Shown in pieces: positions 1-64,000 of a stretch of DNA of 64,000 nt (position 1 is the stretch's first letter; every line of letters begins with the position of its first letter). The translations under genes and the position numbers were made by a program. The stretch lies in contig NZ_SMLZ01000116.1 in the NCBI RefSeq assembly GCF_009711415.1, forward strand, positions 65,000-128,999, read 5' to 3'. Under the pieces are notes generated by a model, which saw only the letters and a program-made list of their open reading frames with translations, searched no databases and had not been told where the DNA came from. The DNA comes from Roseibium denhamense (GTDB lineage: Bacteria; Pseudomonadota; Alphaproteobacteria; Rhizobiales; Stappiaceae).

Positions 1-263
1 CTTCCAGCGTGTTCTTGGATGGCAAATCTGTCCCCGTACGTTGCGTGAAGATATCTTCGGCCAACTGCATTCTGGATGTTGATCTCAATCGCCCGGCAGG
101 CACGCCCGTGGAGTTCACAACGAAGTCGCTGAGGGAACCCATACAGGCACGTGTCTCTGTCAGCAACACATCCGGAACCACCTTGCAGTTTCCGCTTAAG
201 CTCGACCATATTGCAGATGTTAGGTTCCAGCTGGAGCAGCTTAATCTGAAGGCTGCAGCTTAA
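1..263 (+). CDS. 3' end of an unidentified gene (possibly PilZ-like)
   Basis: The open frame runs in from the window edge and ends at TAA 261-263, so the true start is upstream. The first in-window start codon, GTG at 9, has no ribosome binding site in view. The visible 84-87 residues are mostly short beta-prone stretches (RCVKISSANCILDVDL, RVSVSNTSGTTLQF), followed by a C-terminal acidic/leucine-rich tail. That pattern resembles the beta-barrel half of PilZ-type domains, but no RxxxR or D/NxSxxG motif is visible, so the assignment is weak. Confidence 0.45.
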   Translation, partial: SSVFLDGKSVPVRCVKISSANCILDVDLNRPAGTPVEFTTKSLREPIQARVSVSNTSGTTLQFPLKLDHIADVRFQLEQLNLKAAA

Positions 264-545
264 ATGTCCGTGTCGCAGAATGTGATCGCCGGAACACGGG
301 GCGGTCACTTCTGCGAAAACGAGCAGTGTGATCTGCGGTCAATTGCAAGACTTCCTGAGATAGCTGCCTCATTGGGGCTGGGCGACAAAACAGCCCTTTG
401 CCCGGTCCACTGAGCGTAGGGGTGATGTCCAGCTGGTGAACCGAGGTTGTCGCGCACGCAGACGGTTGCGGGGGCGCTTGCTTTCACTGGTCCTAATCAT
501 ATCCCGGCAGAGTGCGCCGTTAGCAAATTCACAGCTCTGGGTTCC
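264..545. other. gene-free interval before the SOS-type small gene
   Basis: I see no frame with a ribosome binding site and plausible codon use here. The short frames on the minus strand overlap each other and look like chance. The interval ends at the promoter of the 611-844 gene. Confidence 0.5.
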
Positions 546-572
546 TTGACGAGCATGAAGCGCGAATATAGA
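546..572 (+). promoter_or_regulatory. candidate sigma70-type promoter of the 77-aa gene
   Basis: TTGACG at 546-551 and TATAGA at 567-572 are separated by 15 bp, which is a little short. The -10 hexamer abuts and overlaps the LexA-type direct repeat at 571-585, a usual repressor arrangement. Confidence 0.4.
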
Positions 573-585
573 ACAAAATAAGAAC
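571..585 (+). promoter_or_regulatory. LexA (SOS) box, GAAC-N7-GAAC
   Basis: The sequence GAACAAAATAAGAAC is an exact match to the alphaproteobacterial LexA operator, a direct repeat of GAAC with a 7-bp spacer. It ends 25 bp before the ATG at 611 and overlaps the candidate -10 element. By family knowledge this predicts repression by LexA and induction after DNA damage. The call rests on one site seen by eye. Confidence 0.65.
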
Positions 586-610
586 ATTGAGCCGAATGGA
601 GAAGGCTACC

Positions 611-844
611 ATGAATAACGGCCGCCGCACCCGGCCTCCGCTGGACTTTGATCGTGGGGAGCTTCTGGCCGCTCTCGGGGCCGCCCGCGAAACCCTGATT
701 TCTGCGCAACGGGGCATGCGCCCGAAGACCGGACTTTTCCGGGCCGCCGACGCGGTTATCGAGGAAATCGATGAATTCGCTTTGGTCCTGACGGGCGCGC
801 GTGATCATTTCCACGTCAAAGCGCACGGATCTCAAAGGGACTGA
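611..844 (+). CDS. small conserved-looking protein under a LexA box, function unknown
   Basis: This is a 77-residue protein. I place the start at ATG 611 because GGAGAAGG (599-606 region) stands about 5 nt before it; upstream in-frame TTG 587 and ATG 596 have no such site and lie too near the LexA box. There is no signal peptide or membrane segment. The N-terminus is basic (NNGRRTRPPLDFDRG). It is followed by predicted helices, including LLAALGAARETLIS and AADAVIEEIDEFALVL, with a hydrophilic tail. I do not recognise a domain. The preceding GAAC-N7-GAAC box suggests a DNA-damage role, for example a checkpoint or repair accessory protein, but that is inference from regulation only. The gene stands alone; the next feature is a tRNA on the other strand. 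Confidence 0.65.
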   Translation: MNNGRRTRPPLDFDRGELLAALGAARETLISAQRGMRPKTGLFRAADAVIEEIDEFALVLTGARDHFHVKAHGSQRD

Positions 845-1059
845 GTTGACGTTCGGGCCATGGCTGGGATGCTCGATCACTTCCGGTGTGGATCTTATGC
901 TGCCGCTGGTGATCGGCCTAACGTTGCAGCTTGTGAAGCGTCCCAGCACAATAAACCGTTTCGAGTGATCGTTTCCGATCAACCAGAAGACCGTCCAAAC
1001 CTTGTGCTTTGGGGCGGCATTCGAAAATACGAAAATATATGGAAGGGCTGCTCATAAAA

Positions 1060-1149
1060 TGGCGGAGGGGGTGGGATTCGAACCCACGGAACGCTTGCAC
1101 GCTCGGCGGTTTTCAAGACCGCTGCAATCGACCACTCTGCCACCCCTCC
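1060..1149 (-). tRNA. tRNA-Ser (anticodon TGA)
   Basis: Read on the minus strand, the 90-nt unit begins GGAGGGG and ends CCCCTCC-G-CCA, giving a full 7-bp acceptor stem, a discriminator G and an encoded CCA end. The anticodon loop is CTTGAAA, so the anticodon is TGA, decoding UCA (and wobble UCN). The long variable arm between the anticodon and T arms makes it a class II tRNA, as expected for serine. The T arm reads GGGTTCGAATCCC. Confidence 0.95.
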
Positions 1150-1247
1150 AGGCAGCAGGCACCCGTTTCGTTTGTCTTGCGGCGAAAGTCAAGAGGCCTT
1201 TGCGGGCAAATTCATATGCGCTGCTGATTAGATGTGGATCAGAGCGC

Positions 1248-1430
1248 CGGAACCGGGCATGACCCGGTGCCGTGTCCACTGGGGAAGGGGCTGGTAAAAG
1301 GACAGCAGCACCGGGTCATTGCCTCTGGTAAAGCGGCCGCCGGTCCGGTGTCGTGGGCAGGGTTTTGGACCGGCGGCCTAAGCTGGAGGTGGGGTCCAGC
1401 ATTGCTTGTGACAGGGCGGTCACCAGCAAT
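1248..1430. ncRNA. candidate structured RNA or multi-hairpin element
   Basis: Four hairpins follow one another. 1248-1257/1263-1272 has a 10-bp stem with one mismatch. 1335-1346/1367-1378 has a perfect 12-bp stem (GGCCGCCGGTCC) and a 20-nt loop. 1382-1386/1396-1400 is a 5-bp stem. 1401-1412/1419-1430 is ATTGCTTGTGAC against GTCACCAGCAAT with one mismatch and a 6-nt loop. In addition, GGCATGACCCGGTGC near 1257-1270 can pair with the GCACCGGGTCAT near 1308-1319. I do not recognise a known RNA family; 4.5S RNA was considered and not supported. The strand is unknown. Confidence 0.35.
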
Positions 1431-1463
1431 AAGAACACCCTATGTGGATTTGACAGGGGGCAG

Positions 1464-1479
1464 TGTGACCTGCATCACA
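1464..1479. promoter_or_regulatory. perfect CRP/FNR-type palindrome TGTGA-N6-TCACA
   Basis: TGTGACCTGCATCACA matches the CRP-family core consensus TGTGA-N6-TCACA on both half sites. It lies 370 bp before rlpA and just after TTGACA (1450-1455). Which gene it would control is unclear. Confidence 0.4.
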
Positions 1480-1848
1480 TTCCAGCGCTATGTCGATTTC
1501 CGGCAAGGTGTGCCCTGCGGGGCACAGGTTGGACCGGAGTTTGTCTGTCTGAATTTAGATAAATAATACAATAATTTATGCCCTTGATCAGGTATGGGAA
1601 CCGGCTGCTGCCGTGCTTGAGCACTGGAAACCTGATTTTAACGTCCGTCCATGGGTCGACGCACGGTTTACTTTGAAGTAAGACACTTGCGCTTTAAAGG
1701 GCAGTTGAGGGCGCGATGCGGGGGCTTTGCGTTCTTCGGGGACAGATCCAACCGGATCGACAGGCTGCCCAATGCTGATGCGAGTATTCGCTTCGGGCAA
1801 TCCGCGTAAGCAGTGGGGCTGCTGGCGCGTAGTGAGTAGGATGGCGGA

Positions 1849-2973
1849 ATGCGAGGCAACGGCGGACAGGCTTGCCATGTGGCAGGGCAGTCGGGCAGGG
1901 AAACAGGCGTTTTCTCCCGCAAGGATGACCGGACCGGGCGTCCGTTCTGGCGGCAAATCAGAACAGGCATGATTGCGATTGCGGCTGTTTCGGCCGTCGC
2001 GGCCTGTAGCGCAGCTCCAGAACAGCCGAAAGCAAAGTTCAGCCCAGAAAAATACGGCGTCAAGGCCAGCCCGCGCATGGTTGCATCCGGTAAGCCGGTT
2101 CCCAAGGGCGGTGGCCGCTATGTTGTCGGCAAGAAATACAAGATCGCCGGCAAGTGGTACTATCCGAAAGAAGACCCGAACTATAAATCCGCAGGGCTCG
2201 CGTCCTGGTACGGCCCGACTTTCCATGGCCGGAAAACGGCAAATGGCGAAATCTTCGACCGCAATGCGCTGACAGCGGCGCATACGACCATGCCGCTTCC
2301 GTCTTATGCACGCGTTACCAATGTGGAAAATGGCCGGTCCATGATCGTTCGGGTCAATGACCGCGGGCCATTCCATGGCAACCGTGTCATCGATTTGTCC
2401 GAGCGCGTTGCCTCCATGCTCGGCACCAAGTCTCAAGGCATTGGCAAGGTGAAGGTCGAATATGTCGGCCGGGCACCGCTCCACGGTCAGGATGAATCCT
2501 ACCTTCTGGCATCCTATCAAGGCCCGGGCGCCGTTCAGCCGGGCGCAACCCGCCCTGGCACGCAGATCGCCCAGAACATTCAGCGCCTTGTGGTTGGGCC
2601 AACCTCCGCACCGCGGCCGCGCCCATACACTGCCCCTCAAACACTTGCAGCAGCTGGCAGCAATACCGGTGCGCTGACTGTGGCATTCGATCCGGCAATC
2701 GCGTTTGAAGCCGGTCAGCCGACGATCAAGGTTGCATCGAACAACGCCTTTGAACCGGTTCCAGCCGCCTATGCACCGCAGGCGCCTGCTTCGCCGCAGG
2801 CTGGGACACTCGGCGTCCTTCGGGTTCCAGCCCCCGGAACGGTCGTTCCTGGAAGCGCGGTCTCCTCTTTCGCCGCGAACAAGCGGATCGGCGGCGCCCA
2901 CGAAGCGCTCGCGGATATGGCGGCGTCGGGTCTGTCCATGCGGCTTCTGACGGACAAAGCGGCGTCAAACTGA
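1849..2973 (+). CDS. rlpA: RlpA-like lipoprotein, septal ring lytic transglycosylase family
   Basis: The protein has 374 residues from ATG 1849, where AGGA stands about 7 nt upstream. An internal ATG at 1969 would instead give a compact lipoprotein signal (MIAIAAVSAVAAC). The lipobox VAAC followed by SAAP predicts lipid anchoring. Around residues 118-190 lies the double-psi beta-barrel: SWYGPTFHGRKTANGE, then LPSYARVTNVENGRS and VRVNDRGPF, with the Asp of NDRGPF being the family's catalytic acid. RlpA enzymes cleave denuded peptidoglycan glycans at division sites. The C-terminal part is a Pro/Ala-rich tail; no SPOR domain is evident, unlike many RlpA proteins, so septal targeting would need another route. 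It is followed by a carboxypeptidase-like gene, tmk and holB on the same strand. Confidence 0.85.
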   Translation: MRGNGGQACHVAGQSGRETGVFSRKDDRTGRPFWRQIRTGMIAIAAVSAVAACSAAPEQPKAKFSPEKYGVKASPRMVASGKPVPKGGGRYVVGKKYKIAGKWYYPKEDPNYKSAGLASWYGPTFHGRKTANGEIFDRNALTAAHTTMPLPSYARVTNVENGRSMIVRVNDRGPFHGNRVIDLSERVASMLGTKSQGIGKVKVEYVGRAPLHGQDESYLLASYQGPGAVQPGATRPGTQIAQNIQRLVVGPTSAPRPRPYTAPQTLAAAGSNTGALTVAFDPAIAFEAGQPTIKVASNNAFEPVPAAYAPQAPASPQAGTLGVLRVPAPGTVVPGSAVSSFAANKRIGGAHEALADMAASGLSMRLLTDKAASN

Positions 2974-3053
2974 CGCCGGTGGCAGAAGGTGCTGCCCGTT
3001 GACAGGGCCGGAGAAGTGCGGTCCGCTTGGATATGTCTCCAAAGGGTCCGTCC

Positions 3054-4214
3054 ATGACACGCAGCTTGATGTGCATTTTTCTTCTCGCTCTGTGGTCATT
3101 CTTGATCATAGGGCACCAGGCCTCTGCCGCAGAGCTTGATACCAAGGCGCCGAAGGCGTTTTTGCTTGAGCCAAATTCCGGAACAATCTTGTTTTCCAAA
3201 GGCGCAAACGAGCCGTTTGCGCCAGGCTCCCTGGCCAAGGTGATGACCGCCGCCACGGTCTTCAAGGCACTTGAAGACGGGGAATTAAGGCCGGATCAGC
3301 TCTGCCGTGTGAGCGAACATGCCTGGCGGACGGGCGGCGCGCCGTCGCGCAGGTCCACCATGTTCGCGGCCATCAAATCCGAAATTCCTGTCATTGACCT
3401 GCTGCGCGGTCTTCTCATTCACAATGCGAATGATGCGGCCATTGTGCTGGCGGAATGCGTGGACGGGTCGGAAGAAGCGTTCGCGGCGCGGATGACCGGG
3501 CTTGCCGCCGAGATTGGCATGACCAGCAGCCGGTTTGCCAATCCGACAGGACATGAAAAGCAGAAAAGCCAGACAACGGTCCGCGATCAGGTGCTGCTTG
3601 GGCAGTACATCTTGGCCAGCTATCCGCAAAGGTACCGTTTGTTTTCAGAGCCCGAGTTCACTTGGAACGGCATTTTTCAGCGCAACAAGAATCCCTTGCT
3701 TGGAGAGATTCGGGGTCTCGACGGACTTGGCGGGGGTGCCGACCCGGACGATGGATATTCGGGTCTTGGATCGGTCTCGCGCGATGGAACCCGCGTTATT
3801 GCTGCCGTTGCGGGGCTTAATTCGGACAATCACCGGCTTGAAACGCTGAAAAACGTACTTGATGGCGCTTGGGAATATTACTCCGTTCAAACGATCTTCG
3901 AATCCGGTGAAGAGGTGGCCGAGGCCTCCGTATTTGGCGGCGAAACGGGGTCGGTCGCATTGGTTGCACCGGCGGATATAGATGTCTTTTTGTCGAGGGG
4001 CAGCAAACTTGATTACAGGCTCCGCGTTGTCTACCAGGGACCGGTTCCGGCTCCGGTCGAAAAAGGCCGGCAAATCGGAGAGCTGCAGGTTTATGGCAAG
4101 GACGGGCTGATTTTTCAGACGCCGCTTGTTGCCGGGGCGGATGTTGGCGTTTCGAGCATGACGGGCCGTGCCATGGATGGATTGTTTGAGCTCATGTTTG
4201 GCTGGCTTGGCTAG
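3054..4214 (+). CDS. D-alanyl-D-alanine carboxypeptidase-like protein with decayed active-site motifs
   Basis: The 386-residue secreted protein starts at ATG 3054, preceded by AAAGGG at 7 nt spacing. A signal peptide (hydrophobic CIFLLALWSFLIIG, cleavage near ASA-AEL) precedes a peptidase S11/penicillin-binding fold and a C-terminal PBP5_C-like beta domain. The SxxK motif is intact (SLAK, Ser59-Lys62). The second motif, normally SxN, reads N-A-N (124-126). The third, normally K-T-G after a GxDGL stretch, reads G-G-G (226-228 in LDGLGGGADPDDGYSG). The flanking family text (NPLLG, GYSGLGSVSRDGTR) is well kept, so the alignment is secure. Family members trim the terminal D-Ala from muropeptides; this one may instead bind without turnover or have altered activity. 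It lies just downstream of rlpA. Confidence 0.85.
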   Translation: MTRSLMCIFLLALWSFLIIGHQASAAELDTKAPKAFLLEPNSGTILFSKGANEPFAPGSLAKVMTAATVFKALEDGELRPDQLCRVSEHAWRTGGAPSRRSTMFAAIKSEIPVIDLLRGLLIHNANDAAIVLAECVDGSEEAFAARMTGLAAEIGMTSSRFANPTGHEKQKSQTTVRDQVLLGQYILASYPQRYRLFSEPEFTWNGIFQRNKNPLLGEIRGLDGLGGGADPDDGYSGLGSVSRDGTRVIAAVAGLNSDNHRLETLKNVLDGAWEYYSVQTIFESGEEVAEASVFGGETGSVALVAPADIDVFLSRGSKLDYRLRVVYQGPVPAPVEKGRQIGELQVYGKDGLIFQTPLVAGADVGVSSMTGRAMDGLFELMFGWLG

Positions 4215-4360
4215 GACATCTTTTCCCGATCTGATTGATCGCCCGGCGTTTCAATCTGGCTGGGAGATGCTCTAGAAATCTGGTTCGCCTGCGTGATAAA
4301 CAACGGGCGCAGAACTGCTGGCGGAACCAGCGGCGTTTTGATTCAAGGGCCGAGCAAGCA

Positions 4361-5044
4361 TTGCCAGGACATTTCATAACTTTTGAAGGCGGTGAGGGTG
4401 CTGGAAAGTCCACCCAAATCAGACGTCTCAAGGCGTTTCTGGAAGCGCATGGGCAGACTGTGACCGTGAGCCGCGAGCCGGGCGGTTCGCCGGGAGCTGA
4501 GAAAATCCGGGATATGCTTTTGTCCGGCGGTGCGAAGGATTTGGGGCCGCGCGGCGAGGCGATGCTGTTTGCGGCCGCACGGGCTGATCACGTCGATAAT
4601 ACAATCAATCCAGCTCTGGAGCGGGGCGAATGGGTCCTTTGCGACCGGTATGCGGACTCAACCCGCGTCTACCAGGGTGAGGCAGGTGTCGATCCGGCCT
4701 ATCTCGATCTCCTTGAAGTCGCGGCAACGGCAGGCAGAAGACCCGAGCTGACAATCCTCATTGATGTGCCGCCGGAAATCGGCCTGAAAAGAGTTGCGGC
4801 GAGGTCAAAGGCTGATGGTGCGGGCGGTCCGGACCGGTTCGAGGACGAGGCGCTTGCGGTTCATGAAAACAGACGGCGATTGTTTCTCGACCTTGCAGTT
4901 AAGGAAGCCTACCGGTTTGAAGTGATTGACGGCACCGGGGATCAGGATGCAGTCACGTCAGCTATCGAGACGGCGGTTCGTGAGCGGTTTAGCGATGCCT
5001 TTCCGGACGCCAGCCGGGTATCCGCACTCGAAGAGATGAGCTGA
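4361..5044 (+). CDS. tmk: thymidylate kinase
   Basis: The enzyme phosphorylates dTMP to dTDP with ATP in the cytoplasm. I set the start at TTG 4361 (M-PGHFITFEGGEGAGKS) because thymidylate kinases begin right before this strand and AAGGG lies 11 nt upstream; the open frame extends to 4235, but that part has no family character. The resulting 227 residues match the usual length. The P-loop GGEGAGKST is near residues 9-17. DRYADSTRVYQG is the conserved DR(Y/F)xDSxxAYQG stretch. A Lys/Arg-rich lid follows (VAARSKADGAGGPDRFE). The stop is 2 nt before holB, indicating translational coupling. Confidence 0.93.
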   Translation: MPGHFITFEGGEGAGKSTQIRRLKAFLEAHGQTVTVSREPGGSPGAEKIRDMLLSGGAKDLGPRGEAMLFAAARADHVDNTINPALERGEWVLCDRYADSTRVYQGEAGVDPAYLDLLEVAATAGRRPELTILIDVPPEIGLKRVAARSKADGAGGPDRFEDEALAVHENRRRLFLDLAVKEAYRFEVIDGTGDQDAVTSAIETAVRERFSDAFPDASRVSALEEMS

Positions 5045-5046
5045 CC

Positions 5047-6108
5047 ATGGCCCGCCGCAACGAGCCGGTTGATGTGCCGGAAGTAGACGCACTGCCAGGT
5101 CTTCCGCTGCCGCACGAGCAAGATCAGGTCATTGGGCACGCGCGCGCCGAGGCGGTGCTGTTGAATGCGTACCGGTCGGAGCGGTTGCATCATGCCTGGA
5201 TCCTGGGCGGGCCGAAGGGGATCGGCAAGGCAACGCTTGCGTTCCGCTTCGCAAAGTTCGTCATTTCCCATCCGGACCGGTTTTCCGGCGATGTTCTGGC
5301 CGCGCAGAGCCTGGATGTTCCGGGTGATCATCCCGTCGCCCGGCAGGTCCGCGCCGGAGGCCATCCCAATATCCTGCATTTACGCCGTCCTTGGGATGAA
5401 AAGAACAAGCGGTTCAAGGCCGATCTGCCGGTGGACGAAGTGCGGCGGACCGTTTCGTTTTTCGGAACCACAGCTTCTGCCGGGGCCTGGCGGGTGTGCA
5501 TTGTGGATGCCGCGGACGACATGAATGCAAGTTCGGCCAACGCATTGCTGAAAATCCTGGAAGAGCCGCCGGAAAGATGCATCTTCCTGGTTCTCAGTCA
5601 TGCGCCGGGGCGGCTATTACCGACGATCCGGTCAAGGTGCCGCTGCCTGGATATGGACGCCTTGACGGCTGAAGATATCAAAAATGGCATCCGGCAGTTG
5701 GCTCCTCAGGCTCCGGAGGATGAACGCGCCTTGCAGCAAATTTCTGCCGCGGCAGATGGCAGCCTGCGTTCTGCATTCATGCTGCTTGCCGGAGACGGCT
5801 TGACAATTGCCTCAGGTGTTCAGGCTCTGGCCGATGCGGGGCCGGCCGCAGATCTTGGCAAGGTTCATGCGCTGGCCGATCTTGTTGCGGCCCGGGGCCA
5901 GACAGATAATTGGGAGAGTTTCCAGCATCTGGTGGCAAACTGGCTGCATGTGAAGATGCGCGGACATGTTGGCGCGGGCATATCCGAGTCTTACCGCTAT
6001 GTTCGCATATGGGATGACATGCGGACGCTCTTTGCCGAAACGGATGCGCTTAATCTTGACCGCAAACAAGCGGTCCTGGATTTCTTTTTGAAGTTGCGCC
6101 AAACCTGA
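5047..6108 (+). CDS. holB: DNA polymerase III subunit delta' (clamp loader)
   Basis: This 353-residue AAA+ protein is the delta' subunit of the clamp loader, which opens and seats the beta clamp on primed DNA. After a leader (PVDVPEVDALPGLPLPHEQ) come HHAWILGGPKGIGKATLAFRF with the P-loop-like GPKGIGKAT, then SSANALLKILEEPPERCIFL and the SRC motif LLPTIRSRCRCLDMD used for trans-acting arginine contacts. No four-cysteine zinc module of the E. coli type is evident. It starts with ATG 2 nt after tmk. Confidence 0.92.
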   Translation: MARRNEPVDVPEVDALPGLPLPHEQDQVIGHARAEAVLLNAYRSERLHHAWILGGPKGIGKATLAFRFAKFVISHPDRFSGDVLAAQSLDVPGDHPVARQVRAGGHPNILHLRRPWDEKNKRFKADLPVDEVRRTVSFFGTTASAGAWRVCIVDAADDMNASSANALLKILEEPPERCIFLVLSHAPGRLLPTIRSRCRCLDMDALTAEDIKNGIRQLAPQAPEDERALQQISAAADGSLRSAFMLLAGDGLTIASGVQALADAGPAADLGKVHALADLVAARGQTDNWESFQHLVANWLHVKMRGHVGAGISESYRYVRIWDDMRTLFAETDALNLDRKQAVLDFFLKLRQT

Positions 6109-6177
6109 CAGTGCGATTGCGCGTAAAAAGACGCGGATGTCAGGCCAAAGACGCCAAGGTGATAAACAAGGACCAAA

Positions 6178-6984
6178 ATGCTCGTAGACAGCCATTGCCA
6201 TCTCGATTTTCCGGACTTTGATGGAGAGCGCCCGGATCTGATTGCGCGGGCCAAGGACGCCGGCGTAGACCTGATGGTCACGATCTGCACGCATATCCGC
6301 AAATTTCCGCAGGTTCTTGCAATTGCAGAAGAATTTCCGAACGTTTTTTGTTCCGTTGGTACCCATCCGCACAATGCCGGTGCTGAACGCGGGATACCGG
6401 CCGAAGAGATTATTGCGCTGAGCCAGCATCCGAAGGTGGTTGCAATTGGTGAGGCGGGGCTCGACTACTTTTACGATAAGGCCCCCAGAGACGCGCAGGC
6501 CGAGGGCTTGCGGATCCATATCGAAGCCGCACGTCAGACCGGGCTTCCACTTGTCATTCATGCGCGCGATGCCGATGCGGATATGGCCGCAATCCTTGAG
6601 GACGAAATGGGGAAGGGGGCGTTCCCGGCCCTGTTGCATTGCTTCTCGTCCGGCCGTGATCTTGCAATGAAAGGTGTCGAGCTGGGCCTTTATGTTTCCT
6701 TTTCCGGTATTTTGACGTTCAAGCGCTCCGACGACCTGCGTGCAATTGCAAAGGAAATCCCGGCCGACCGCCTGCTTGTCGAGACGGATGCGCCATACTT
6801 GGCACCGCAGCCGCGGCGGGGCAAACGCAATGAGCCGGCCTATACGGCCATGACAGCTGCGGTCCTTGCCGAAACAAGAGGTGTGTCCGAGGCGGAAATG
6901 GCACGGCAGACGACGGAAAACTTCTTTCGTTTGTTCCAAAAAGTGCCGCGCAGTCTTGCCAAAACCGGTTCGGCGGCTGCATGA
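6178..6984 (+). CDS. tatD: TatD family metal-dependent DNase
   Basis: The protein has 268 residues, starting MLVDSHCHLDFPDF with the metal-binding HxH motif at residues 6-8. Further metal ligands are seen in AIGEAGLDYFY, LVIHARDADAD, LLHCFSSG and LLVETDAPYLAP. TatD enzymes are TIM-barrel exo/endonucleases implicated in DNA quality control. The gene follows holB by 69 nt; in many rhizobia metG lies between the two, but no metG is present here. Its stop overlaps the start of the next gene (ATGA). Confidence 0.92.
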   Translation: MLVDSHCHLDFPDFDGERPDLIARAKDAGVDLMVTICTHIRKFPQVLAIAEEFPNVFCSVGTHPHNAGAERGIPAEEIIALSQHPKVVAIGEAGLDYFYDKAPRDAQAEGLRIHIEAARQTGLPLVIHARDADADMAAILEDEMGKGAFPALLHCFSSGRDLAMKGVELGLYVSFSGILTFKRSDDLRAIAKEIPADRLLVETDAPYLAPQPRRGKRNEPAYTAMTAAVLAETRGVSEAEMARQTTENFFRLFQKVPRSLAKTGSAAA

Positions 6985-7814
6985 GCCTCAAGTTTACGAT
7001 CCTGGGCTGCGGGTCTTCCGGCGGCGTTCCGCGCATCGGCAATGATTGGGGCCAGTGCGATCCGGCCAACCCGAAAAACCGGCGCCTGCGGTGTTCACTG
7101 CTTGTGGAAAAGTTTGGGGAAAACGGGTGCACAACGGTGTTGATTGACACCGGTCCGGACGTTCGCCAGCAGCTTTTGGATGCAGATGTGCAGCATGTCG
7201 ATGGCGTGGTTTACACCCACGCGCATGCCGATCATCTGCACGGTATCGACGATCTGCGTGTTTTCATGATCCGCAGCAAAAAACGCGTTCCGGTCTATAT
7301 GAATGACGCGACGCTTGAGCGGGCAATGGCAGCTTTCGGCTATTGTTTTGAGACGCCGCAAGGCTCCAGCTATCCGCCAATCCTGGATCATCATGGCATA
7401 GTGTCCAACACGCCCATCCGGATTTCAGGTGCCGGCGGTGTGGTCAGCCTGGAACCGATAGAGGTTGTTCATGGTGATATCCTGGCGCTCGGGTTTCGGA
7501 TCGATGGGATCGCCTATATCCCGGATGTGTCTGATATTCCAAATGAAAGCCTTTCACGCTTGGAAGGACTAGACGTGCTGATCCTTGATTGCCTGCGGCG
7601 GAATCCCCATCCAAGCCATTTTTGTCTGGCGGACGCGCTGGCCTGGACACAGCGGATCGCGCCCAAACGGGCCATTTTCACCAACTTGCATAACGATCTC
7701 GATTACCAAACGCTCCTGGCTGAACTGCCGGACCGTATTAAGCCGGCTTATGATGGCATGACCGTCCAGTTGGATGCACTGGAGGCGGTGGTGAGTGCTC
7801 AGATGCATGTCTGA
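6981..7814 (+). CDS. metallo-beta-lactamase fold hydrolase (PhnP-like)
   Basis: The 277-residue protein begins at ATG 6981, overlapping the tatD stop by 4 nt. It shows GCGSSGGVPRIG at the N-terminus, the zinc motif THAHADHLHG (HxHxDH) near residue 80, and later ligands in VVHGD and ILDCLRRNPHPSH, typical of the PhnP/RNase Z-like branch that hydrolyses phosphodiester bonds. The usual position downstream of tatD is conserved in alphaproteobacteria. The exact substrate is not known. Confidence 0.88.
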   Translation: MSLKFTILGCGSSGGVPRIGNDWGQCDPANPKNRRLRCSLLVEKFGENGCTTVLIDTGPDVRQQLLDADVQHVDGVVYTHAHADHLHGIDDLRVFMIRSKKRVPVYMNDATLERAMAAFGYCFETPQGSSYPPILDHHGIVSNTPIRISGAGGVVSLEPIEVVHGDILALGFRIDGIAYIPDVSDIPNESLSRLEGLDVLILDCLRRNPHPSHFCLADALAWTQRIAPKRAIFTNLHNDLDYQTLLAELPDRIKPAYDGMTVQLDALEAVVSAQMHV

Positions 7815-8346
7815 AAAGCGGCGTCCCAAAATCCCGAGCCAGGACCGGCTTGAGCGCCAAGCGGTCTATTATCTCGAACGTTACGCATCTTCTGCGGACA
7901 ACTTGCGCAAGGTCCTGGAGCGCAAGGTCTATAAGGCCTGCATGGCCCATGATCTTGCTCCTGAAAGCTATGCCGAAGCGATTGATGCCGTGGTCGATAA
8001 GGCTGTCCAGACAGGCCTTGTGAATGACCGGGCTTACGCGGAAACCAAAATCGCAAGCCTGCGGCGGCGCGGCAAATCGGCATTGCGGATCGTGGCATTT
8101 TTAAAGTCCAAAGGGATCGACGGTGCCCTGATCGATGAGCTGCTTGAAACCTCTGAAGATACGGATGGTGCGGCTGCCTGGGCCTACGCCAAACGGCGTC
8201 GGCTGGGTCCATACCGGCGCGCGGAGCACCGGGCCGACCGGCGCACGAAGGATCTGGCCGCACTGGTTCGCGCCGGATTTTCCTACGGCCTTGCGCAGAC
8301 GATCATTGATGCGGATGCAGATGAAACAGACGGCGCGCCGGATTGA
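7807..8346 (+). CDS. recX: RecX family regulatory protein
   Basis: The product has 179 residues from ATG 7807, which overlaps the end of the upstream gene (ATGTCTGA). It has the three-helix repeats of RecX: RQAVYYLERYASSADNLRKVLERKV, then VDKAVQTGLVNDRAYAETKIASLRRRGKS, then a C-terminal set (LAALVRAGFSYGLAQTIID). RecX binds RecA filaments and limits recombinase activity. It is not next to recA here; the gene sits at the end of the tatD operon and directly before an insertion sequence. Confidence 0.83.
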   Translation: MSEKRRPKIPSQDRLERQAVYYLERYASSADNLRKVLERKVYKACMAHDLAPESYAEAIDAVVDKAVQTGLVNDRAYAETKIASLRRRGKSALRIVAFLKSKGIDGALIDELLETSEDTDGAAAWAYAKRRRLGPYRRAEHRADRRTKDLAALVRAGFSYGLAQTIIDADADETDGAPD

Positions 8347-8496
8347 GCCTCCAGCAACGGGCTGAATTCCGCCAGAAAATATAGCACAATAAATATTCCA
8401 TAATATTGATTATGCGAATTATGTATGTAGCCGGGGCACATTCTATCCTGAAATGCAACAAAATCAGTATGATGCGTGCTTTTGGGAGAAAGAGAT

Positions 8497-9504
8497 ATGG
8501 GCCTGCGATTTGGTCATTTAAGTTTTGAAGAGCGTAAAACGATATCTCGGATGCGGGACCAGAAGTTCAGCCAGTCTGATATCGCCCGTCACCTGGGTCG
8601 TGACCGTTCCACGATCTCCCGCGAGATCAGACGCAACTACTGGCATGATAATGAGTTCCGTGATGCAGACGGATATTGGCCTATGACGGCGAACGACATC
8701 GCACGGGACCGACGCCGCCGTAGTGGCAAGCTGTATCGATTTGAAGCGTTGCGACGCGATGTCATTCAACGACTTAAGAATGGATGGACACCTGAACAGA
8801 TTGCGGGTCGCATGAAGATAGGGCCACACATGAAAGCGACGGTCTGTCACGAGACCATCTACCAATATGTTTACTCCCCTGAAGGCCGCGAAGAACAACT
8901 TGCTCGTTTTCTGCCGGAGCGCCGTAAGAAGCGCCGCCCCCGTTTTGCTCGGAAACCGCAAAATCCGGTATTTCCAGAAGAACGACGGATCAGACACAGG
9001 CCCAAAAAAGTACAAGAACGCAAGGAGTTCGGTCACTGGGAGTGCGACTTGATGATCTTTGAGCGCGCGCAGGGCCAAGCCAATGTGGCCACGTTGATTG
9101 AACGGAAGAGCCGATTTGTCGTTTTATTCAAAAACAACGACCGTCAGTCCAAACCAATTATGGACCGGCTTATCAAGGAAATGAGCCCGTTGCCCTGCTA
9201 TGCGCGGCAAAGCCTGACGTTTGATCGTGGATTTGAGTTTGTCTCTTGGCGGCAGTTGAAACTAGGACTGGGAATAGATGCCTGGTTTTGCGACCCCTCC
9301 GCGCCTTATCAAAAGGGTAGTGTTGAGAACATGAACAAACGCGTTCGACGTTACCTACCAAGGGACACAACCGTTTTGAGTGTTTCTGAACCCGCGATCC
9401 GCCTTCTCATAGACCGCCTTAACGACACGCCACGAAAGTGCCTGGGTTACCGAACGCCCCGAGAAGTATTTCGTGAGGAGATATTCAACGGCCCGCTGCA
9501 TTAA
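8497..9504 (+). CDS. IS30 family transposase
   Basis: The 335-residue enzyme starts at ATG 8497 behind GGAG. It has an N-terminal helix-turn-helix (LSFEERKTISRMRDQKFSQS, then SDIARHLGRDRSTISREIRR), a second DNA-binding region around WTPEQIAGRM, and the IS30 catalytic core. The triad is Asp184 (HWECDLM), Asp243 (LTFDRGFE) and Glu277 (KGSVENMN), with exactly 33 residues between the last two, the DD(33)E spacing of the family. The C-terminus has the usual LGYRTPREVF. The frame is intact, so the element may be active. Confidence 0.93.
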   Translation: MGLRFGHLSFEERKTISRMRDQKFSQSDIARHLGRDRSTISREIRRNYWHDNEFRDADGYWPMTANDIARDRRRRSGKLYRFEALRRDVIQRLKNGWTPEQIAGRMKIGPHMKATVCHETIYQYVYSPEGREEQLARFLPERRKKRRPRFARKPQNPVFPEERRIRHRPKKVQERKEFGHWECDLMIFERAQGQANVATLIERKSRFVVLFKNNDRQSKPIMDRLIKEMSPLPCYARQSLTFDRGFEFVSWRQLKLGLGIDAWFCDPSAPYQKGSVENMNKRVRRYLPRDTTVLSVSEPAIRLLIDRLNDTPRKCLGYRTPREVFREEIFNGPLH

Positions 9505-9565
9505 TGCCGAGCTACTAATGAGTATTCATGCGGCTCAATAGGTTCCATCATCTCGCAAACCATCC

Positions 9566-9613
9566 GACCCCACTCAGCCTTAGCAACCCTGACCAGCACA
9601 CCTGAGTGGGGTC
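9566..9613. repeat. 12-bp perfect inverted repeat downstream of the transposase
   Basis: GACCCCACTCAG at 9566-9577 pairs perfectly with CTGAGTGGGGTC at 9602-9613 across a 24-nt loop. It lies between the transposase stop and the presumed right end of the IS. It may be a transcription stop or an insulating hairpin of the element, or the scar of another element. Confidence 0.5.
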
Positions 9614-9664
9614 TAACCTCCCTGCTCCGAACACATCCGGGTGGTGTTGCATTTAGACTTGAAA

Positions 9665-9939
9665 CTCCACGGGTGCGCGCTATTTCCAAGTGCGGCTTCT
9701 GTTTGAAACCAATAGGCTATCAGGCAGGCTTCGAACTGTTTGCTCTTCCATCGGCATTTCGGTCTTTCAGCGATGCCACCCGCAACTCCGATTTCTAGAG
9801 TGTCCTTTCAACAGCCAAACCTCAAAGCGTGGCGAACGCGAAACACTTTGTGAAACACCAATAAATTGCTAGTCTTGCGCTAAGTAAAATCAATACAGAA
9901 TAGCAAGTCTGGCAAAAACACTTATAAGGCGAAAAATTT
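9665..9939. other. intergenic stretch right of the IS, no gene supported
   Basis: Together with 9505-9664 this makes a 435-nt interval without a gene. A 60-codon frame at 9690-9872 has no ribosome binding site and cysteine/arginine-rich, non-native composition. Base composition becomes AT-rich toward the 9940 gene. Confidence 0.5.
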
Positions 9940-10680
9940 GTGAGATTTGACGATGCGCTGCGAGGTGTGAAAAGACTTGTCGTCTTTAGCACTCTGTTAT
10001 TCTGGATCCTCGCCCACCCTTTTTCCGTCTATGCCGGGGAGCAAGACAATCCGGCTTGCCCGTTTGCCCCAGATATTGAAAGCAAGATTGCTGGTATAGG
10101 TCCAATGAAGTTCAAATATTGCGAAGGCTTCGGTCGCAATTCGTATTATCGCGAAGTCTTAAGCGAAGAAAGTGAACTCTACTTAAGCAGCATCGAGACA
10201 ATCGAAGAGGAAATCGAAAAAAGAACCGGAAAACTCTTTCGCATCCTTTATATCTACAATGAGAAGTCGAACAAGAACCTTGATAACACCAGACGTCAGA
10301 TGAGGGTGATACTTTCCCTTGACCCTGACACCGACCCCGACATGACGGTTTTAAAAGATGCATCAATGCGCAGCGCGGTCGTCCGCGTTTCAAACCGGCC
10401 GAAGAGGTACACGCATTATTACTATTTTCAAGAGGACGGCGATCTTGCGACGGCGGACACCATAGTAAGTTGCAATATGTTGAGCGATGAGCCTTTGTTG
10501 CCAACCAGTCAATTTAAACGCCGGGGCAACGGCGAACCCGTGTATCGTCACTGTTACTTCAGAATTCGTTACCAGGACACAGTCATGATCGATGCGGACT
10601 TTTATGACGTGATGTGGAATGAGTTGGCGGATATCAGAGACAGCTTGACCGACACGCTCGACCAGCTTGTTGTAAGGTAA
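9940..10680 (+). CDS. secreted protein of unknown function
   Basis: The product has 246 residues from GTG 9940, with AAGG about 11 nt upstream. A Sec signal peptide is visible (RLVVFSTLLFWILAHPFSVYAGE, cleavage near VYA-GE), so the mature protein should be periplasmic or exported. The mature part is acidic and contains three or four cysteines (ACPF, KYCEGF, VSCNML, RHCYFR) and a helical segment rich in Glu (EESELYLSSIETIEEEIEKR). I recognise no domain. It is richer in A and T than the flanking housekeeping genes and sits between an IS30 element and a DUF2235 gene, consistent with acquisition by transfer. Confidence 0.7.
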   Translation: MRFDDALRGVKRLVVFSTLLFWILAHPFSVYAGEQDNPACPFAPDIESKIAGIGPMKFKYCEGFGRNSYYREVLSEESELYLSSIETIEEEIEKRTGKLFRILYIYNEKSNKNLDNTRRQMRVILSLDPDTDPDMTVLKDASMRSAVVRVSNRPKRYTHYYYFQEDGDLATADTIVSCNMLSDEPLLPTSQFKRRGNGEPVYRHCYFRIRYQDTVMIDADFYDVMWNELADIRDSLTDTLDQLVVR

Positions 10681-11106
10681 GTCATACCGAGTATGAAGGC
10701 ATTCGTGCAGCACTGCTGAAGATGAACTACAGCATCCTGACGCTGTCAAAAGCAACCGTTGGAGGTCGCGCTGATTTAAGGCTTGTGCCTATCAACTAAG
10801 CGTGTCTTTGTGAGCTTTGGTTTCCCTGTCAAATCGATACCGCCTTCTCCCCGTAAGACTTGCCGGCCCTTCGATATGGTGGGGCTGCGGGTGGTCAACC
10901 CGGCTCCCGCCCTGCCCGGTTCACGTCCCTGCTTGTGACCGTACTGCCTCGCAAAAATCGCGACCATTCTCGCTAGTGACAACAATGTATGTAGGCGGGC
11001 CGCTATCCGTGACCCCCAAGGCTGAATTTGCGTCGTCATCGTCTCAAGAACCCAATTAACGCGATGTTGGAGGCATTCGCCATATCGTGAGGTCTTTTTG
11101 GATGCG

Positions 11107-11122
11107 GAAGGTTCGAACCTTC
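11107..11122. promoter_or_regulatory. 16-bp perfect palindrome GAAGGTTCGAACCTTC
   Basis: The palindrome lies 126 bp before the DUF2235 start. It resembles a tRNA T arm, but the loop is one base short and no acceptor or anticodon part is present. A protein-binding site is the simplest reading. Confidence 0.4.
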
Positions 11123-11179
11123 ACATTTTCAAATCCGTTGCACTCATCCTGCATTTTGGCTCCGTAGAAATTGCATGCA

Positions 11180-11211
11180 TTCCATTATACGTCCATTTGG
11201 TGTATAATCGA
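11180..11211 (+). promoter_or_regulatory. promoter with overlapping dyad before the DUF2235 gene
   Basis: A consensus TATAAT at 11203-11208 has TTCCAT at 11180-11185, 17 bp upstream. The dyad TCCATTATAC (11181-11190) and GTATAATCGA (11202-11211) matches at 9 of 10 positions and covers the -10 element, as an operator would. Confidence 0.45.
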
Positions 11212-11247
11212 GTTGTTTTAATAATGCTTTTTTTTCGGAGTTTCGTC

Positions 11248-12315
11248 ATGGCTGGAAAGAAACTTGTCATATTGTGCGACGGTACTTGGCAGACCGAAGA
11301 CCAAGAATACCCGACAAATGTCGCTCATTTTTATCGAGCACTTTACAAACGCGATGAACATAGCGATCTGCAACTTGCTCACTACGATGAAGGCGTTGGC
11401 ACGTCCGGCTTCATAGACCGATTGTTGGGGGGAGCTTTTGGGGTTGGTCTTTCCAAAAACGTTAAGGATGCCTACCGGTTCCTGATAGAGCACTATAATC
11501 CAGGCGACAAAATCTACCTTCTTGGTTTCAGCCGAGGTGCTTTCACTGCACGTAGCATTGGCGGTTTAATAGGTGCCGTGGGCATCATTGATCGCGCCAA
11601 AGTGGACAAAGGCAGCAGTCTTTTGCGGCATTTGGGCGTGGTGGAATCGTATGACGAAGTTATTGATGAAGCCTACGAATACTATCGTACCCGTCCTGGG
11701 GATCGGCCTCCTATCGCAGAGACGAACCTTGCAGAGTGTGTGCACCCAAACATAGAGATCGAGTTCGTTGGTGTTTGGGACACTGTTGGTTCGTTGGGCA
11801 TTCCAATCTTGGATGAAGCAGCTCTCATCAATCGAAAGTTCCAGTTTCATGACGTTGAGCTAGGCCGCAACGTAAAACACGCCTACCATGCGGTAGCGAT
11901 TGACGAACAAAGGGGCGCCTTTTCGCCAACTCTTTGGAAGAAGGGAATTAACAGCCCGGCCGGTCAGACAATTGAACAGGTGTGGTTCGCAGGTGCCCAT
12001 GGCGGTGTCGGTGGTGGTAAAAAAGTAGACGGGCTTTCCAACATTACGTTCCATTGGATGTGCTCGAAGGCCGTCAAACATGGCATTGCACTCGAGTGGG
12101 ACTACGTTGGTCATCAGGATCGCAAACCGAACCTGATGGATCCGGTGGAAAATGACTTAAAAGGTGTTTATCGGCGACTCCCGCTCTTTAAAAGGACTGT
12201 GTTGGCAGACGGTTATGTTGGCCAAAGCGTTCATCCGACTGTGGATGAAAAGTTAGAAAAAGATCCGGGATATCGGCCTGACAATTATCGCGGAGTTCGC
12301 AAAGCCGCTGAATAG
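11248..12315 (+). CDS. DUF2235 alpha/beta-hydrolase (Tle1-like fold)
   Basis: The 355-residue protein starts at ATG 11248, with CGGAG 8 nt before it; the frame is open further up but lacks signals there. It opens with KKLVILCDGTWQ, typical of DUF2235. The nucleophile elbow is GFSRGAFTAR (GxSxG). Further family segments are EFVGVWDTVGSLG and WFAGAHGGVGGG, giving plausible Ser-Asp-His acids and bases. DUF2235 covers the Tle1 phospholipase effectors of type VI secretion and many unassigned hydrolases. No signal peptide, VgrG or PAAR gene is nearby. The gene lies in the AT-rich islet after the IS30 element. Hydrolase fold is confident; substrate and role are not. Confidence 0.85.
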   Translation: MAGKKLVILCDGTWQTEDQEYPTNVAHFYRALYKRDEHSDLQLAHYDEGVGTSGFIDRLLGGAFGVGLSKNVKDAYRFLIEHYNPGDKIYLLGFSRGAFTARSIGGLIGAVGIIDRAKVDKGSSLLRHLGVVESYDEVIDEAYEYYRTRPGDRPPIAETNLAECVHPNIEIEFVGVWDTVGSLGIPILDEAALINRKFQFHDVELGRNVKHAYHAVAIDEQRGAFSPTLWKKGINSPAGQTIEQVWFAGAHGGVGGGKKVDGLSNITFHWMCSKAVKHGIALEWDYVGHQDRKPNLMDPVENDLKGVYRRLPLFKRTVLADGYVGQSVHPTVDEKLEKDPGYRPDNYRGVRKAAE

Positions 12316-12477
12316 TTTGGGTCGTTGTCCGGCTCCCGGGTGAGGTGCACCCTGGCCTTATCAGTCTGTTGCAAGTGTCTTCCCGACAGAACCGAAATGG
12401 CTTTGACAGACCGCTCCAACCAAGCGCTTCGGCCATTTCTGCCCTTCCCCACAAGGAATTTGGCGGTGTCGTTCCTG

Positions 12478-13149
12478 TCAGGCAGACGGATTGGCACCGC
12501 CGCATACGCTTGAGAAACCAGCTTCACAAAAATCCAGCAGCGTTCCGGATAAATCGGCCGCATCGTCGCTTTGCGCAACCGCACCGATCCGCCAGCTGCT
12601 GGCTGTCAATGCGAGCATGCCGGACACCATGAACACAAAGGCGGAACTTACCTGAAGGCGTGTGGCTTCCGGCATCAGTTCTGAAAGCTCGTCCACGAAA
12701 ACGGCTGCCGTGGGATCGAAACAATCTGCCGCAATCTCCCGCCAGCGTTCGTCGGCCGACACCAGCGCGATCAGCCTGCCATAGGCCCTCCATGGCGCCT
12801 CATCCTTGAGTGTGCGGTCCAAAAACGGCTCCACAAAACAGGCAAGTACAGCGCGCACCGTCAGTCCCTCGCCCGCGGATTTCAGGCTCTCAAGTGCGGT
12901 CAGGCGCAGGTCTGAAAGCGGTTTCGCACGCCGGGAGATAACCTGATGAAACAAGTCCTCCTTGGGGCCGCCATGGTGGTGCACCAATGCCACCTGAACC
13001 CCGGCCAGTTTTGCAATATCGCGAACCGATGTGCCGTCAAACCCGCGTCGGGCAAAGAGCGTCTCTGCTGCATCCAGGATCCGCGCCTTGGTTTCAAGGG
13101 ACTTTTTGCTCGGCGCCCGGCGCCGGATTGCAACTTCTGCTTTTGCCAT
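12478..13149 (-). CDS. TetR family transcriptional regulator
   Basis: The regulator has 223 residues from ATG 13149 (TTG 13155 is an alternative). The N-terminal helix-turn-helix covers about residues 17-65: ETKARILDAAETLFARRGFD, then TSVRDIAKLAGVQ, then VALVHHHGGPKEDLFHQVI. The usual tyrosine of the recognition helix (YYHF) is replaced by HHHG. The remainder is a variable ligand domain with a DUF-type C-terminus. It is divergent from the monooxygenase-transporter operon, and a perfect palindrome (13171-13184) lies in the shared promoter gap, so it most likely represses both directions until a hydrophobic ligand binds. Confidence 0.88.
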   Translation of the reverse strand: MAKAEVAIRRRAPSKKSLETKARILDAAETLFARRGFDGTSVRDIAKLAGVQVALVHHHGGPKEDLFHQVISRRAKPLSDLRLTALESLKSAGEGLTVRAVLACFVEPFLDRTLKDEAPWRAYGRLIALVSADERWREIAADCFDPTAAVFVDELSELMPEATRLQVSSAFVFMVSGMLALTASSWRIGAVAQSDDAADLSGTLLDFCEAGFSSVCGGANPSA

Positions 13150-13160
13150 TGACAAACCGC

Positions 13161-13191
13161 TTGCTTAGTCTGAACAATTGTTCAATATAAG
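13161..13191 (+). promoter_or_regulatory. divergent promoter with TetR-type operator TGAACAATTGTTCA
   Basis: A perfect 14-bp palindrome occupies 13171-13184, 21 bp from the regulator start and 35 bp from the monooxygenase start. It fits inside the spacer of a weak promoter TTGCTT (13161-13166) and TATAAG (13186-13191) with 19 bp between them. A repressor bound there would block polymerase. The link to the adjacent TetR protein is inferred from position. Confidence 0.55.
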
Positions 13192-13219
13192 AATACCACC
13201 TGCGTGGTTGGGAGGAAAC

Positions 13220-14605
13220 ATGCAAAGCGATAAAAGCGCGTCACCTTGTGCTCGCGCAAGGGAATGTTTTGCCTTGATAGGTGCCGGGCCCATGGGGCTG
13301 GCAATGGCGAAGGTTATGAAGGAAAAGGTGATTCCGTTTCAGGGGTTTGAGCTGCACTCGGATGTGGGCGGCGTGTGGGACATTCGCGGACCACGGTCGA
13401 CCATGTATGAAAGCGCGCATCTGATCTCGTCCAGGACGAAGACCGAATTCTCCGATTTTCCAATGCCCGCCGGGACACCGGACTATCCGTCCCATGCCGA
13501 AATGCTCCGGTATTTCCAGGACTTTGCGAAGGCCTACAACCTTTAAGAGAATTTCATCTTCGGGGCAAAGGTGCTGAAAACCGAGCCTATGGACGGGAAC
13601 ACGGCGGGCTGGAAGGTTGTCTGGCGCGACAGCGGCGGTGTCGACCGGGAAGACGTTTTCAATGGTGTTCTCATCGCAAACGGAACCCTGTCCACGCCCA
13701 ACTTCCCGTCCTTTCAGGGCAAGTTCTCTGGCGAATTGATCCACGTGGCCGGCTATAAAACCGCCAGGCAGTTTGACGGAAAACGGGTGCTGATCGTGGG
13801 CGCTGGAAACTCCGGCTGTGATATTGCGGTCGATGCTGTCCATCACGCGAAAAGCGTCGAATTGTCGATGCGGCGGGGTTATTACTTCGTGCCGAAATAC
13901 ATGTTCGGCAAACCGGCGGACACGCTCTCCGGAACAAGCCGTCTGCCGATGTGGGCCCGCCGGAAGATCGATGGTATTGCGCTGAACTGGTTTGCAGGAA
14001 ATGCCCAGCGTCTCGGCTTTCCAAAGCCCGGCTACAAGCTCTACGAAAGCCATCCGGTGGTGAATTCGCTGATCCTGTTCCATGCCGGTCACGGCGATAT
14101 CAAGATCCGTCCGGACATTGACCGGATGGACGGCGAAACCGTCCATTACAAGGATGGCACCTCTGGCTGCTATGACATGATCGTAACGGCGACAGGTTAT
14201 GTCCTGGATTATCCGTTCATCGACAAGGCCGAGCTGAATTGGGTGGGCGCTGCCCCTCACCTCTACCTCAATTGTATGCACCCTCAGCGGGATGACCTGT
14301 TTGTTCTGGGCATGCTGGAGGCAACGGGATTGGGCTGGCAGGGACGGCATGATCAGGCCGAACTGGTGGCGCACTATATAAAGGGCCTTGAGACCGGCAA
14401 TCCGGAAGCGGACCGGATCCGGGCGCACAAGGCGCAGCGCTTTGAGCGCGAAACAGGCGGCGTCGACTATCTTGAGCTTGCCCGGATGGCCTATTACGTC
14501 GACAAGAAGGCCTATCTGAAAGCGGTCCATCAACGGATCAACGCGCTTAAAAACATCAAAGACGCGAACCTGCGAAGAGCATGCGGCCCCCAGGGCGGCG
14601 TCTGA
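13220..14605 (+). pseudogene. flavin-containing monooxygenase interrupted by an in-frame TAA
   Basis: ATG 13220 has GGAGG 5 nt upstream. The first 108 codons (FAD-binding GAGPMGL, then the FELHSDVGGVWD region) end at TAA 13544-13546 after AKAYNL. The same frame then continues without shift (ENFIFGAKVLKTEP) to TGA 14603-14605. The second part carries the FMO fingerprint FSGELIHVAGYK (FxGxxxHxxxY), the NADPH-binding GAGNSG and the ATGY motif near TATGYVLDYPF. Joined, the product would have about 461 residues, a normal FMO length. One substitution explains the break. A GTG at 13571 could restart the C-terminal part, but that lacks the FAD site. Alternatives are readthrough or a base-call error. 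Confidence 0.8.
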
Positions 14606-14632
14606 TGTCCTGCCCGCATCAGGGTCTGCGTC

Positions 14633-15535
14633 ATGATTGATATTGACGCAGCTGTCCTCAACTTTGCCCCCGGTGCCTTCTGGCTTTTGAATGCCGTGCT
14701 TGCGATCGTCATGTTTTCCGTGGCGCTCGATATTCAGCCGGCAAATTTCCGGGCTGGCCTGCGGGCCCCCAAAGCCTTTGTAACGGGCCTTCTGTCTCAG
14801 TTTCTGGTATTGCCCGCCCTCACCTTCTTGCTGGTTTTGGTCGTGCAGCCGCGCGGCTCGGTCGCGCTCGGGCTAATCCTGGTGGCGGCCTGCCCAGGCG
14901 GAAACATCTCCAACTTCATCACGCACCGCGCCGGCGGCAACGCGGCATTGGCGATATCGCTGACGGCCTTCACCACGATCGGCGCAATCCTTTTGACGCC
15001 TTTGAACATCGCGTTTTGGGGAAGTCTCTATCCGCCTGCGCGGGATCTTCTGACAACCATCTATATAGATCCGGTGCAAGTCACCCTGACGGTCAGTTTG
15101 ATGCTGATCGTTCCGCTGGCTGCCGGTATGGCGGTGAGCCACCGGCTCCCGGCCGTTTCTGACAAATTGCGGCGCCCAATGCAGCAACTGTCCATGGCGA
15201 TTTATCTCGGATTTATCGTCGTTGCGCTTTATGCGAACTGGGATTTCCTGCTTGCTTTTGGCCCGGCCATCATTCCGCTGGTTGTCGTGCACAATGCCAT
15301 TGCATTGTCCGGCGGATACCTGACCGCAACGCTTGCGGGGCTTGCCCCCTACGACCGCCGTGCAATCTCGATAGAAACCGGCATCCAGAATTCCGGGCTG
15401 GGCCTCGCGCTGATCTTTTCGTTTTTTCATGGCCTTGGCGGGATGGCGATCGTGGCCGCCTTTTGGGGTGTGTGGCACGCGATTTCCGGCTTGACGATAG
15501 CGAAGGTGTTTGCCCGCACGGAGGCGGCAAGATGA
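14633..15535 (+). CDS. bile acid:sodium symporter (BASS) family transporter
   Basis: The 300-residue inner-membrane protein has about nine or ten hydrophobic segments, starting at FWLLNAVLAIVMFSVALDI. The family core ACPGGNISNFITHRAGGNAALAIS and the second inverted half (GIQNSGLGLALIFSFF) contain the polar crossing-helix residues that bind sodium and substrate. BASS proteins import organic anions such as bile acids, steroid sulfates, pantoate or keto acids. It lies in an operon with the monooxygenase, epimerase and SDR genes; its ATGA stop/start overlap with the next gene shows tight coupling. The real substrate is unknown. Confidence 0.87.
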   Translation: MIDIDAAVLNFAPGAFWLLNAVLAIVMFSVALDIQPANFRAGLRAPKAFVTGLLSQFLVLPALTFLLVLVVQPRGSVALGLILVAACPGGNISNFITHRAGGNAALAISLTAFTTIGAILLTPLNIAFWGSLYPPARDLLTTIYIDPVQVTLTVSLMLIVPLAAGMAVSHRLPAVSDKLRRPMQQLSMAIYLGFIVVALYANWDFLLAFGPAIIPLVVVHNAIALSGGYLTATLAGLAPYDRRAISIETGIQNSGLGLALIFSFFHGLGGMAIVAAFWGVWHAISGLTIAKVFARTEAAR

Positions 15536-16461
15536 GCCGTATTCTGATTACGGGCGCAGCCGGCATGGTCGGACGGCGGCTTGTCAGCCTATTGGCGCAG
15601 GGTGGCCACGATGTTCTGGTGACCGATATTGCAAAACCCTCCGATCTCCCGGACGGCATCCGGTTCTTGCCCATGGATGTTACTGGAGCGGACCCGGCGC
15701 ACATTCTGCCCGGCGAATGTCCGGATGCCGTCATCCATCTTGCCTCGGTTCTTGAGCCCAAAAACCGAGAACTCGCCTATAAGGTCGATGTTACGGGGAC
15801 GCGCAACGTTCTGTCCGCCTGCCTCACTGCCAAGGTCAAACGGCTGGTGGTGACCTCCTCCGGCGCCGCCTATGGTTATCACGCGGACAATGCTGCCTGG
15901 TTGCGCGAGAGCGACCCGGTGCGCGGAAATCCGGAGTTTCCCTATTCGGATCACAAGCGCCAGGTCGAAATGCTTCTGGCGGCTGCCCGCCGGGAAACGC
16001 CGCACCTCGAACAGGTTGTTCTGAGGGTATGCACCGTTTTGGGAGCTGGTGTTGAGAACCAGATCACGTCCCTTTTCCGCCGGCCCCGCCTGATCGCTTT
16101 AAATGGCAGCGCCAGTCCGTTCGTATTCATCTGGACCGAGGATCTAGCCCGCATTCTGGAGCGGGCGGCGACGGACGGCCCGCCGGGTACGTTTAACGTG
16201 GCCGGTGATGGTGCCCTGTCCATGGCGGACCTTGCCGATATTCTTGGAAAGCCCTTGATCCGCCTTCCGGCCTGGCTGGTCAAAACAGCACTGGCGGTCG
16301 CAAAGCCTCTGGGCCTGTCAAGATTCGGTCCGGAGCAGGTGCGGTTTTTGCAGTACCGCCCGGTCCTGGACAACCAGGCCCTTAAAACACGCTTCGGCTA
16401 CACGCCGGCCCTGTCCAGCGCAGAAGTCTTTGAACTCTGGCGGAAGGAGGCAGGGCTTTGA
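15532..16461 (+). CDS. NAD-dependent epimerase/dehydratase (extended SDR)
   Basis: The 309-residue protein starts at ATG 15532, overlapping the transporter stop by ATGA, with GGAGG upstream. It has the nucleotide-binding loop ITGAAGMVGRRL, an Asp acceptor for the adenine ribose (VTDIAKPSDL), a catalytic SSG segment (VVTSSGAAYGY) and YSDHK as the YxxxK pair. The C-terminal half is the variable substrate domain. Extended SDRs of this kind include 3-beta-hydroxysteroid dehydrogenase-like and UDP-sugar enzymes; the neighbours (monooxygenase, BASS transporter, classical SDR) favour a small lipophilic compound over a nucleotide sugar. That last point is inference. Confidence 0.85.
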   Translation: MSRILITGAAGMVGRRLVSLLAQGGHDVLVTDIAKPSDLPDGIRFLPMDVTGADPAHILPGECPDAVIHLASVLEPKNRELAYKVDVTGTRNVLSACLTAKVKRLVVTSSGAAYGYHADNAAWLRESDPVRGNPEFPYSDHKRQVEMLLAAARRETPHLEQVVLRVCTVLGAGVENQITSLFRRPRLIALNGSASPFVFIWTEDLARILERAATDGPPGTFNVAGDGALSMADLADILGKPLIRLPAWLVKTALAVAKPLGLSRFGPEQVRFLQYRPVLDNQALKTRFGYTPALSSAEVFELWRKEAGL

Positions 16462-17261
16462 CAAAGACGGCGATCATATCGGGTGGCGCGGGCGGCCTCG
16501 GCAAAGCTTTTGGAGCCAAACTCAGAGACCATGGCTGGTTCGTCGTGGCGCTGGATTTGCCGGGCCCCGAACTGCATCAGTTGCGGGATCTGCCGCGGAC
16601 CTGCGCCATTGGCTGCGATATCACCGATGGTGTTCAACTTGCCGAAACCGCGGTTTCACTCCGCGAAGCGCGGCCCAGCATCGACATGGTGGTCTACAAC
16701 GCGGGCATCACGCATATCGGCCCTTTTGCGGAGCAGTTGACCGAAGATCACCGCCGGGTGTTCGAGGTCAATTACTTTGCCGCTGTCGCAATGGCTGGCC
16801 TGTTCGGACCGGATATCCGCCGGTCCCGGGGAACGCATCTCGCCATTTCGTCGGTGGCAGGCTTCAGTCCCCTTGCCTATCGCACCGCCTATGCGGCCAG
16901 CAAACATGCACTGGAGGGCTTTTTCAGCTCACTTCGCTCCGAGGAACGGCCCCACGGTGTGTCCTGTCTCATCGCCGCGCCCAGTTTCATCGCGACCAAT
17001 CCGGGAACGCCATCCAGTGGTCTTGCCCGTCCGGGCGCTGCAAAGGATGCAATCGACAGCGTAACTCCCGGGCAGGCGGCCGAAGAACTCTACCGGGGTC
17101 TTGCCGCCAAGCGTGATTTCATCCCGATCGGCCGGGTGGCGCGGGCGTCCAACTTGCTGAACCGCTTGTCGCCGGCACTCTTCCAGCGCTTGATGGAGCG
17201 ACGGATCCTCAAGACATCTGCGATCCGGTCAGAACCCTTGCAGGACCCAAATCCGCATTGA
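16458..17261 (+). CDS. short-chain dehydrogenase/reductase
   Basis: The 267-residue classical SDR begins with TTG 16458, whose TG is shared with the upstream TGA stop; GGAGG at 16446-16450 sits 7 nt before it, which decides the start. Motifs: the cofactor loop SGGAGGLGKAFG, the Asp of ALDLPGPE for NAD preference, VYNAGIT (NNAG variant with Y), the catalytic Ser in AISSVAGF and YAASK (YxxxK). A C-terminal hydrophobic tail follows. It is the last gene of the TetR-controlled cluster. Role: oxidation or reduction of an alcohol or ketone, exact substrate unknown. Confidence 0.9.
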   Translation: MTKTAIISGGAGGLGKAFGAKLRDHGWFVVALDLPGPELHQLRDLPRTCAIGCDITDGVQLAETAVSLREARPSIDMVVYNAGITHIGPFAEQLTEDHRRVFEVNYFAAVAMAGLFGPDIRRSRGTHLAISSVAGFSPLAYRTAYAASKHALEGFFSSLRSEERPHGVSCLIAAPSFIATNPGTPSSGLARPGAAKDAIDSVTPGQAAEELYRGLAAKRDFIPIGRVARASNLLNRLSPALFQRLMERRILKTSAIRSEPLQDPNPH

Positions 17262-17373
17262 TTTTTGACGCCTTCCAAGGTGCGACGCCGCCGCCGCGCG
17301 GGACGGGAAGCCGGACAAGGCCAACACCAGGTGTTTTTTCAATCAGGAAGGGCACCGGCGCATTTTCAAAGGA

Positions 17374-18321
17374 TCACGCCAATTGCCGGAGCACGTCTTC
17401 GGCAATGGCGGTTCCGCTTTGCCAAGCGGCCTCGACCCTTGCCCCAAGGCACCAGTCTCCGCCGAAATAGAGCGTCGCCTCGGCGTTGTTGAGAAAGGGC
17501 GATCCGAGCGGCGTTTCGGTCTTAGCGTAGAGCCATCGATGGGCAGCTGCATGATGGGCCGATCCTGGATCGACCGACAGCGTGTCAGACAGGGCTTTTA
17601 GAAGAAGTGTCTCAACATCTGCCCGGTCATGGTCGAGATGATCCTTGCTCCACTCGGGGCTTGCCTGCGCCACGAACGCGGCCGTGTCCGCCCTGCCCGG
17701 TTTGGACGCTTCGCGAGATATCCAGGCAAGAACGCCGGACGGGTCGCGCCGGCTGGCCCACGTCACGTCCGGCGGCTGCGTGAATGCGGCCATCAACGTC
17801 CAGCACGGCAACAACCGCACATGCGCGATCTGGCGCGCAAGGGGGTGATCGCCGCCGAGCAGGTCAACGGTTTGGGGCGCTGGGGCGGTGACAATCAGCA
17901 CGTCGAACACGAAACTGTCGGAACCCGCAAAAACGGTCCAGCCGTTGCCGTGAGCTTCGATCCTGTCGGCTTTTGTTTCCCGGCGGATATCGAGCCCCTC
18001 CGCAAGGGCCTTCGCCAGCGCATTCATCGATGGAACGCCGGTGAAGGCTGTTTGACCCTCCATAACCCATTCCGCAGCCTCGCCGTTGTCGCAAAGACTA
18101 TTGAGCGTTGCGATGAACCCGTCAGACCTGGCCGTGACATATTGCGCGCCATGGTCAAACGAAAGACCGCCCGGAGCGCGGCGTGTTGCCAAGCGTCCGC
18201 CAACGCCCCTTCCCTTGTCGAGAAGAGTGGGCGATACGCCTGATGCGGCCAGACTGCGGGCGCAGGCAAGACCGGCCATGCCGGCCCCGATGATGCCAAT
18301 TCGCGGTTTACTCATCGACAT
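17374..18321 (-). CDS. renalase-like FAD-dependent oxidoreductase
   Basis: The 315-residue protein begins MSMSKPRIGIIGAGMAGLACA, with the GxGxxG FAD loop at about residues 11-16, then LLDKGRGVGGRLATRR (the conserved GRxxGGR stretch) and FDHGAQY. The C-terminus closes the FAD site with YFGGDWCLGARVEAAW. This matches bacterial NAD(P)/FAD proteins of the renalase/amine oxidase type; renalases oxidise damaged isomers of NAD(P)H. The start could also be ATG 18315. It faces the SDR gene convergently. The DUF2805 gene follows upstream on the same strand, separated by 132 nt. Confidence 0.87.
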   Translation of the reverse strand: MSMSKPRIGIIGAGMAGLACARSLAASGVSPTLLDKGRGVGGRLATRRAPGGLSFDHGAQYVTARSDGFIATLNSLCDNGEAAEWVMEGQTAFTGVPSMNALAKALAEGLDIRRETKADRIEAHGNGWTVFAGSDSFVFDVLIVTAPAPQTVDLLGGDHPLARQIAHVRLLPCWTLMAAFTQPPDVTWASRRDPSGVLAWISREASKPGRADTAAFVAQASPEWSKDHLDHDRADVETLLLKALSDTLSVDPGSAHHAAAHRWLYAKTETPLGSPFLNNAEATLYFGGDWCLGARVEAAWQSGTAIAEDVLRQLA

Positions 18322-18453
18322 TTTAAGGTCTTTTTCTGAAGGAATTTCATGGAGTTATTCAGGTCCTGCCGGGGTTTTCCAGGCGGCGATCATAGGTTTG
18401 GAGTGCGGTCTCACAAAAAAAGGCCCGCTTGTCCCGGAAAGTCTTTAGGCTTT

Positions 18454-18669
18454 TCACTTGTAATGTGCCCGCCTGTCCCCGAAGTCCCGGACGCGCTTGC
18501 GCCAGGCCCGGTAGCTTCCCGGTTTCAGGTTCGAGCGCATCAGCTCTTTGACCTGCGGCTCGCTCAATCCGTATTCCCGCTGAATAACGTCGAAACTGAC
18601 ATGATCTGAAAGCGCCATCTGCACGATGTCGCTCACATGGGCGCTGGAAAGGTCTGGTGTTTTCTTCAT
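18454..18669 (-). CDS. DUF2805 / TIGR03643 family protein
   Basis: The 71-residue protein has the family pattern of an N-terminal helix (VSDIVQMALSDHVSFDVIQ), a helix-turn-helix-like YGLSEPQVKELMRSNLKPGSYRAWRKRV and a basic tail. Family members are short cytoplasmic proteins of unknown function, often found near photolyase/cryptochrome or FAD-dependent oxidoreductase genes, which agrees with the renalase-like gene downstream. Confidence 0.85.
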   Translation of the reverse strand: MKKTPDLSSAHVSDIVQMALSDHVSFDVIQREYGLSEPQVKELMRSNLKPGSYRAWRKRVRDFGDRRAHYK

Positions 18670-19092
18670 ACGATAACGAGATAGCGGTCACGCCCTTCCC
18701 CGCAAGGGTGGTTTCAGATCTGAGCCCGGTCCGCGGCCAATTCCAGGGGTCATATTTTCGACGACCGGGTAAGTCAGGCTTGGATCATCTCAATGCGGGC
18801 TGTGTGATCATGAATGGCCCTCCGAAGGTCAATGGCGGTGTGGTCACTTGACAAGACGATGCGGTTTTCTTGGGTCAGCTTCATGTCCCCATGTCCGTTT
18901 CTTGTGGTCTTCCGGCCGGCCTATGCGCCTGTAGACTAGCCGGTTGCCTTCCGGCATATCCATAAAATCCGGCCCGACCGGGCCTTCTTCACAAAAATAA
19001 TTGGAGGTCCTGCCTCAGTTGTCGTCAGTCCCGAAGCGTTTGTATCTGCACTTCTATTTTTGATGCTGCAGCGCACCTGGCTCAGCAAAAAA
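18670..19092. other. gene-free leader region before the ribose operon
   Basis: With the operator region this gap is 547 nt. No frame is supported. A small GC hairpin, GGCCC-gacc-GGGCC, lies at 18971-18984. The first part must hold the promoter of the DUF2805 gene on the minus strand, which I cannot place exactly. Confidence 0.45.
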
Positions 19093-19104
19093 TGAATGCA
19101 TTCA
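19093..19104. promoter_or_regulatory. LacI-type operator 1, TGAATGCATTCA
   Basis: A perfect 12-bp palindrome with a central GC step lies 112 bp before rbsB. Its centre is 18 bp from the centre of the second palindrome. Two LacI-family genes end this locus, so each may read one site. Confidence 0.5.
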
Positions 19105-19109
19105 AAAAA

Positions 19110-19123
19110 ATGAAACGTTTCAT
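19110..19123. promoter_or_regulatory. LacI-type operator 2, ATGAAACGTTTCAT
   Basis: A perfect 14-bp palindrome with the central CG step typical of LacI/PurR/RbsR operators. It ends 1 bp before the -35 hexamer of the candidate rbs promoter. Confidence 0.65.
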
Positions 19124-19124
19124 A

Positions 19125-19152
19125 TTGACGGACCTGCCCGCACGTGTATTCA
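19125..19152 (+). promoter_or_regulatory. candidate promoter of the rbs operon
   Basis: TTGACG at 19125-19130 and TATTCA at 19147-19152 are 16 bp apart. The start codon of rbsB is 64 bp further on. Both palindromes lie immediately upstream of the -35 box. Confidence 0.4.
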
Positions 19153-19216
19153 AATAGATCAACCTTGGCCACCTGCGGAAAGCGGTGGGAGGTGAGACCT
19201 TTTTGGGAGGAAAATC

Positions 19217-20137
19217 ATGAAGTTATTGAAGATCGCCGCTGGCGCGGTGAGCGGCCTTGCTATGCTTGCCGGGACCGCGATGGCAGATGACAAGCCTGTG
19301 GTTGGCCTGATCATGAAATCGCTCGCCAACGAGTTTTTTCAGAACATGATGGTGGGCGCGCAAGCGCACCAGGAAAAGCGCGGCGACTACGAACTTCTCG
19401 CGGTCGGCATGCAGAACGAGACCGATTTTGAATCCCAGATCAATGCGGTCGAGAATTTCATCACCCAAGGTGTCGACGCCATTGTGGTCGCGCCTGCCGA
19501 CAGCCGGGCCATGGTCCGGCCATTGAAGAAGGCGATGGATGCCGGGATCGTTGTGGTGAACTTCGATGTCGCGCTGGATGAAGATGCGAAGAAACAACGC
19601 GGCGTTGAACTGGCCTTTGTTGGTCCGGACAACCGCGGTGGTGCCAAGCTTGCCGGTGATGCGCTCGGCGAAAAACTCGGCGAAGGCGGTAAGGTCGTCA
19701 TCATCGAGGGCAATCCGGGGGCGGATAATGCCACTCAGCGCCGTCTCGGTTTTGAAGACTCCGTTGCTGAGTTCAAGCTCGACCTGCTCGACAGCCGCAC
19801 GGCTCATTGGGAAACCGAAGAGGCCAATTCGGTCTTCTCCAATATGCTGACGGCCCATCCGGACATTCAAGGCGTTATGGCTGCCAACGATTCCATGGCG
19901 ATTGGTGTCGTCAAGGCACTGGAAAGTGCCGGCCGCGATGACATTCTCGTCGTTGGCTTTGACAACATCCCGGCTGTTGGCCCGATGATCGAAGACGGCC
20001 GGATGCTGGCGACCGTTGACCAGTTCGGCACAGACATGGCGGCCAATGCCATCGATCTGGCACTGGAAGTCGTACAGGGCGGACCTGAGCTTGAGGGCTG
20101 GGTCAAGACGCCGATTGAATTGGTAACAGCGAACTAA
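19217..20137 (+). CDS. rbsB: ribose ABC transporter, periplasmic substrate-binding protein
   Basis: The 306-residue protein starts at ATG 19217 behind GGGAGGAAAATC. A Sec signal peptide is clear (LLKIAAGAVSGLAMLAGTAMA-DD). The mature part is a type I periplasmic sugar-binding protein: PVVGLIMKSLANEFFQNM, then INAVENFITQGVDAIVVAPAD, GNPGADNATQRRLGF and MAANDSMAIGVVKAL. It delivers the sugar to the RbsAC transporter. Ribose is assigned mainly because rbsD and rbsK follow in the same operon. Confidence 0.9.
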   Translation: MKLLKIAAGAVSGLAMLAGTAMADDKPVVGLIMKSLANEFFQNMMVGAQAHQEKRGDYELLAVGMQNETDFESQINAVENFITQGVDAIVVAPADSRAMVRPLKKAMDAGIVVVNFDVALDEDAKKQRGVELAFVGPDNRGGAKLAGDALGEKLGEGGKVVIIEGNPGADNATQRRLGFEDSVAEFKLDLLDSRTAHWETEEANSVFSNMLTAHPDIQGVMAANDSMAIGVVKALESAGRDDILVVGFDNIPAVGPMIEDGRMLATVDQFGTDMAANAIDLALEVVQGGPELEGWVKTPIELVTAN

Positions 20138-20152
20138 CCGCCGTTTCCATAC

Positions 20153-20183
20153 GCCCCCGTCTGATCAGCCTTTGGGCGGGGGC
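20153..20183 (+). terminator. intercistronic GC hairpin between rbsB and rbsA
   Basis: GCCCCCG (20153-20159) pairs with CGGGGGC (20177-20183) across a 17-nt loop, followed by a pyrimidine run (CCCTCTTCTCTTTC). Hairpins at this place commonly protect the binding-protein message and reduce transcription into the ATPase gene, setting an excess of binding protein. Confidence 0.6.
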
Positions 20184-20215
20184 CCCTCTTCTCTTTCATT
20201 AAAACGAGACGGATC

Positions 20216-21784
20216 ATGGCAGCAGCAGCACCCGGCGCGGCGCCTTTACCAACGCATGGCAGTGCTTTTCTCTCCGTCGACGGACTGAAAAAGTACTTTG
20301 GCGGCGTCAAAGCGCTCGACGGCGTCAGTTTTTCCCTTGAACAGGGGGAAGTTCATGCGCTTGTTGGAGAAAATGGCGCAGGCAAGTCGACGCTGATCAA
20401 GATCTTGTCCGGTGCGTTTCCATACGATTCCGGTGACATCCTCTTGGATGGCAGCGTCTACAATCCCGCCAGCCCCCATGAGGCAAAACAGCATGGTGTT
20501 CAGGTAGTCCATCAGGAATTCAACCTGCTTGATCATCTGAGTATCGCCGAAAACATCTCGATCGAAAAACTGCCCAGGACCCGCCTTGGCCTGTTGGACC
20601 GCAAGGAATTGAACAGACGGGCGGTAAAAGCGCTCAAGGCGATTGGGCTTGATGACATCGATGTGCGCGCGCCGATCAGTTCCTTGGGAATTGCGCACAA
20701 GCAGCTCGTGGAAATCGCCCGTGCCTTGCAGTCTAAGAGCCGAATTCTCATTCTGGACGAACCAACGGCGACCCTTACAAAACGGGAAACCGAGCGGCTC
20801 TTCGAAATCGTGGAGGCCATCAAGGCGGATGGAGTCACCGTCGTCTTCGTGTCGCATCACCTGGATGAAGTCTTCCGGATTTGTGACCGGGTAACCGTCT
20901 TTAGAAACGGCAAGACAATTGCGACGGACCTGATCGCGCAGACATCGCCGGAAGGTGTCGTTCAGCGCATGGTCGGACGGCGCCTGGAAGCTGAAATCAA
21001 GGAAGAGCACCAGGACGTTCATCAGCAGGATGTCGCGCTCCGGCTTGACGATTTGCGGACAGCGGCCAATCCCAAAGACCGGGGTGTTACATTTGACCTC
21101 CACTACGGCGAAATCGTTGGCATTGCCGGACTTGTCGGAGCGGGCCGGACGGAGATCCTGCGCGGGATTTTCGGAATGGATCCGGTTCAGTCGGGCCGCA
21201 TTTTCCGCGATGGCCAGGAGATCCGCTTTTCCGGTCCACGGGACGCGATTGCAAGCAGTCTCGGGTTCGTGACCGAGGACCGCAAGGGCGAAGGCCTTGT
21301 CCTCGATATGCCGATTGCCGCCAACACATCCATGGCGAATATGGATGCCGTTTCAAAGCTTGGGCTCTTGCAGTTTCCCGCCGAGAACCGGCAGGCGCGT
21401 GAGGCCGGTGCGCGTCTCAAGCTCAAATACGGAAAGACGTCCGATCCGGTTTCCAGCCTGTCCGGGGGAAACCAGCAAAAGGTTGTCCTGGCCAAGTGGC
21501 TCGTCCGCAACCCGCGGGTTCTGCTTCTGGACGAGCCGACCCGGGGCGTCGATGTGGGGGCCAAGGCGGAAATCTACGCAATCTTGAAGGGACTGGCGCG
21601 CGAAGGCGTGGCGCTGCTCGTTGTTTCCTCGGAAATGCCGGAACTCATGACCTTGTCCGACCGTATCCTCGTCCTTGCAGATCATGAAATTCAAGGGGAG
21701 CTCAAGCGCCCCGACTTCTCAGAAGAAAACATCCTTAACCTGGCATATGGCCGTGCAAACGCCGCCGGAGGACAAGCTCAATGA
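20216..21784 (+). CDS. rbsA: ribose ABC transporter, tandem ATPase
   Basis: The 522-residue protein has two ATP-binding cassettes, as in sugar importers of the CUT2 class. The first has GENGAGKSTLIK (Walker A, about residue 50), a Q-loop and LILDEPTATLT (Walker B). The second has a degenerate Walker A-like GLVGAGRTEIL, the signature LSGGNQQKVVLAKWL and LLLDEPTRGVDVG. Cytoplasmic, it powers RbsC. Its end overlaps rbsC by 4 nt. Confidence 0.93.
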   Translation: MAAAAPGAAPLPTHGSAFLSVDGLKKYFGGVKALDGVSFSLEQGEVHALVGENGAGKSTLIKILSGAFPYDSGDILLDGSVYNPASPHEAKQHGVQVVHQEFNLLDHLSIAENISIEKLPRTRLGLLDRKELNRRAVKALKAIGLDDIDVRAPISSLGIAHKQLVEIARALQSKSRILILDEPTATLTKRETERLFEIVEAIKADGVTVVFVSHHLDEVFRICDRVTVFRNGKTIATDLIAQTSPEGVVQRMVGRRLEAEIKEEHQDVHQQDVALRLDDLRTAANPKDRGVTFDLHYGEIVGIAGLVGAGRTEILRGIFGMDPVQSGRIFRDGQEIRFSGPRDAIASSLGFVTEDRKGEGLVLDMPIAANTSMANMDAVSKLGLLQFPAENRQAREAGARLKLKYGKTSDPVSSLSGGNQQKVVLAKWLVRNPRVLLLDEPTRGVDVGAKAEIYAILKGLAREGVALLVVSSEMPELMTLSDRILVLADHEIQGELKRPDFSEENILNLAYGRANAAGGQAQ

Positions 21785-22779
21785 CAACTCAAACCCTTTC
21801 CGAAAGCGGCCGGTCAACGCCGCAACTGTCGTTGCGGACGGTCTTGCACAATGCAGGCATCGGCCTCGCGCTTCTGGCGTTGATCGTGTTCTTTTCCGTT
21901 TTCACGGAACACTTTCTGACCCCGAACAACATCACCAATATCCTGACGCAGATCACGATCAATCTCGTTCTTGCGGTTGGAATGACATTCGTCATTCTGG
22001 TCGGCGGGATCGATCTGTCCGTCGGTTCGGTCATGGCCTTTGCTGCCGTGGTGGCGGGCAAGGCGATTACCTTGCCGGGTTTCGGACCTGCCGAGGCCAT
22101 TGCGCTTGCGGTTGTGGCCGCCACCATGACCGGTGTTCTGTGCGGAGTGTTCAATGGTGTGATCAGCGCCTATTGGGCCCTGCCCTCCTTCATCATCACC
22201 CTCGGCATGCTCAACATTGCCCGCGGTGCCGCGCTTCAAGTGTCGGATGCGCAGACGATCTATTCGTTTCCGCTTGCCTTTGAGGAATTCGGCTCCGCGA
22301 TGATCTACGGCGTCCCCGTCGTTTTCCTCGTCGCGCTGCTGCTGGTGTTTGTGGCCTGGTTCATTTTGAACTTCACCGTTTTCGGCCGGATTCTCTATGG
22401 GATCGGGAACAATGAAGAAGCAGTGCGCCTCGCCGGACATTCCGTATTCCGCTACAAGGTTGCTGCCTTCACGATTTGCGGATTTACTGCCGGGATCGCG
22501 GCAATCGTCTACATGGCCCGCTTGAACATCTCTAGCCCAATTGCCGGAATCGGATTTGAACTGAACGCAATTGCCGCTGTTATCATCGGCGGTACAAGCC
22601 TCAGCGGGGGCCGCGGCTCCGTGATTGGCACGTTGCTGGGCGCTGTCATCATCGGCGTTCTCGCCAACGGTCTTATTCTGATTGGCCTGAGCGACTTCAT
22701 GCGCCAGATGATTACCGGCGTCGTCATCGTCTTTGCGGTCATCCTTGACCATTACCGCGCAAAGTATGCGGCCAAATGA
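21781..22779 (+). CDS. rbsC: ribose ABC transporter, permease
   Basis: The 332-residue inner-membrane protein starts at ATG 21781 inside the ATGA overlap with rbsA. It has eight to ten hydrophobic segments (GIGLALLALIVFFSVF, ITINLVLAVGMTFVIL and others). The CUT2 permease signature GGIDLSVGSVMAFAAVV is present, as is the second conserved loop GGTSLSGGRGSVIGTLLGA. It forms the translocation path as a homodimer with RbsA. Confidence 0.93.
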   Translation: MTTQTLSESGRSTPQLSLRTVLHNAGIGLALLALIVFFSVFTEHFLTPNNITNILTQITINLVLAVGMTFVILVGGIDLSVGSVMAFAAVVAGKAITLPGFGPAEAIALAVVAATMTGVLCGVFNGVISAYWALPSFIITLGMLNIARGAALQVSDAQTIYSFPLAFEEFGSAMIYGVPVVFLVALLLVFVAWFILNFTVFGRILYGIGNNEEAVRLAGHSVFRYKVAAFTICGFTAGIAAIVYMARLNISSPIAGIGFELNAIAAVIIGGTSLSGGRGSVIGTLLGAVIIGVLANGLILIGLSDFMRQMITGVVIVFAVILDHYRAKYAAK

Positions 22780-23174
22780 AACGCGGCATCTTGTTGAACC
22801 GGCATCTGAGCGCCCTGGTCGCGGCGCTCGGGCATATGGATGAAATCGTCGTGGCCGACGCCGGCCTGCCCGTCCCTTCCGGTACTCCGGTCATCGATTT
22901 GGCTGTTATGGCGGGTGTGCCAAGCCTCAAGGACGTTCTGGCCGCGCTGCGCAGCGAATTGGCCGTGGAAGCTGCGGTCTATGCGCAGGAAGCGGCTGAG
23001 AATGTTGAACGGATGATGCTGGAAGAGCTGGAGGCTTGGCCATCGGCGGTCTCGGTTTCCAAGATCGATCATGAGGGCTTGAAAGCGCGGACAGCCAAGG
23101 CGCGTGCCGTTATCCGCACGGGCGAAACCACGCCTTATGCAAATCTTATCTTGATCAGTGGGGTTGCGTTTTGA
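22776..23174 (+). CDS. rbsD: D-ribose pyranase
   Basis: The 132-residue enzyme interconverts the pyranose and furanose forms of ribose so that ribokinase can act. It has the family start KRGILLNRHLSALVAALGHMD with the catalytic His in LGHMDEIVVADAGLPVP and the C-terminal TGETTPYANLILISGV. It starts within an ATGA overlap with rbsC and overlaps the rbsK start. Confidence 0.93.
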   Translation: MKRGILLNRHLSALVAALGHMDEIVVADAGLPVPSGTPVIDLAVMAGVPSLKDVLAALRSELAVEAAVYAQEAAENVERMMLEELEAWPSAVSVSKIDHEGLKARTAKARAVIRTGETTPYANLILISGVAF

Positions 23175-24097
23175 GCCCGGTAACCGTCTTCGGAAGCATT
23201 AATGTTGACCTGGTGAACTATCTCGACCGCTGGCCGGCCGTTGGTGAAACGGTGGCCGTCAAGGACAGTGCAAGCGCACTTGGCGGCAAAGGGGCCAACC
23301 AGGCGGTGGCAGCGACCCGAATGGGGGCCGATGTCACACTCATCGGCGCGGTCGGCGGGGACAGTTTCGGGCAACTGGCTGAACAGCAGCTTGCCGGGTT
23401 CGGCGTGAAGTGTGACTTGTTCCGGTTCCGCAAGACGGCCACCGGAACCGCGTTCATCGATGTCGGGCCGGATGGAGATAACATCATCCGTCTGGCACGG
23501 GGCGCAAATGATGCGATCACGGCAGAAGATGTCCGCAAGCATAAAGGCAAATTGGCCGCCAGCAGTGTTTTGCTTCTTCAAAACGAAGTCGGGCTGACTG
23601 CCAGCATAGAAGCGGCGCGGCTCGCCAAGGCCGGAGGCGCATTGGTCATCATGGATCCGGCCCCTGCCCCGGACATTCCATGGGGCACGGACAGTCTTGC
23701 GGCATTTGATGTCATCACGCCCAACGCCAGCGAAACCGGCGGCCTGCTGGGCGCGGTCCCCCAGACGCTCGCAGAAGCCCTGGAGGCTGCACAAGAACTT
23801 TCCAAGCGCGGATTGCGCGGCGCTATTATCACCATGGGCGGCGACGGTGTTGCCTGGTGGCTTGATGGTGATAGCGGCGCTCTTCCAGCGCCTCGCGTGG
23901 ACAGTGTTGATACCGTTGCGGCCGGAGATTGCTTTAATGGTGCGCTTGCAAGCGAGCTGGCGGACGGCAAACCGGTCCGGGATGCAATCGGTTTCGCAAT
24001 GAGAGCCGCTGCTGTCGCGACGACCCGAATGGGCGCTGCAGCCTCTCTGCCCACGCGGGATGAAATCGCCCGCTTTTATGCCGCCGTCCCTGCCTAG
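23171..24097 (+). CDS. rbsK: ribokinase
   Basis: The 308-residue PfkB-family kinase starts with TTG 23171, overlapping the rbsD stop (TTGA), so translation is coupled. It shows VFGSINVDLV, the substrate motif GGKGANQAVAATRMG and the ATP/catalytic signature DTVAAGDCFNGAL, whose Asp is the general base. It phosphorylates D-ribose to ribose 5-phosphate, feeding the pentose phosphate pathway and nucleotide synthesis. Confidence 0.93.
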   Translation: MSPVTVFGSINVDLVNYLDRWPAVGETVAVKDSASALGGKGANQAVAATRMGADVTLIGAVGGDSFGQLAEQQLAGFGVKCDLFRFRKTATGTAFIDVGPDGDNIIRLARGANDAITAEDVRKHKGKLAASSVLLLQNEVGLTASIEAARLAKAGGALVIMDPAPAPDIPWGTDSLAAFDVITPNASETGGLLGAVPQTLAEALEAAQELSKRGLRGAIITMGGDGVAWWLDGDSGALPAPRVDSVDTVAAGDCFNGALASELADGKPVRDAIGFAMRAAAVATTRMGAAASLPTRDEIARFYAAVPA

Positions 24098-24160
24098 GTG
24101 AGGTTATTTGAACGGGCCCTGCTTTTGGCTCACTTTCCATCCCTCTGAAACAGCGGATAT

Positions 24161-24180
24161 CTTTTCGCATTTGCAAAAAG
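24161..24180. promoter_or_regulatory. 20-bp imperfect palindrome before the first lacI-type gene
   Basis: CTTTTCGCATTTGCAAAAAG is symmetric except for one base pair and the centre. It lies 93 bp before the regulator's start and may be an autoregulatory operator. It differs from both palindromes in front of rbsB. Confidence 0.35.
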
Positions 24181-24273
24181 ATGTTGGCGGCTCCGGACAT
24201 CACGCTGGCTTGATTGTTGTCCGCTGGAGTGGTTGATAGTCTCACGGACCGGCCGTAAGGAGACTGACGACAT

Positions 24274-25263
24274 ATGCCAACGATTAAAGACGTCGCCAAA
24301 AAGGCAGAGGTTTCCGTTGGCACGGTCTCCAGGGTTTTGGCCGGCAACGCGACTGTCAAGCAACCTCTCCAGCAGAGGGTTCTGGCGGCCATGGAAGAGC
24401 TTGATTACAAGCCGAACCGTGCCGCGCGCGCCTTGCGGACCAACAGCATCGATGTGGTCGGACTGATCGTCCCGGATATTACCAATCCGTTCTTCGCCCA
24501 GCTGGCAAAAGACATCGAAATGGCGGCGGCCAAACGTGGGCATTCGGTCATGCTGGCCAACTCTCATGACGACCCGCAAGTGGAACGCACCCAGATCGCT
24601 GCTTTTCAGGACCGCTCCGTATGCGGGATCTTGATTGCGGCTGCCTCAGACGGGCATGTTCCGTCTGACACAGACATTCCTGTGATGTCGGTTGACCGCC
24701 GGTTCGGGTCTCATCCGTTGATCGCGACCGATCATTTTGAAAGTTCTGGAAAGATCGCGGATCACCTGTTCAAGCTCGGTCACCGGCGTATTACCTATAT
24801 CGCCGGTCCGGACAGCATGGAGGTCGCGCGTGCCCGGCGTGATGGTTTCATGGCACGCATCAAGACGCTGTCGACCCACGAAGACCCGATCGACCTGAAT
24901 GTCGTTCAAGCACAGTTTGACTATGATTCCGGCGAGATGACTGGCCGCAAACTGCTGCAAAATCTTGCCGAGGACAAGAGACCCACCGCGATTGCCGCCG
25001 CCAACGACCAGCTAGCGATTGGCGTGTTACGCAGTGCAAGAGACCTTGGCATCCATGTGCCTCAGGAGCTATCGGTCACAGGGTTTGACGACATCAATCT
25101 CGCCTCTCTTGTGGTACCAAGACTAACAACACTGCGCCAGCCGACGGAAGACATTGCCGCAAACGCGCTTCAAAAAATCTTTGCTGAAATTTGGGACGGC
25201 AGCGATCTTGCCATTCCTGGCGCACTTATCATCCGGGAATCCACGGCGCCTGTGAGAAAGTGA
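24274..25263 (+). CDS. LacI family regulator (canonical copy, likely ribose repressor)
   Basis: The 329-residue regulator begins MPTIKDVAKKAEVSVGTVSR, the LacI helix-turn-helix with recognition residues TVSR (17-20). A canonical hinge helix NRAARALRT follows, with Leu54, the residue that wedges into the central step of the operator. The periplasmic-binding-protein-like sensor domain runs from about residue 60 (VVGLIVPDITNPFFAQL). Sensor features of sugar-responsive members are present (SVDRRFG, AANDQLAIGVL, VTGFDDINLA). It follows rbsK by 176 nt, so ribose or ribose 5-phosphate is the likely inducer. It is a close paralogue of the next gene. Confidence 0.9.
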   Translation: MPTIKDVAKKAEVSVGTVSRVLAGNATVKQPLQQRVLAAMEELDYKPNRAARALRTNSIDVVGLIVPDITNPFFAQLAKDIEMAAAKRGHSVMLANSHDDPQVERTQIAAFQDRSVCGILIAAASDGHVPSDTDIPVMSVDRRFGSHPLIATDHFESSGKIADHLFKLGHRRITYIAGPDSMEVARARRDGFMARIKTLSTHEDPIDLNVVQAQFDYDSGEMTGRKLLQNLAEDKRPTAIAAANDQLAIGVLRSARDLGIHVPQELSVTGFDDINLASLVVPRLTTLRQPTEDIAANALQKIFAEIWDGSDLAIPGALIIRESTAPVRK

Positions 25264-25469
25264 GACAATAAGGACCGGGGGCAATCCGACGATTCGTTTG
25301 CTTATGCCGGTTTGACGGTGCAGCAATCAAAGGCGTTTAAACCCTGCGTAATATTCGCAATGAAACCTCTGAATTTTACCAGTGCTATAACTTAAGGACT
25401 TCTTTTTCTTGATTGACAGCCGATTGAATGTTTCAAGTTTAAGAAATCAGACGGCGAGAGCGATTGGGT

Positions 25470-26480
25470 ATGCCGACAATCAAAGACGTGGCCCGGACGG
25501 CCGGCGTATCCGTTAGCACGGTTTTCAAGGTGCTTGCGGACAACGACAGTGTGATCGATCAGCTGCGGCAGCAGGTTCTCGCTGCCATGGAAGAACTTGA
25601 CTTCGATCCCGGGCTTCTGGCGGCGGGACACCGGAACCAGAACATTGATGTCATCGGATTGATCGTTCCGGACATCACCAACCCGTTTTTTGCGCAGCTC
25701 GCCAAGTATATTGAAATGGAGGCAGTTACGCGCGGCCTGTCTGTGATGCTGGCAAACTCCCACCATGATGCGGATGCGGAACGGACGCAGGTCCGGGCAT
25801 TGCAGGACCGGGCGGTATCCGGCGTCATCGTCGTTGCCAGCTCTGATGACAGCCAGCCGTTTGACACGGATCTGCCGATTGTTTCTCTCGACCGCCGGTA
25901 CTTGAGCCACCCGCTGGTGACAACGGATCAAAAGGACGGTGCGCGGCGTGTTGCTGATCATCTTCATTCGATCGGACATCGCCGGATTGCCTATATCGCC
26001 GGTCCGGAGCATATGGAAGTTGCGCGTGACCGGCGGGCCGGATTTGTTGGACGGATTACCGAACTGTCTACGCCGGGTGACCCGATTGATATTGTCGTCC
26101 AGCATGGCCAGTTCGATTTTGACGCTGGCGAAGAGATCGGGAGACGGTTCTTGGACAAGGAACCGGCCTTGCGGCCAACAGCAATCGCAACTGCCAGCGA
26201 TCAGCAGGCCATCGGTGTCTTGAGATGTGCACGGGATATCGGAATTTCCGTGCCGAAACAGCTTTCTGTCGCCGGTTTTGATGATATCGAGCTTGCCTCC
26301 CTGGTCGTGCCGCGGCTGACAACACTGCGGCAGCCAATCGAAGACCTGGCATCCAGAGCGCTCGACCGGTTGCTGTCGTCGCAGTCGGACCAGAAAGACT
26401 TTTCCATTCGTGGATCCCTAGTTGTCCGTGAGTCGACCGCGCCGCAAACCAATCAGCTCGACAAGAGTGATGCGGCATGA
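25470..26480 (+). CDS. LacI family regulator (paralogue with altered DNA-binding and hinge residues)
   Basis: The 336-residue protein starts at ATG 25470 (TTG 25464 is possible). It parallels the upstream regulator along its whole length, e.g. VIGLIVPDITNPFFAQLAK, LASLVVPRLTTLRQP and RESTAP. In the DNA-reading part, TVSR is replaced by TVFK (17-20). In the hinge, NRAARALRT (48-56) is replaced by GLLAAGHRN, so the wedge Leu54 is His. The sensor half is well conserved. It should therefore read a different operator, bind DNA weakly, or act through heterodimers with its neighbour. A weak dyad, TTGAATGTTTCAA, lies at 25424-25436 in front of it. Confidence 0.88.
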   Translation: MPTIKDVARTAGVSVSTVFKVLADNDSVIDQLRQQVLAAMEELDFDPGLLAAGHRNQNIDVIGLIVPDITNPFFAQLAKYIEMEAVTRGLSVMLANSHHDADAERTQVRALQDRAVSGVIVVASSDDSQPFDTDLPIVSLDRRYLSHPLVTTDQKDGARRVADHLHSIGHRRIAYIAGPEHMEVARDRRAGFVGRITELSTPGDPIDIVVQHGQFDFDAGEEIGRRFLDKEPALRPTAIATASDQQAIGVLRCARDIGISVPKQLSVAGFDDIELASLVVPRLTTLRQPIEDLASRALDRLLSSQSDQKDFSIRGSLVVRESTAPQTNQLDKSDAA

Positions 26481-26554
26481 CAGAAGCCCATCCGGGCCGC
26501 CGAATAAACCCCTAAGATGACCGTCAAGACACGAAAACCGGTCAGGTAAGGCTG

Positions 26555-28561
26555 CTAATCAAGCCGCGCTTCCTCTTCCCTGCGTTCAAAGGGAAAGCTC
26601 TTGCCGTCAGAGGTGATCTGGCGGATCCGCGTTGGCGCTCCCTCGTCGTCAAGTTCGACAAGACCGATACCGGCGGCGTTCAGGATCCGGTGCCCATGGG
26701 GCGTCCCGACAGGTTTGCGGGGCACAATCCGCATGCCGCGCCTCTTGGTCAGCCAATTGAGCGGTGACCTTGGCGAGAAAGCCCAGCGGTTACCTTGATC
26801 GAGCAATGAAATTAGGCGGTCCGGCCATTTGTTCTTGATGCCGCTGGAGCAGATCTGCCAGATCTCGGGGTTTTCTCCAGATACGCCATTGCGTGCCGTC
26901 CGCCCGTTCCTCAGCTCAACATCGTAAACAAAAGAATAATGCACATCCCCGGACAGGATCACGAAGTGGCGTGGCGTGTTGCGGTGCTGGAAGATGTTGA
27001 GGATCGCGCTGGCAGTGCCTGGATGAGCCATCCAGTACTCGGCATCCACCATAAGGGGTTTTCCGATGACCGTGAAAAATTTCTGTACTGCCTCAATCAG
27101 CTTTACCCCGAAAATCGGGGCAGCCGATACCAGAAGGACAGCATCCTTGCCCCGCAATTTCGCTTGAAGATCGGTCGCAGCTTCCCAGTCCAGCAGTCCG
27201 GAGGGATAGTGGCCGTTGCGCTCTGACCGCCAGCGCCGCGTCCGGGTATCCAGCGCGATCAAAGGGGGATCTGTCGGCCATTCAAAATCCCACCCCTCAT
27301 AGTCCAGGATGGTATCGATGGCGTCCTCATGATCCTGCGACCCCGGGGCGGACAAGGCCGCCGCAAATGCCGGTCTCAAGTCCGTCAGGATTTTTTGCGG
27401 CCGGTTGCCCCAACCCTGGTTTATGCCATAGGCAATCAGGGCATTTCCGATGACCCGGCGTGACAAGGGATGACCGTAGGCGGCATCTTCCCAGGCGAGC
27501 GACAGGTTCCAGTCATCGGTCACGTCATGATCATCAAAGATCATGGCGGTGGGCAAATGAGCGAGAAGCCGGCGCACTCTCGGCAAGCTTGTCCTGAATT
27601 CTGTGATCGCCCTTTCTTCCCGCTCATACATGGCCCGGTCCTTCTCGGACAACGTGGCGGGAGCGGTCAGTTCAGGGATCAGCTTCCAAGCTTCCGGAGA
27701 CCACACTAGCAGATACATGGCGAGCATTTCGCCAAGTGTTATCAGGTGGTTGCGGGCATGCGCCGAGGTGAAGATCGGTTTGCTTGTACCGCCGAAAAGA
27801 ACATCGAAGACAGATGCGTTTTGATCAATCTTGGGAAGCAGGTCGTCCCGGTGATAGAGGCAGCCGCCACTTGTGCGCAGGGCCGATCCGCTATCTGGCA
27901 GACCGTCCTGAGTGCCATGGAAGGCTTCATCGGGAAGGCCAAGCACTTCTGTCAGATGCATGATTGCCTGCAGCATGGGGCCGGCAACGTCATCGACGTA
28001 TACCTGGTCGCCGCTCAGGACGAGTAGTTCAGGCAGGATGTGAGGGGTATCGGGCATGGATGAGCCGGAAGCAATTGCATCGGCAACGACCTGATCGGCC
28101 GCCACTAGCCCGTCCAGGCATTTGCTGTGCGGTTTGCGGCAGGAGCCGTGCATCACCGAGGAAACCTTGCGGGGAACCCGCAGGAACGGCGTTTGCCGGT
28201 CCGGATAACACAGGTCCGGCGCCCAGTGCGTATGATCCTGCCACCCGTCCTCGGGCGCGTCATCCATCAACAGGCTAATCCGATAGCCGATCAGCGTTTC
28301 CTGGGGAAGATCAGCCTCAAGCGCAAGGTCAATCAGGAGATAACAAAGGTTTTCGCCTGCCTTCAGACACGCAAGCCCGGTACTGCTTGAATCAAACTCG
28401 TAAACCAGTTCCGGAGAGTCTGGAGGCATCAATTCGATGCGGACCCGTGCCGGCGCGCGTGCTGCGAGCCAAAAGGTCAGGCGATCCGGCAGGGTCCGGC
28501 GCACAACCGGCCCAGCCAAGACCGCTGGCACTTGTGGAAGAGACGCGTCTGCGGTTGGCAT
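26555..28561 (-). CDS. PhoD-like metallophosphatase
   Basis: I take ATG 28561 (MPTADASLPQVPAVLAGPVVRR) as the start, 668 residues; a TTG at 28603 would add 14 residues not typical of the family. Metal-site motifs are clear: LSGDQVYVDDV, MIFDDHDVTDDW and VILSGDVHYSF, together with HGSCRKPH. These belong to the PhoD/alkaline phosphatase D superfamily, which hydrolyses phosphodiesters or monoesters with Fe/Ca ions. No Tat or Sec signal is present, so this member should be cytoplasmic, unlike secreted PhoD. It stands alone between the second lacI-type gene and arfB. Confidence 0.85.
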   Translation of the reverse strand: MPTADASLPQVPAVLAGPVVRRTLPDRLTFWLAARAPARVRIELMPPDSPELVYEFDSSSTGLACLKAGENLCYLLIDLALEADLPQETLIGYRISLLMDDAPEDGWQDHTHWAPDLCYPDRQTPFLRVPRKVSSVMHGSCRKPHSKCLDGLVAADQVVADAIASGSSMPDTPHILPELLVLSGDQVYVDDVAGPMLQAIMHLTEVLGLPDEAFHGTQDGLPDSGSALRTSGGCLYHRDDLLPKIDQNASVFDVLFGGTSKPIFTSAHARNHLITLGEMLAMYLLVWSPEAWKLIPELTAPATLSEKDRAMYEREERAITEFRTSLPRVRRLLAHLPTAMIFDDHDVTDDWNLSLAWEDAAYGHPLSRRVIGNALIAYGINQGWGNRPQKILTDLRPAFAAALSAPGSQDHEDAIDTILDYEGWDFEWPTDPPLIALDTRTRRWRSERNGHYPSGLLDWEAATDLQAKLRGKDAVLLVSAAPIFGVKLIEAVQKFFTVIGKPLMVDAEYWMAHPGTASAILNIFQHRNTPRHFVILSGDVHYSFVYDVELRNGRTARNGVSGENPEIWQICSSGIKNKWPDRLISLLDQGNRWAFSPRSPLNWLTKRRGMRIVPRKPVGTPHGHRILNAAGIGLVELDDEGAPTRIRQITSDGKSFPFERREEEARLD

Positions 28562-28687
28562 CCAGCGGAATGTCCTTGTTTTCCAAAATACTTGTTGTGG
28601 CAATAACGCCGGAACCCGGGATGTGGTTCATTCCGCCTGAATATCAACACGCAATGCCGGGCCGTCAGCCGGGCTACAGTGACGCAT

Positions 28688-29146
28688 TTAGCCGTCATGC
28701 GCGGCCCTGCCCCGCATTTTCTTGATTTGACCGCGCTGTTTCTTTGCTTCAAGGCGCCGTTTTTTCGAACCGAGGGTCGGTTTGGTCGGCCTGCGCGGTT
28801 TCGGTTTTTCCGTTGCCTTGGCGAGCAAGGAGATCAAGCGGTTGAGGGCGTCTTCCCGGTTGCGTTCCCGGGTTCTGAACCGGTCGGCCTGTAGAATGAT
28901 TTCGCCGTTGAGCGTCAGCCGGCTGCCTGCGAGCCTTGCTGCCCGTGATTTGACGTCTTCGGGCAAGGTTGTGTTGCCAGAGAGGTCGAAACGCAATTGA
29001 ACAGCGGTTGAAACCTTGTTGACGTTCTGGCCGCCTGGACCGGACGCGCGTATGAAATCCTCGCTCAGATCATCTTTATGGATCCAGTAGCGGTTGGTGA
29101 TTTCAATACGGCCGGTTGCCTGATGGTCGGAAGGTCGGTCGGTCAT
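28688..29146 (-). CDS. arfB: alternative ribosome-rescue factor (peptidyl-tRNA hydrolase ArfB)
   Basis: The 152-residue protein starts at ATG 29146, overlapping the rutR stop (ATGA); the frame is open upstream but only because it lies opposite real coding. The catalytic GGQ motif is in ASGPGGQNVNK, followed by STAVQLRFDLSG, the release-factor-like domain. The tail is strongly basic (KPKPRRPTKPTLGSKKRR and beyond), the segment that inserts into the empty mRNA channel of stalled ribosomes. It releases nascent chains from non-stop complexes. Confidence 0.93.
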   Translation of the reverse strand: MTDRPSDHQATGRIEITNRYWIHKDDLSEDFIRASGPGGQNVNKVSTAVQLRFDLSGNTTLPEDVKSRAARLAGSRLTLNGEIILQADRFRTRERNREDALNRLISLLAKATEKPKPRRPTKPTLGSKKRRLEAKKQRGQIKKMRGRAAHDG

Positions 29147-29823
29147 GCGCTGGATGCTGCTTCCTTCGGCCAGTCCAGCCCAATCCCGTTCAGGATCAGG
29201 CTTGTGACGGCCATTTCCGTTTCCGCCTTGAAGCCGGGGTCCGATAAATCGCGTCCGGTCAGCGCCCGTACTTGAACGGAAAAGTCCGCGTAGTGCTGCG
29301 TCGTTGCCCAAATGGTGAAAATCAAATGGAGCGGGTCGACCGGCTTTATCTTTCCAGCTGAAATCCAGCCGTCGATGATTGCGGATTTCTCGGTTACGAG
29401 GCGCTTCAGGTCAGCTTCAAGGATCGGCAGGATCTGTGGTGCGCCTTGCATCACCTCATTGGCGAACAGTCTGGACGCCTCGGGAAAGGACGCGGAAATC
29501 TCAATCTTCTGGCGAATGTAAGCGGCAAGTTCTTCGGCCGGGTCGCCATTGGCATCAAGTGTCTTTAGCGGTGCAAGCCAGACATCCAGAATATGTGCAA
29601 GAGCCGCATTGTAGATGGCCTCCTTGGAGGCAAAATAATACAGGAGATTGGACTTCGACATGCCCGCTTCGGCTGCAATCCGTTCCACGGTCGCACCGGA
29701 AAAGCCATACCGGGAAAACTCTCCCAGGGCCGCCTCCAAGATGAGATTGCGGTTTTTTTCCTGGATGCGGCTCAGCCCCACCGGTTTCGAAGCCGCTGCG
29801 GTTTGCCCGCCGATATCTGCCAT
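29143..29823 (-). CDS. rutR: RutR-type TetR regulator of pyrimidine use
   Basis: The 226-residue regulator has the N-terminal HTH (NRNLILEAALGEFSRYGFSG, then TVERIAAEAGMSKSNLLYYF, then ASKEAIYNAAL) in the RutR form, with NLLYYF in the recognition helix. The C-terminal ligand domain has the RutR/YcdC layout (ANEVMQGAP, IFTIWATTQHYADF). RutR senses uracil or thymine. It is divergent from the pyrimidine-degradation operon, and two sites matching the RutR consensus lie in the shared gap, which strongly supports the name. arfB follows in an overlapping arrangement. Confidence 0.92.
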   Translation of the reverse strand: MADIGGQTAAASKPVGLSRIQEKNRNLILEAALGEFSRYGFSGATVERIAAEAGMSKSNLLYYFASKEAIYNAALAHILDVWLAPLKTLDANGDPAEELAAYIRQKIEISASFPEASRLFANEVMQGAPQILPILEADLKRLVTEKSAIIDGWISAGKIKPVDPLHLIFTIWATTQHYADFSVQVRALTGRDLSDPGFKAETEMAVTSLILNGIGLDWPKEAASSA

Positions 29824-29893
29824 TCACACTCTCCTGTGGCGCCCATCCAGAGCCAGATGATCAGAAATTAGTCATGTCGACCGAATTTGCATC

Positions 29894-29909
29894 TTGACCA
29901 GTTGGTCAA
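29894..29909. promoter_or_regulatory. RutR box 1, perfect TTGACCA-N2-TGGTCAA
   Basis: The site is an exact match to the published RutR consensus, located 71 bp upstream of the rutR start. Confidence 0.85.
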
Positions 29910-29926
29910 ATCAATCCTACCGTAAA

Positions 29927-29942
29927 TTGACCAAGTGGTCAG
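29927..29942. promoter_or_regulatory. RutR box 2, one mismatch
   Basis: TTGACCA-AG-TGGTCAG differs from the consensus at the last base. Its centre is 33 bp from that of box 1, three helical turns, so the two dimers would lie on the same face of the DNA. Confidence 0.8.
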
Positions 29943-30232
29943 AAGGCTATTCGATCCGATTCCTCACCGCAATGGTGTTGGTAAGCTGGCATCGAATTTG
30001 GCTTTTTGGCCGGAAAAATTGCCGGAAAACCGGCATTGCCCAACGAGGCACACCAGAGGTTTCGTCACCGGACAATGAGGCAACGCCCGTTCCGGTGGCA
30101 GATTGAGCAGCGGATGGAGAGGACCGAACGCTGAGACGCGATTCCGCCTTTGCGCGGAAGCTTCAGCATGTCTACTCTCCCCCTTGTAAGTGATCAACAG
30201 TCGGCCAGGAAACCTGGCCGCAAGGAGGACGT
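29943..30232. other. long leader between the RutR boxes and the aminotransferase gene
   Basis: The gap between rutR and the operon is 409 nt in total. After the boxes there are 290 nt without a supported gene, presumably untranslated leader. An AAGGAGG-type ribosome site directly precedes ATG 30233. Confidence 0.5.
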
Positions 30233-31576
30233 ATGTCGGCACCGGCATCAGCAGCATCGAGCCAGGCTGCTACCAACAACCTTGAAGCTTTCTGGATGCC
30301 GTTCACGGCCAATCGGCAGTTCAAGCAGGCCCCGCGCATGTTCGTGTCGGCCAAGGACATGCACTACACAACGTCCGATGGCCGTCAGGTTCTGGACGGT
30401 ACCGCCGGCCTTTGGTGCTGCAATGCCGGACACTCGAGGCCGAAGGTCGTTGAAGCGGTCCAGCAGCAAGTCGCGCAGCTCGATTATGCGCCCGCGTTTC
30501 AGATGGGCCATCCAAAGGCGTTTGAGTTGGCAGCGCGCCTTGCGGCGATGATGCCGTCGCCGCTGGACCATGTGTTCTTCACCAATTCCGGGTCTGAGAG
30601 TGTCGATACCGCCCTGAAAATTGCCCTCGCCTACCAGCGCGCGATTGGCCAGGGCACCCGTACCCGGCTCATTGGCCGCGAACGCGGGTATCACGGCGTC
30701 GGTTTCGGCGGTATTTCCGTTGGCGGAATTGTCAATAACCGTAAACACTTCGGCTCAATGCTCACGGGCGTTGATCACATGCGCCATACGCATGACCCGG
30801 ACCGCAATGCGTTTTCGCGCGGGATGCCGGAAAGCGGTGCGGAATATGCCGAGGATCTGATCCGGATCATTCAACTTCACGATCCGTCGACGATCGCCGC
30901 TGTGATTGTCGAACCGGTTGCGGGATCGACAGGCGTGCTCATTCCGCCCAAAGGATATCTTGAGCGTCTTCGCGAGATCTGTACCCAGCACGGCATCTTG
31001 TTGATCTTCGATGAGGTCATCACCGGGTTTGGCCGCCTCGGCTCGCCTTTTGCGGTGGATCATTTCGGTGTGACACCGGATCTGGTCACCACCGCAAAGG
31101 GGCTGACATCCGGTGTGGTTCCGATGGGGGCCGTGTTCTGTACCTCCGATATCTATCAGGCCTTCATGGACGGACCGGCTCATATGATCGAGCTGTTCCA
31201 CGGCTATACCTATTCCGCCCATCCGGTCGCCTGTGCCGCCGCCCTTGGAACGCTGGACACCTATGAGGACGAAGGCTTGCTCACCCGCGCGGCGGATCTT
31301 GCCGGCTACTGGGAAGACGGGCTGCACTCCTTGAAGGATTGCCCGAATGTCATCGACATCCGGAACCTCGGGCTTATCGGCGCCGTTGAACTGGACCCGA
31401 TTGCCGGTGAGCCGACCAAACGCGCCTTTTCGGCCTTCCTGAAGTCCTATGACGACGGCATTTTGATCCGCACGACGGGTGACATCATTGCGCTTTCCCC
31501 GCCGCTGATCATCACCAAGGGCCAGATCGACGAGCTGTTCGGCAAGCTCAGAACCGTTCTTGAAACCATCGACTGA
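30233..31576 (+). CDS. omega-amino acid:pyruvate aminotransferase (beta-alanine type)
   Basis: The 447-residue class III PLP enzyme starts at ATG 30233 behind a strong AGGAGG. Motifs: the N-terminal FWMPFTANRQFKQAPR characteristic of omega-amino acid:pyruvate transaminases, the phosphate-binding TNSGSESVDTALK, GYHGVGFGG, the cofactor-binding LLIFDEVITGFGR and the Schiff-base Lys in VTTAKGLTSG. It would convert beta-alanine (or 3-aminoisobutyrate) from pyrimidine breakdown to malonate semialdehyde with pyruvate as acceptor. It is the first gene of the RutR-controlled operon. Confidence 0.9.
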   Translation: MSAPASAASSQAATNNLEAFWMPFTANRQFKQAPRMFVSAKDMHYTTSDGRQVLDGTAGLWCCNAGHSRPKVVEAVQQQVAQLDYAPAFQMGHPKAFELAARLAAMMPSPLDHVFFTNSGSESVDTALKIALAYQRAIGQGTRTRLIGRERGYHGVGFGGISVGGIVNNRKHFGSMLTGVDHMRHTHDPDRNAFSRGMPESGAEYAEDLIRIIQLHDPSTIAAVIVEPVAGSTGVLIPPKGYLERLREICTQHGILLIFDEVITGFGRLGSPFAVDHFGVTPDLVTTAKGLTSGVVPMGAVFCTSDIYQAFMDGPAHMIELFHGYTYSAHPVACAAALGTLDTYEDEGLLTRAADLAGYWEDGLHSLKDCPNVIDIRNLGLIGAVELDPIAGEPTKRAFSAFLKSYDDGILIRTTGDIIALSPPLIITKGQIDELFGKLRTVLETID

Positions 31577-31612
31577 CCTGAGAAACAAAGACCTCTTGAG
31601 GAGATAAACGAT

Positions 31613-32869
31613 ATGGCAGCTCCGGGCGAAAATCTTCGCATCAATGCCGACCGGCTGTGGGACAGCCTGATGGATATGGCCAAGATCGGCCCCGGGGTTG
31701 CCGGCGGCAACAACCGCCAGACATTGACGGACGCCGATGCGGAAGGGCGCAAGCTGTTCCAGAAATGGTGTGAAGATGCCGGCATGACCATGGGTGTCGA
31801 TACGATGGGCAACATGTTCATGACACGGCCCGGCACCGATCCGGAGGCCCTGCCCGTTTATGTCGGCTCGCACCTTGATACCCAGCCGACCGGCGGCAAA
31901 TATGACGGTGTGCTTGGTGTTCTCGGCGGGCTTGAAGTTGTCCGGACCATGAACGACCTCGGTATCAAGACCAAGCACCCGATTGTGGTGACCAACTGGA
32001 CCAATGAGGAAGGCACGCGCTTTGCCCCGGCCATGCTGGCTTCCGGCGTTTTTGCCGGCATCCACACCCTCGATGAAGCCTATGCCAAGGAAGACGCTGA
32101 AGGCCTCAAGTTCGGCGACGAACTGAAGCGCATTGGCTGGGTGGGCGATGAGGAAGTCGGCGCCCGCAAGGACAAAATGCACGCCATGTTCGAGCTTCAC
32201 ATCGAACAGGGCCCAATCCTGGAGGCCGAAGGCAAGGATATCGGTGTGGTCACCCACGGACAGGGCCTGTCCTGGACACAAGTCACGATCACGGGCAAGG
32301 ACAGCCACACGGGGTCAACCCCGATGCCGATGCGCAAGAACGCCGGTCTTGGCATGGCACGGATCCTCGACCTCGTTGATGAAATCGCCTGGTCCCACAA
32401 GCCGCATGCGGTCGGCGCTGCCGGGCATATCGATGTTTATCCGAATTCCAGAAACGTCATCCCGGGCAAGGTGGTCTTCACCATCGACTTCCGCTCGCCG
32501 GACATCAATGTAATCGCCCAGATGGAAGAGGACATGAAGAAGGGCGCCAAGAAGATCTGCGATCTAATGGGCCTTGAGGTTGAATTTGAAAAGGTCGGCG
32601 GCTTCGATCCGGTCACCTTCGACGAGACGTGTGTTGCGGCTGTCCGCAACGCGGCGGAACGGCTCGGCTATTCGCACCAGAACATTATCTCGGGCGCGGG
32701 CCACGATGCCTGCTGGATCAACAAGGTCGCCCCGACCGCAATGATCATGTGCCCTTGTGTCGACGGCCTGTCGCACAACGAGGCCGAAGAGATTTCCAAG
32801 GACTGGGCCAAGGCCGGATGTGACGTGCTGTTCCACGCGGTGGTCGAGACGGCGGAGATTGTGGAGTGA
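31613..32869 (+). CDS. N-carbamoyl-beta-alanine/amino acid hydrolase (M20, PydC-like)
   Basis: The 418-residue Zn-dependent enzyme starts at ATG 31613 with GAGGAG upstream. Metal ligands appear as GSHLDTQPTGGKYDG (His and Asp), NEEGTRF, ELHIEQGP and GAGHDACW, the pattern of the hydantoinase/carbamoylase branch of peptidase family M20. The dimerisation lid domain lies between. With dihydropyrimidinase in the operon, the substrate is most likely N-carbamoyl-beta-alanine, released as beta-alanine, CO2 and ammonia. Confidence 0.9.
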   Translation: MAAPGENLRINADRLWDSLMDMAKIGPGVAGGNNRQTLTDADAEGRKLFQKWCEDAGMTMGVDTMGNMFMTRPGTDPEALPVYVGSHLDTQPTGGKYDGVLGVLGGLEVVRTMNDLGIKTKHPIVVTNWTNEEGTRFAPAMLASGVFAGIHTLDEAYAKEDAEGLKFGDELKRIGWVGDEEVGARKDKMHAMFELHIEQGPILEAEGKDIGVVTHGQGLSWTQVTITGKDSHTGSTPMPMRKNAGLGMARILDLVDEIAWSHKPHAVGAAGHIDVYPNSRNVIPGKVVFTIDFRSPDINVIAQMEEDMKKGAKKICDLMGLEVEFEKVGGFDPVTFDETCVAAVRNAAERLGYSHQNIISGAGHDACWINKVAPTAMIMCPCVDGLSHNEAEEISKDWAKAGCDVLFHAVVETAEIVE

Positions 32870-32900
32870 GGAGTTAAGGCTGGTCTTGAGGCCTACCGGT

Positions 32901-32992
32901 CCCGGCTCAACCGGGATGACAAAAGCTGGGGTTTTTGCGCCCCCTCTTCGGTCATCCCGGACAAGCGCAGCGCGATCCGGGATCGGAGAGCC
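32901..32992. repeat. inverted-pair repeat, copy A
   Basis: A short left arm, 32901-32920, ends in CCGGGATGAC. A 30-nt spacer and a 42-nt right arm (32951-32992) follow, starting GTCATCCCGG and ending GATCGGAGAGCC. The arms pair over GGGATGAC/GTCATCCC. The right arm is the reverse complement of the left arm of copy B at 40 of 42 positions. Confidence 0.85.
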
Positions 32993-33021
32993 AGCGGCCT
33001 GTCTAAGGAGAAGCATAAGCG

Positions 33022-33309
33022 GTGTCAGCCTGGGTCTACATCCTTGCGTCAAAGCCCTATGAAACGCTCTACACGGGCGTCACCAACCACTTGGCCAGAA
33101 GGGTTTATGAGCATCGGGAAAAACAGATCGAAGGGTTCACCAGAAAATACAGCGTAAGAAGTTTGGTTTGGTATCAGGAATTTTATGAATTCGCCGATGC
33201 CATACAGATGGAAAAACGGATCAAGCGCTGACGGCGCCAGTGGAAATTTGAACTGATAGAGAAAGATAATCCGGAATGGAGCGATCTTTATCAGGACTTG
33301 AACAAGTAG
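33022..33309 (+). pseudogene. GIY-YIG nuclease family protein, interrupted by TGA
   Basis: GTG 33022 has AAGGAG upstream. The first 69 residues contain WVYILASKPYETLYTGVTN (GIY-YIG motif as VYI-YTG), then RVYEHREKQIEGFTRKY and the family Glu region (FADAIQMEKRIKR). A TGA at 33229-33231 then stops the frame. The same frame continues RRQWKFELIEKDNPEWSDLY to TAG 33307-33309, exactly the usual family end. Homologues typically have Trp here (KxWRRxWK), so a single TGG to TGA change explains the break. The intact protein would have 95 residues. The truncated form still has the core but loses the last helix. Confidence 0.8.
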
Positions 33310-33313
33310 CCGG

Positions 33314-33444
33314 GGCTCCCCGATCCCGGATCGCGCTTCGCTTGTCCGGGATGACGACGGACATTTTTGGTGGATTGGGTCGCGTACTGTCCACTGGTCT
33401 TTGTCATCCCGGACGAACAACGTGAGATCCGGGATCGGAGAGCC
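33314..33444. repeat. inverted-pair repeat, copy B
   Basis: The left arm, 33314-33355, and right arm, 33403-33444, are inverted to each other and separated by 47 nt. The left arm is the reverse complement of the right arm of copy A (40 of 42 bases). The right arm matches copy A's right arm in the same orientation (35 of 42), with the differences confined to the middle and the conserved ends GTCATCCCGGAC and GATCCGGGATCGGAGAGCC kept. Confidence 0.85.
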
Positions 33445-33507
33445 CGACGGTGACCGATCAAGACGGATAAACAAGATTGCGAAGAACGAACGCATGAGGG
33501 GAACAAC

Positions 33508-34965
33508 ATGACGAGTAAAGTGATCAAGGGCGGGACCGTTGTTACCGCGGACCTGTCCTACGAGGCGGATGTGAAGGTTGAGGGGGGCAAGATCGTCGAG
33601 ATCGGTCCGAACCTTTCCGGCGACGAGACCCTGGATGCGACCGGCTGTTACATCATGCCCGGCGGGATCGACCCGCATACCCATCTTGAAATGCCGTTCA
33701 TGGGCACGTTTTCCTCTGACAATTTCGACAGTGGCACCCGTGCAGCACTTGCAGGCGGCACCACGATGGTGGTCGACTTCGCCCTGCCCTCGCCCGGCCA
33801 GGGCCTGCTTGAAGCGATCCAGATGTGGGACAACAAGTCCACCATGGCGCACTGTGACTACTCCTTCCACATGGCGATCACCTGGTGGGGTGAGCAGGTC
33901 TTCAACGAGATGCAGACCGTGGTGCAGCAAAAGGGCATCAACACCTTCAAGCACTTCATGGCCTACAAAGGCGCCTTGATGGTGAATGACGACGAGATGT
34001 TCGCCTCTTTTCAGCGCTGTGCGGAGCTGGGCGCCCTGCCGCTCGTCCATGCGGAAAATGGCGACGTCGTTGCAACGCTCCAGCAAAAACTCCTGTCGGA
34101 AGGCAACAACGGTCCGGAAGCCCATGCCTATTCCCGCCCGCCGGAAGTGGAAGGCGAAGCCACCAACCGGGCGATCATGATTGCCGATATGGCGGGCGTT
34201 CCGGTCTATATCGTGCACACGTCTTCGGAACAGGCCCATGAGGCGATCCGCCGGGCGCGCCAAAACGGCATCCGCGCTTACGGCGAGCCGTTGATCCAGC
34301 ACCTCACACTGGATGACAGCGAATACAAACACGCTGATTGGGACCACGCCGCCCGCCGTGTCATGTCGCCGCCCTTCCGGGACAAAAAGCACCAGGACAG
34401 CTTGTGGGCGGGTCTTGCCTCCGGGTCCCTTCAGGTGGTTGCCACCGACCACTGCGCCTTTTCCACGGACCAGAAGCGCACCGGGATTGGTGATTTCACG
34501 AAGATTCCGAATGGGACCGGCGGACTTGAGGACCGCATGCCGATGCTGTGGACCTACGGGGTCGGTACCGGCCGGCTGACGCCGAATGAATTTGTCGCGG
34601 TGACGTCAACCAATATTGCAAAGATCCTCAATATCTATCCGAAAAAAGGTGCCATTCTGGTTGGCGCGGATGCGGATATCGTTGTCTGGGATCCAGCCAA
34701 GGAAAAGACGATCTCTGCCTCCACGCAGCAATCGGCCATCGACTACAACGTGTTTGAAGGCAAGCAGGTCAAGGGCCTTCCGCGGTATACGCTGACACGC
34801 GGCCGGGTTGCCGTGGAAGACGGCACGGTCAATCCGCAACAAGGACATGGCGAGTTCGTCAAGCGCGAGCCGTTCCAGGCCGTGAACAAGGCCCTGTCCA
34901 CCTGGAAGGAACTCACCGCACCGCGCAAGGTGGAGCGGACCGGCATTCCCGTGAGTGGGGTTTAA
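33508..34965 (+). CDS. hydA: dihydropyrimidinase
   Basis: The 485-residue cyclic amidohydrolase starts at ATG 33508 after GAGGGG. Metal site: GGIDPHTHLEMPF (HxH), the carboxylated Lys in TFKHFMAYKG, then VHAENGDV, VHTSSEQA and ATDHCAFSTDQK. It opens 5,6-dihydrouracil or dihydrothymine to the N-carbamoyl-beta-amino acid. It works between dihydropyrimidine dehydrogenase, which is not in this window, and the upstream carbamoylase. The 638-nt distance from that gene is filled by the repeat/GIY-YIG unit. Confidence 0.94.
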   Translation: MTSKVIKGGTVVTADLSYEADVKVEGGKIVEIGPNLSGDETLDATGCYIMPGGIDPHTHLEMPFMGTFSSDNFDSGTRAALAGGTTMVVDFALPSPGQGLLEAIQMWDNKSTMAHCDYSFHMAITWWGEQVFNEMQTVVQQKGINTFKHFMAYKGALMVNDDEMFASFQRCAELGALPLVHAENGDVVATLQQKLLSEGNNGPEAHAYSRPPEVEGEATNRAIMIADMAGVPVYIVHTSSEQAHEAIRRARQNGIRAYGEPLIQHLTLDDSEYKHADWDHAARRVMSPPFRDKKHQDSLWAGLASGSLQVVATDHCAFSTDQKRTGIGDFTKIPNGTGGLEDRMPMLWTYGVGTGRLTPNEFVAVTSTNIAKILNIYPKKGAILVGADADIVVWDPAKEKTISASTQQSAIDYNVFEGKQVKGLPRYTLTRGRVAVEDGTVNPQQGHGEFVKREPFQAVNKALSTWKELTAPRKVERTGIPVSGV

Positions 34966-34977
34966 GATCAACACCGC

Positions 34978-35011
34978 GTCTGCCGGTGGCGGGAAACATC
35001 TGCCGGCAGAC
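34978..35011 (+). terminator. intercistronic hairpin after dihydropyrimidinase
   Basis: GTCTGCCGG (34978-34986) and CCGGCAGAC (35003-35011) form a perfect 9-bp stem with a 16-nt loop. No T run follows, so it is more likely an attenuating or message-stabilising hairpin than a full stop before the ABC genes. Confidence 0.5.
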
Positions 35012-35094
35012 ACGGAAGATACGGGCTGCCGTTGCCGGGAACTGGGGAAAGTATGTTGACTGCTGCGGAAATTGAAGATGGACTGGAAGATGCC

Positions 35095-35886
35095 ATGAGC
35101 GAACAGGCCAAGCGGGTGATTGACATCGAGAAACTCTCGCTGACGTTCCAGACCAATGACGGCCCGGTGCATGCGCTTTCCGATATCGATTTGAAGATCG
35201 AGGAAGGTGATTTCGTCTCCTTTATCGGGCCGAGCGGCTGCGGCAAGACCACGCTTTTGCGGGTGATTGCCGATCTGGAACAGCCGACTGCTGGCAGCAT
35301 TACCGTCAACGGTCTCTCGCCAGAGCAGGCGCGGCTGAACCGGGCCTATGGATATGTGTTTCAGGCAGCTGCGCTCTATCCCTGGCGCACGATTGCCAAG
35401 AACATTGCGCTTCCCCTTGAAATCATGGGCCTTTCCAAGGCAGAGCAGCAGGAACGCATTTCCAAGAACATGGAACTGGTCAACCTTGCCGGCTTTGAAC
35501 AGAAATATCCGTGGCAGCTGTCCGGGGGTATGCAGCAGCGGGCGTCCATTGCCCGCGCTCTCGCGGTGGAGCCGGATCTTCTATTGATGGATGAGCCGTT
35601 CGGCGCGCTTGATGAAATTGTCCGGGATCACCTCAACGATCAGCTGCACCAGCTTTGGGACAAGACCAACAAGACTGTTGTGTTCGTCACCCATTCCATC
35701 CCGGAGGCCGTCTACCTGTCGACCAAGATTGTGGTGCTCTGCCCCCGTCCTGGCCGGATTTACGATGTGATTGACAGCGATTTACCGCGCAATCGCACGC
35801 TTGACCTGCGCGAAAGCCCCGAATTTTTGAAAATTGCCCACCGCGTCCGCGAGGGACTCAAGGCGGGGCACTCCTATGATGACTGA
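35095..35886 (+). CDS. ABC transporter ATPase (nitrate/sulfonate/pyrimidine precursor type)
   Basis: From ATG 35095 the protein has 263 residues; ATG 35053, behind GGGGAA, would add 14. Motifs: Walker A GPSGCGKTTLLR, Q-loop VFQAAALYPW, signature LSGGMQQRASIARAL, Walker B LLLMDEPFGALDE and the switch His in VFVTHSIPEA. It belongs to the NitT/TauT family, whose members in pyrimidine loci probably import pyrimidines or related bases. It is followed by two permease genes, but no binding protein gene is seen before or after. Confidence 0.88.
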   Translation: MSEQAKRVIDIEKLSLTFQTNDGPVHALSDIDLKIEEGDFVSFIGPSGCGKTTLLRVIADLEQPTAGSITVNGLSPEQARLNRAYGYVFQAAALYPWRTIAKNIALPLEIMGLSKAEQQERISKNMELVNLAGFEQKYPWQLSGGMQQRASIARALAVEPDLLLMDEPFGALDEIVRDHLNDQLHQLWDKTNKTVVFVTHSIPEAVYLSTKIVVLCPRPGRIYDVIDSDLPRNRTLDLRESPEFLKIAHRVREGLKAGHSYDD

Positions 35887-35908
35887 TTTGCAGATCTTCA
35901 ACGAGCGT

Positions 35909-36006
35909 GATCCCGGCCGAAGCTCCGCTGAGAGCCGGGATCGGGACGCCACAATCGCCCTTGAGCCCCACCGATACCGGATCCCGCTTTGCTTGTCCGG
36001 GATGAC
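35909..36006. repeat. repeat copy C (single arm) with adjoining hairpin
   Basis: The arm at 35973-36006 ends in GCTTGTCCGGGATGAC and matches the left arm of copy B at 31 of 34 bases. Just before it, GATCCCGGC (35909-35917) and GCCGGGATC (35934-35942) form a perfect 9-bp hairpin built from the same GATCCCGG word. It lies between the ABC ATPase and first permease genes of the pyrimidine operon. Confidence 0.75.
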
Positions 36007-36042
36007 AAATCTGAGAGTTCTGCAAACACCAGCGGTGATCCA

Positions 36043-36966
36043 ATGACCGATGCCGCCCTTTCTTCCTCCCGCAGCACCAATCCCTTCTCCGGTCTGATGT
36101 CCGGGACCGCCGGTCCGGTCCTTGTCGTTGTGCTCGCCATTCTGGCCATCTGGTATGTTGGCACGTTTGCCTTGAACGCGCCGTTCCAGCGGGACCTTTA
36201 TGAGCGCGCGGACCGCGTCGATGTCCCCTTCAGCCAGCTGGTGGCCGATACAATGGCGCAGGACCGTCCCAAGCTGCCGGCCCCGCATCAGGTTGCGATC
36301 GAGCTTTGGGACACGACGGTGGAAAAGAAGATCACCTCCAAGCGCTCGCTGATCTATCATAGCGGGATCACGTTGACCTCCACCCTGCTCGGTTTTGCGA
36401 TTGGCACCGGGCTCGGCATTTTGCTCGCCATCGGGATCGTGCACAGTCAGGTGCTCAACAAGTCGCTGATGCCCTGGGTGATTTCATCGCAAACCATTCC
36501 GATCCTCGCGATTGCGCCCATGATCATCGTGGTGCTTGGCAATATCGGGATCACGGGCACGCTGCCCAAAGCGCTGATCTCAACCTATCTCTCATTCTTC
36601 CCGGTTACGGTCGGCATGGTGAAGGGGCTCCGCTCGCCCGAAGTCATGCATATGGATCTGATGCACACCTATTCGGCGACGCGCGTGCAAACCTTCTTCA
36701 AGCTTCGCCTGCCCTATGCCGTGCCATATCTCTTCACGTCGATGAAAATTGGTATGGCGGCGTCTCTCGTTGGCGCCATCATCGGTGAGTTGCCAACCGG
36801 TGCTGTTGCGGGCCTTGGGGCGCGGCTTCTTGCCGGGTCTTATTATGGGCAAACCGTTCAGATCTGGTCGGCCCTGATCATGGCAGCCATTCTTGCCGGC
36901 TCACTGGTTGCCCTGATCGGCGCGCTTGAAAAACTCACCTTGAAACGCATGGGGCTGGCGCGATGA
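36043..36966 (+). CDS. ABC transporter permease 1
   Basis: I place the start at ATG 36043 (MTDAALSSSRSTNPF); the open frame upstream is repeat DNA. The 307-residue protein has an N-terminal membrane segment (GPVLVVVLAILAIWYVG), a soluble stretch of about 60 residues, and the five-helix BPD_transp_1 domain. The EAA-type coupling loop reads LMHTYSATRVQTFFKLRLPYA. Its end overlaps the next permease (ATGA). Confidence 0.87.
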   Translation: MTDAALSSSRSTNPFSGLMSGTAGPVLVVVLAILAIWYVGTFALNAPFQRDLYERADRVDVPFSQLVADTMAQDRPKLPAPHQVAIELWDTTVEKKITSKRSLIYHSGITLTSTLLGFAIGTGLGILLAIGIVHSQVLNKSLMPWVISSQTIPILAIAPMIIVVLGNIGITGTLPKALISTYLSFFPVTVGMVKGLRSPEVMHMDLMHTYSATRVQTFFKLRLPYAVPYLFTSMKIGMAASLVGAIIGELPTGAVAGLGARLLAGSYYGQTVQIWSALIMAAILAGSLVALIGALEKLTLKRMGLAR

Positions 36967-38120
36967 CAACGGCAAGTCTTTCCAAGAAAATCGAGATGTC
37001 CTCGGTGCTGGCCTGGTTCATCGTGGCGATGGTTGGCCTTGGCTTTGTCTCTACCGTTTTTGAACCCGATATCGGTGTTCTGTCAGTGCCGCGCCTTGCC
37101 GCCTGTCTGGTGATCCTCGCCCTCGCCGGTGTGCGGTATGAGCTTGGCTTTGCCCGCAACAAGGCAGGTGATCTGGTCCTGGGCGTGGTGGCCGCCGTGT
37201 CGGCCTATCTGCTGATTACAAGTGTCCGCGCCCATGTAGGGCTGGCTGCGACTGGGTTTTGGGCGTTGACAGCTGCCAACTGGGCTGCTGCATGGCTGTT
37301 TGTCGATCGGCTGGCAAGCTGGAACCTGCGTTCGCCTATCCTCAGCCGGATTGTCAATCTCGCAATCCCGGCTGTTTTTGGGATCACATTGCTGGTGTTG
37401 TGGGAATTGATCGTGACCGGGGCCGGTAAACCCGGTCAGGGGATCTCCAATGCACTGTTGCCTTCCCCGTCCGAGATCTGGGCGCGGCTGATAACCTCCG
37501 TGCCGATCCTGTGGACCGATTTCAAGCAAACATTTCTGAAGGCCGTCCTGGCTGGCTATGCCCTTGGCTGCGGCAGCGCGTTTATCATTGCTATTCTCGT
37601 TGACCGCGTGCCGTTCCTGCGCCGGGGGTTGCTGCCCATCGGCAATCTGGTATCGGCGCTACCGATCATCGGTGTCGCCCCGATCATGGTCATGTGGTTT
37701 GGGTTCGACTGGCCTTCCAAGGCTGCGGTTGTCATCATCATGACGTTCTTCCCGATGCTGGTGAACACGGTCACCGGGCTGGCGGCCTCCGAGGCGATGC
37801 AGCGGGATCTGATGCGAACCTATGCGTCAAACTATTGGCAGATGCTTTTCAAGCTGCGCCTTCCAATGGCCATGCCCTTTATCTTCAATGCGCTCAAGAT
37901 CAACACAACGCTGGCGCTGATCGGGGCAATTGTGGCGGAGTTCTTCGGCTCGCCGATTTCGGGGATGGGCTTCCGGATTTCAACCGCCGTCGGCAGCATG
38001 GATCTTGATCTGGTCTGGGCCGAGATTACCGTTGCAGCGCTCGCTGGCATGACGTTTTACGGTCTGGTGGCGTTTCTAGAGCGCGCTGTTACTTTCTGGC
38101 ATCCATCCGTGCGGGGTTAG
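36963..38120 (+). CDS. ABC transporter permease 2
   Basis: The 385-residue permease starts at ATG 36963. Its first half carries four extra hydrophobic segments (VLAWFIVAMVGLGFVSTVF, LAACLVILALAGV, VLGVVAAVSAYLLITS, GFWALTAANWAAAWLF). The second half has the BPD_transp_1 domain with the EAA-type loop LMRTYASNYWQMLFKLRLPMA. It pairs with the upstream permease. The usual NMT1-like binding protein is missing downstream: the next gene is a DNA glycosylase. Confidence 0.87.
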   Translation: MTTASLSKKIEMSSVLAWFIVAMVGLGFVSTVFEPDIGVLSVPRLAACLVILALAGVRYELGFARNKAGDLVLGVVAAVSAYLLITSVRAHVGLAATGFWALTAANWAAAWLFVDRLASWNLRSPILSRIVNLAIPAVFGITLLVLWELIVTGAGKPGQGISNALLPSPSEIWARLITSVPILWTDFKQTFLKAVLAGYALGCGSAFIIAILVDRVPFLRRGLLPIGNLVSALPIIGVAPIMVMWFGFDWPSKAAVVIIMTFFPMLVNTVTGLAASEAMQRDLMRTYASNYWQMLFKLRLPMAMPFIFNALKINTTLALIGAIVAEFFGSPISGMGFRISTAVGSMDLDLVWAEITVAALAGMTFYGLVAFLERAVTFWHPSVRG

Positions 38121-38253
38121 TGCGGGCAGCGTTTTCAGAAACCCTACTCGCCAATCCACCGGCAGGGCCTTTCCTGACATTGAGGGTGCCCTAGTGTTTG
38201 GTATGTGCCGCACCCGCGGCATATATCCTCCACTTTCTCACCAGAGCGCATTC

Positions 38254-39033
38254 ATGCCTGAAGGTCATACGATCCACCGTGCCGCCCGAGACCACCGCAA
38301 GATATTGAAGGGCCGCGCGCTTCGGGTTTCTTCGCCGCAGGGCCGTTTCGAAGAAGGCGCTGATTGGTTGGACGGACGGGTGTGCGGAGACGTCGAGGCC
38401 TATGGCAAGCATCTGATTTACCGCTTTGAAGGCGAGGCTATCCTTCACATTCACCTTGGATTGTTTGGCCGGATCCGGAAGCGGAAAATGCCGGAGCCAG
38501 AGCCGCGCGGCGCAGTCCGGATCCGGCTCGCGGGGGACACCCATCTTGTCGACATCAACGGACCGACCGCCTGTGAAATTCTGGATCCAGATGACCTTGC
38601 CAGGCTGACCGCCCGTATCGGCCCGGATCTTTTGAGGCCGGATGCCGATCCCAATCTCGTCTTCACCCGGATCTCGAAAAGCCGGTCCTCAGTTGGCAAA
38701 TTGCTGATGAACCAGTCTGTGCTGGCCGGCATCGGCAACATCTACCGGAGTGAAATCCTGTGGCGGCAGCGGATCCATCCTGATCTTCCCGGGAAGGATT
38801 TAACCCGCGAGGCATTCGACCGCTTGTGGGCGGATGCCGTCCAGCTGCTGGAGCTCGGTGTCAAACGCAATGCGATCATCACGGTTGATAATGCTGCGCC
38901 CGGAAAAGGCCGGTACCGGGAACGGGTAAACATCTTCGGCAAGGACAATTGCCCCGCATGTGCAGGCGCGATTACCCGCGTCGAGATCGATACGCGGAAG
39001 GCTTATTACTGTGCCGCCTGCCAAGCCTTGTGA
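38254..39033 (+). CDS. Fpg/Nei family DNA glycosylase (endonuclease VIII type)
   Basis: The 259-residue enzyme starts at ATG 38254 so that the mature N-terminus is Pro2-Glu3 (MPEGHTIHR), the catalytic pair; the frame upstream is open by chance. MPEGHT, rather than MPELPE, marks the Nei branch, which removes oxidised pyrimidines. The helix-two-turn-helix is in LMNQSVLAGIGNIYRSEIL, and the C-terminal zinc finger is CPAC plus YYCAAC. It is monocistronic and convergent with the binding protein gene. Confidence 0.92.
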   Translation: MPEGHTIHRAARDHRKILKGRALRVSSPQGRFEEGADWLDGRVCGDVEAYGKHLIYRFEGEAILHIHLGLFGRIRKRKMPEPEPRGAVRIRLAGDTHLVDINGPTACEILDPDDLARLTARIGPDLLRPDADPNLVFTRISKSRSSVGKLLMNQSVLAGIGNIYRSEILWRQRIHPDLPGKDLTREAFDRLWADAVQLLELGVKRNAIITVDNAAPGKGRYRERVNIFGKDNCPACAGAITRVEIDTRKAYYCAACQAL

Positions 39034-39047
39034 CAATACGGCAAAAA

Positions 39048-39073
39048 CCGCCCCGCGCTCTTGTGCGGGGCGG
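39048..39073 (-). terminator. terminator hairpin between convergent genes
   Basis: CCGCCCCGC (39048-39056) and GCGGGGCGG (39065-39073) form a perfect 9-bp stem with an 8-nt loop. Read on the minus strand it is followed by TTTTTG, so it is a proper intrinsic terminator for the binding protein gene, and it can also stop plus-strand transcripts. Confidence 0.75.
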
Positions 39074-39092
39074 AACCTTGTCCGCTAGCTCC

Positions 39093-40085
39093 TCAAAGGG
39101 CTGATTTGACCTTTTCGGCAACTTCAGGGCTCACCCAGGCCGTCCAGACATCGGGAAAGCTCTCGAGGAAAAAGTAGGCACCGTCTTCGCTCGTGGCCTG
39201 ATTTTCATCCATCCAAGCCAGAACCGCGCTGGCGGTGGCGTTGTCCCAACTGCGCTTGGTGACATAATCCATCGCAACACCGGCTTTTTCCGCAAAGGGC
39301 GCGGCTGCCAGGCTGTACACCTCACCGGTTTGCCAGCCGTTTTTCTTCGGATCTTGGCAGTCCGGCACAGAGGTGCATCTGGCCCATTCCTGCGCATCAA
39401 ACGGCACGCCGAAATCAAGCAGGGTCATTTCGTATTTTCCAAGAAGGGCCGTCGGGCCCCAATAGTAGCCGATCCAGCCTTCGCCCCGTTCCACGGCCCG
39501 CGCGATGGTGCCATCAAGGGCTGCTGCGGACCCGGTTTCGACAATCTCGAAGCCGCCATCCAGGGCACCGTAGGCTCTCAGCAGGTTTTCACTGATCGGG
39601 CCGCAATCCCATCCCGGCGGGCAGGTGTGAAACGCTCCCTTGGTGCCGTCTTCTGCCCCAGGAAACAGCTCTGGCCGGGCCAGGGCATCGGCAACGGTCT
39701 TCAGATCATGTTCTTCTGCGAGCGCTGCCGGTATCCAAAACCCCTGCACGCCCCCTTCCTTCAAGACCTCTCCGCCGATGAGGATCTTGCCCTCCGACAC
39801 AGCGGCATCGAGCGGTTCGCGGACCGAATTGACCCAGATCTCCGGAGCAAAGTCGGGTTCGCCCTTTTCGACCATTGATGTGAAGGTCGGTACGGTGTCA
39901 CCAATCACCAGCTCAACATCGCAGCCAAAGCCCTCCTCTAAGATGATCTTGTCGATCTGGGCCATGGCAGCGGCGGAAGCCCAGTTCATCTCCGCAATAA
40001 CGACATCGCCGCAGGCCTCATCTGCCTGGACCGGAGCCGTTGCAAGACAACCGGCAAGCGCCGGAATTAGATATCGCAGTTTCAT
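39093..40085 (-). CDS. glycine betaine-type ABC substrate-binding protein (orphan)
   Basis: The protein has 330 residues from ATG 40085, with a signal peptide (KLRYLIPALAGCLATAPVQA-DE). The mature part is an OpuAC/ProX-like domain: VIAEMNWASAAAMAQIDKIIL, PDFAPEIWVNS, WIGYYWGPTALLGKYEM. Aromatic residues (Trp and Tyr) typical of quaternary-amine boxes are present. Cysteines in TCPPGWDCG and RCTSVPDC suggest disulfides. No ATPase or permease gene of this class is near, so it must use a transporter encoded elsewhere. Confidence 0.87.
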   Translation of the reverse strand: MKLRYLIPALAGCLATAPVQADEACGDVVIAEMNWASAAAMAQIDKIILEEGFGCDVELVIGDTVPTFTSMVEKGEPDFAPEIWVNSVREPLDAAVSEGKILIGGEVLKEGGVQGFWIPAALAEEHDLKTVADALARPELFPGAEDGTKGAFHTCPPGWDCGPISENLLRAYGALDGGFEIVETGSAAALDGTIARAVERGEGWIGYYWGPTALLGKYEMTLLDFGVPFDAQEWARCTSVPDCQDPKKNGWQTGEVYSLAAAPFAEKAGVAMDYVTKRSWDNATASAVLAWMDENQATSEDGAYFFLESFPDVWTAWVSPEVAEKVKSAL

Positions 40086-40366
40086 CGATGAGCTCTCTGT
40101 CAATTGGGTTGCGAGCATTGCCAGAACCCGCCCTGGACGTGCCGGACGAGCGCTAAGGCTCTACTGTCGTTGCTGATTTTAGGGCGCTTCCCGGGTGTTT
40201 GAAAGAGATCTGCACGGAAACACCAAATGTGATCAAGTTCAATTTTGTTTCATTTGTTCATCAGGAGGCGAATCCTTCGGGGGGCGACTGTCCGGATTGA
40301 AAGAAGCGGGCGAACCTGCGACATAGGAGGCAGGTTTTGTCCCGCTCAAATCACCAAGGACCTTTC

Positions 40367-41197
40367 ATGACCCCCAGCCGCGATATTGCCCGTCTCATCG
40401 AAATCATGGCAGCGCTGCGCACGCCCGTAACAGGGTGTCCATGGGACCTTGAGCAGACCTTTGAGACGATCGCGCCCTACACGCTTGAAGAAGCCTATGA
40501 AGTGGCCGATGCCATCCACGCCAAGGATTATGTCAATCTGCGCGAGGAGCTTGGTGATCTCCTCCTGCAAGTGGTCTACCACGCCCGCATGGCCGAGGAG
40601 GAGCAACACTTCGACTTCGAAGATGTTGTTGAGGGTATTACGAAAAAACTGATCCGGCGCCATCCGCATGTCTTCGGTGATGAGACGGGCGAAAAGCCGG
40701 AGCTTGTTAAAGGCATTTGGGAGCGGATCAAGGCGGAGGAAAAGGCGGAGCGGAAAGCCGCCCGCGCCGCTGAGGGTATTCCTGAACCGAAGACCGGGTT
40801 CCTGGATGACGTGCCGAGTGCCTTCCCGGCTCTCCTTGAGGCAGACAAATTGCAGCGCCGGGCGTCAAAAGTCGGTTTCGACTGGAATGATCCGCGGCTG
40901 GTGCTGGACAAGATCCGTGAAGAAACTCATGAACTGGACGCAGAGCTGAGCGCGCCGGAACCCGACCGCGATAAAATTGCCGGTGAGCTCGGTGACACTC
41001 TGTTCGCGCTCGCCAATCTCGCGCGGCATCTCGATATTGATCCTGAGGAGGCACTCAAGCGCACAAACCGGAAATTCAGAACCCGCTTTTCCGCCATTGA
41101 GGATCAGGCGGCGGCATCCGGAACGACTTTGGACGCCATGACTCTCGACCAGATGGAGGACGCCTGGCAAGCAGCAAAACGGCCTGCCGCCGTTTAA
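40367..41197 (+). CDS. mazG: nucleoside triphosphate pyrophosphohydrolase MazG
   Basis: The 276-residue protein starts at ATG 40367 behind AAGGA. It has two tandem MazG domains. The first has CPWDLEQTFETIAPYTLEEAYE and EELGDLLLQVVYHARMA. The second has VGFDWNDPRLVLDKIREETHEL and GELGDTLFALANLARHL. The acidic residues of EExxE and ELGD bind Mg. MazG hydrolyses non-canonical or excess NTPs to NMPs. It is near hflX and hfq, as in other Hyphomicrobiales, but separated by one inserted gene. Confidence 0.93.
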   Translation: MTPSRDIARLIEIMAALRTPVTGCPWDLEQTFETIAPYTLEEAYEVADAIHAKDYVNLREELGDLLLQVVYHARMAEEEQHFDFEDVVEGITKKLIRRHPHVFGDETGEKPELVKGIWERIKAEEKAERKAARAAEGIPEPKTGFLDDVPSAFPALLEADKLQRRASKVGFDWNDPRLVLDKIREETHELDAELSAPEPDRDKIAGELGDTLFALANLARHLDIDPEEALKRTNRKFRTRFSAIEDQAAASGTTLDAMTLDQMEDAWQAAKRPAAV

Positions 41198-41316
41198 CGG
41201 TCTTTGCAAGGCAGCCCGGAACCCGCAGGCTGTCGCCCGAGTAAAATTCGCAAGATTTACAACCGGCCACTAGATGCCTGATTGTATCCGCCTACGATTA
41301 TGGACGTCCGGCGGGC

Positions 41317-42072
41317 ATGAAGCATCTTATTATAATGTGGTTTGGCGTTGTCCTGCTGGTCTCGTCCGGCAAAAACGCTCTGTCGGAAACCTGGCGGATC
41401 GCGTCGCTGGTTTGGCCGCCCTATGCCGGACCGATGCTTGATGAAGACGGGATTGCCGTAGCTGTCTTGAGATCATCACTTGCCAGGATCAACGTCGAGT
41501 TGGAAATCGACTACATGGCTTGGCCCCGCGCCAAGGCTCTTACGGCCCAAAATGACTACCTTGCGTTCTTCCCGGCATGGCCGGAAGAAATTCTCGAAGG
41601 TTACATTTCATCGAAACCTGTCGAGATGTCCCAGATCGGGGTCGTCTTCACCGCTGGGCAGCCTGTTAGATGGAACAGTCTGCAAGAGGTTTTCGATAAA
41701 TACACGGTGGGATTCGTGTCCAACTATGTTTATCCGGAGGCGCTGCAAGCCGAGATTGACCAGCGTTTTGCAGGGGATGCCGGTGCGGATACGGAACGTG
41801 ATCTCGTGCGCATGCTTGCGGCCGGCCGTGTCGACGTGGCGATCACCGATCCGAATGTAATGCTTTTTCTGGCCGAGGAGATGGCTTTGGGCTCAATCCG
41901 CGCGCATTCCAAAGTCCTGTTTCGCAAGCCGCTGCTGGTCGCATTCAAAGACACCCCCGAAAACCGGGTTCGCCGGGACCAGTTGAACAAGGTTCTGCCA
42001 ACGGTGAACCTTCACCAGCTTGTTTGCTGCCGTTTCGTGCCGCAATCGGTGGAGATGCGGCCCGTCCAGTAA
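41317..42072 (+). CDS. periplasmic solute-binding protein, family 3-like
   Basis: The 251-residue protein starts at ATG 41317, with a signal peptide (IIMWFGVVLLVSSGKNALS-ET). WRIASLVWPPYAGP is the usual first strand of SBP family 3 (SLxWPPY), then ARINVELEIDYMAWPRAKAL and AAGRVDVAITDPNV. It lacks the arginine-ligand motif of true amino acid binders in clear form, so it may be a sensor-like binding protein. No transporter genes are nearby. It is convergent with hflX, with 12 nt between stops. Confidence 0.8.
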   Translation: MKHLIIMWFGVVLLVSSGKNALSETWRIASLVWPPYAGPMLDEDGIAVAVLRSSLARINVELEIDYMAWPRAKALTAQNDYLAFFPAWPEEILEGYISSKPVEMSQIGVVFTAGQPVRWNSLQEVFDKYTVGFVSNYVYPEALQAEIDQRFAGDAGADTERDLVRMLAAGRVDVAITDPNVMLFLAEEMALGSIRAHSKVLFRKPLLVAFKDTPENRVRRDQLNKVLPTVNLHQLVCCRFVPQSVEMRPVQ

Positions 42073-42084
42073 CCTCGAAGCCCG

Positions 42085-43503
42085 CTAGCTTTCGTCACCG
42101 GCGACAACAAAGCTTGAAAAAGTCTCGCGGAAAGGTCCCCGTTGCTTGTCGGATACGCGCACCTCGGCCGTGATGAACTCATCGCCATCCAAACGCTCAA
42201 GCACTTCCGAGATCTGGTAGAGCTTGGCAAGCAAGGCACCTTCGGAGACCGGCAGTTTGACCGACAGGATGTCGTCATGCTGTGCCATGAAGGCGTCGAC
42301 CCGGACTGACAATCTGTCGAGCCCCTCACCTGTCCAGGCCGATAGCGCGACAGGCCCGTCGCTAGAGGCTTCCGCGAGCAGTTTTTCGCGGTACGCCGGG
42401 TCGAGGCAATCAATTTTGTTCCACACTTCGATGACCGGTGCGCCGGAGACGGCGTCGACACCAAGGTCAATGAGGGTCTTCTTAACGTCTTCTGCCTGCG
42501 CGTCCGTATCCGGGTGGGAGATATCCCTCACGTGCAGGATCAAGTCTGCCTCAAGAACCTCTTCAAGCGTTGCCCGGAAGGCAGCCACAAGATGCGTCGG
42601 CAAATCCGAGATGAAACCGACCGTGTCCGACAGGATCACCTCACGGCCATGCGGAAGCGTGACCTTTCGCAAGGTTGGATCCAGGGTCGCGAACAAGAGG
42701 TCTTTGGCAAAGACATCGGACTCGGTTAGCCGGTTGAAGAGCGTAGATTTGCCTGCATTGGTATAGCCGACCAGAGCCACGACCGGCTGCGGGATCTTCT
42801 TGCGCTTCTTGCGATGAAGGTCGCGTGTCCGCCGGACATTTTCAAGCTGGCGCTGCAGGACCAGGATACGCTCTTGGATCTGGCGCCGGTCGGCCTCGAT
42901 CTGGGTCTCGCCCGGACCGCCCATGAAGCCTGCTCCGCCCCGCTGGCGCTCCAAGTGGGTCCAAGATCGCACCAGACGGCTTTTCTGCCAGCTCAAATGC
43001 GCCAGATCGACCTGAAGCCGGCCTTCCTTGGTCCGGGCTCGGTCGCCGAAAATTTCCAGGATCAGGCCGGTTCGGTCGATCACTTTCGTTTTCAACCGGC
43101 GCTCGAGATTCCTCTGCTGGACGGGCGTCAGCGGATGATCAATCACGACGAGGTCGAGATCTTCAGCTGCCACGAGCCCCGCAAACTCAGCAACCTTACC
43201 TTCGCCAAACAGGGTTGCCGGCTTCGGATTGTTGATGCGCACGATGCCGGATTGAACGATTGTAAGATTGATGGCAGCGCTGAGGCCAATCGCTTCTTCA
43301 AGCCTGGCTTCCGGGCTGCGATTGGAGTGGAGAGCGGTGCCGGACGCATCACTGCGTGTCTGAAGATCCGGCTCTATAATCATCGCGCGGAAAGGCTGGG
43401 GCAGACGGTCTACCCCCGCATCTTTTTGGCGCAAGGATTTCAGCCCCGGTTCCTCGGTTCCGTTTGATTTCGAAAAGTCGTCCGCGCGAGACTTCGGTTT
43501 CAA
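42085..43503 (-). CDS. hflX: ribosome-splitting GTPase HflX
   Basis: The start is taken as TTG 43503, directly after the hfq stop (TGATTG), giving 472 residues. The N-terminal HflX domain (ARLEEAIGLSAAI, then RTGLILEIFGDRARTKEGRLQV) leads to GGAGFMGGPGETQIEADRR. The G domain follows: GYTNAGKST (G1), DPTLRK, DTVGFI (G3) and NKID (G4). HflX splits stalled 70S ribosomes, especially after heat or antibiotic stress. The N-terminal 40 residues are poorly conserved, so a later start is possible. Confidence 0.92.
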   Translation of the reverse strand: MKPKSRADDFSKSNGTEEPGLKSLRQKDAGVDRLPQPFRAMIIEPDLQTRSDASGTALHSNRSPEARLEEAIGLSAAINLTIVQSGIVRINNPKPATLFGEGKVAEFAGLVAAEDLDLVVIDHPLTPVQQRNLERRLKTKVIDRTGLILEIFGDRARTKEGRLQVDLAHLSWQKSRLVRSWTHLERQRGGAGFMGGPGETQIEADRRQIQERILVLQRQLENVRRTRDLHRKKRKKIPQPVVALVGYTNAGKSTLFNRLTESDVFAKDLLFATLDPTLRKVTLPHGREVILSDTVGFISDLPTHLVAAFRATLEEVLEADLILHVRDISHPDTDAQAEDVKKTLIDLGVDAVSGAPVIEVWNKIDCLDPAYREKLLAEASSDGPVALSAWTGEGLDRLSVRVDAFMAQHDDILSVKLPVSEGALLAKLYQISEVLERLDGDEFITAEVRVSDKQRGPFRETFSSFVVAGDES

Positions 43504-43758
43504 TCAGTTTGCCTTTTCAGCGTTTTCCTCTGCCTGATCGAACAATTGTACAGGTCCGTTGGGCATAATTGTGGAAATGGCATGTTTGTAGACAAGCTGG
43601 GAATGCCCATCGCGGCGCAGCAGAACGCAAAAGTTATCGAACCACGTGACAACACCCTGCAATTTAACGCCATTGATCAAAAAAATTGTCAGGGGAGTTT
43701 TTTGTTTGCGAACGTGATTTAGGAACGTGTCTTGTAGGTTTTGTGCGCGCTCAGCCAT
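43504..43758 (-). CDS. hfq: RNA chaperone Hfq
   Basis: The 84-residue Sm-like protein is of typical alphaproteobacterial length. Sm1 motif: [20 protein letters not shown], with Gln8-type proximal-face residues. Sm2: the YKHAIS segment (KHAIS variant of YKHAI). It forms hexamers that pair small RNAs with messages. Its stop is adjacent to the hflX start, the common hfq-hflX operon. Confidence 0.96.
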
Positions 43759-43943
43759 CAGTCTTTTTATCCTGTTTGTTCCGGATGCGGCCGAGCATCC
43801 GGTCTATCCGCAGCTTATCGTCAACAGCCGATCAATCAACTGACTTTAACGTAACAACCGCATATTTTTTGCATTGCCCAATACAGGAAGCCTGTCTGCC
43901 CCAGTTTCCCTGTCCCAGCCCTAAACGGGCAGGCCCTTGCGAT

Positions 43944-44807
43944 TCATACCGCCTGAAGATCAGTAGCAGTATGAAACTGTTCACGCAATCGGGTTGCAAC
44001 CGAACCCGGGTGCCCATTTCCGATAATCCTGTCATCAATTCGGATAACAGGCATCGCGATTGTCGAAGCCGCCGTGACGAAAGCCTCTTTGGCTTCATAG
44101 GCCTCTTCAAGTGTGAATGGCCGCTCTTCGAACACGAGCCCTTCGCGCTCGATCAGGTCCAGAATCACTGTGCGTGTGATACCGCGCAAGATACCGTTTT
44201 CTGCGGGCCTGGTTACGAGAGCCCCAGCTTTTGTCACGATCCACGCGTTGGTCGATCCGCCTTCCGTCACGCAGCCATCTGCGTCCACATACCAGGCTTC
44301 TTTTCCGCCCTTTTCCTTAGCGGCTTGTTTTGCAAGCACATTCGGGAGAAGAGCAACCGTCTTGATATCGACCCTCGGCCACCGGTTTTCCGGATAACTG
44401 AAGACGGAAATTCCCTTTTCCGCTTGTGCGTTCGCAGCTTCCGGGCTTGACCGGCGCGCGGTGATCACGATGGACGGGGCAACGTCGTCTGCCGGAAAGA
44501 AATGATCCCGCTTGGCAACGCCGCGTGTGACCTGAATATAGACAATCCCGTCATGGACCTTGTTGCGGCGCACCACCTGCCTCAGCACGAATTCGACTGC
44601 CGACCGTGTCATCGGCCAGTCAATCTGAAGCTCGGTCAAAGAGCGGTCGAGCCGGTCCAGATGCCGCGGGACATCGACGATGTTGCCGTTCCAGACCTCA
44701 CAAACCTCGTAGACGCCATCAGCGAATTGATACCCGCGGTCCTCAATGTGCACAGCGGCATCGGTGTGGCGCACATATTGTCCGTTGACGTAGGCAATCC
44801 GGCTCAT
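43944..44807 (-). CDS. dat: D-amino acid aminotransferase (class IV)
   Basis: The 287-residue fold-type IV PLP enzyme starts at ATG 44807. It begins RIAYVNGQYVRHTDAAVHIEDRGYQFADGVYE. The Schiff-base Lys lies in VDIKTVALLPNVLAKQ, as in D-alanine transaminases (DIKxxNLL). TEGGSTNAWIV and GITRTVILDLIEREG are further family motifs. It exchanges amino groups between D-amino acids and keto acids, supplying D-Glu or D-Ala to the cell wall. It lies between trkA and hfq on the same strand. Confidence 0.88.
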   Translation of the reverse strand: MSRIAYVNGQYVRHTDAAVHIEDRGYQFADGVYEVCEVWNGNIVDVPRHLDRLDRSLTELQIDWPMTRSAVEFVLRQVVRRNKVHDGIVYIQVTRGVAKRDHFFPADDVAPSIVITARRSSPEAANAQAEKGISVFSYPENRWPRVDIKTVALLPNVLAKQAAKEKGGKEAWYVDADGCVTEGGSTNAWIVTKAGALVTRPAENGILRGITRTVILDLIEREGLVFEERPFTLEEAYEAKEAFVTAASTIAMPVIRIDDRIIGNGHPGSVATRLREQFHTATDLQAV

Positions 44808-44909
44808 CAAGTCCTCTTAAGCATGAACGGTTATAGAACCGACTGGTATTCCAGATAGTTCTGGCGCTTAAGACCATGAAAAGCAAGTGCGTATCGTGCG
44901 CAGCTTGCC

Positions 44910-46286
44910 TTAAAAAAAGTCAAGGCTGACCCGGAACATCTGTTCAACCTGGCGGACCCGGTTCGCAACTGCGAAGATGATGATGCGGTCCTGAGCCTGG
45001 ATTTGAAGGTCGCCATTGGGGGTCAGGACTTCACCGTTGCGGAACACCGCTCCGACCCGGATCCCCGATGGCAAGTCGATGACCCGAAGTGGTTTTCCAA
45101 CCAGCGGAGACGTATCGAGCGCTTCGGCCTCCACAATTTCTGCGGCACCGTTTTGCAAGGAATGAACACCGCGGATCCGTCCACGGCGCACATGCTGCAG
45201 GATGCGCGAGATTGTGACTGCCCGGGGGTTGATGAACGCATCAATGCCGAGCGCATTTGCAAAAGCGGGATAACTTGGATTGTTGAGGAGTGACAGCGAC
45301 CGCTTGCAGCCCAGTTCCTTTGCCATGACCGAAGACAGGATGTTGACTTCATCCTCATTGGTCAGGGCGATCATGGTGTCCGTATCTGCGGCATCGGCCT
45401 CGTTCAGAATGGTCTGATCGAGCGCACTGCCATGAAGGATGACCGAGCGTTTGAGCTGATCGGCAACTGACATTGCGCGCTCGCGGGAGCTTTCGATCAA
45501 CTTTATCTTCGTGCCGGACTGGCGCTGTTCCAGGGCTTGGGCAACATAGAGACCGATATTGCCGCCGCCTGCGATAATAACACGCGCCGCTTCAGGCTCC
45601 TCATGGCCGAAGATGCTCAAGGTCCGGCGGACCTGGTCCCGGCGCGCAACCACATAGGCAAGGTCACCGACCATGATGGAGTCGCTGCTCTTGGGCACAA
45701 AAAGGTGATTGTTCCGGTAAAGGCCGACGACGACGGCTCCCAGGTCCGGGAACAATTCGGTCAGCTGGCGCAACGGTGTGTCGATGACGGGACAGTCTTC
45801 CTCGCACATGATACCGACCACGACCACATTGTCGTCGGCAAACCGCACGGTCTCGACGGCTCCAGGCAGTGCAAGGCGCCTCAGGACCATCTCGCCCACT
45901 TCGATTTCCGGAGAGATGATTACGTCAATCGGCAGATTTTCGCGGGAAAACAGATTGCGCCAGCGGCCTTGAAGATAGGACTGCGCGCGGATACGGGCGA
46001 CCTTGGTCGGAACATTGAAGACGGAGTGGGCGACCTGGCAGGCCACCATGTTCACTTCGTCATAAAGAGTGACCGCGACAATCATGTCCGCTTCTTCGGC
46101 GCCGGCTTGCGCCAGCACGTCGGGATGGGCGCCATGGCCGACAAATCCCCGGACATCCAGCTGGTCGCCAATGGCCGTGATCAGTTGCGGAGATGAGTCG
46201 ATCACCGAGACATCATTTTGCTCTGCTGCAAGCCGTTCGGCGATGCCGTACCCGACCTGCCCTGCTCCGCATATGACGATTTTCAT
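44910..46286 (-). CDS. trkA: Trk potassium uptake regulatory subunit TrkA
   Basis: The 458-residue cytoplasmic protein has two RCK modules: MKIVICGAGQVGYGIAERLA with the NAD-binding GxGxxG, then a second Rossmann fold (VIIAGGGNIGLYVAQAL). Each is followed by a TrkA_C domain (EVGEMVLRRLALPGAVETV and EIVEAEALDTSPLVGKPL). It gates the TrkH/TrkG potassium channel, which is not in the window. Location next to ntrX is standard in alphaproteobacteria. Confidence 0.94.
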   Translation of the reverse strand: MKIVICGAGQVGYGIAERLAAEQNDVSVIDSSPQLITAIGDQLDVRGFVGHGAHPDVLAQAGAEEADMIVAVTLYDEVNMVACQVAHSVFNVPTKVARIRAQSYLQGRWRNLFSRENLPIDVIISPEIEVGEMVLRRLALPGAVETVRFADDNVVVVGIMCEEDCPVIDTPLRQLTELFPDLGAVVVGLYRNNHLFVPKSSDSIMVGDLAYVVARRDQVRRTLSIFGHEEPEAARVIIAGGGNIGLYVAQALEQRQSGTKIKLIESSRERAMSVADQLKRSVILHGSALDQTILNEADAADTDTMIALTNEDEVNILSSVMAKELGCKRSLSLLNNPSYPAFANALGIDAFINPRAVTISRILQHVRRGRIRGVHSLQNGAAEIVEAEALDTSPLVGKPLRVIDLPSGIRVGAVFRNGEVLTPNGDLQIQAQDRIIIFAVANRVRQVEQMFRVSLDFF

Positions 46287-46332
46287 CGGATATCCCTTTT
46301 ATGGCTATCGCGCCGGACAGTGACGCCGCACC

Positions 46333-47700
46333 TTACGTCATACCGAGTGTCTTGAGTTTGCGATGGAGCGCTGACCGTTCCATACCGACAAACTCCGCCG
46401 TCCGCGAGATGTTTCCATCAAAGCGTTTGATTTGAGCCTGGAGATACTCCCGCTCGAACACTTCGCGGGCTTCGCGCAAGGGCACGGACATCAGATGCTC
46501 GCCTGCGCCGGACGATGGTAGGCTGGGCAGTGTTTCTCCGATTTCCGAAGGCAGAAGATCCGCCGTAATCGTGCTGTCCGGATCTCCGCGGCTCAAGATC
46601 ATCAAACGCTCAACGTTGTTGCGCAGCTGACGGACGTTGCCGGGCCAGTCATGGGTCTGCAGAACGGCCATGGCATCGTCCCCGATTGGTCTCAACGGTA
46701 TGCCCGAGGCCGTCGATATCTGCTCCATGAAATGATGGACGAGAACCGGAATATCCTCGCGGCGCTCCGCAAGGCCCGGGACGCGCAGAGGCACCACACT
46801 CAAACGGTGGTAGAGATCCTGGCGGAACAGGCCGGAGGCAATATGTTCTTCAAGGTTTTTGGACGTGGATGACAAGATCCGGATATCCACCTGAACCTTC
46901 TGCGTGCCGCCCACCCTCGCGAAACTCTGATCCACGAGAACCCGGAGGATTTTCCCCTGGGTTTCGGCAGGCATATCAGCCACTTCGTCAAGGTAGAGCG
47001 TGCCGCCATGGGCTTCTTCCAAAGCCCCAATCTTTTTCAAACTACCGTTCTCAGCCTCGATCCCGAAGAGTTCCTCTTCCATGCGCGACGGAGTGATCGT
47101 GGCCGAGTTCAGGACAACGAACGGACTTTTGGCCCGTGGCGAGAGCTCGTGGATCATCCGCGCAGCGCGCTCCTTGCCGGCACCCGATGGGCCAACAATC
47201 AGGATCCGGCTGTTGGTGCCCGCGATTTTCTGGATGGTCTGACGCAGTCCATGAGTGGCGGAAGATTCGCCAATGATCCCGCTTGTCTCGCCGCTGCGTT
47301 GTTTCAGATCGCGGATCTCACGCTTCAGGCTCGACGCTTCGAGGGCCCGCTCAACAATATGGATCAGCCGGTCGGCTTTGAATGGTTTTTCGATATAGTC
47401 GTAGGCCCCGCGCTTGATGGCAGAAACGGCTGTCTCGATGTTGCCATGACCGGAGATGATCACGACCGGCAAATGCGGGTCCGTTTCCTTCAGGACATCG
47501 AGAAGCGCCAGACCGTCCAGCCGGCTCCCTTGCAGCCAGATATCCAGGATTACGAGGGACGGCTTGCGTTCCTTGACGGCTGCCAGGGCACTGTCGGAGT
47601 CCCGGGCGGTACGAGTTCCATACCCGTCGTCATCCAGGATTCCCGCAATCATCTCCCGGATATCGGTTTCATCATCAACTACGAGAATATCATGCGCCAT
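46333..47700 (-). CDS. ntrX: response regulator NtrX
   Basis: The 455-residue regulator has a receiver domain (DILVVDDETDIREM; phospho-acceptor Asp in LVILDIWLQGS; Lys in YIEKPF), an AAA+ domain (GPSGAGKERAARMIHELSP, Walker B GGTLYLDEVAD) and a C-terminal Fis-type HTH (ISRTAEFVGMERSALHRKLKTLG). The sigma54-contact loop GAFTGA is absent; the segment reads FGIEAENGSLKKIGALEEA. So, as known for alphaproteobacterial NtrX, it probably acts on sigma70 promoters. Start ATG 47700 overlaps the ntrY end by 11 nt. Confidence 0.94.
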   Translation of the reverse strand: MAHDILVVDDETDIREMIAGILDDDGYGTRTARDSDSALAAVKERKPSLVILDIWLQGSRLDGLALLDVLKETDPHLPVVIISGHGNIETAVSAIKRGAYDYIEKPFKADRLIHIVERALEASSLKREIRDLKQRSGETSGIIGESSATHGLRQTIQKIAGTNSRILIVGPSGAGKERAARMIHELSPRAKSPFVVLNSATITPSRMEEELFGIEAENGSLKKIGALEEAHGGTLYLDEVADMPAETQGKILRVLVDQSFARVGGTQKVQVDIRILSSTSKNLEEHIASGLFRQDLYHRLSVVPLRVPGLAERREDIPVLVHHFMEQISTASGIPLRPIGDDAMAVLQTHDWPGNVRQLRNNVERLMILSRGDPDSTITADLLPSEIGETLPSLPSSGAGEHLMSVPLREAREVFEREYLQAQIKRFDGNISRTAEFVGMERSALHRKLKTLGMT

Positions 47701-49966
47701 GGGCTGTTACTGCTTGGTCCTGTGTGGTGTGGGGTTCTGTCTGACCGGCGTCGCTTTCTGCGTGGACCGCCAGGGTCAGGCGGACGAGTGTGCCGGTGCC
47801 GCCGGTCGCGGTTTCCGGTGCGTCGAGAAGGTCGATGCCGCCGCCATGATCTTCCAGGATCTTGCGGACGATGGCGAGGCCAAGGCCGGTCCCCTTTTCA
47901 CGTGTGGTCATGTAGGGTTCCAGAAGGCGTGTCCGGTTCTCTTCCGGCAAACCAATGCCGTTGTCGATCACATCGATGATGATGCGCTCCGGCATATCTT
48001 CCGGTTCTCTCCGGATTTCTACCCGTACCGTTCCGGGAGGCAAATCCTCGCCTTCGCGCGCGGTGACGGCTTCCGAAGCATTTTTAATGACGTTGGTCAA
48101 AGCCTGTCCCAGAAGGCGGGCATCAAATGTCGCCATCACCGGCGCGTCGGGCAGCGCCGCCTTCACGCTGATATCGGGATTTGCGACCGATTGCATGAAC
48201 GCGGCATCTCGGATCGTTTCGCGCAGATCCGCTTCGCGTTTGGCCGGCTTGCGCATCCGCGCGAAAGACGAGAACTCATCGACCATCTGACCAATGTCTC
48301 CAACCTGGCGCACAATCGTATCAATGCACTGGTCGAATACTTCCCGGTCTTCTTCAATCCGTTTGCCATAGCGCCGGCGGATCCGTTCTGCGGACAACTG
48401 GATCGGTGTCAGCGGGTTCTTGATTTCATGGGCAATGCGGCGTGCCACATCCGCCCATGCGGAGTTCCGCTGCGCGGACACAAGGTCGGTAATGTCGTCG
48501 AGCGTGATGACATACCCATGCTCGCGGCGCGATGACTGTTCCGACGTGGCGCGAACGCTCATGGTGCGCGTGCGACCGCCGCGCATGATCTCGATCTGTG
48601 TTTCAGGCAGCCTGTCGGCTGTAAGCTCCACCAGATTGGAAATGTACTCCTCAAGCTCTGGAACGACTTCTGAGAGCGGTTTGTTGAGGACTTGAATCTC
48701 CTGGACCTGAAGGAGGACCTGAGCCGACCGGTTGACCAGCATAATCGAAGCTTCATCATCAATGCCGATCACACCGGTGGAAACACCGGACAGAACGGCT
48801 TCATTGAAACGGCGGCGGCGGTCGATTTGTTCGTTCGCGGCCAGCAATGCGTCGCGTTGCCCAAGCAGCTGACCGGTCATCTTGTTGAAGGTTGACCCCA
48901 GATTGGCAAGATCACCGCCGGATTTTTCCGTCTGAACCTTGACGGCGAGATTGCCCTTTGAAACCTCGTCGGCGGCTGAAATGAGGGTCCGGATCGGGGA
49001 CACAAGCCGATTTGCAAACCCAAACCCGATCCAGATTGCCGACAGGATCAAGATGAGGGCCACCCCAAGATAAACGAGTGCAAACGCGACCTGAACGCCG
49101 AAGCGGCTGTTTTCCATCTGCTGATATTCAGAGGCACCGGTTTCGGCCAGTCGCAGATGGTCGATCACCCGCGGATCGATTGGTTTGACGGCATAAAGAT
49201 AGAAATTTTCATAGGCTGACAGCTTCATGATGCCGCCAACAATGTTGGAGCTGCCCGGCGCGATCAGGATCGGGTCTCCTGATCTGGCTTTGAAGAAGCT
49301 GTCGGCCGGCGGCATTGGGACATCGATGTTGGGATCAAGTACCACGCGTGTGACAACTTCTCCCTGCTCGTTCAAAAGAAAGGCCGCGAGGATCCCGCGC
49401 AAAGACACCTGAGTGGCGAAAAACTGGTCAAAGCGTGTGGGTTCGAAGTCGTAGACGGTCTTGGCCCGGTCGAGGTCGTTCTTCATGGCCAGAAGATCGC
49501 CGCGCAGCACCCGGGCATGCTCTTGGAGATAGGCCTGTGCGACGGTAAGGGCATTGTCGATGATCTGCCGCGTCCGGTCTTCAAACCAGCGGTCAAGGCC
49601 GCGGTCGAGCGTCACGGCTGCAAGAATTGCCATCAAAACCGCTGGAACAGCAGCGATCACGCTGAACAACGCCACCACACGAACATGGAGACGGGCAGCC
49701 GCCCTGCCCCGCCGCCGTGCCTGCCACAGTTTCAGGATTTCAAAGACGATCGACCCGAGAAGAATCGCGGCCAGCACGCCATTCATCGTCATGGCGGCGA
49801 AAATGACATCCCGGGTCGGCGCAATGGGCGTGAAGCCCATCAAAATGGCAAACGTGACGCCGATCGACATCAGCGCGACCGTCATGATTGCGAGGCCGAG
49901 GCGCCGCCATCTCTTGCCGGCGGCACTCGATTGAGCGACCGTGTTCTGTACCGCTTCGACTATCAT
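47690..49966 (-). CDS. ntrY: sensor histidine kinase NtrY
   Basis: The 758-residue membrane kinase has three membrane segments near the N-terminus (LGLAIMTVALMSIGVTFAIL, IFAAMTMNGVLAAILLGSIV, VVALFSVIAAVPAVLMAILA), a periplasmic domain, a fourth segment (FALVYLGVALILILSAIWIG), HAMP, PAS (FNEAVLSGVSTGVIGID), the phospho-His in [20 protein letters not shown] and an ATPase domain (NVIKNASEA, DNGIGL, GTGLGLAIVRKI). It pairs with NtrX in control of nitrogen, redox and envelope functions. Confidence 0.94.
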   Translation of the reverse strand: MIVEAVQNTVAQSSAAGKRWRRLGLAIMTVALMSIGVTFAILMGFTPIAPTRDVIFAAMTMNGVLAAILLGSIVFEILKLWQARRRGRAAARLHVRVVALFSVIAAVPAVLMAILAAVTLDRGLDRWFEDRTRQIIDNALTVAQAYLQEHARVLRGDLLAMKNDLDRAKTVYDFEPTRFDQFFATQVSLRGILAAFLLNEQGEVVTRVVLDPNIDVPMPPADSFFKARSGDPILIAPGSSNIVGGIMKLSAYENFYLYAVKPIDPRVIDHLRLAETGASEYQQMENSRFGVQVAFALVYLGVALILILSAIWIGFGFANRLVSPIRTLISAADEVSKGNLAVKVQTEKSGGDLANLGSTFNKMTGQLLGQRDALLAANEQIDRRRRFNEAVLSGVSTGVIGIDDEASIMLVNRSAQVLLQVQEIQVLNKPLSEVVPELEEYISNLVELTADRLPETQIEIMRGGRTRTMSVRATSEQSSRREHGYVITLDDITDLVSAQRNSAWADVARRIAHEIKNPLTPIQLSAERIRRRYGKRIEEDREVFDQCIDTIVRQVGDIGQMVDEFSSFARMRKPAKREADLRETIRDAAFMQSVANPDISVKAALPDAPVMATFDARLLGQALTNVIKNASEAVTAREGEDLPPGTVRVEIRREPEDMPERIIIDVIDNGIGLPEENRTRLLEPYMTTREKGTGLGLAIVRKILEDHGGGIDLLDAPETATGGTGTLVRLTLAVHAESDAGQTEPHTTQDQAVTAHGA

Positions 49967-50138
49967 CCTGTTCCTGAACGCAAATGATTGATGCCTGGCA
50001 GATCGAACAGGCGAATTGCGGCAAAGTTATCACACAATGTTGCGAAATTGCGACAGCCTGGTCAGGGCACTCAAAAAATGTGGTGGATTACGTATGGGTT
50101 ACGCATGGGGCTGCGTGGTTGGCAGACGTGTGTTTGAA

Positions 50139-50157
50139 ACGGGCGTTTGCCGCCCGT
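50139..50157 (-). terminator. terminator hairpin after ntrC
   Basis: ACGGGCG-TTTGC-CGCCCGT is a perfect 7-bp stem with a 5-nt loop in the 227-nt gap between ntrC and ntrY. On the minus strand it is followed by TTTC, so it probably ends or weakens ntrC transcripts before ntrY. Confidence 0.6.
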
Positions 50158-50193
50158 CTAAAAGCAGTTGTTCTCTCGAAAAGCAGCTGTTTT

Positions 50194-51633
50194 TCAGCGC
50201 GTTGATCGCATGACCTGAATATCAAGATCCCTGATTTTCTTGCGCAAAGTATTCCGGTTCACCCCAAGTAACTCGGCAGCTTTGATCTGGTTGCCCCGGG
50301 TCGCGGCCAGGGCGGTGCTGATTAGCGGATACTCAACCTCGCGCAAAATCCGGTGATAGAGCCCGGGCGGCGGCAGTGCATCTCCAAATGTTTCGAAGTA
50401 GCCAGCGAGATACTTTTCAACCGAAGCGGAAAGATTGACCGTCTCCGGAGCCTCATCGCCAACGGTCTCCGCGGTTGGCTGGCTGAGCTCATGTTCGAGC
50501 AGCGCCTCGCCGATAACATCCTGCGGATAGAGCGCAGCCAGCCGCCGGACAAGGTTTTCCAGCTCCCGCACGTTGCCCGGCCAACGGTACCGGCGCAGCA
50601 TGTTGAGGGCGGCCTGATCGACCTGCTTTGCGGGAAGCCCCTCCTTTTCTGCCAGCGAAAAGAAGTGGCGGACAAGATCAGGAATATCCTCGACACGCTC
50701 ACGCAGCGGTGGAAGCCGGATCGGCACAACGTTCAGGCGGAAGTAAAGATCCTCGCGGAAAAGGCCCTGGTTGATCAGGTGCCGTAGATCCTTGTTGGTG
50801 GCGGCAACAATCCGGACATCGGTCTTGATTGGTGTCCGGCCGCCGACCGTTGTGTACTCACCCTGCTGAAGAACACGCAGCAAGCGCGTTTGCGCCTCCA
50901 TGGGCATGTCGCCAATTTCGTCTAGGAACAGCGTTCCGCCATCTGCTTGTTCGAAACGGCCGGAGCTTCGATGCTGTGCCCCGGTAAAGGCCCCTTTTTC
51001 GTGGCCAAAAAGTTCGGCCTCGATCAGGTCGCGCGGGATCGCTGCCATATTGATTGCGACGAACGGCCCGTTGCGCCGTTTTCCGTAATCGTGAAGGGCC
51101 TTGGCGACCAGCTCCTTGCCGGTTCCAGACTCCCCGTTGATCATGACCGTCAGGTCCGTCTGCATCAGCCGGGCCAGAACACGGTAGATTTCCTGCATTG
51201 CCGGTGACCGGCCGACCAGCGGCATGCCCTCGCCCGCATCGTCGATGTCGACTGCGGGTTTGCGCTTCGGCTCTTCAAGAGCGCGTTGAACTATTCCCGT
51301 TAATTCTTTGAGATCAAATGGCTTTGGAAGATATTCGTAAGCCCCTTTTTCCGATGCCTTGATTGCTGTCATGAAGGTGTTTTGAGCACTCATCACCAGA
51401 ACAGGCAGCTCCGGGCGCATCTTCTTGATCCGCGGCAGCACATCGAAAATGTTCTCGTCCGGCATCACGACATCGGTGATCACGAGGTCGCCGTCTCCGG
51501 AGGAGACCCAACGCCAGAGCGTTGATGCATTCGACGTCAGCCGGACGGAATACCCGGCTCGCGACAGGGCCTGGTTTAGAACCGTGCGGATCGCGGCGTC
51601 ATCGTCTGCAACAAGAATGGTGCCAGTCGGCAT
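50194..51633 (-). CDS. ntrC: nitrogen regulation response regulator NtrC
   Basis: The 479-residue enhancer-binding protein has a receiver ([17 protein letters not shown]; Asp in [11 protein letters not shown]), a full sigma54 AAA+ domain ([35 protein letters not shown] with intact [19 protein letters not shown]) and a C-terminal Fis-type HTH ([20 protein letters not shown]). Phosphorylated by NtrB, it activates nitrogen-scavenging promoters with RpoN. It is 14 nt after ntrB. Confidence 0.95.
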
Positions 51634-51647
51634 AGTCGGTTCTTTCC

Positions 51648-52784
51648 CTATTGTTTCCGGTCCAGTGGCTGAACGGTTTCGGAGAAGGCTGGCATCAGGA
51701 TCCGGAACACGGTTTTCTGGCGCTGGCTGCTGCAGTCGATCACCCCGCCATGATCCCCGATGATCTTGGCGACCAGGGCCAGTCCAAGACCCGATCCGTT
51801 GGTTTTGGTGGTGATGAAGGGCTCGAAGAGATGTGGCAGGAGGTCATCGGGCACCCCTGTCCCGTTATCTTCCACGCAGAATTCCAGCGGCAGACTGACC
51901 TTTTCGTCAGTTCCGGGAACGGACAAGCGCACGCCGGGCCTGAAGGCGGTTGATATCTTGATCTCACCGTCCGGATCATCGCCGATCGCCTCGCAGGCAT
52001 TCTTGATCAAGTTCAAGAACACCTGAATGAGCTGGTCCTTGTTCGCAAAGACCGGAGGCAGTGACGGATCATAAGTCTCGACAATCCGCTTGTTGCGCCC
52101 AAATCCCGTGTCAGCCAACCGTTTGACGTGATCGAGCACCACGTGAATGTTGACCGGCTCGCGTTCAATCGGCCGCTCGTCGGAAAAGACTTCCATGCGA
52201 TCGACAAGTTTCACGATCCTGTCGGTTTCATCCATGATCAGGCGGGTCAACGCCCGGTCTTCACTCGGAACCGATTGCTCGATCAACTGAGCCGCGCCCC
52301 TTATGCCAGACAGCGGGTTCTTGATCTCGTGTGCCAGCATCGCAGACAAGACCGTTACCGTCCGGGCAGCGCCGCGTGAGGTGAGCTGGCGGTCGATTTT
52401 TTCCGCCATCGTGCGTTCTTGAAACATCAGGACAACCGCGCCCGGCCGGTCGGCAACCGGGGATGCATTGATGTCGACTACCTTCGGCGCCCCAATGCGG
52501 GGGGTGCCGATATCGACCTTGTACTCGTTGATCGGCGCACTGCGCTCGCGAACCTGATCGATCAGGGTAAGGAGCGGGCTGCCGAACGGCACGAACTCGC
52601 TGATCGGATGACGGCGCAAGACGGAGACGCTGGAGCGCATGAAGATTTCAGCGGCCATGTTGGCGGATTCAATGACACCATCGGGAGCGACCAGAAGAAC
52701 CGGATGCGGAAGTGCGTCTAAAATCATCGGGCCATCACTGGCCAATGCAGCCGCCCGGCCGCTTTGGGACAAGGTGTCTATCAC
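51648..52784 (-). CDS. ntrB: nitrogen regulation sensor kinase NtrB
   Basis: The 378-residue soluble kinase starts with GTG 52784, overlapping the dusB stop (GTGA). It has a PAS domain ([21 protein letters not shown]), the H box [20 protein letters not shown], an N box ([10 protein letters not shown]), [10 protein letters not shown] and [13 protein letters not shown]. With GlnB/GlnK it sets the phosphorylation of NtrC in response to nitrogen status. Confidence 0.95.
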
Positions 52785-53797
52785 GCGGCAGTCCGTCTGT
52801 TCGAGGAAGAAAACCAGTCGCCGATCATTGCCAGAACGTCGTCCGGCTTATGCGATGTCATGAGGAGTTTGCGGACATCGCCTGGAACGGCTTCGGCGTC
52901 CGTATCGTTTGCGGCCTCCAGATACCAGCCAAGGTGTTTGCGGGCGATGCGGATGCCGGGAATCACGCCATAATGGCCCAGTATGGCTTCATAATGCGCG
53001 CTCACCAGATCGGCAAAGTCTTGTCCGGAAGGTGCCGGGGGTCTCTCTCCGGTTGCCAGGAAATGGCCGACATGCCCCGGCAGCCAGGGGCGCCCGTAAG
53101 CTCCCCGCCCAATCATCACGGCGTCGGCACCGGACGCGTCGAGCATGGCCAGCGCATCTTCCGGCGACTTACAGTCGCCATTCGCGATCAGGGGAATATC
53201 AACCGCGTCCTTGACCCGCCGGATTGCTTCCCAGTCCGCCGTGCCCTTGTAGAATTGGCAGCGTGTGCGTCCGTGGACCGTTACAAGCTGAATGCCTGCG
53301 CCTTCAGCGCGCCGGGCAAGTTCCGGCGCATTGATTGTTCTTTCGTCCCAACCGAGGCGCATCTTCAATGTGACTGGGATATCAACCGCTTCTACGGTCG
53401 CTTCGATCAGCTCAAGAGCGTGATCGAGATCGCGCATCAGCGCAGACCCTGAATAGCCGGACGTTACTTTTTTGGCTGGACACCCCATGTTGATGTCGAT
53501 GACGTCGGCGCCCAGACCTGCAATGACCTTCGCTGCCTCGCTCATCCAGGTTGCCTCGCGGCCCGCCAGCTGAACCACATGCAGCCCCTTGTCCTGTGCT
53601 TCGGCGCGCATCTGGGTCTCGGCATTGCCGCGCACAAAAGATTCGCTGGCGACCATCTCGCTGACAACCATGCCCGCTCCGAAGGACGCTGCCAAGCGGC
53701 GGAACGGCAAGTCGCTGACGCCCGACATCGGCGCTAGTACTGCACGATTTGGAAGGTCGTGGCATCCGATGCTGAGGTTTGTGCGGAGTGCGGTCAT
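52781..53797 (-). CDS. dusB: tRNA-dihydrouridine synthase DusB (NifR3)
   Basis: The 338-residue flavoenzyme reduces uridines in the tRNA D loop. Motifs: [34 protein letters not shown] with the catalytic Cys, [27 protein letters not shown] and [12 protein letters not shown] for FMN. It is the first gene of the dusB-ntrB-ntrC operon, the classic nifR3 position. It is divergent from ispDF, with 153 nt between start codons. Confidence 0.94.
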
Positions 53798-53950
53798 TTC
53801 TGTTTTTGCTTATTGTGTGTGCATTCTTCTCATTGCCTATATAGTAGACAATACGAGCGCTGCAACAAGTAGAAAATTGCGGGAAACACCGCTTCCCGTT
53901 TAAAGACGGTGGAGGACCCTTCTCGATTCCTCGAAAACGGAGCACACTTC

Positions 53951-55204
53951 ATGGCCAAAACAGCCGCTGCCCTGGTGGTTGCCGCCGGACGCGGCACCCG
54001 TCTGACGCAGTCTGCAAGCGACTTGCCGAAACAATACAGGCACCTGGCCAGAAGTCCCATCCTGTCACATACGCTGAATGCGCTCGCAAGACATCCTCGG
54101 ATTTTGCATATCTTGGTTGTTATTCATCCTGATGACATGGCCATCTATGACGCGGCGGTTGCCTGTTGCAGGCCGGAAACCCGTGCCAAGCTCGTTCCAG
54201 CTGTGGCCGGGGCGCAGACCCGGCAAGGATCTGTCTTCAACGGCTTGAAGAACCTGACCGGCCGCTGTGATGATGTGCTGATCCATGATGCCGCACGCCC
54301 ATTTGTGTCAATGAAGGTTCTGGACAGGATTTTCAAGGTCCTGGAAACGGGCGCTGACGGAGCTCTTGCGGCGGTGCCGGTGTCAGACACGATCAAGCGG
54401 TCACATGGGCAGGACCACCCGCTGGAGACCGTCGACCGGACAAACCTTTGGGCCGCGCAGACGCCGCAGGCGTTCTCACTTGAAAAGATCCTTGACGCGC
54501 ACACAAAAGCAGCTGACGCGGGCCGTATGGACTTTACCGATGATACCGGGCTTGCGGAATGGGCCGGGCTTAAAGTCATGTTGAGCGAGGGGGATGCGTC
54601 CAATTTCAAGATTACAACCCCCGCAGACCTGGCACGTGCGGAATATCAGGCGAGGAAAATGACCACTTCATCCAATCAGGACAGTCTTCCGCCCTTGTCG
54701 GAACTTCATGACGTCAGAACTGGCATTGGATATGACGTCCACGCGTTTGACGATGGCGCGTCCGTCATTTTGGGCGGTGTTGACATCGCACATACCCGGT
54801 CCTTGAAGGGGCATTCCGATGCGGATGTTGTGTTGCATGCGATCACAGATGCAACGCTCGGGGCCATCGGCGATGGCGATATTGGCCAGCACTTTCCGCC
54901 CAGCGACCCGGCATGGAAAGGGGCCGCCTCGGACCGTTTCCAGATTGACGCCGTCCGGCGTGTGTCGGAGCGCGGCGGCCGGCTAGCACACATTGACGTC
55001 ACCATTGTCTGCGAAGAGCCGAAGATCGGACCGCATAGAGAGCTTATCCGAGCATCCATTGCCCAAATCTGCGGACTTCCTTTGGCAAGAGTGTCCGTGA
55101 AAGCAACGACGTCGGAACGGCTCGGCTTCACAGGCCGCAAGGAGGGAATTGCGGCCCTTGCCAGCGTTACGGTCCGGCTTCCCTTTAAAGATGCAGACAA
55201 CTGA
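53951..55204 (+). CDS. ispDF: bifunctional IspD/IspF enzyme of the MEP isoprenoid pathway
   Basis: From ATG 53951 the fused protein has 417 residues. The N-terminal IspD half (VVAAGRGTRL, then LPKQYRHLARSPIL and HDAARPFVS) makes CDP-methylerythritol. The C-terminal IspF half (RTGIGYDVHAF with the zinc DxH, GHSDADVVLHAITDATLGA, TTSERLGFTGRKEGIAA) makes the cyclodiphosphate. The fusion is common in alphaproteobacteria. The CinA-domain gene follows after 15 nt. Confidence 0.95.
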   Translation: MAKTAAALVVAAGRGTRLTQSASDLPKQYRHLARSPILSHTLNALARHPRILHILVVIHPDDMAIYDAAVACCRPETRAKLVPAVAGAQTRQGSVFNGLKNLTGRCDDVLIHDAARPFVSMKVLDRIFKVLETGADGALAAVPVSDTIKRSHGQDHPLETVDRTNLWAAQTPQAFSLEKILDAHTKAADAGRMDFTDDTGLAEWAGLKVMLSEGDASNFKITTPADLARAEYQARKMTTSSNQDSLPPLSELHDVRTGIGYDVHAFDDGASVILGGVDIAHTRSLKGHSDADVVLHAITDATLGAIGDGDIGQHFPPSDPAWKGAASDRFQIDAVRRVSERGGRLAHIDVTIVCEEPKIGPHRELIRASIAQICGLPLARVSVKATTSERLGFTGRKEGIAALASVTVRLPFKDADN

Positions 55205-55219
55205 AACCGGAGGAACGAC

Positions 55220-55717
55220 ATGAACAAGGACTATGCGGACCTGATTCCGGCGGCGGAAGACCTTCTTGAAAAGCTCAAGGCGAAGGGCCTCATGGTGGCG
55301 ACGGCCGAATCGTGTACGGGCGGGTTGATCTGCGGCCTATTAACGGAAGTTGCCGGCTCTTCCGCGGTCGTTGACCGGGGGTTCGTGACCTATTCCAATG
55401 AGGCCAAATCAGATCTGCTCGGGGTCCCTGTGGAGTTGATCGCCCGGCATGGAGCTGTCAGCAAGGAAGTCGCCGTTGCCATGGCCGAGGGAGCCCTGGC
55501 CCGGTCCCGGGCGCAGATCGCCGTATCGGTGACCGGGATTGCAGGTCCGGGCGGCGGCAGTGAGGCCAAACCGGTCGGCACCGTTCACATTGCTCTGGCC
55601 CGCACCGGCCACGAGACCCTGCACCTTCACTGCTGGTTTGCCGACAAGGGCCGAACATCGATCCGCGCGGAAACCGTCAGCTCGGCATTTATGACAATTT
55701 TAAACGCAATCGAATAG
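55220..55717 (+). CDS. CinA C-terminal domain protein (nicotinamide-nucleotide amidase type)
   Basis: The 165-residue protein is only the C-terminal domain of Cin[22 protein letters not shown], with the catalytic Ser in ESCTGG, then [37 protein letters not shown] and [10 protein letters not shown]. It would deamidate NMN to nicotinate mononucleotide in pyridine-nucleotide recycling. It is co-transcribed with ispDF. Confidence 0.92.
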
Positions 55718-55814
55718 TTAAACCGCTGTTAACGGCGTCACAACTTCCAGCTATGCTTCCCTATAGGTCATGAGTATAGAGGTAGCCCTAGGCCTCTTGA
55801 GCAATTGGACGAGC

Positions 55815-56282
55815 ATGAAACGCTGCCTGACATTTATAGTCGCATTTTTTGCAGTTGCCGGTGGTGCAATGGCCGCGGGTATTCCGCAGCCGGGGGATTT
55901 TTATCTGATCTCGCGCAACGACAGTGGAACATTTGTCGGCAGTCACAAGCTTTTCCGTGAATATTCCAAGGGATTGAAGAAGGTCGCCTATTGCGGCCGT
56001 GACTATTACGTCCGGGGGCATTCGGTTGCCTGGACGCATCTTGAGGTCGAGCGCGGCAACCTGGTTCAGATCGAATACAATTTCGGCCGCGGGTGGCGTC
56101 CTATCTGCCAGCGTCCTGATCAGCAGGTGCAGCTGACCGATATCGGAATTGATCTGCCAGCGGAACAAGTGCTTCTTCTTGGTGAGGGGGAGAGCGGGCC
56201 GAAGAGCCGGCTGTCAGCAATCGGCGCCCTGTTTCAGCCCAGCGGGATCGGGAACAAAGAAGGCTCTTTCCACCTCCGCTGA
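55815..56282 (+). CDS. small secreted two-cysteine protein, tandem paralogue 1
   Basis: The 155-residue protein starts at ATG 55815, where a signal peptide begins (MKRCLTFIVAFFAVAGGAMA-AG). The mature part contains GDFYLISRNDSGTFVGSHK, VAYCGRDYYVR, VAWTHLEVERGN, RGWRPICQ and QQVQLTDIGI. The cysteines are residues 60 and 98, plus Cys4 in the signal. The next two genes share this pattern, with the two mature cysteines always 38 positions apart. I do not recognise the family. It is probably exported to the periplasm with one disulfide. The gene follows the CinA-domain gene by 97 nt. Confidence 0.75.
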   Translation: MKRCLTFIVAFFAVAGGAMAAGIPQPGDFYLISRNDSGTFVGSHKLFREYSKGLKKVAYCGRDYYVRGHSVAWTHLEVERGNLVQIEYNFGRGWRPICQRPDQQVQLTDIGIDLPAEQVLLLGEGESGPKSRLSAIGALFQPSGIGNKEGSFHLR

Positions 56283-56352
56283 GGAAAGTGCCTGGCCTCC
56301 CGACACGCAGAGAAATAATCAGACAATTTTAATAAAAGCCGTTTGCGAAACC

Positions 56353-56375
56353 TAACGGACTTTCAAAATCCGTTA
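56353..56375. repeat. hairpin between paralogues 1 and 2
   Basis: TAACGGA (56353-56359) pairs with TCCGTTA (56369-56375) over a 9-nt loop. It stands 62 nt before paralogue 2 and may be a weak transcription stop or an operator. Confidence 0.4.
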
Positions 56376-56436
56376 CGTAAGGTGATGATCGAACCACTAG
56401 ATCAACGCGAAATGATTTCGCGGATAAGGAATGGAT

Positions 56437-56913
56437 ATGTCAATCCGAAACGCGCTCGTCGCAGCTCTGATGCTGTTTGGCTTGAGCTTTACGTCATACG
56501 CCCACGCCGGTGGTATGTTCAACGGTGACATCTACATGATTTCCCGCGACTTGAATGAGACATTCCGGGGATCTCACAAGATCTATCAGCGCAAGGCAAA
56601 GGGTCTTATTGAGGTGCAGTATTGCGGCCGGTCTTACTGGGTGCGGTATGCAACGGTTGCCTGGACCCAGCTGGAGGTCGAGCAGCGGTTTGTCGTGCGG
56701 GTTGAATCCAACTGGGGCAAGGGATGGCGCCCGATCTGTGCGAACCCTGAGCAGCAGGTAAACCTTGCCCGGTTGGGGATATCGGAAGACCCGCGGGTGG
56801 TGATGCAAAATGACGGTGCAACCGTGAACCGGGTCAACCGGTTTGCCGCGATCCGCGATTCCTTTCGTCCGGCTGCCGGCGACAAACCAACCAAGTCGTA
56901 TCATGCGAACTGA
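56437..56913 (+). CDS. small secreted two-cysteine protein, tandem paralogue 2
   Basis: I choose ATG 56437 because AAGGA (56426-56430) is 6 nt before it; ATG 56431 directly abuts that site. The 158-residue product has a signal peptide (RNALVAALMLFGLSFTSYAHA-GG). The mature part repeats the shared pattern: GDIYMISRDLNETFRGSHK, QYCGRSYWVR, VAWTQLEVEQ, KGWRPICA and QQVNLARLGI, with cysteines 63 and 101. Of the three copies it is closest to paralogue 1. Confidence 0.75.
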   Translation: MSIRNALVAALMLFGLSFTSYAHAGGMFNGDIYMISRDLNETFRGSHKIYQRKAKGLIEVQYCGRSYWVRYATVAWTQLEVEQRFVVRVESNWGKGWRPICANPEQQVNLARLGISEDPRVVMQNDGATVNRVNRFAAIRDSFRPAAGDKPTKSYHAN

Positions 56914-57007
56914 CTGGCGGTTTGCGGCGTAAGATCTGCATAAGGTCTGGACTATAGAATGAACGGAAGCGAGAAATAGAGACCACCTGAAATTGAGGGC
57001 CCCTATC

Positions 57008-57430
57008 ATGAAACGGTCGCTGGCAGTGCATTCTTTGATTGTCGTCTGGGGACTGAGCTTGAGCGGAACCGCTTTTGCGCAGGGGGATTTTTATATCCGG
57101 TCTCAGCACTCCAACGGAACCTTTACCGGATTCCACGAAATTTTGCCGGTTCCAAAACAGGGATATCACAAAGCGGAATATTGCGGCCGCACGTTCTGGG
57201 TGTCTTCGACAACGGTTATGTGGACCGAGGAAGAAGTCGAGGCCGGCCGCACCCTCATTCTGGAAGAGAATTTGGGCACCACGCGCCGGACAGTGTGTGC
57301 GGACAGCACGTCCTTTGCCACCCTCGATGATCTCGGGTTAAAGGCGCGCGAGGTGGAGAGCCTGCGGGGCGATACCGGGTTCACCGACACCAAGACACGC
57401 CTTCGCAATATCAGCGAAGCATTTAAGTAA
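57008..57430 (+). CDS. small secreted two-cysteine protein, tandem paralogue 3
   Basis: The 140-residue protein starts at ATG 57008 with AGGG upstream. Signal peptide: SLAVHSLIVVWGLSLSGTAFA-QG. The shared pattern is shorter and more diverged: GDFYIRSQHSNGTFTGFHE, AEYCGRTFWVS, VMWTEEEVEAG, RRTVCADS and LDDLGL. Cysteines 59 and 97 keep the 38-residue spacing, but GWRPIC is replaced by RRTVC and QQV by a different stretch. It is convergent with ratA, with 23 nt between stops. Confidence 0.72.
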   Translation: MKRSLAVHSLIVVWGLSLSGTAFAQGDFYIRSQHSNGTFTGFHEILPVPKQGYHKAEYCGRTFWVSSTTVMWTEEEVEAGRTLILEENLGTTRRTVCADSTSFATLDDLGLKAREVESLRGDTGFTDTKTRLRNISEAFK

Positions 57431-57453
57431 GGCTGCGGGTTGCTGAGAAGCGG

Positions 57454-57906
57454 CTAGCTTCCGTAGACCTGATCGGCTCTCGCTTCAAAGGCGCTTGAGA
57501 ACTTCCGGAACGCTCTGTCGAACATCACGCCCATCAGCGACCCGAGCGTGCGGCTTCTGAATTCGTAATCAATGTAGAAACCGACGGTGCAAACGCCCTC
57601 CCCCGATGTTTCGAAGGTCCAGCGGTTTTCGAGGTGTTTGAAAGGGCCGTCGAGATACTCAACCAGAATGACCTGTTCGTCCGGGCGCAATTCCACGCGG
57701 CTCGTGAAGGTTTCCTTGAACAGCTTGTAGGCAACGGTCATGTCGGCAATCAACACGGTGCGTCCGTCGGCCAGCTCCTTGCGCCCGCGAACCTGAAGGT
57801 CCTGGCAAAGGGGAACAAACTGCGGGTACTTCTCCACATCACCAACCAGACGGAACATGTCGTCGGCGTCGTGATTAACACGATGAGTGGATGAAAAACT
57901 AGGCAT
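57454..57906 (-). CDS. ratA: RatA/COQ10-like START domain protein
   Basis: The 150-residue protein has the polyketide cyclase/START fold of the RatA-Coq10 family: MPSFSSTHRVNHDADDMFRL, then VEKYPQFVPLC, RVELRPDEQVILVEYLDGPF and VGFYIDYEFRSRTLGS. Members bind ubiquinone-like lipids and support respiration; the E. coli member was also described as affecting ribosome subunit association. Next to lipA and the PDH genes, a respiratory role is likelier. Confidence 0.9.
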   Translation of the reverse strand: MPSFSSTHRVNHDADDMFRLVGDVEKYPQFVPLCQDLQVRGRKELADGRTVLIADMTVAYKLFKETFTSRVELRPDEQVILVEYLDGPFKHLENRWTFETSGEGVCTVGFYIDYEFRSRTLGSLMGVMFDRAFRKFSSAFEARADQVYGS

Positions 57907-57954
57907 ACCGCACCGGTCTCGTCTTCCGCTTTCTTGTGAGCCTTTTTGTGCTGC

Positions 57955-58929
57955 TTAGTGGCCGAGTTTCGCCTGCCTGGCCGCTCTAAGATCTGCAAAA
58001 TCCTCACCGGCATGATGGGACGACCGAGTCAGCGGTGTGGCCGAGACTTTCAAGAACCCTTTTGCATATGCAATACGCTCGTAGCCCTTGAAGTCTTCGG
58101 GGGTAATGAAGTCCATCACCGGGTGGTGTTTCTTGGAGGGCTGCAGGTACTGTCCGATGGTCAGGAAATCGACGTCCGCCGACCGCAAGTCATCCATGAG
58201 TTGAAGGACTTCGTTGCGCTCTTCCCCGAGGCCAACCATGATCCCCGATTTGGTGAACATTTCCGCATCCAGCTCCTTAGCTCTTTGAAGCAAGCGGATA
58301 GAATGGAAGTACCGCGCACCGGGCCGAACCTTGAGATATTTCGAGGGAACGGTCTCCAGGTTGTGATTGAACACGTCGGGTTTCGCCTCGATGACAATCT
58401 CAAGGGCACCATCCTTGCGCAGGAAGTCAGGTGTCAGCACCTCGACGGTCGTTGCGGGCGATGTTTTCCGGATTGCATTGATGACGTCGGCGAAATGCGT
58501 CGCCCCGCCGTCGTCCAGATCATCCCGGTCAACCGATGTGATCACAACATGCTCAAGGCCCATGGCAGCAACAGCGTCAGCAACGCCTTGCGGTTCTTTG
58601 GGATCTACCGGTCCGGGCATGCCAGTGCGCACGTTACAGAAGGCGCAGGCGCGTGTGCAGGTGTCGCCGAGGATCATGAAGGAGGCGTGCTTCTTGGACC
58701 AGCATTCGCCGATATTCGGACATCCCGCCTCTTCGCAGACCGTCACAAGATTGTTCTGACGAACTGTCTTTTGGGTCTCTTTATAGACGGGTGACGTCGG
58801 CGCCTTGACCCGGATCCACTTGGGCTTCCGTTGGACAGGGTTGTCCGGCCGGTGTGCCTTTTCGGGGTGGCGCGGGCGCGCGTCCGTTTTTTCCTGCGAG
58901 CGATTTAGCGTGTCGACGATCGTAACCAT
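57955..58929 (-). CDS. lipA: lipoyl synthase
   Basis: The 324-residue radical SAM enzyme inserts sulfur into octanoyl groups on lipoyl domains. The auxiliary cluster cysteines are in [15 protein letters not shown]. The radical SAM motif is TCTRACAFC (CxxxCxxC). The C-terminal serine ligand is in [11 protein letters not shown]. Its neighbours encode pdhC and pdhB, which carry the lipoyl domains it modifies, and lpdA. Confidence 0.96.
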
Positions 58930-58991
58930 GGGCCTTAAGTGTCGTTTTTATGTCGAAAGATCAAGCCGCAAACCGTTCATGCCAGCTAGCA

Positions 58992-59414
58992 TTATGACGC
59001 AGGTCTCGTCAGGTCCGCTAGCCGCTGACGGGCTTTTTCCGGCAAGGGGTGCGATTTGCGGGTGATTTCGTTGGTCAGCACAATGACAGTCACCGCCTGT
59101 GCCACGGCGGCTCCATTCTGGAAAACCTTCTGGAACAGCTTGAAGGAGCTGCGGCCGGTGTCCAGCACGGCGGTCCCAATGTGGACGTCGCCCGGCCAGG
59201 TCACCTCCGCCAGATAGTCCAGTTCCAGCCGTGCAATGACGAATGCCGTCCCCTCGTCCAGCATGCGGTCGTCCATCAGGAATTCGACGCGGCCGGTTTC
59301 CAGGAAAGTGGCGAACACGGCATTGTTCACATGACCCTGGCGGTCCGTATCGCCATACCGCAGTTTGTCGGTGGTTGTCAGCGGGAAGTCGCTGATAGCA
59401 TTCAGATGCGTCAT
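58992..59414 (-). CDS. acyl-CoA thioesterase (hotdog, 4HBT/YbgC type)
   Basis: The 140-residue hotdog protein has LRYGDTDRQGHVNNAVFATF with the catalytic Asp in the YxDTDxxGHVNN motif, then RVEFLMDD and LDYLAEVTWPGDVHIG. It hydrolyses short to medium acyl-CoAs; the precise substrate cannot be told. It lies between the GlsB-type genes and lipA on the same strand. Confidence 0.88.
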   Translation of the reverse strand: MTHLNAISDFPLTTTDKLRYGDTDRQGHVNNAVFATFLETGRVEFLMDDRMLDEGTAFVIARLELDYLAEVTWPGDVHIGTAVLDTGRSSFKLFQKVFQNGAAVAQAVTVIVLTNEITRKSHPLPEKARQRLADLTRPAS

Positions 59415-59431
59415 CCGGAAACCGTCCTTTG

Positions 59432-59671
59432 TTACTTGAAGACTTTCTTCCAGATGAACAGGAACAGGATCGACCCGAGAACCGCAATAATGAGACGGTC
59501 AAGGATCCCCCCGGTGACATTTAGGTTCAAAATAGATGCCAGTTCGCCGCCGATGAGCGCGCCGACCAGGCCGACGATGAGGCTGCCAAGAAAACCTCCG
59601 CGGCTGTTCAGAACCCGGTGGGCGACCGCCCCCGCGATCAGGCCGATGATAACAGTAATGATCAAACCCAT
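59432..59671 (-). CDS. GlsB/YeaQ/YmgE family membrane protein, copy 1
   Basis: The 79-residue protein has three hydrophobic segments: GLIITVIIGLIAGAVAHRVL, GGFLGSLIVGLVGALIGGEL and ILDRLIIAVLGSILFLFIW. The glycine-rich spacing is that of the transglycosylase-associated family, small inner-membrane proteins linked to envelope stress. It is 17 nt from the thioesterase gene and adjacent to a second member. Confidence 0.88.
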   Translation of the reverse strand: MGLIITVIIGLIAGAVAHRVLNSRGGFLGSLIVGLVGALIGGELASILNLNVTGGILDRLIIAVLGSILFLFIWKKVFK

Positions 59672-59700
59672 CGCGGGAGGCTCCTAAAGTCCGGGAAAAA

Positions 59701-59952
59701 TCAGGCGATGAGCCGTGCAAGCAGAACCACGACAATCGCACCAATGGCAGCAACGACAATCTCGTTCACATATTGATTGCCAAGATTGATGTTGATCCCA
59801 ACAAGCTTGAACAGGAACCCGCCGACGAAGGCGCCGATCAGGCCAATGATCAGATACCGGATCAATCCGCCGCCACCGACAAAAATGCTTGCGAGCCAGC
59901 CGGCAATGATCCCGATGGCGACCCAAATCAGAATAGCTTTAACGTCCATCAC
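59701..59952 (-). CDS. GlsB/YeaQ/YmgE family membrane protein, copy 2
   Basis: The 83-residue protein has three membrane segments (ILIWVAIGIIAGWLASIFVG, LIRYLIIGLIGAFVGGFLFK, EIVVAAIGAIVVVLLARLI) and the family's GWLA and GxxGxxxGG spacing. It is a diverged tandem partner of the next gene downstream, 29 nt apart. Confidence 0.88.
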   Translation of the reverse strand: MMDVKAILIWVAIGIIAGWLASIFVGGGGLIRYLIIGLIGAFVGGFLFKLVGININLGNQYVNEIVVAAIGAIVVVLLARLIA

Positions 59953-60034
59953 ATCCTCCAGGGCAAGAATTTATACCCAGACAGCACGGTAGTGATTTTG
60001 CTGCCCGGGTCTAATGAAGCTTCGATGAAAGATG

Positions 60035-61480
60035 TTAGGCGTTCAAAACGCGGCCGTAAGCGTCGAGAACCGATTCCTTCATCATTTCCGACAGCGTTGG
60101 ATGTGGGAAGATGGTGTGCATCAGTTCTTCTTCGGTCGTCTCCAGGTTCATGGCGACCACAAAGCCCTGAATAAGCTCGGTGACCTCCGCGCCGCACATA
60201 TGAGCGCCCAGAAGTTCGCCGGTCTTCTTGTCGAAAATGACCTTGATCATGCCGTTATCTTCGCCAAGCGCAATCGCCTTGCCGTTGGCGTTGAACTGGT
60301 AACGGCCCACCCGGATTTCGCGGCCGTCGGCTTTTGCTTTCGCTTCGGTCAGGCCAACGGAGGCGACCTGCGGATTACAATAGGTGCATCCCGGGATCTT
60401 GCGGTGATCCATTGGATGCACGCCATCGACACCGGCAATCTTCTCGATGCAGATAACGCCTTCATGCTCAGCCTTGTGGGCCAGCATGGGTGGTCCGGCA
60501 ACGTCTCCGATGGCGTAGAGGCCCGGAACATTGGTCTTGCCGTAGCCGTCGATGACGATGCAGCCGCGGTCGGTTTTGACACCCAGGCCTTCAAGCCCCA
60601 GGTTTTCAATGTTACCTTGAACGCCAACCGCTGAAATCAGGTGATCGGCCTTGATCTGGCTGGTTTTTCCGTCCTTGGTTTCCACATGCGCGGTGATGCT
60701 GTCGGCGGCCTTGTCGACTTTGGTCACCTTGGCTTCCGTGATGATCTTGAGACCGCGTTTTTCAAGCGCCTTACGGGCGAATTTCGAGATTTCCTCGTCT
60801 TCGACCGGCATGACATTCGGCATGAGTTCGACAACCGTGACGTCGACGCCCATGGACCGGTAGAAAGAGGCGAACTCGATCCCAATGGCACCCGATCCCA
60901 TGACCACGAGCGACTTCGGCATCTTGGACGGTTTCATTGCCTCGAAATAGGTCCAGATCAGTTTGCCGTCCGGTTCAATCCCCGGGAGCGCGCGCGGCCG
61001 GGCGCCGGTCGCGACGATAATGTGTTTGGCCGTGTAGGTGCCCTCGCCTTTTACGCCTTTCGGCACCGGATGCTGAGGCTCAACAGCGGGTTTTGACGGC
61101 TTGCCGACAACAATCTCGCCTGGCTTTTTCAGCTTGGCCTCGCCCCAGATCACATCGATCTTGTTCTTTTTCATCAGGAAGCCGACACCACCGTTCAAGC
61201 GTGCGGAGACGCCGCGTGAGCGGGCAACCACGTCTTTCACGTCGGCTTTCATGGTCCCGTCCAGCGTCAGGCCGAAGCCCTTGGCATGGTTTGCATGGTC
61301 CATGATTTCAGCTGAGCGCAGAAGCGCCTTGGTCGGGATACAGCCCCAGTTCAGGCAGATGCCGCCGAGATGTTCGCGCTCGACAATTGCGGTTTTGAAA
61401 CCGAGCTGTGCAGCCCGGATCGCGGTCACGTAGCCGCCCGGTCCGGAGCCGATGATGATCACGTCGTAATTGGTATCTGC
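60035..61480 (-). CDS. lpdA: dihydrolipoyl dehydrogenase (E3)
   Basis: From ATG 61480 the enzyme has 481 residues (MADTNYDVIIIGSGPGGYV). The redox-active disulfide is in GGICLNWGCIPTKALL, the NAD loop is MGSGAIGIEFA, the FAD-binding end is YAIGDVAGPPMLAHKA, and the catalytic His-Glu lies in FPHPTLSEMM. No lipoyl domain is present. It reoxidises dihydrolipoamide of the pyruvate dehydrogenase complex and shares the operon with pdhB and pdhC. Confidence 0.95.
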   Translation of the reverse strand, partial: ADTNYDVIIIGSGPGGYVTAIRAAQLGFKTAIVEREHLGGICLNWGCIPTKALLRSAEIMDHANHAKGFGLTLDGTMKADVKDVVARSRGVSARLNGGVGFLMKKNKIDVIWGEAKLKKPGEIVVGKPSKPAVEPQHPVPKGVKGEGTYTAKHIIVATGARPRALPGIEPDGKLIWTYFEAMKPSKMPKSLVVMGSGAIGIEFASFYRSMGVDVTVVELMPNVMPVEDEEISKFARKALEKRGLKIITEAKVTKVDKAADSITAHVETKDGKTSQIKADHLISAVGVQGNIENLGLEGLGVKTDRGCIVIDGYGKTNVPGLYAIGDVAGPPMLAHKAEHEGVICIEKIAGVDGVHPMDHRKIPGCTYCNPQVASVGLTEAKAKADGREIRVGRYQFNANGKAIALGEDNGMIKVIFDKKTGELLGAHMCGAEVTELIQGFVVAMNLETTEEELMHTIFPHPTLSEMMKESVLDAYGRVLNA

Positions 61481-61519
61481 CATGGTGCGTTCCCCGGCGA
61501 AAGAAGTCATCAGTCAATA

Positions 61520-61547
61520 AAGGCGCGGCAGAGGTACCGCGCCTTTG
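61520..61547 (-). terminator. hairpin between pdhC and lpdA
   Basis: AAAGGCGCGG (61520-61529) and CCGCGCCTTT (61538-61547) form a perfect 10-bp stem with an 8-nt loop. On the minus strand the stem ends CCTTTATT, so it can act as a partial terminator that lowers lpdA expression relative to pdhC. Confidence 0.65.
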
Positions 61548-61557
61548 AGAGCTTGCA

Positions 61558-62907
61558 TCAGACCAGCATGCTCATCGGATTTTCGATGTAGCCCTTGAAG
61601 GCCGCCAGAAGTTCCGCGCCAAGCGCCCCGTCCACACAGCGGTGGTCGGTTGACAGCGTGACCGACATGACCGTCGCGACAGCCAGCTCGCCGTCTTTCA
61701 CGACAGGGCGTTTTTCACCCGCGCCGACCGCGAGAATGGTCGCATGCGGCGGATTGACGACGGCGGAGAAGTTCTTGACGCCCATCATGCCCATGTTGGA
61801 CACAGCCGTGGTGCCGCCCTGATACTCCTCGGGCTTCAGCTTGCGGTCCTTAGCGCGCTTGCCCAGGTCCTTCATCTCGTTGGAAATGACGGATAACGGC
61901 TTTTCTTCTGCGCGGCGGATGATCGGCGTGATCAGGCCGCCCGGGATCGAGACTGCAACGCCGACATCGGCATGCTTGTGCATGACCATGTTGTCGTCCG
62001 TCCAGGACACGTTTGCATCCGGAACATCGCGCAGGGCCAGAGCAAGCGCCTTGATGGTCATGTCATTGACCGACAGCTTGTAAGCGGGGTTCCCGTCCTT
62101 GTCCTTGGAGGCACTGCCGTTGAGCTGGGCTCTGAGCGCCAGCAAGGCATCCAGCTCGCAGTCCACGGACACATAGAAATGCGGGATGGTCTGTTTGGAT
62201 TCGGTCAAGCGCTTTGCGATGGTCTTGCGCATGCCGTCATGCGGCACGAGTTCGTAAGAGCCTTCGGCAAAGTTCTTGAGAACCTGATCGGCGGACGGGC
62301 CTGCTGCTGGCGCGGAGGCTGCCGGAGCTGCCTTCGGAGCCTCAGCAGTTGCCGGAGCTGCCTTGCCGGTCCCGGCGGCGACAGCTGCCTCAATGTCCTT
62401 CTTGACGATCCGGCCATGCGGGCCGGAACCCGATAGAGCCTTCAGATCAAGGCCGTTGAGTTGCGCCAGACGCCGTGCAAGTGGAGACGCAAAAATCCGG
62501 TTGCCGTCAGCCCCTTTCGGTACCGGCACCGGTGCGGTTGCCGCTTCTGCGCCAACCGGTATGACTTCCTGTGCCCCTGCATCGGTTGCCGAAGCAGTTT
62601 CCAGAGCAGCTGCAGCCGGGGCTGCTCCGCCGCCGCCGGATGTGTCAATGGCGCTGGCATCTTCGCCATCTTCCAAAAGCACAGCGATCAGCTCATTGAC
62701 CTTGACGGCCGCGGTGCCTTCCGGAACGACGATCTTGCCGACCGTTCCCTCATCGACGGCTTCCACTTCCATGGTGGCCTTGTCGGTTTCGATCTCGGCG
62801 ATAACGTCGCCTGCGGAAACCGTGTCGCCTTCCTTGACCAGCCATTTGGCCAGGTTGCCCTCCTCCATCGTCGGAGAGAGAGCCGGCATGGTGATATTGA
62901 TTGGCAT
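61558..62907 (-). CDS. pdhC: pyruvate dehydrogenase E2, dihydrolipoamide acetyltransferase
   Basis: The 449-residue E2 has one lipoyl domain ([20 protein letters not shown], lipoyl Lys in [13 protein letters not shown]), an Ala/Pro linker, the peripheral subunit-binding domain ([20 protein letters not shown], then [14 protein letters not shown]), a second Ala-rich linker and the acetyltransferase core ending in [16 protein letters not shown] (HxxxDG). It transfers acetyl groups to CoA. It precedes lpdA and follows pdhB by 18 nt. Confidence 0.95.
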
Positions 62908-62925
62908 GTCCCGTATCCCCTCGCC

Positions 62926-64000
62926 TTAGGCCGTGTAGGTGACGGCTTTGACCGCGTCGATGACTTCCGCAACGCTCGGCAATGCGAGCTTTTCGAGATT
63001 TGCGGCATAGGGCATCGGAACGTCCTTACCGGTAACGCGCAGGATCGGGGCATCGAGATAGTCGAAGGCCTTTTCCTGGACCTGGAATGCGATCTCGGAG
63101 GAGACCGAGCACATTGGGAAGGCTTCTTCCACGGTCACGATCCGGCCGGTCTTGCGGACCGATGCCAGAACGGTGTCGATGTCCAGCGGGCGGATCGTGC
63201 GCAGGTTAACCACCTCCGCTGAGATGCCCATTCCGGCCAGCTCTTCGGCGGCCTTCATGGTGTAGGTCATGCCGATGCCCCAGGACACCAGCGTAACGTC
63301 CGTTCCGCCGCGCTCGATCTTCGCCTTGCCGATTGGCAGAACGAAGTCTTCCATGTCCGGAATTTCAAACGAGTGGCCGTAGAGGATCTCGTTTTCCAGG
63401 AAGATGATCGGGTTCGGGTCCCGGATGGCGGCTTTCAACAGGCCTTTGGCGTCCGCAGCCGAATATGGCTGCACGACTTTCAGTCCCGGCACATGGGCGT
63501 ACCATGCGGCGTAGTCCTGGCTGTGCTGGGCACCAACGCGGGCCGCCGCGCCATTCGGACCGCGGAACACGATTGGAGCGCCCATCTGGCCGCCGGACAT
63601 GTACAGCGTCTTTGCAGCAGAGTTGATGATCTGGTCAATCGCCTGCATGGCGAAGTTGAAGGTCATGAACTCCACGATCGGCTTCAGCCCCGCCATGGCA
63701 GCACCGACGCCCAGGCCGGCAAACCCGTGTTCCGTGATCGGCGTGTCGACAACCCGCTTTGCACCGAACTCGTCAAGCAAGCCTTGGGTAATCTTGTAAG
63801 CGCCCTGATACTCGGCAACTTCCTCGCCCATGACGAAGACATCGCCGTCGCGGCGCATTTCCTCGGCCATCGCGTCGCGAAGCGCTTCACGGACAGTCGA
63901 CGCCTTCATGGTCGTGCCTGCCGGGATTTCAGGATCCTCTGCGGTTTCCGGTGCCGGGGCCTGAGGGGTCGGCGCGGACGCAACGGCTGGCGAACTCGGC
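62926..64000 (-). CDS. pdhB: pyruvate dehydrogenase E1 component subunit beta (5' end outside the window)
   Basis: The core begins [20 protein letters not shown] at 63909, but the frame stays open to the window edge with a Pro/Ala linker ([20 protein letters not shown]). That is the linker between an N-terminal lipoyl domain and the E1 beta core found in rhizobial PdhB, so the start lies beyond position 64000. The core shows [51 protein letters not shown] and [16 protein letters not shown] text ([14 protein letters not shown]). With PdhA it decarboxylates pyruvate using thiamine diphosphate. Confidence 0.94.

Follow-up and report, generated by a model that had tools for sequence, protein, structure and literature searches.

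Which enzyme, if any, serves the palindromic repeats that enclose a small GIY-YIG nuclease gene in Roseibium denhamense, and could it be the nuclease itself? The locus lies in a stretch of 64,000 nucleotides, here called the window as a whole, from a genome of 4.8 Mb in 116 contigs. The question bears on palindromes of the CGTC type, which are spread over every alphaproteobacterial order and reach several other phyla, and whose enzyme was unknown at the close of the 2013 survey, as given in the available part of that text (PMC3733652).

The window locus and its nuclease

The first-pass annotation had described a GIY-YIG gene boxed in by 42-nt repeats, each of them an inverted pair, with a third copy nearby. 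The two inner arms (Table 1) are indeed complementary at 95% of positions (40/42), and arm A ends 29 nt before the start codon and arm B begins 4 nt after the stop, as that annotation had placed them; its assignment of the product to the GIY-YIG class was borne out by Pfam (GIY-YIG, E = 6.5e-14). The outer arms make an inverted pair of each flank of the gene. This build is evident in repeat B, a 131-nt inverted pair, and is less complete in repeat A, where the outer arm is degenerate. The third copy is present as well, again as an inverted pair, itself degenerate and with no gene inside. Chance likeness of the arms was ruled out: a 42-nt pattern with four free positions and up to three mismatches matched only the two inner arms, a looser pattern found three arms in the 64-kb window, and neither had a match in 100 shuffles (dinucleotide shuffles for the 42-nt pattern). 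Over its whole length (33311-33447) repeat B forms a single large hairpin (z = -6.0, with none of 200 shuffles as good). Single arms gave z values of -1.3 to -2.6 and the third copy -1.9; the single arms are able to form a hairpin with an 8-bp stem and GTC at its 5' edge, and the tags of the window arms read GGTC, CGTC and TGTC. An RNA identity from Rfam was considered and dropped, as no family reached its gathering threshold across 31000-37000.

Table 1. Position of the nuclease gene and of the repeat copies in the window
Feature	Position	Strand	Remarks
Outer arm of repeat A	32890..32920	-	Degenerate; CCGGGATGAC end at 32911-32920; at -101 from the gene; q3 type
Inner arm of repeat A	32951..32992	+	42 nt, oriented towards the gene; GTC tag, 8-bp stem ATCCCGGA/TCCGGGAT, tail CGGAGAGCC
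GIY-YIG nuclease gene	33022..33309	+	GTG start, 95 codons plus stop; in-frame TGA at 33229-33231
Inner arm of repeat B	33314..33355	-	Reverse complement of arm A at 40/42 bases
Outer arm of repeat B	33403..33444	+	With 33314-33355, a 131-nt REPIN-like inverted pair
Third repeat copy	35907..36006	.	Solo degenerate inverted pair (arms 35907-35950 and 35971-36006); nuclease gene absent

The nuclease gene is the sole long frame of the unit and, given its in-frame TGA, the window copy is probably dead. From their translations we take the neighbouring genes to be amidohydrolase-like upstream (here called hyuC) and dihydropyrimidinase-like downstream (here called hyuA); those on either side of the third copy presumably encode transporters. 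The window unit was inserted long ago between two amidohydrolase-like genes and is now decaying.

Two further stand-alone GIY-YIG genes, on contigs C73 and C39, and one frame of UvrC length were found in the source genome. Both stand-alone genes are also flanked by palindromes, of families that differ from that at the window (q3): the C73 flanks are of the q1 type, GTCAT-N6-GCTTGACC-N5-ATCCAT, and the C39 flanks of the q2a type, GTCACCCCGG..CCGGGGCCYACTCG. Arms of the form GTCATCCCGG..CCGGGAT had 28 matches genome-wide, many in convergent pairs, against none for the reversed control, and convergent arm pairs were seen both in the source genome and at listed sites of relatives (the share of pairs was not counted). 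The C39 unit (L034, 10881-11189) lies between what we take to be phage-like terminase and portal genes that are conserved in relatives, perhaps, on our assumption, a gene-transfer-agent cluster.

The window copy is one of only six with a stop among the 149 genes examined in the family, the other 143 being intact. Of 261-262 proteins, 258 to 262 retain each functional residue of the GIY-YIG core (two Tyr, Gly, Arg, His, Glu and Asn), and 200 of 262 have the Ile of the first GIY-YIG motif; this set is not wholly distinct, as double-counted named loci are included. The 15-row alignment A2 has one protein twice. The median dN/dS was 0.10 (maximum 0.27) over 159 non-independent pairs, and purifying selection acts on a working nuclease. 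Its GIY-YIG domain takes up residues 3-75 of 95, and a further large domain would not fit. The closest solved structures are UPF0213 proteins (PDB 1zg2 and 1ywl). Presence is patchy: a genome of the family has 0 to 8 copies, and one of the class as many as 11. Two other identities, a named family and a phage gene, were tried and rejected: none of three proteins scored above the cut-off of a named NCBIfam family, and a single query (P0002) had no relative in 50,697 phage records (E <= 1e-8).

Nuclease clades and their repeats across genomes

At least one such gene was present in 78 of 87 genomes of the family (E <= 1e-8), with 201 matches overall. Boxing was scored by aligning the 250 nt upstream of a gene to the reverse complement of the 250 nt downstream, a score of at least 18 being required. 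The family sample comprised the window gene and 88 others in 82 stretches, two from the source genome and 80 round the best-ranked matches elsewhere; inverted flank matches were found at 58/89 GIY-YIG genes and at 2/245 control open reading frames of the same stretches. A set of 80 named loci held 84 genes, 82 of them with flanks long enough, and gave 66/82 against 1/153 mock blocks. Ten of these loci were already in the family set, and without them the figures were 55/70 and 1/130, the 70 genes dividing into 28/29 inverted-flanked in Mesorhizobium and 27/41 in others. The first-pass annotation would have been refuted by genes that lay no nearer to repeats than chance, and both sets speak against this.

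Direct-orientation flank matches were as frequent as inverted ones in the family sample (58/89 genes, 3/245 controls) and occurred at 36/82 genes of the named loci. This can be traced to the many flanks that contain entire inverted pairs or duplicated stretches, and it means that a simple unit with terminal inverted repeats is not the sole arrangement. Random pairing of flanks from different genes reached the score in 615 of 2,992 cases, as repeat families would give. Hairpin cover within 100-300 nt of the genes was about eight times the background, and GTC stood within a few bases of the stem in 185/216 hairpins up to 250 nt from genes versus 78/350 of those beyond 800 nt; GTAG was found beside only 4/216 of the hairpins near genes. 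Under a strict tag-and-hairpin rule, applied to 29 of 30 class loci (the source genome's own locus being left out), arms were detected near 19 and on both sides of 10. In L078, L081, L085 and L103 tandem pairs of nuclease genes were noted, with starts 538-726 bp apart and most with arms of their own.

A tree was built from 149 genes, including the window gene, in 142 stretches plus the window, out of the 201 matches, 52 genomes being complete; two of the listed matches were left out. Four clades were set by seeds picked on this tree (support 0.998 for q1, 0.992 for q3, 0.45 for q2b and 0.36 for q2a). Arms of the clade's own family were present at 23/24 genes of q1, 23/23 of q3 (the window's clade), 17/17 of q2a and 20/24 of q2b, or 83/88 overall, with two off-diagonal entries among the four families. 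A fifth pattern, q2c, which had matched one q1 and one q2b gene, was omitted from this tally. Among 61 genes outside the four clades, 48 had none of the four arm families and the others had q2a (10), q3 (2), q1 (1) or q2b (1) arms; these outside genes most likely have arm families of their own, as 34/61 have inverted flank matches.

The clade-by-arm tally is partly circular, since the patterns were written after the flanks of the same genes had been viewed, and more weight is therefore given to an independent Mantel test, which is not circular. Protein identity and arm similarity were correlated at r = 0.51 over 10,285 pairs, against a maximum of 0.04 in 999 permutations, after removal of pairs from the same stretch and of 741 whose outer flanks were homologous. 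Two genes of one genome share an arm in about 1/117 pairs, and genes of at least 75% identity in different genomes of the same genus in about 75/100. Between genera, at 65-80% identity, roughly one-third of pairs share arms, so specificity is weaker there. When copies with similar outer 40 nt were removed, identity across loci started sharply at GTC on either side (sets of 8 to 16 copies), and no single position among the 20 nt beyond the arm exceeded 0.83; we infer that the shared unit ends at the tag. In three clades 94-100% of the arms had GTC at their edge, often preceded by C (up to 83%). This matching of clade to repeat goes further than the nuclease-linked repeat family that had first been guessed at.

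Repeat number also followed the nuclease. Matches to each of the four arm patterns were counted over the 87 family genomes, and the reversed-pattern control had none in any of them. Within the window's genus (45 genomes), presence of a clade predicted its own repeat (p = 4e-4 for q3, 9e-6 for q1, 8e-5 for q2a and 2e-5 for q2b), and 3 of 12 off-diagonal tests fell below 0.05, two of these towards fewer repeats. The trend remained when copies within 1.5 kb of an assigned gene were excluded (p = 9e-4, 2e-3, 3e-4 and 0.02 respectively). These within-genus tests were not corrected for relatedness. The class-wide search covered 384 of 385 alphaproteobacterial genomes (the source genome was omitted) and scored up to 13 candidates per genome, so that genes may have been missed. 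A general pattern, GTCATNCC..GGNATCCA, had 3,065 matches versus 10 for its reversed control over the entire search. Five or more copies were found in 69/121 genomes with a strong nuclease match, in 5/29 with a weak match only and in 23/234 without (odds ratio 11, p = 3e-21, shared ancestry ignored); the alternative that had been named as fatal to the proposal, repeats equally common in genomes lacking the gene, does not agree with these counts. In 42 taxonomic families holding genomes of both kinds, the gene went with a higher count in 26, with a lower one in 10 and with an equal one in 6 (sign test p = 0.011).

Exceptions, sites and wider distribution

The pairing is not without exceptions. 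At least ten repeats and no strong GIY-YIG match were recorded in 15 alphaproteobacterial genomes, and a PF01541 search of these found a stand-alone gene in G167, G464, G369, G452 (weak) and G375 (329 aa); in the remaining ten, the same search gave frames of UvrC length only. These ten count against a strict dependence of the repeats on the nuclease. G363, G441, G354 and G180 hold 49-140 copies of the class-wide repeat, with UvrC-length frames and no stand-alone GIY-YIG gene. Nine family genomes had no nuclease match; three of them have q3-type arms (29, 5 and 3 copies) and one has two q2b arms, and in these four the PF01541 search again found only UvrC-length frames. Conversely, 26/121 gene-bearing genomes had no copy of the class-wide pattern, which may reflect the limits of that pattern. 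The exceptions could possibly be orphan repeats, lost enzymes or the work of a second enzyme. An inverted flank match was absent from the stand-alone genes L346, L347, L363, L364, L365 and L368. A GIY-YIG gene of a distant subfamily, L345 in G369 (approximately 1500-1720), is boxed, at an inverted score of 39, by an unrelated palindrome, CCTCATCCTGAGGTGC..CCTCCAG with its reverse complement; L364, a sister gene that also lies in G369, has a similar palindrome downstream only. L345 is possibly a second repeat-nuclease pairing.

Movement of the unit was approached through two sites. At the C39 site, 13 of 15 relatives allowed a judgement. The source genome has a gap of 927 bp, and G056, G042, G058 and G053 have gaps of 27, 27, 33 and 44 bp; in the other nine the gap holds 111 to 938 bp of other sequence (the nearest, G060 and G035, having 687 and 533 bp). 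The C39 unit is absent from the site in relatives, and a clean insertion event is not demonstrated: neither a base-exact empty site nor a target-site duplication was obtained, gap sizes having been compared and the flanks being too diverged to place a site to the base. At the hyuA site, 30 loci were examined, 27 of them with hyuC in view, and no clean empty site was found between hyuC and hyuA in those 27, the gaps containing other genes, repeats or GIY-YIG genes. Repeats without a nuclease fill some gaps (e.g. L211, L214 and L217), and a gap of 106 bp in L230 has no repeats by eye. Different GIY-YIG genes lie near hyuA in L210, L223 and L233, and a weak, apparently decayed match in L227; GTCCCGG-type arms were seen by eye in L233. 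The q3 gene itself adjoins hyuA in at least 10 of 84 genomes with hyuA (G000, G004, G008, G010, G012, G032, G042, G047, G078 and G084), and its retention there in five genera indicates that the window-type unit is old. Only nine non-syntenic pairs were found at 78% DNA identity or above (pairs of lower identity were dropped), so that recent jumps of the whole unit are rare, and precise unit boundaries were not obtained from near-identical non-syntenic copies among these nine.

Homologues outside the Alphaproteobacteria gave mixed results. Inverted flank scores passed in Nevskia (27) and in a Planctomycetes MAG (30); the test was not passed by Massilia (11) or by two Ignavibacteria loci (11 and 9), one of which has tagged palindromes on each side by eye. 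In a plasmid collection, 30 records matched, and of 14 distinct loci chosen from them by hand 10 passed, against 1/27 mock blocks. The loci that failed were those of R. tumorigenes, Sinorhizobium K101, Photobacterium and Aeromonas, the last two with tagged repeats nearby despite the failed test. In Azospirillum lipoferum (L394, 1489-1782) the nuclease gene is found between sufB and sufC, and each of its flanks has repeat pairs. Neisseria gonorrhoeae (L390 and L404) has an intact homologue, and a palindrome GTCATTCCCGC..GCGGGAATCC begins 3 nt past its stop; 19 such palindromes were counted in the 50 kb round the gene, against a mean of 0.02 in 50 mononucleotide shuffles. The CGTC-1 repeats of Neisseria are equated with dRS3 in the accessible text of PMC3733652. 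On a Planktothrix plasmid (L391) a GIY-YIG gene has a restriction enzyme gene as one neighbour and drmA, a DISARM gene, as the other; GTCATTCTGAG-type repeats flank it on either side.

Explanations and known systems

The best reading of the observed boxing, clade-to-repeat specificity, unit edge at GTC, covariation, conserved core and purifying selection is, with a probability that we put at roughly 0.7, that the small GIY-YIG nuclease is the cognate enzyme of CGTC-type REPs and an unrelated counterpart of RAYT; its recognition, cleavage and copying of the repeats are inferred, no cleavage or movement having been observed. The original suggestion of a REPIN-like system with a different nuclease thus stands as regards association and specificity (the Mantel result and the 83/88 genes with their own arms), and its enzymatic part remains an inference. 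We propose a two-part system in which stand-alone GIY-YIG nucleases of about 95 aa would each, clade by clade, be paired with their own GTC-tagged palindromic repeat family. The full unit would consist of an arm, the nuclease gene and an inverted arm, and the short, REPIN-like form of two inverted arms without the gene. The nuclease may recognize its cognate hairpin, tag and stem-loop together, in single-stranded or extruded DNA and nick or cut at the tagged edge, after which the released or broken end could be copied into a new intergenic gap with the aid of host replication and repair. It would in this way do for CGTC-type REPs, with an unrelated fold, the job of RAYT on GTAG REPs. GIY-YIG enzymes are hydrolases, and we know of none that carries out strand transfer.

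Another explanation for the data is homing, in which a free-standing selfish endonuclease would use repeat pairs as landing sites and the repeats would be multiplied by something else; a cut in the cognate repeat or in the spacer between the arms would be repaired by copying the nuclease gene in, to give arm, gene and arm. A shared unit that stops at the arm edge would fit this model, as would repeat-rich genomes without the nuclease and the presence of other GIY-YIG genes near hyuA (L210, L223, L233 and the weak L227), where repeat-only gaps also occur, and homing endonucleases were the founders of the superfamily (PMC1564403, from the part of the text available). However, the number of repeats increases with the nuclease that matches them and, for the most part, with no other, even far from the gene, and an enzyme that merely used landing sites would not be expected to amplify them; moreover, genes of different clades in one genome almost never share arms. 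We consider homing unlikely.

Two further readings deny the nuclease any such part. If repeats and small genes simply gathered in the same gaps, with the arms as terminators or mRNA ends and the matching a product of shared descent, the Mantel signal should not have persisted once pairs with homologous outer flanks were removed, arms should also have stood beside control genes of the same stretches and beside mock blocks there, and genome-wide covariation would be left without a cause, as a local flank cannot explain it. The 741 pairs that did have homologous outer flanks and the window-type gene kept beside hyuA in at least ten genomes count in favour of this passenger role, which is nevertheless largely refuted and, in our view, very improbable. 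Nor can we lend much credence to a house-keeping role, that of a host nuclease clearing hairpins or cruciforms with repeats collecting nearby by chance or for regulation: patchy presence, clade-specific boxing and the Azospirillum unit between sufB and sufC all tell against it, for all that the strong purifying selection (dN/dS 0.10) and the uncharacterized UPF0213 proteins as nearest solved structures would suit it.

A clade-matched nuclease inside a repeat pair is a concrete and testable candidate for the missing enzyme of CGTC REPs. The cognate-enzyme reading may be taken further, to a pan-bacterial mobile element with the GIY-YIG nuclease as its sole enzyme, which would have made and would maintain most CGTC-type REPs, each clade reading its own hairpin, with no DDE, HUH, tyrosine or serine recombinase; we rate this extension at slightly less than an even chance. 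Its reach would take in the alphaproteobacterial palindromes, those of the dRS3 type in Neisseria and those near homologues in Planctomycetes, Ignavibacteria and cyanobacteria, and if the L345 pairing were part of it the principle would extend past GTC tags. If the nuclease is indeed the cognate enzyme, bacterial repeat families would have been set going on at least two occasions by nucleases of unrelated fold, and the dispersal of DNA could be driven by a GIY-YIG hydrolase aided by nothing but its host.

No published link between GIY-YIG enzymes and REPs was found in the titles and abstract openings among the matches listed, which left out most subscription papers and all preprints, and this is not proof of novelty. 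CGTC REPs 'apparently lack a dedicated transposase', tyrosine and other transposases having been screened, according to the part of the survey that was available (PMC3733652; Di Nocera et al. 2013). In what was accessible of two other papers, CGTC occurs just in a reference (PMC12306157; PMC6006769). The 2006 superfamily survey, in its available portion, records no GIY-YIG homing endonuclease in Alphaproteobacteria and does not contain the term 'palindrom' (PMC1564403). The comparison that follows also draws on partial texts of PMC3116915, PMC8266576 and PMC5082802.

With IS elements and their MITEs the system has in common a full unit with terminal inverted repeats and short forms without the gene; it differs in that the GIY-YIG gene is alone in the window unit and that target-site duplication is not established. 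The domain and core residues are those of GIY-YIG homing endonucleases and of UPF0213 proteins, and boxing by a cognate repeat sets it apart from them; the loci read showed no intron or intein context. As far as the available text goes, REPs comprise a GTAG class served by RAYTs and a mainly alphaproteobacterial CGTC class, and the CGTC superfamily takes in dRS3 of Neisseria and RPE-6 and RPE-4 of Rickettsia conorii, with loops of other lengths in some species (PMC3733652). A terminal GTC tag, CGTC or TGTC in that superfamily, head-to-head inverted pairs and a mainly alphaproteobacterial distribution are features in common with it. The q1 and q2b arms fit the stem of 8-9 bp starting AT, the loop of 4-5 nt, theirs being 5 nt, and the CCA tail; the window's q3 arms fit the stem but differ in a 12-nt loop and a CGG tail, and the q2a stem begins AC, so that q3 and q2a are variants.

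In behaviour there is a close parallel with REP/REPIN-RAYT systems, or 'REPtrons'. Inverted flanking REPs, coevolution and a correlation in abundance are given as hallmarks of RAYTs in the accessible part of PMC2817692, and the nuclease genes likewise have inverted flanking repeats, coevolution of enzyme and repeat, and an abundance of their own repeat that tracks them, with exceptions. RAYT is, however, an HUH tyrosine transposase whose REPs carry GTAG (PMC8266576, as far as available). Pfam returned GIY-YIG only for the window protein, and the hairpins near the nuclease genes have GTC (185/216) rather than GTAG (4/216). As tests for an HUH enzyme and for a GTAG tag both came out negative, the system works like REP-RAYT and yet is not a member of it.
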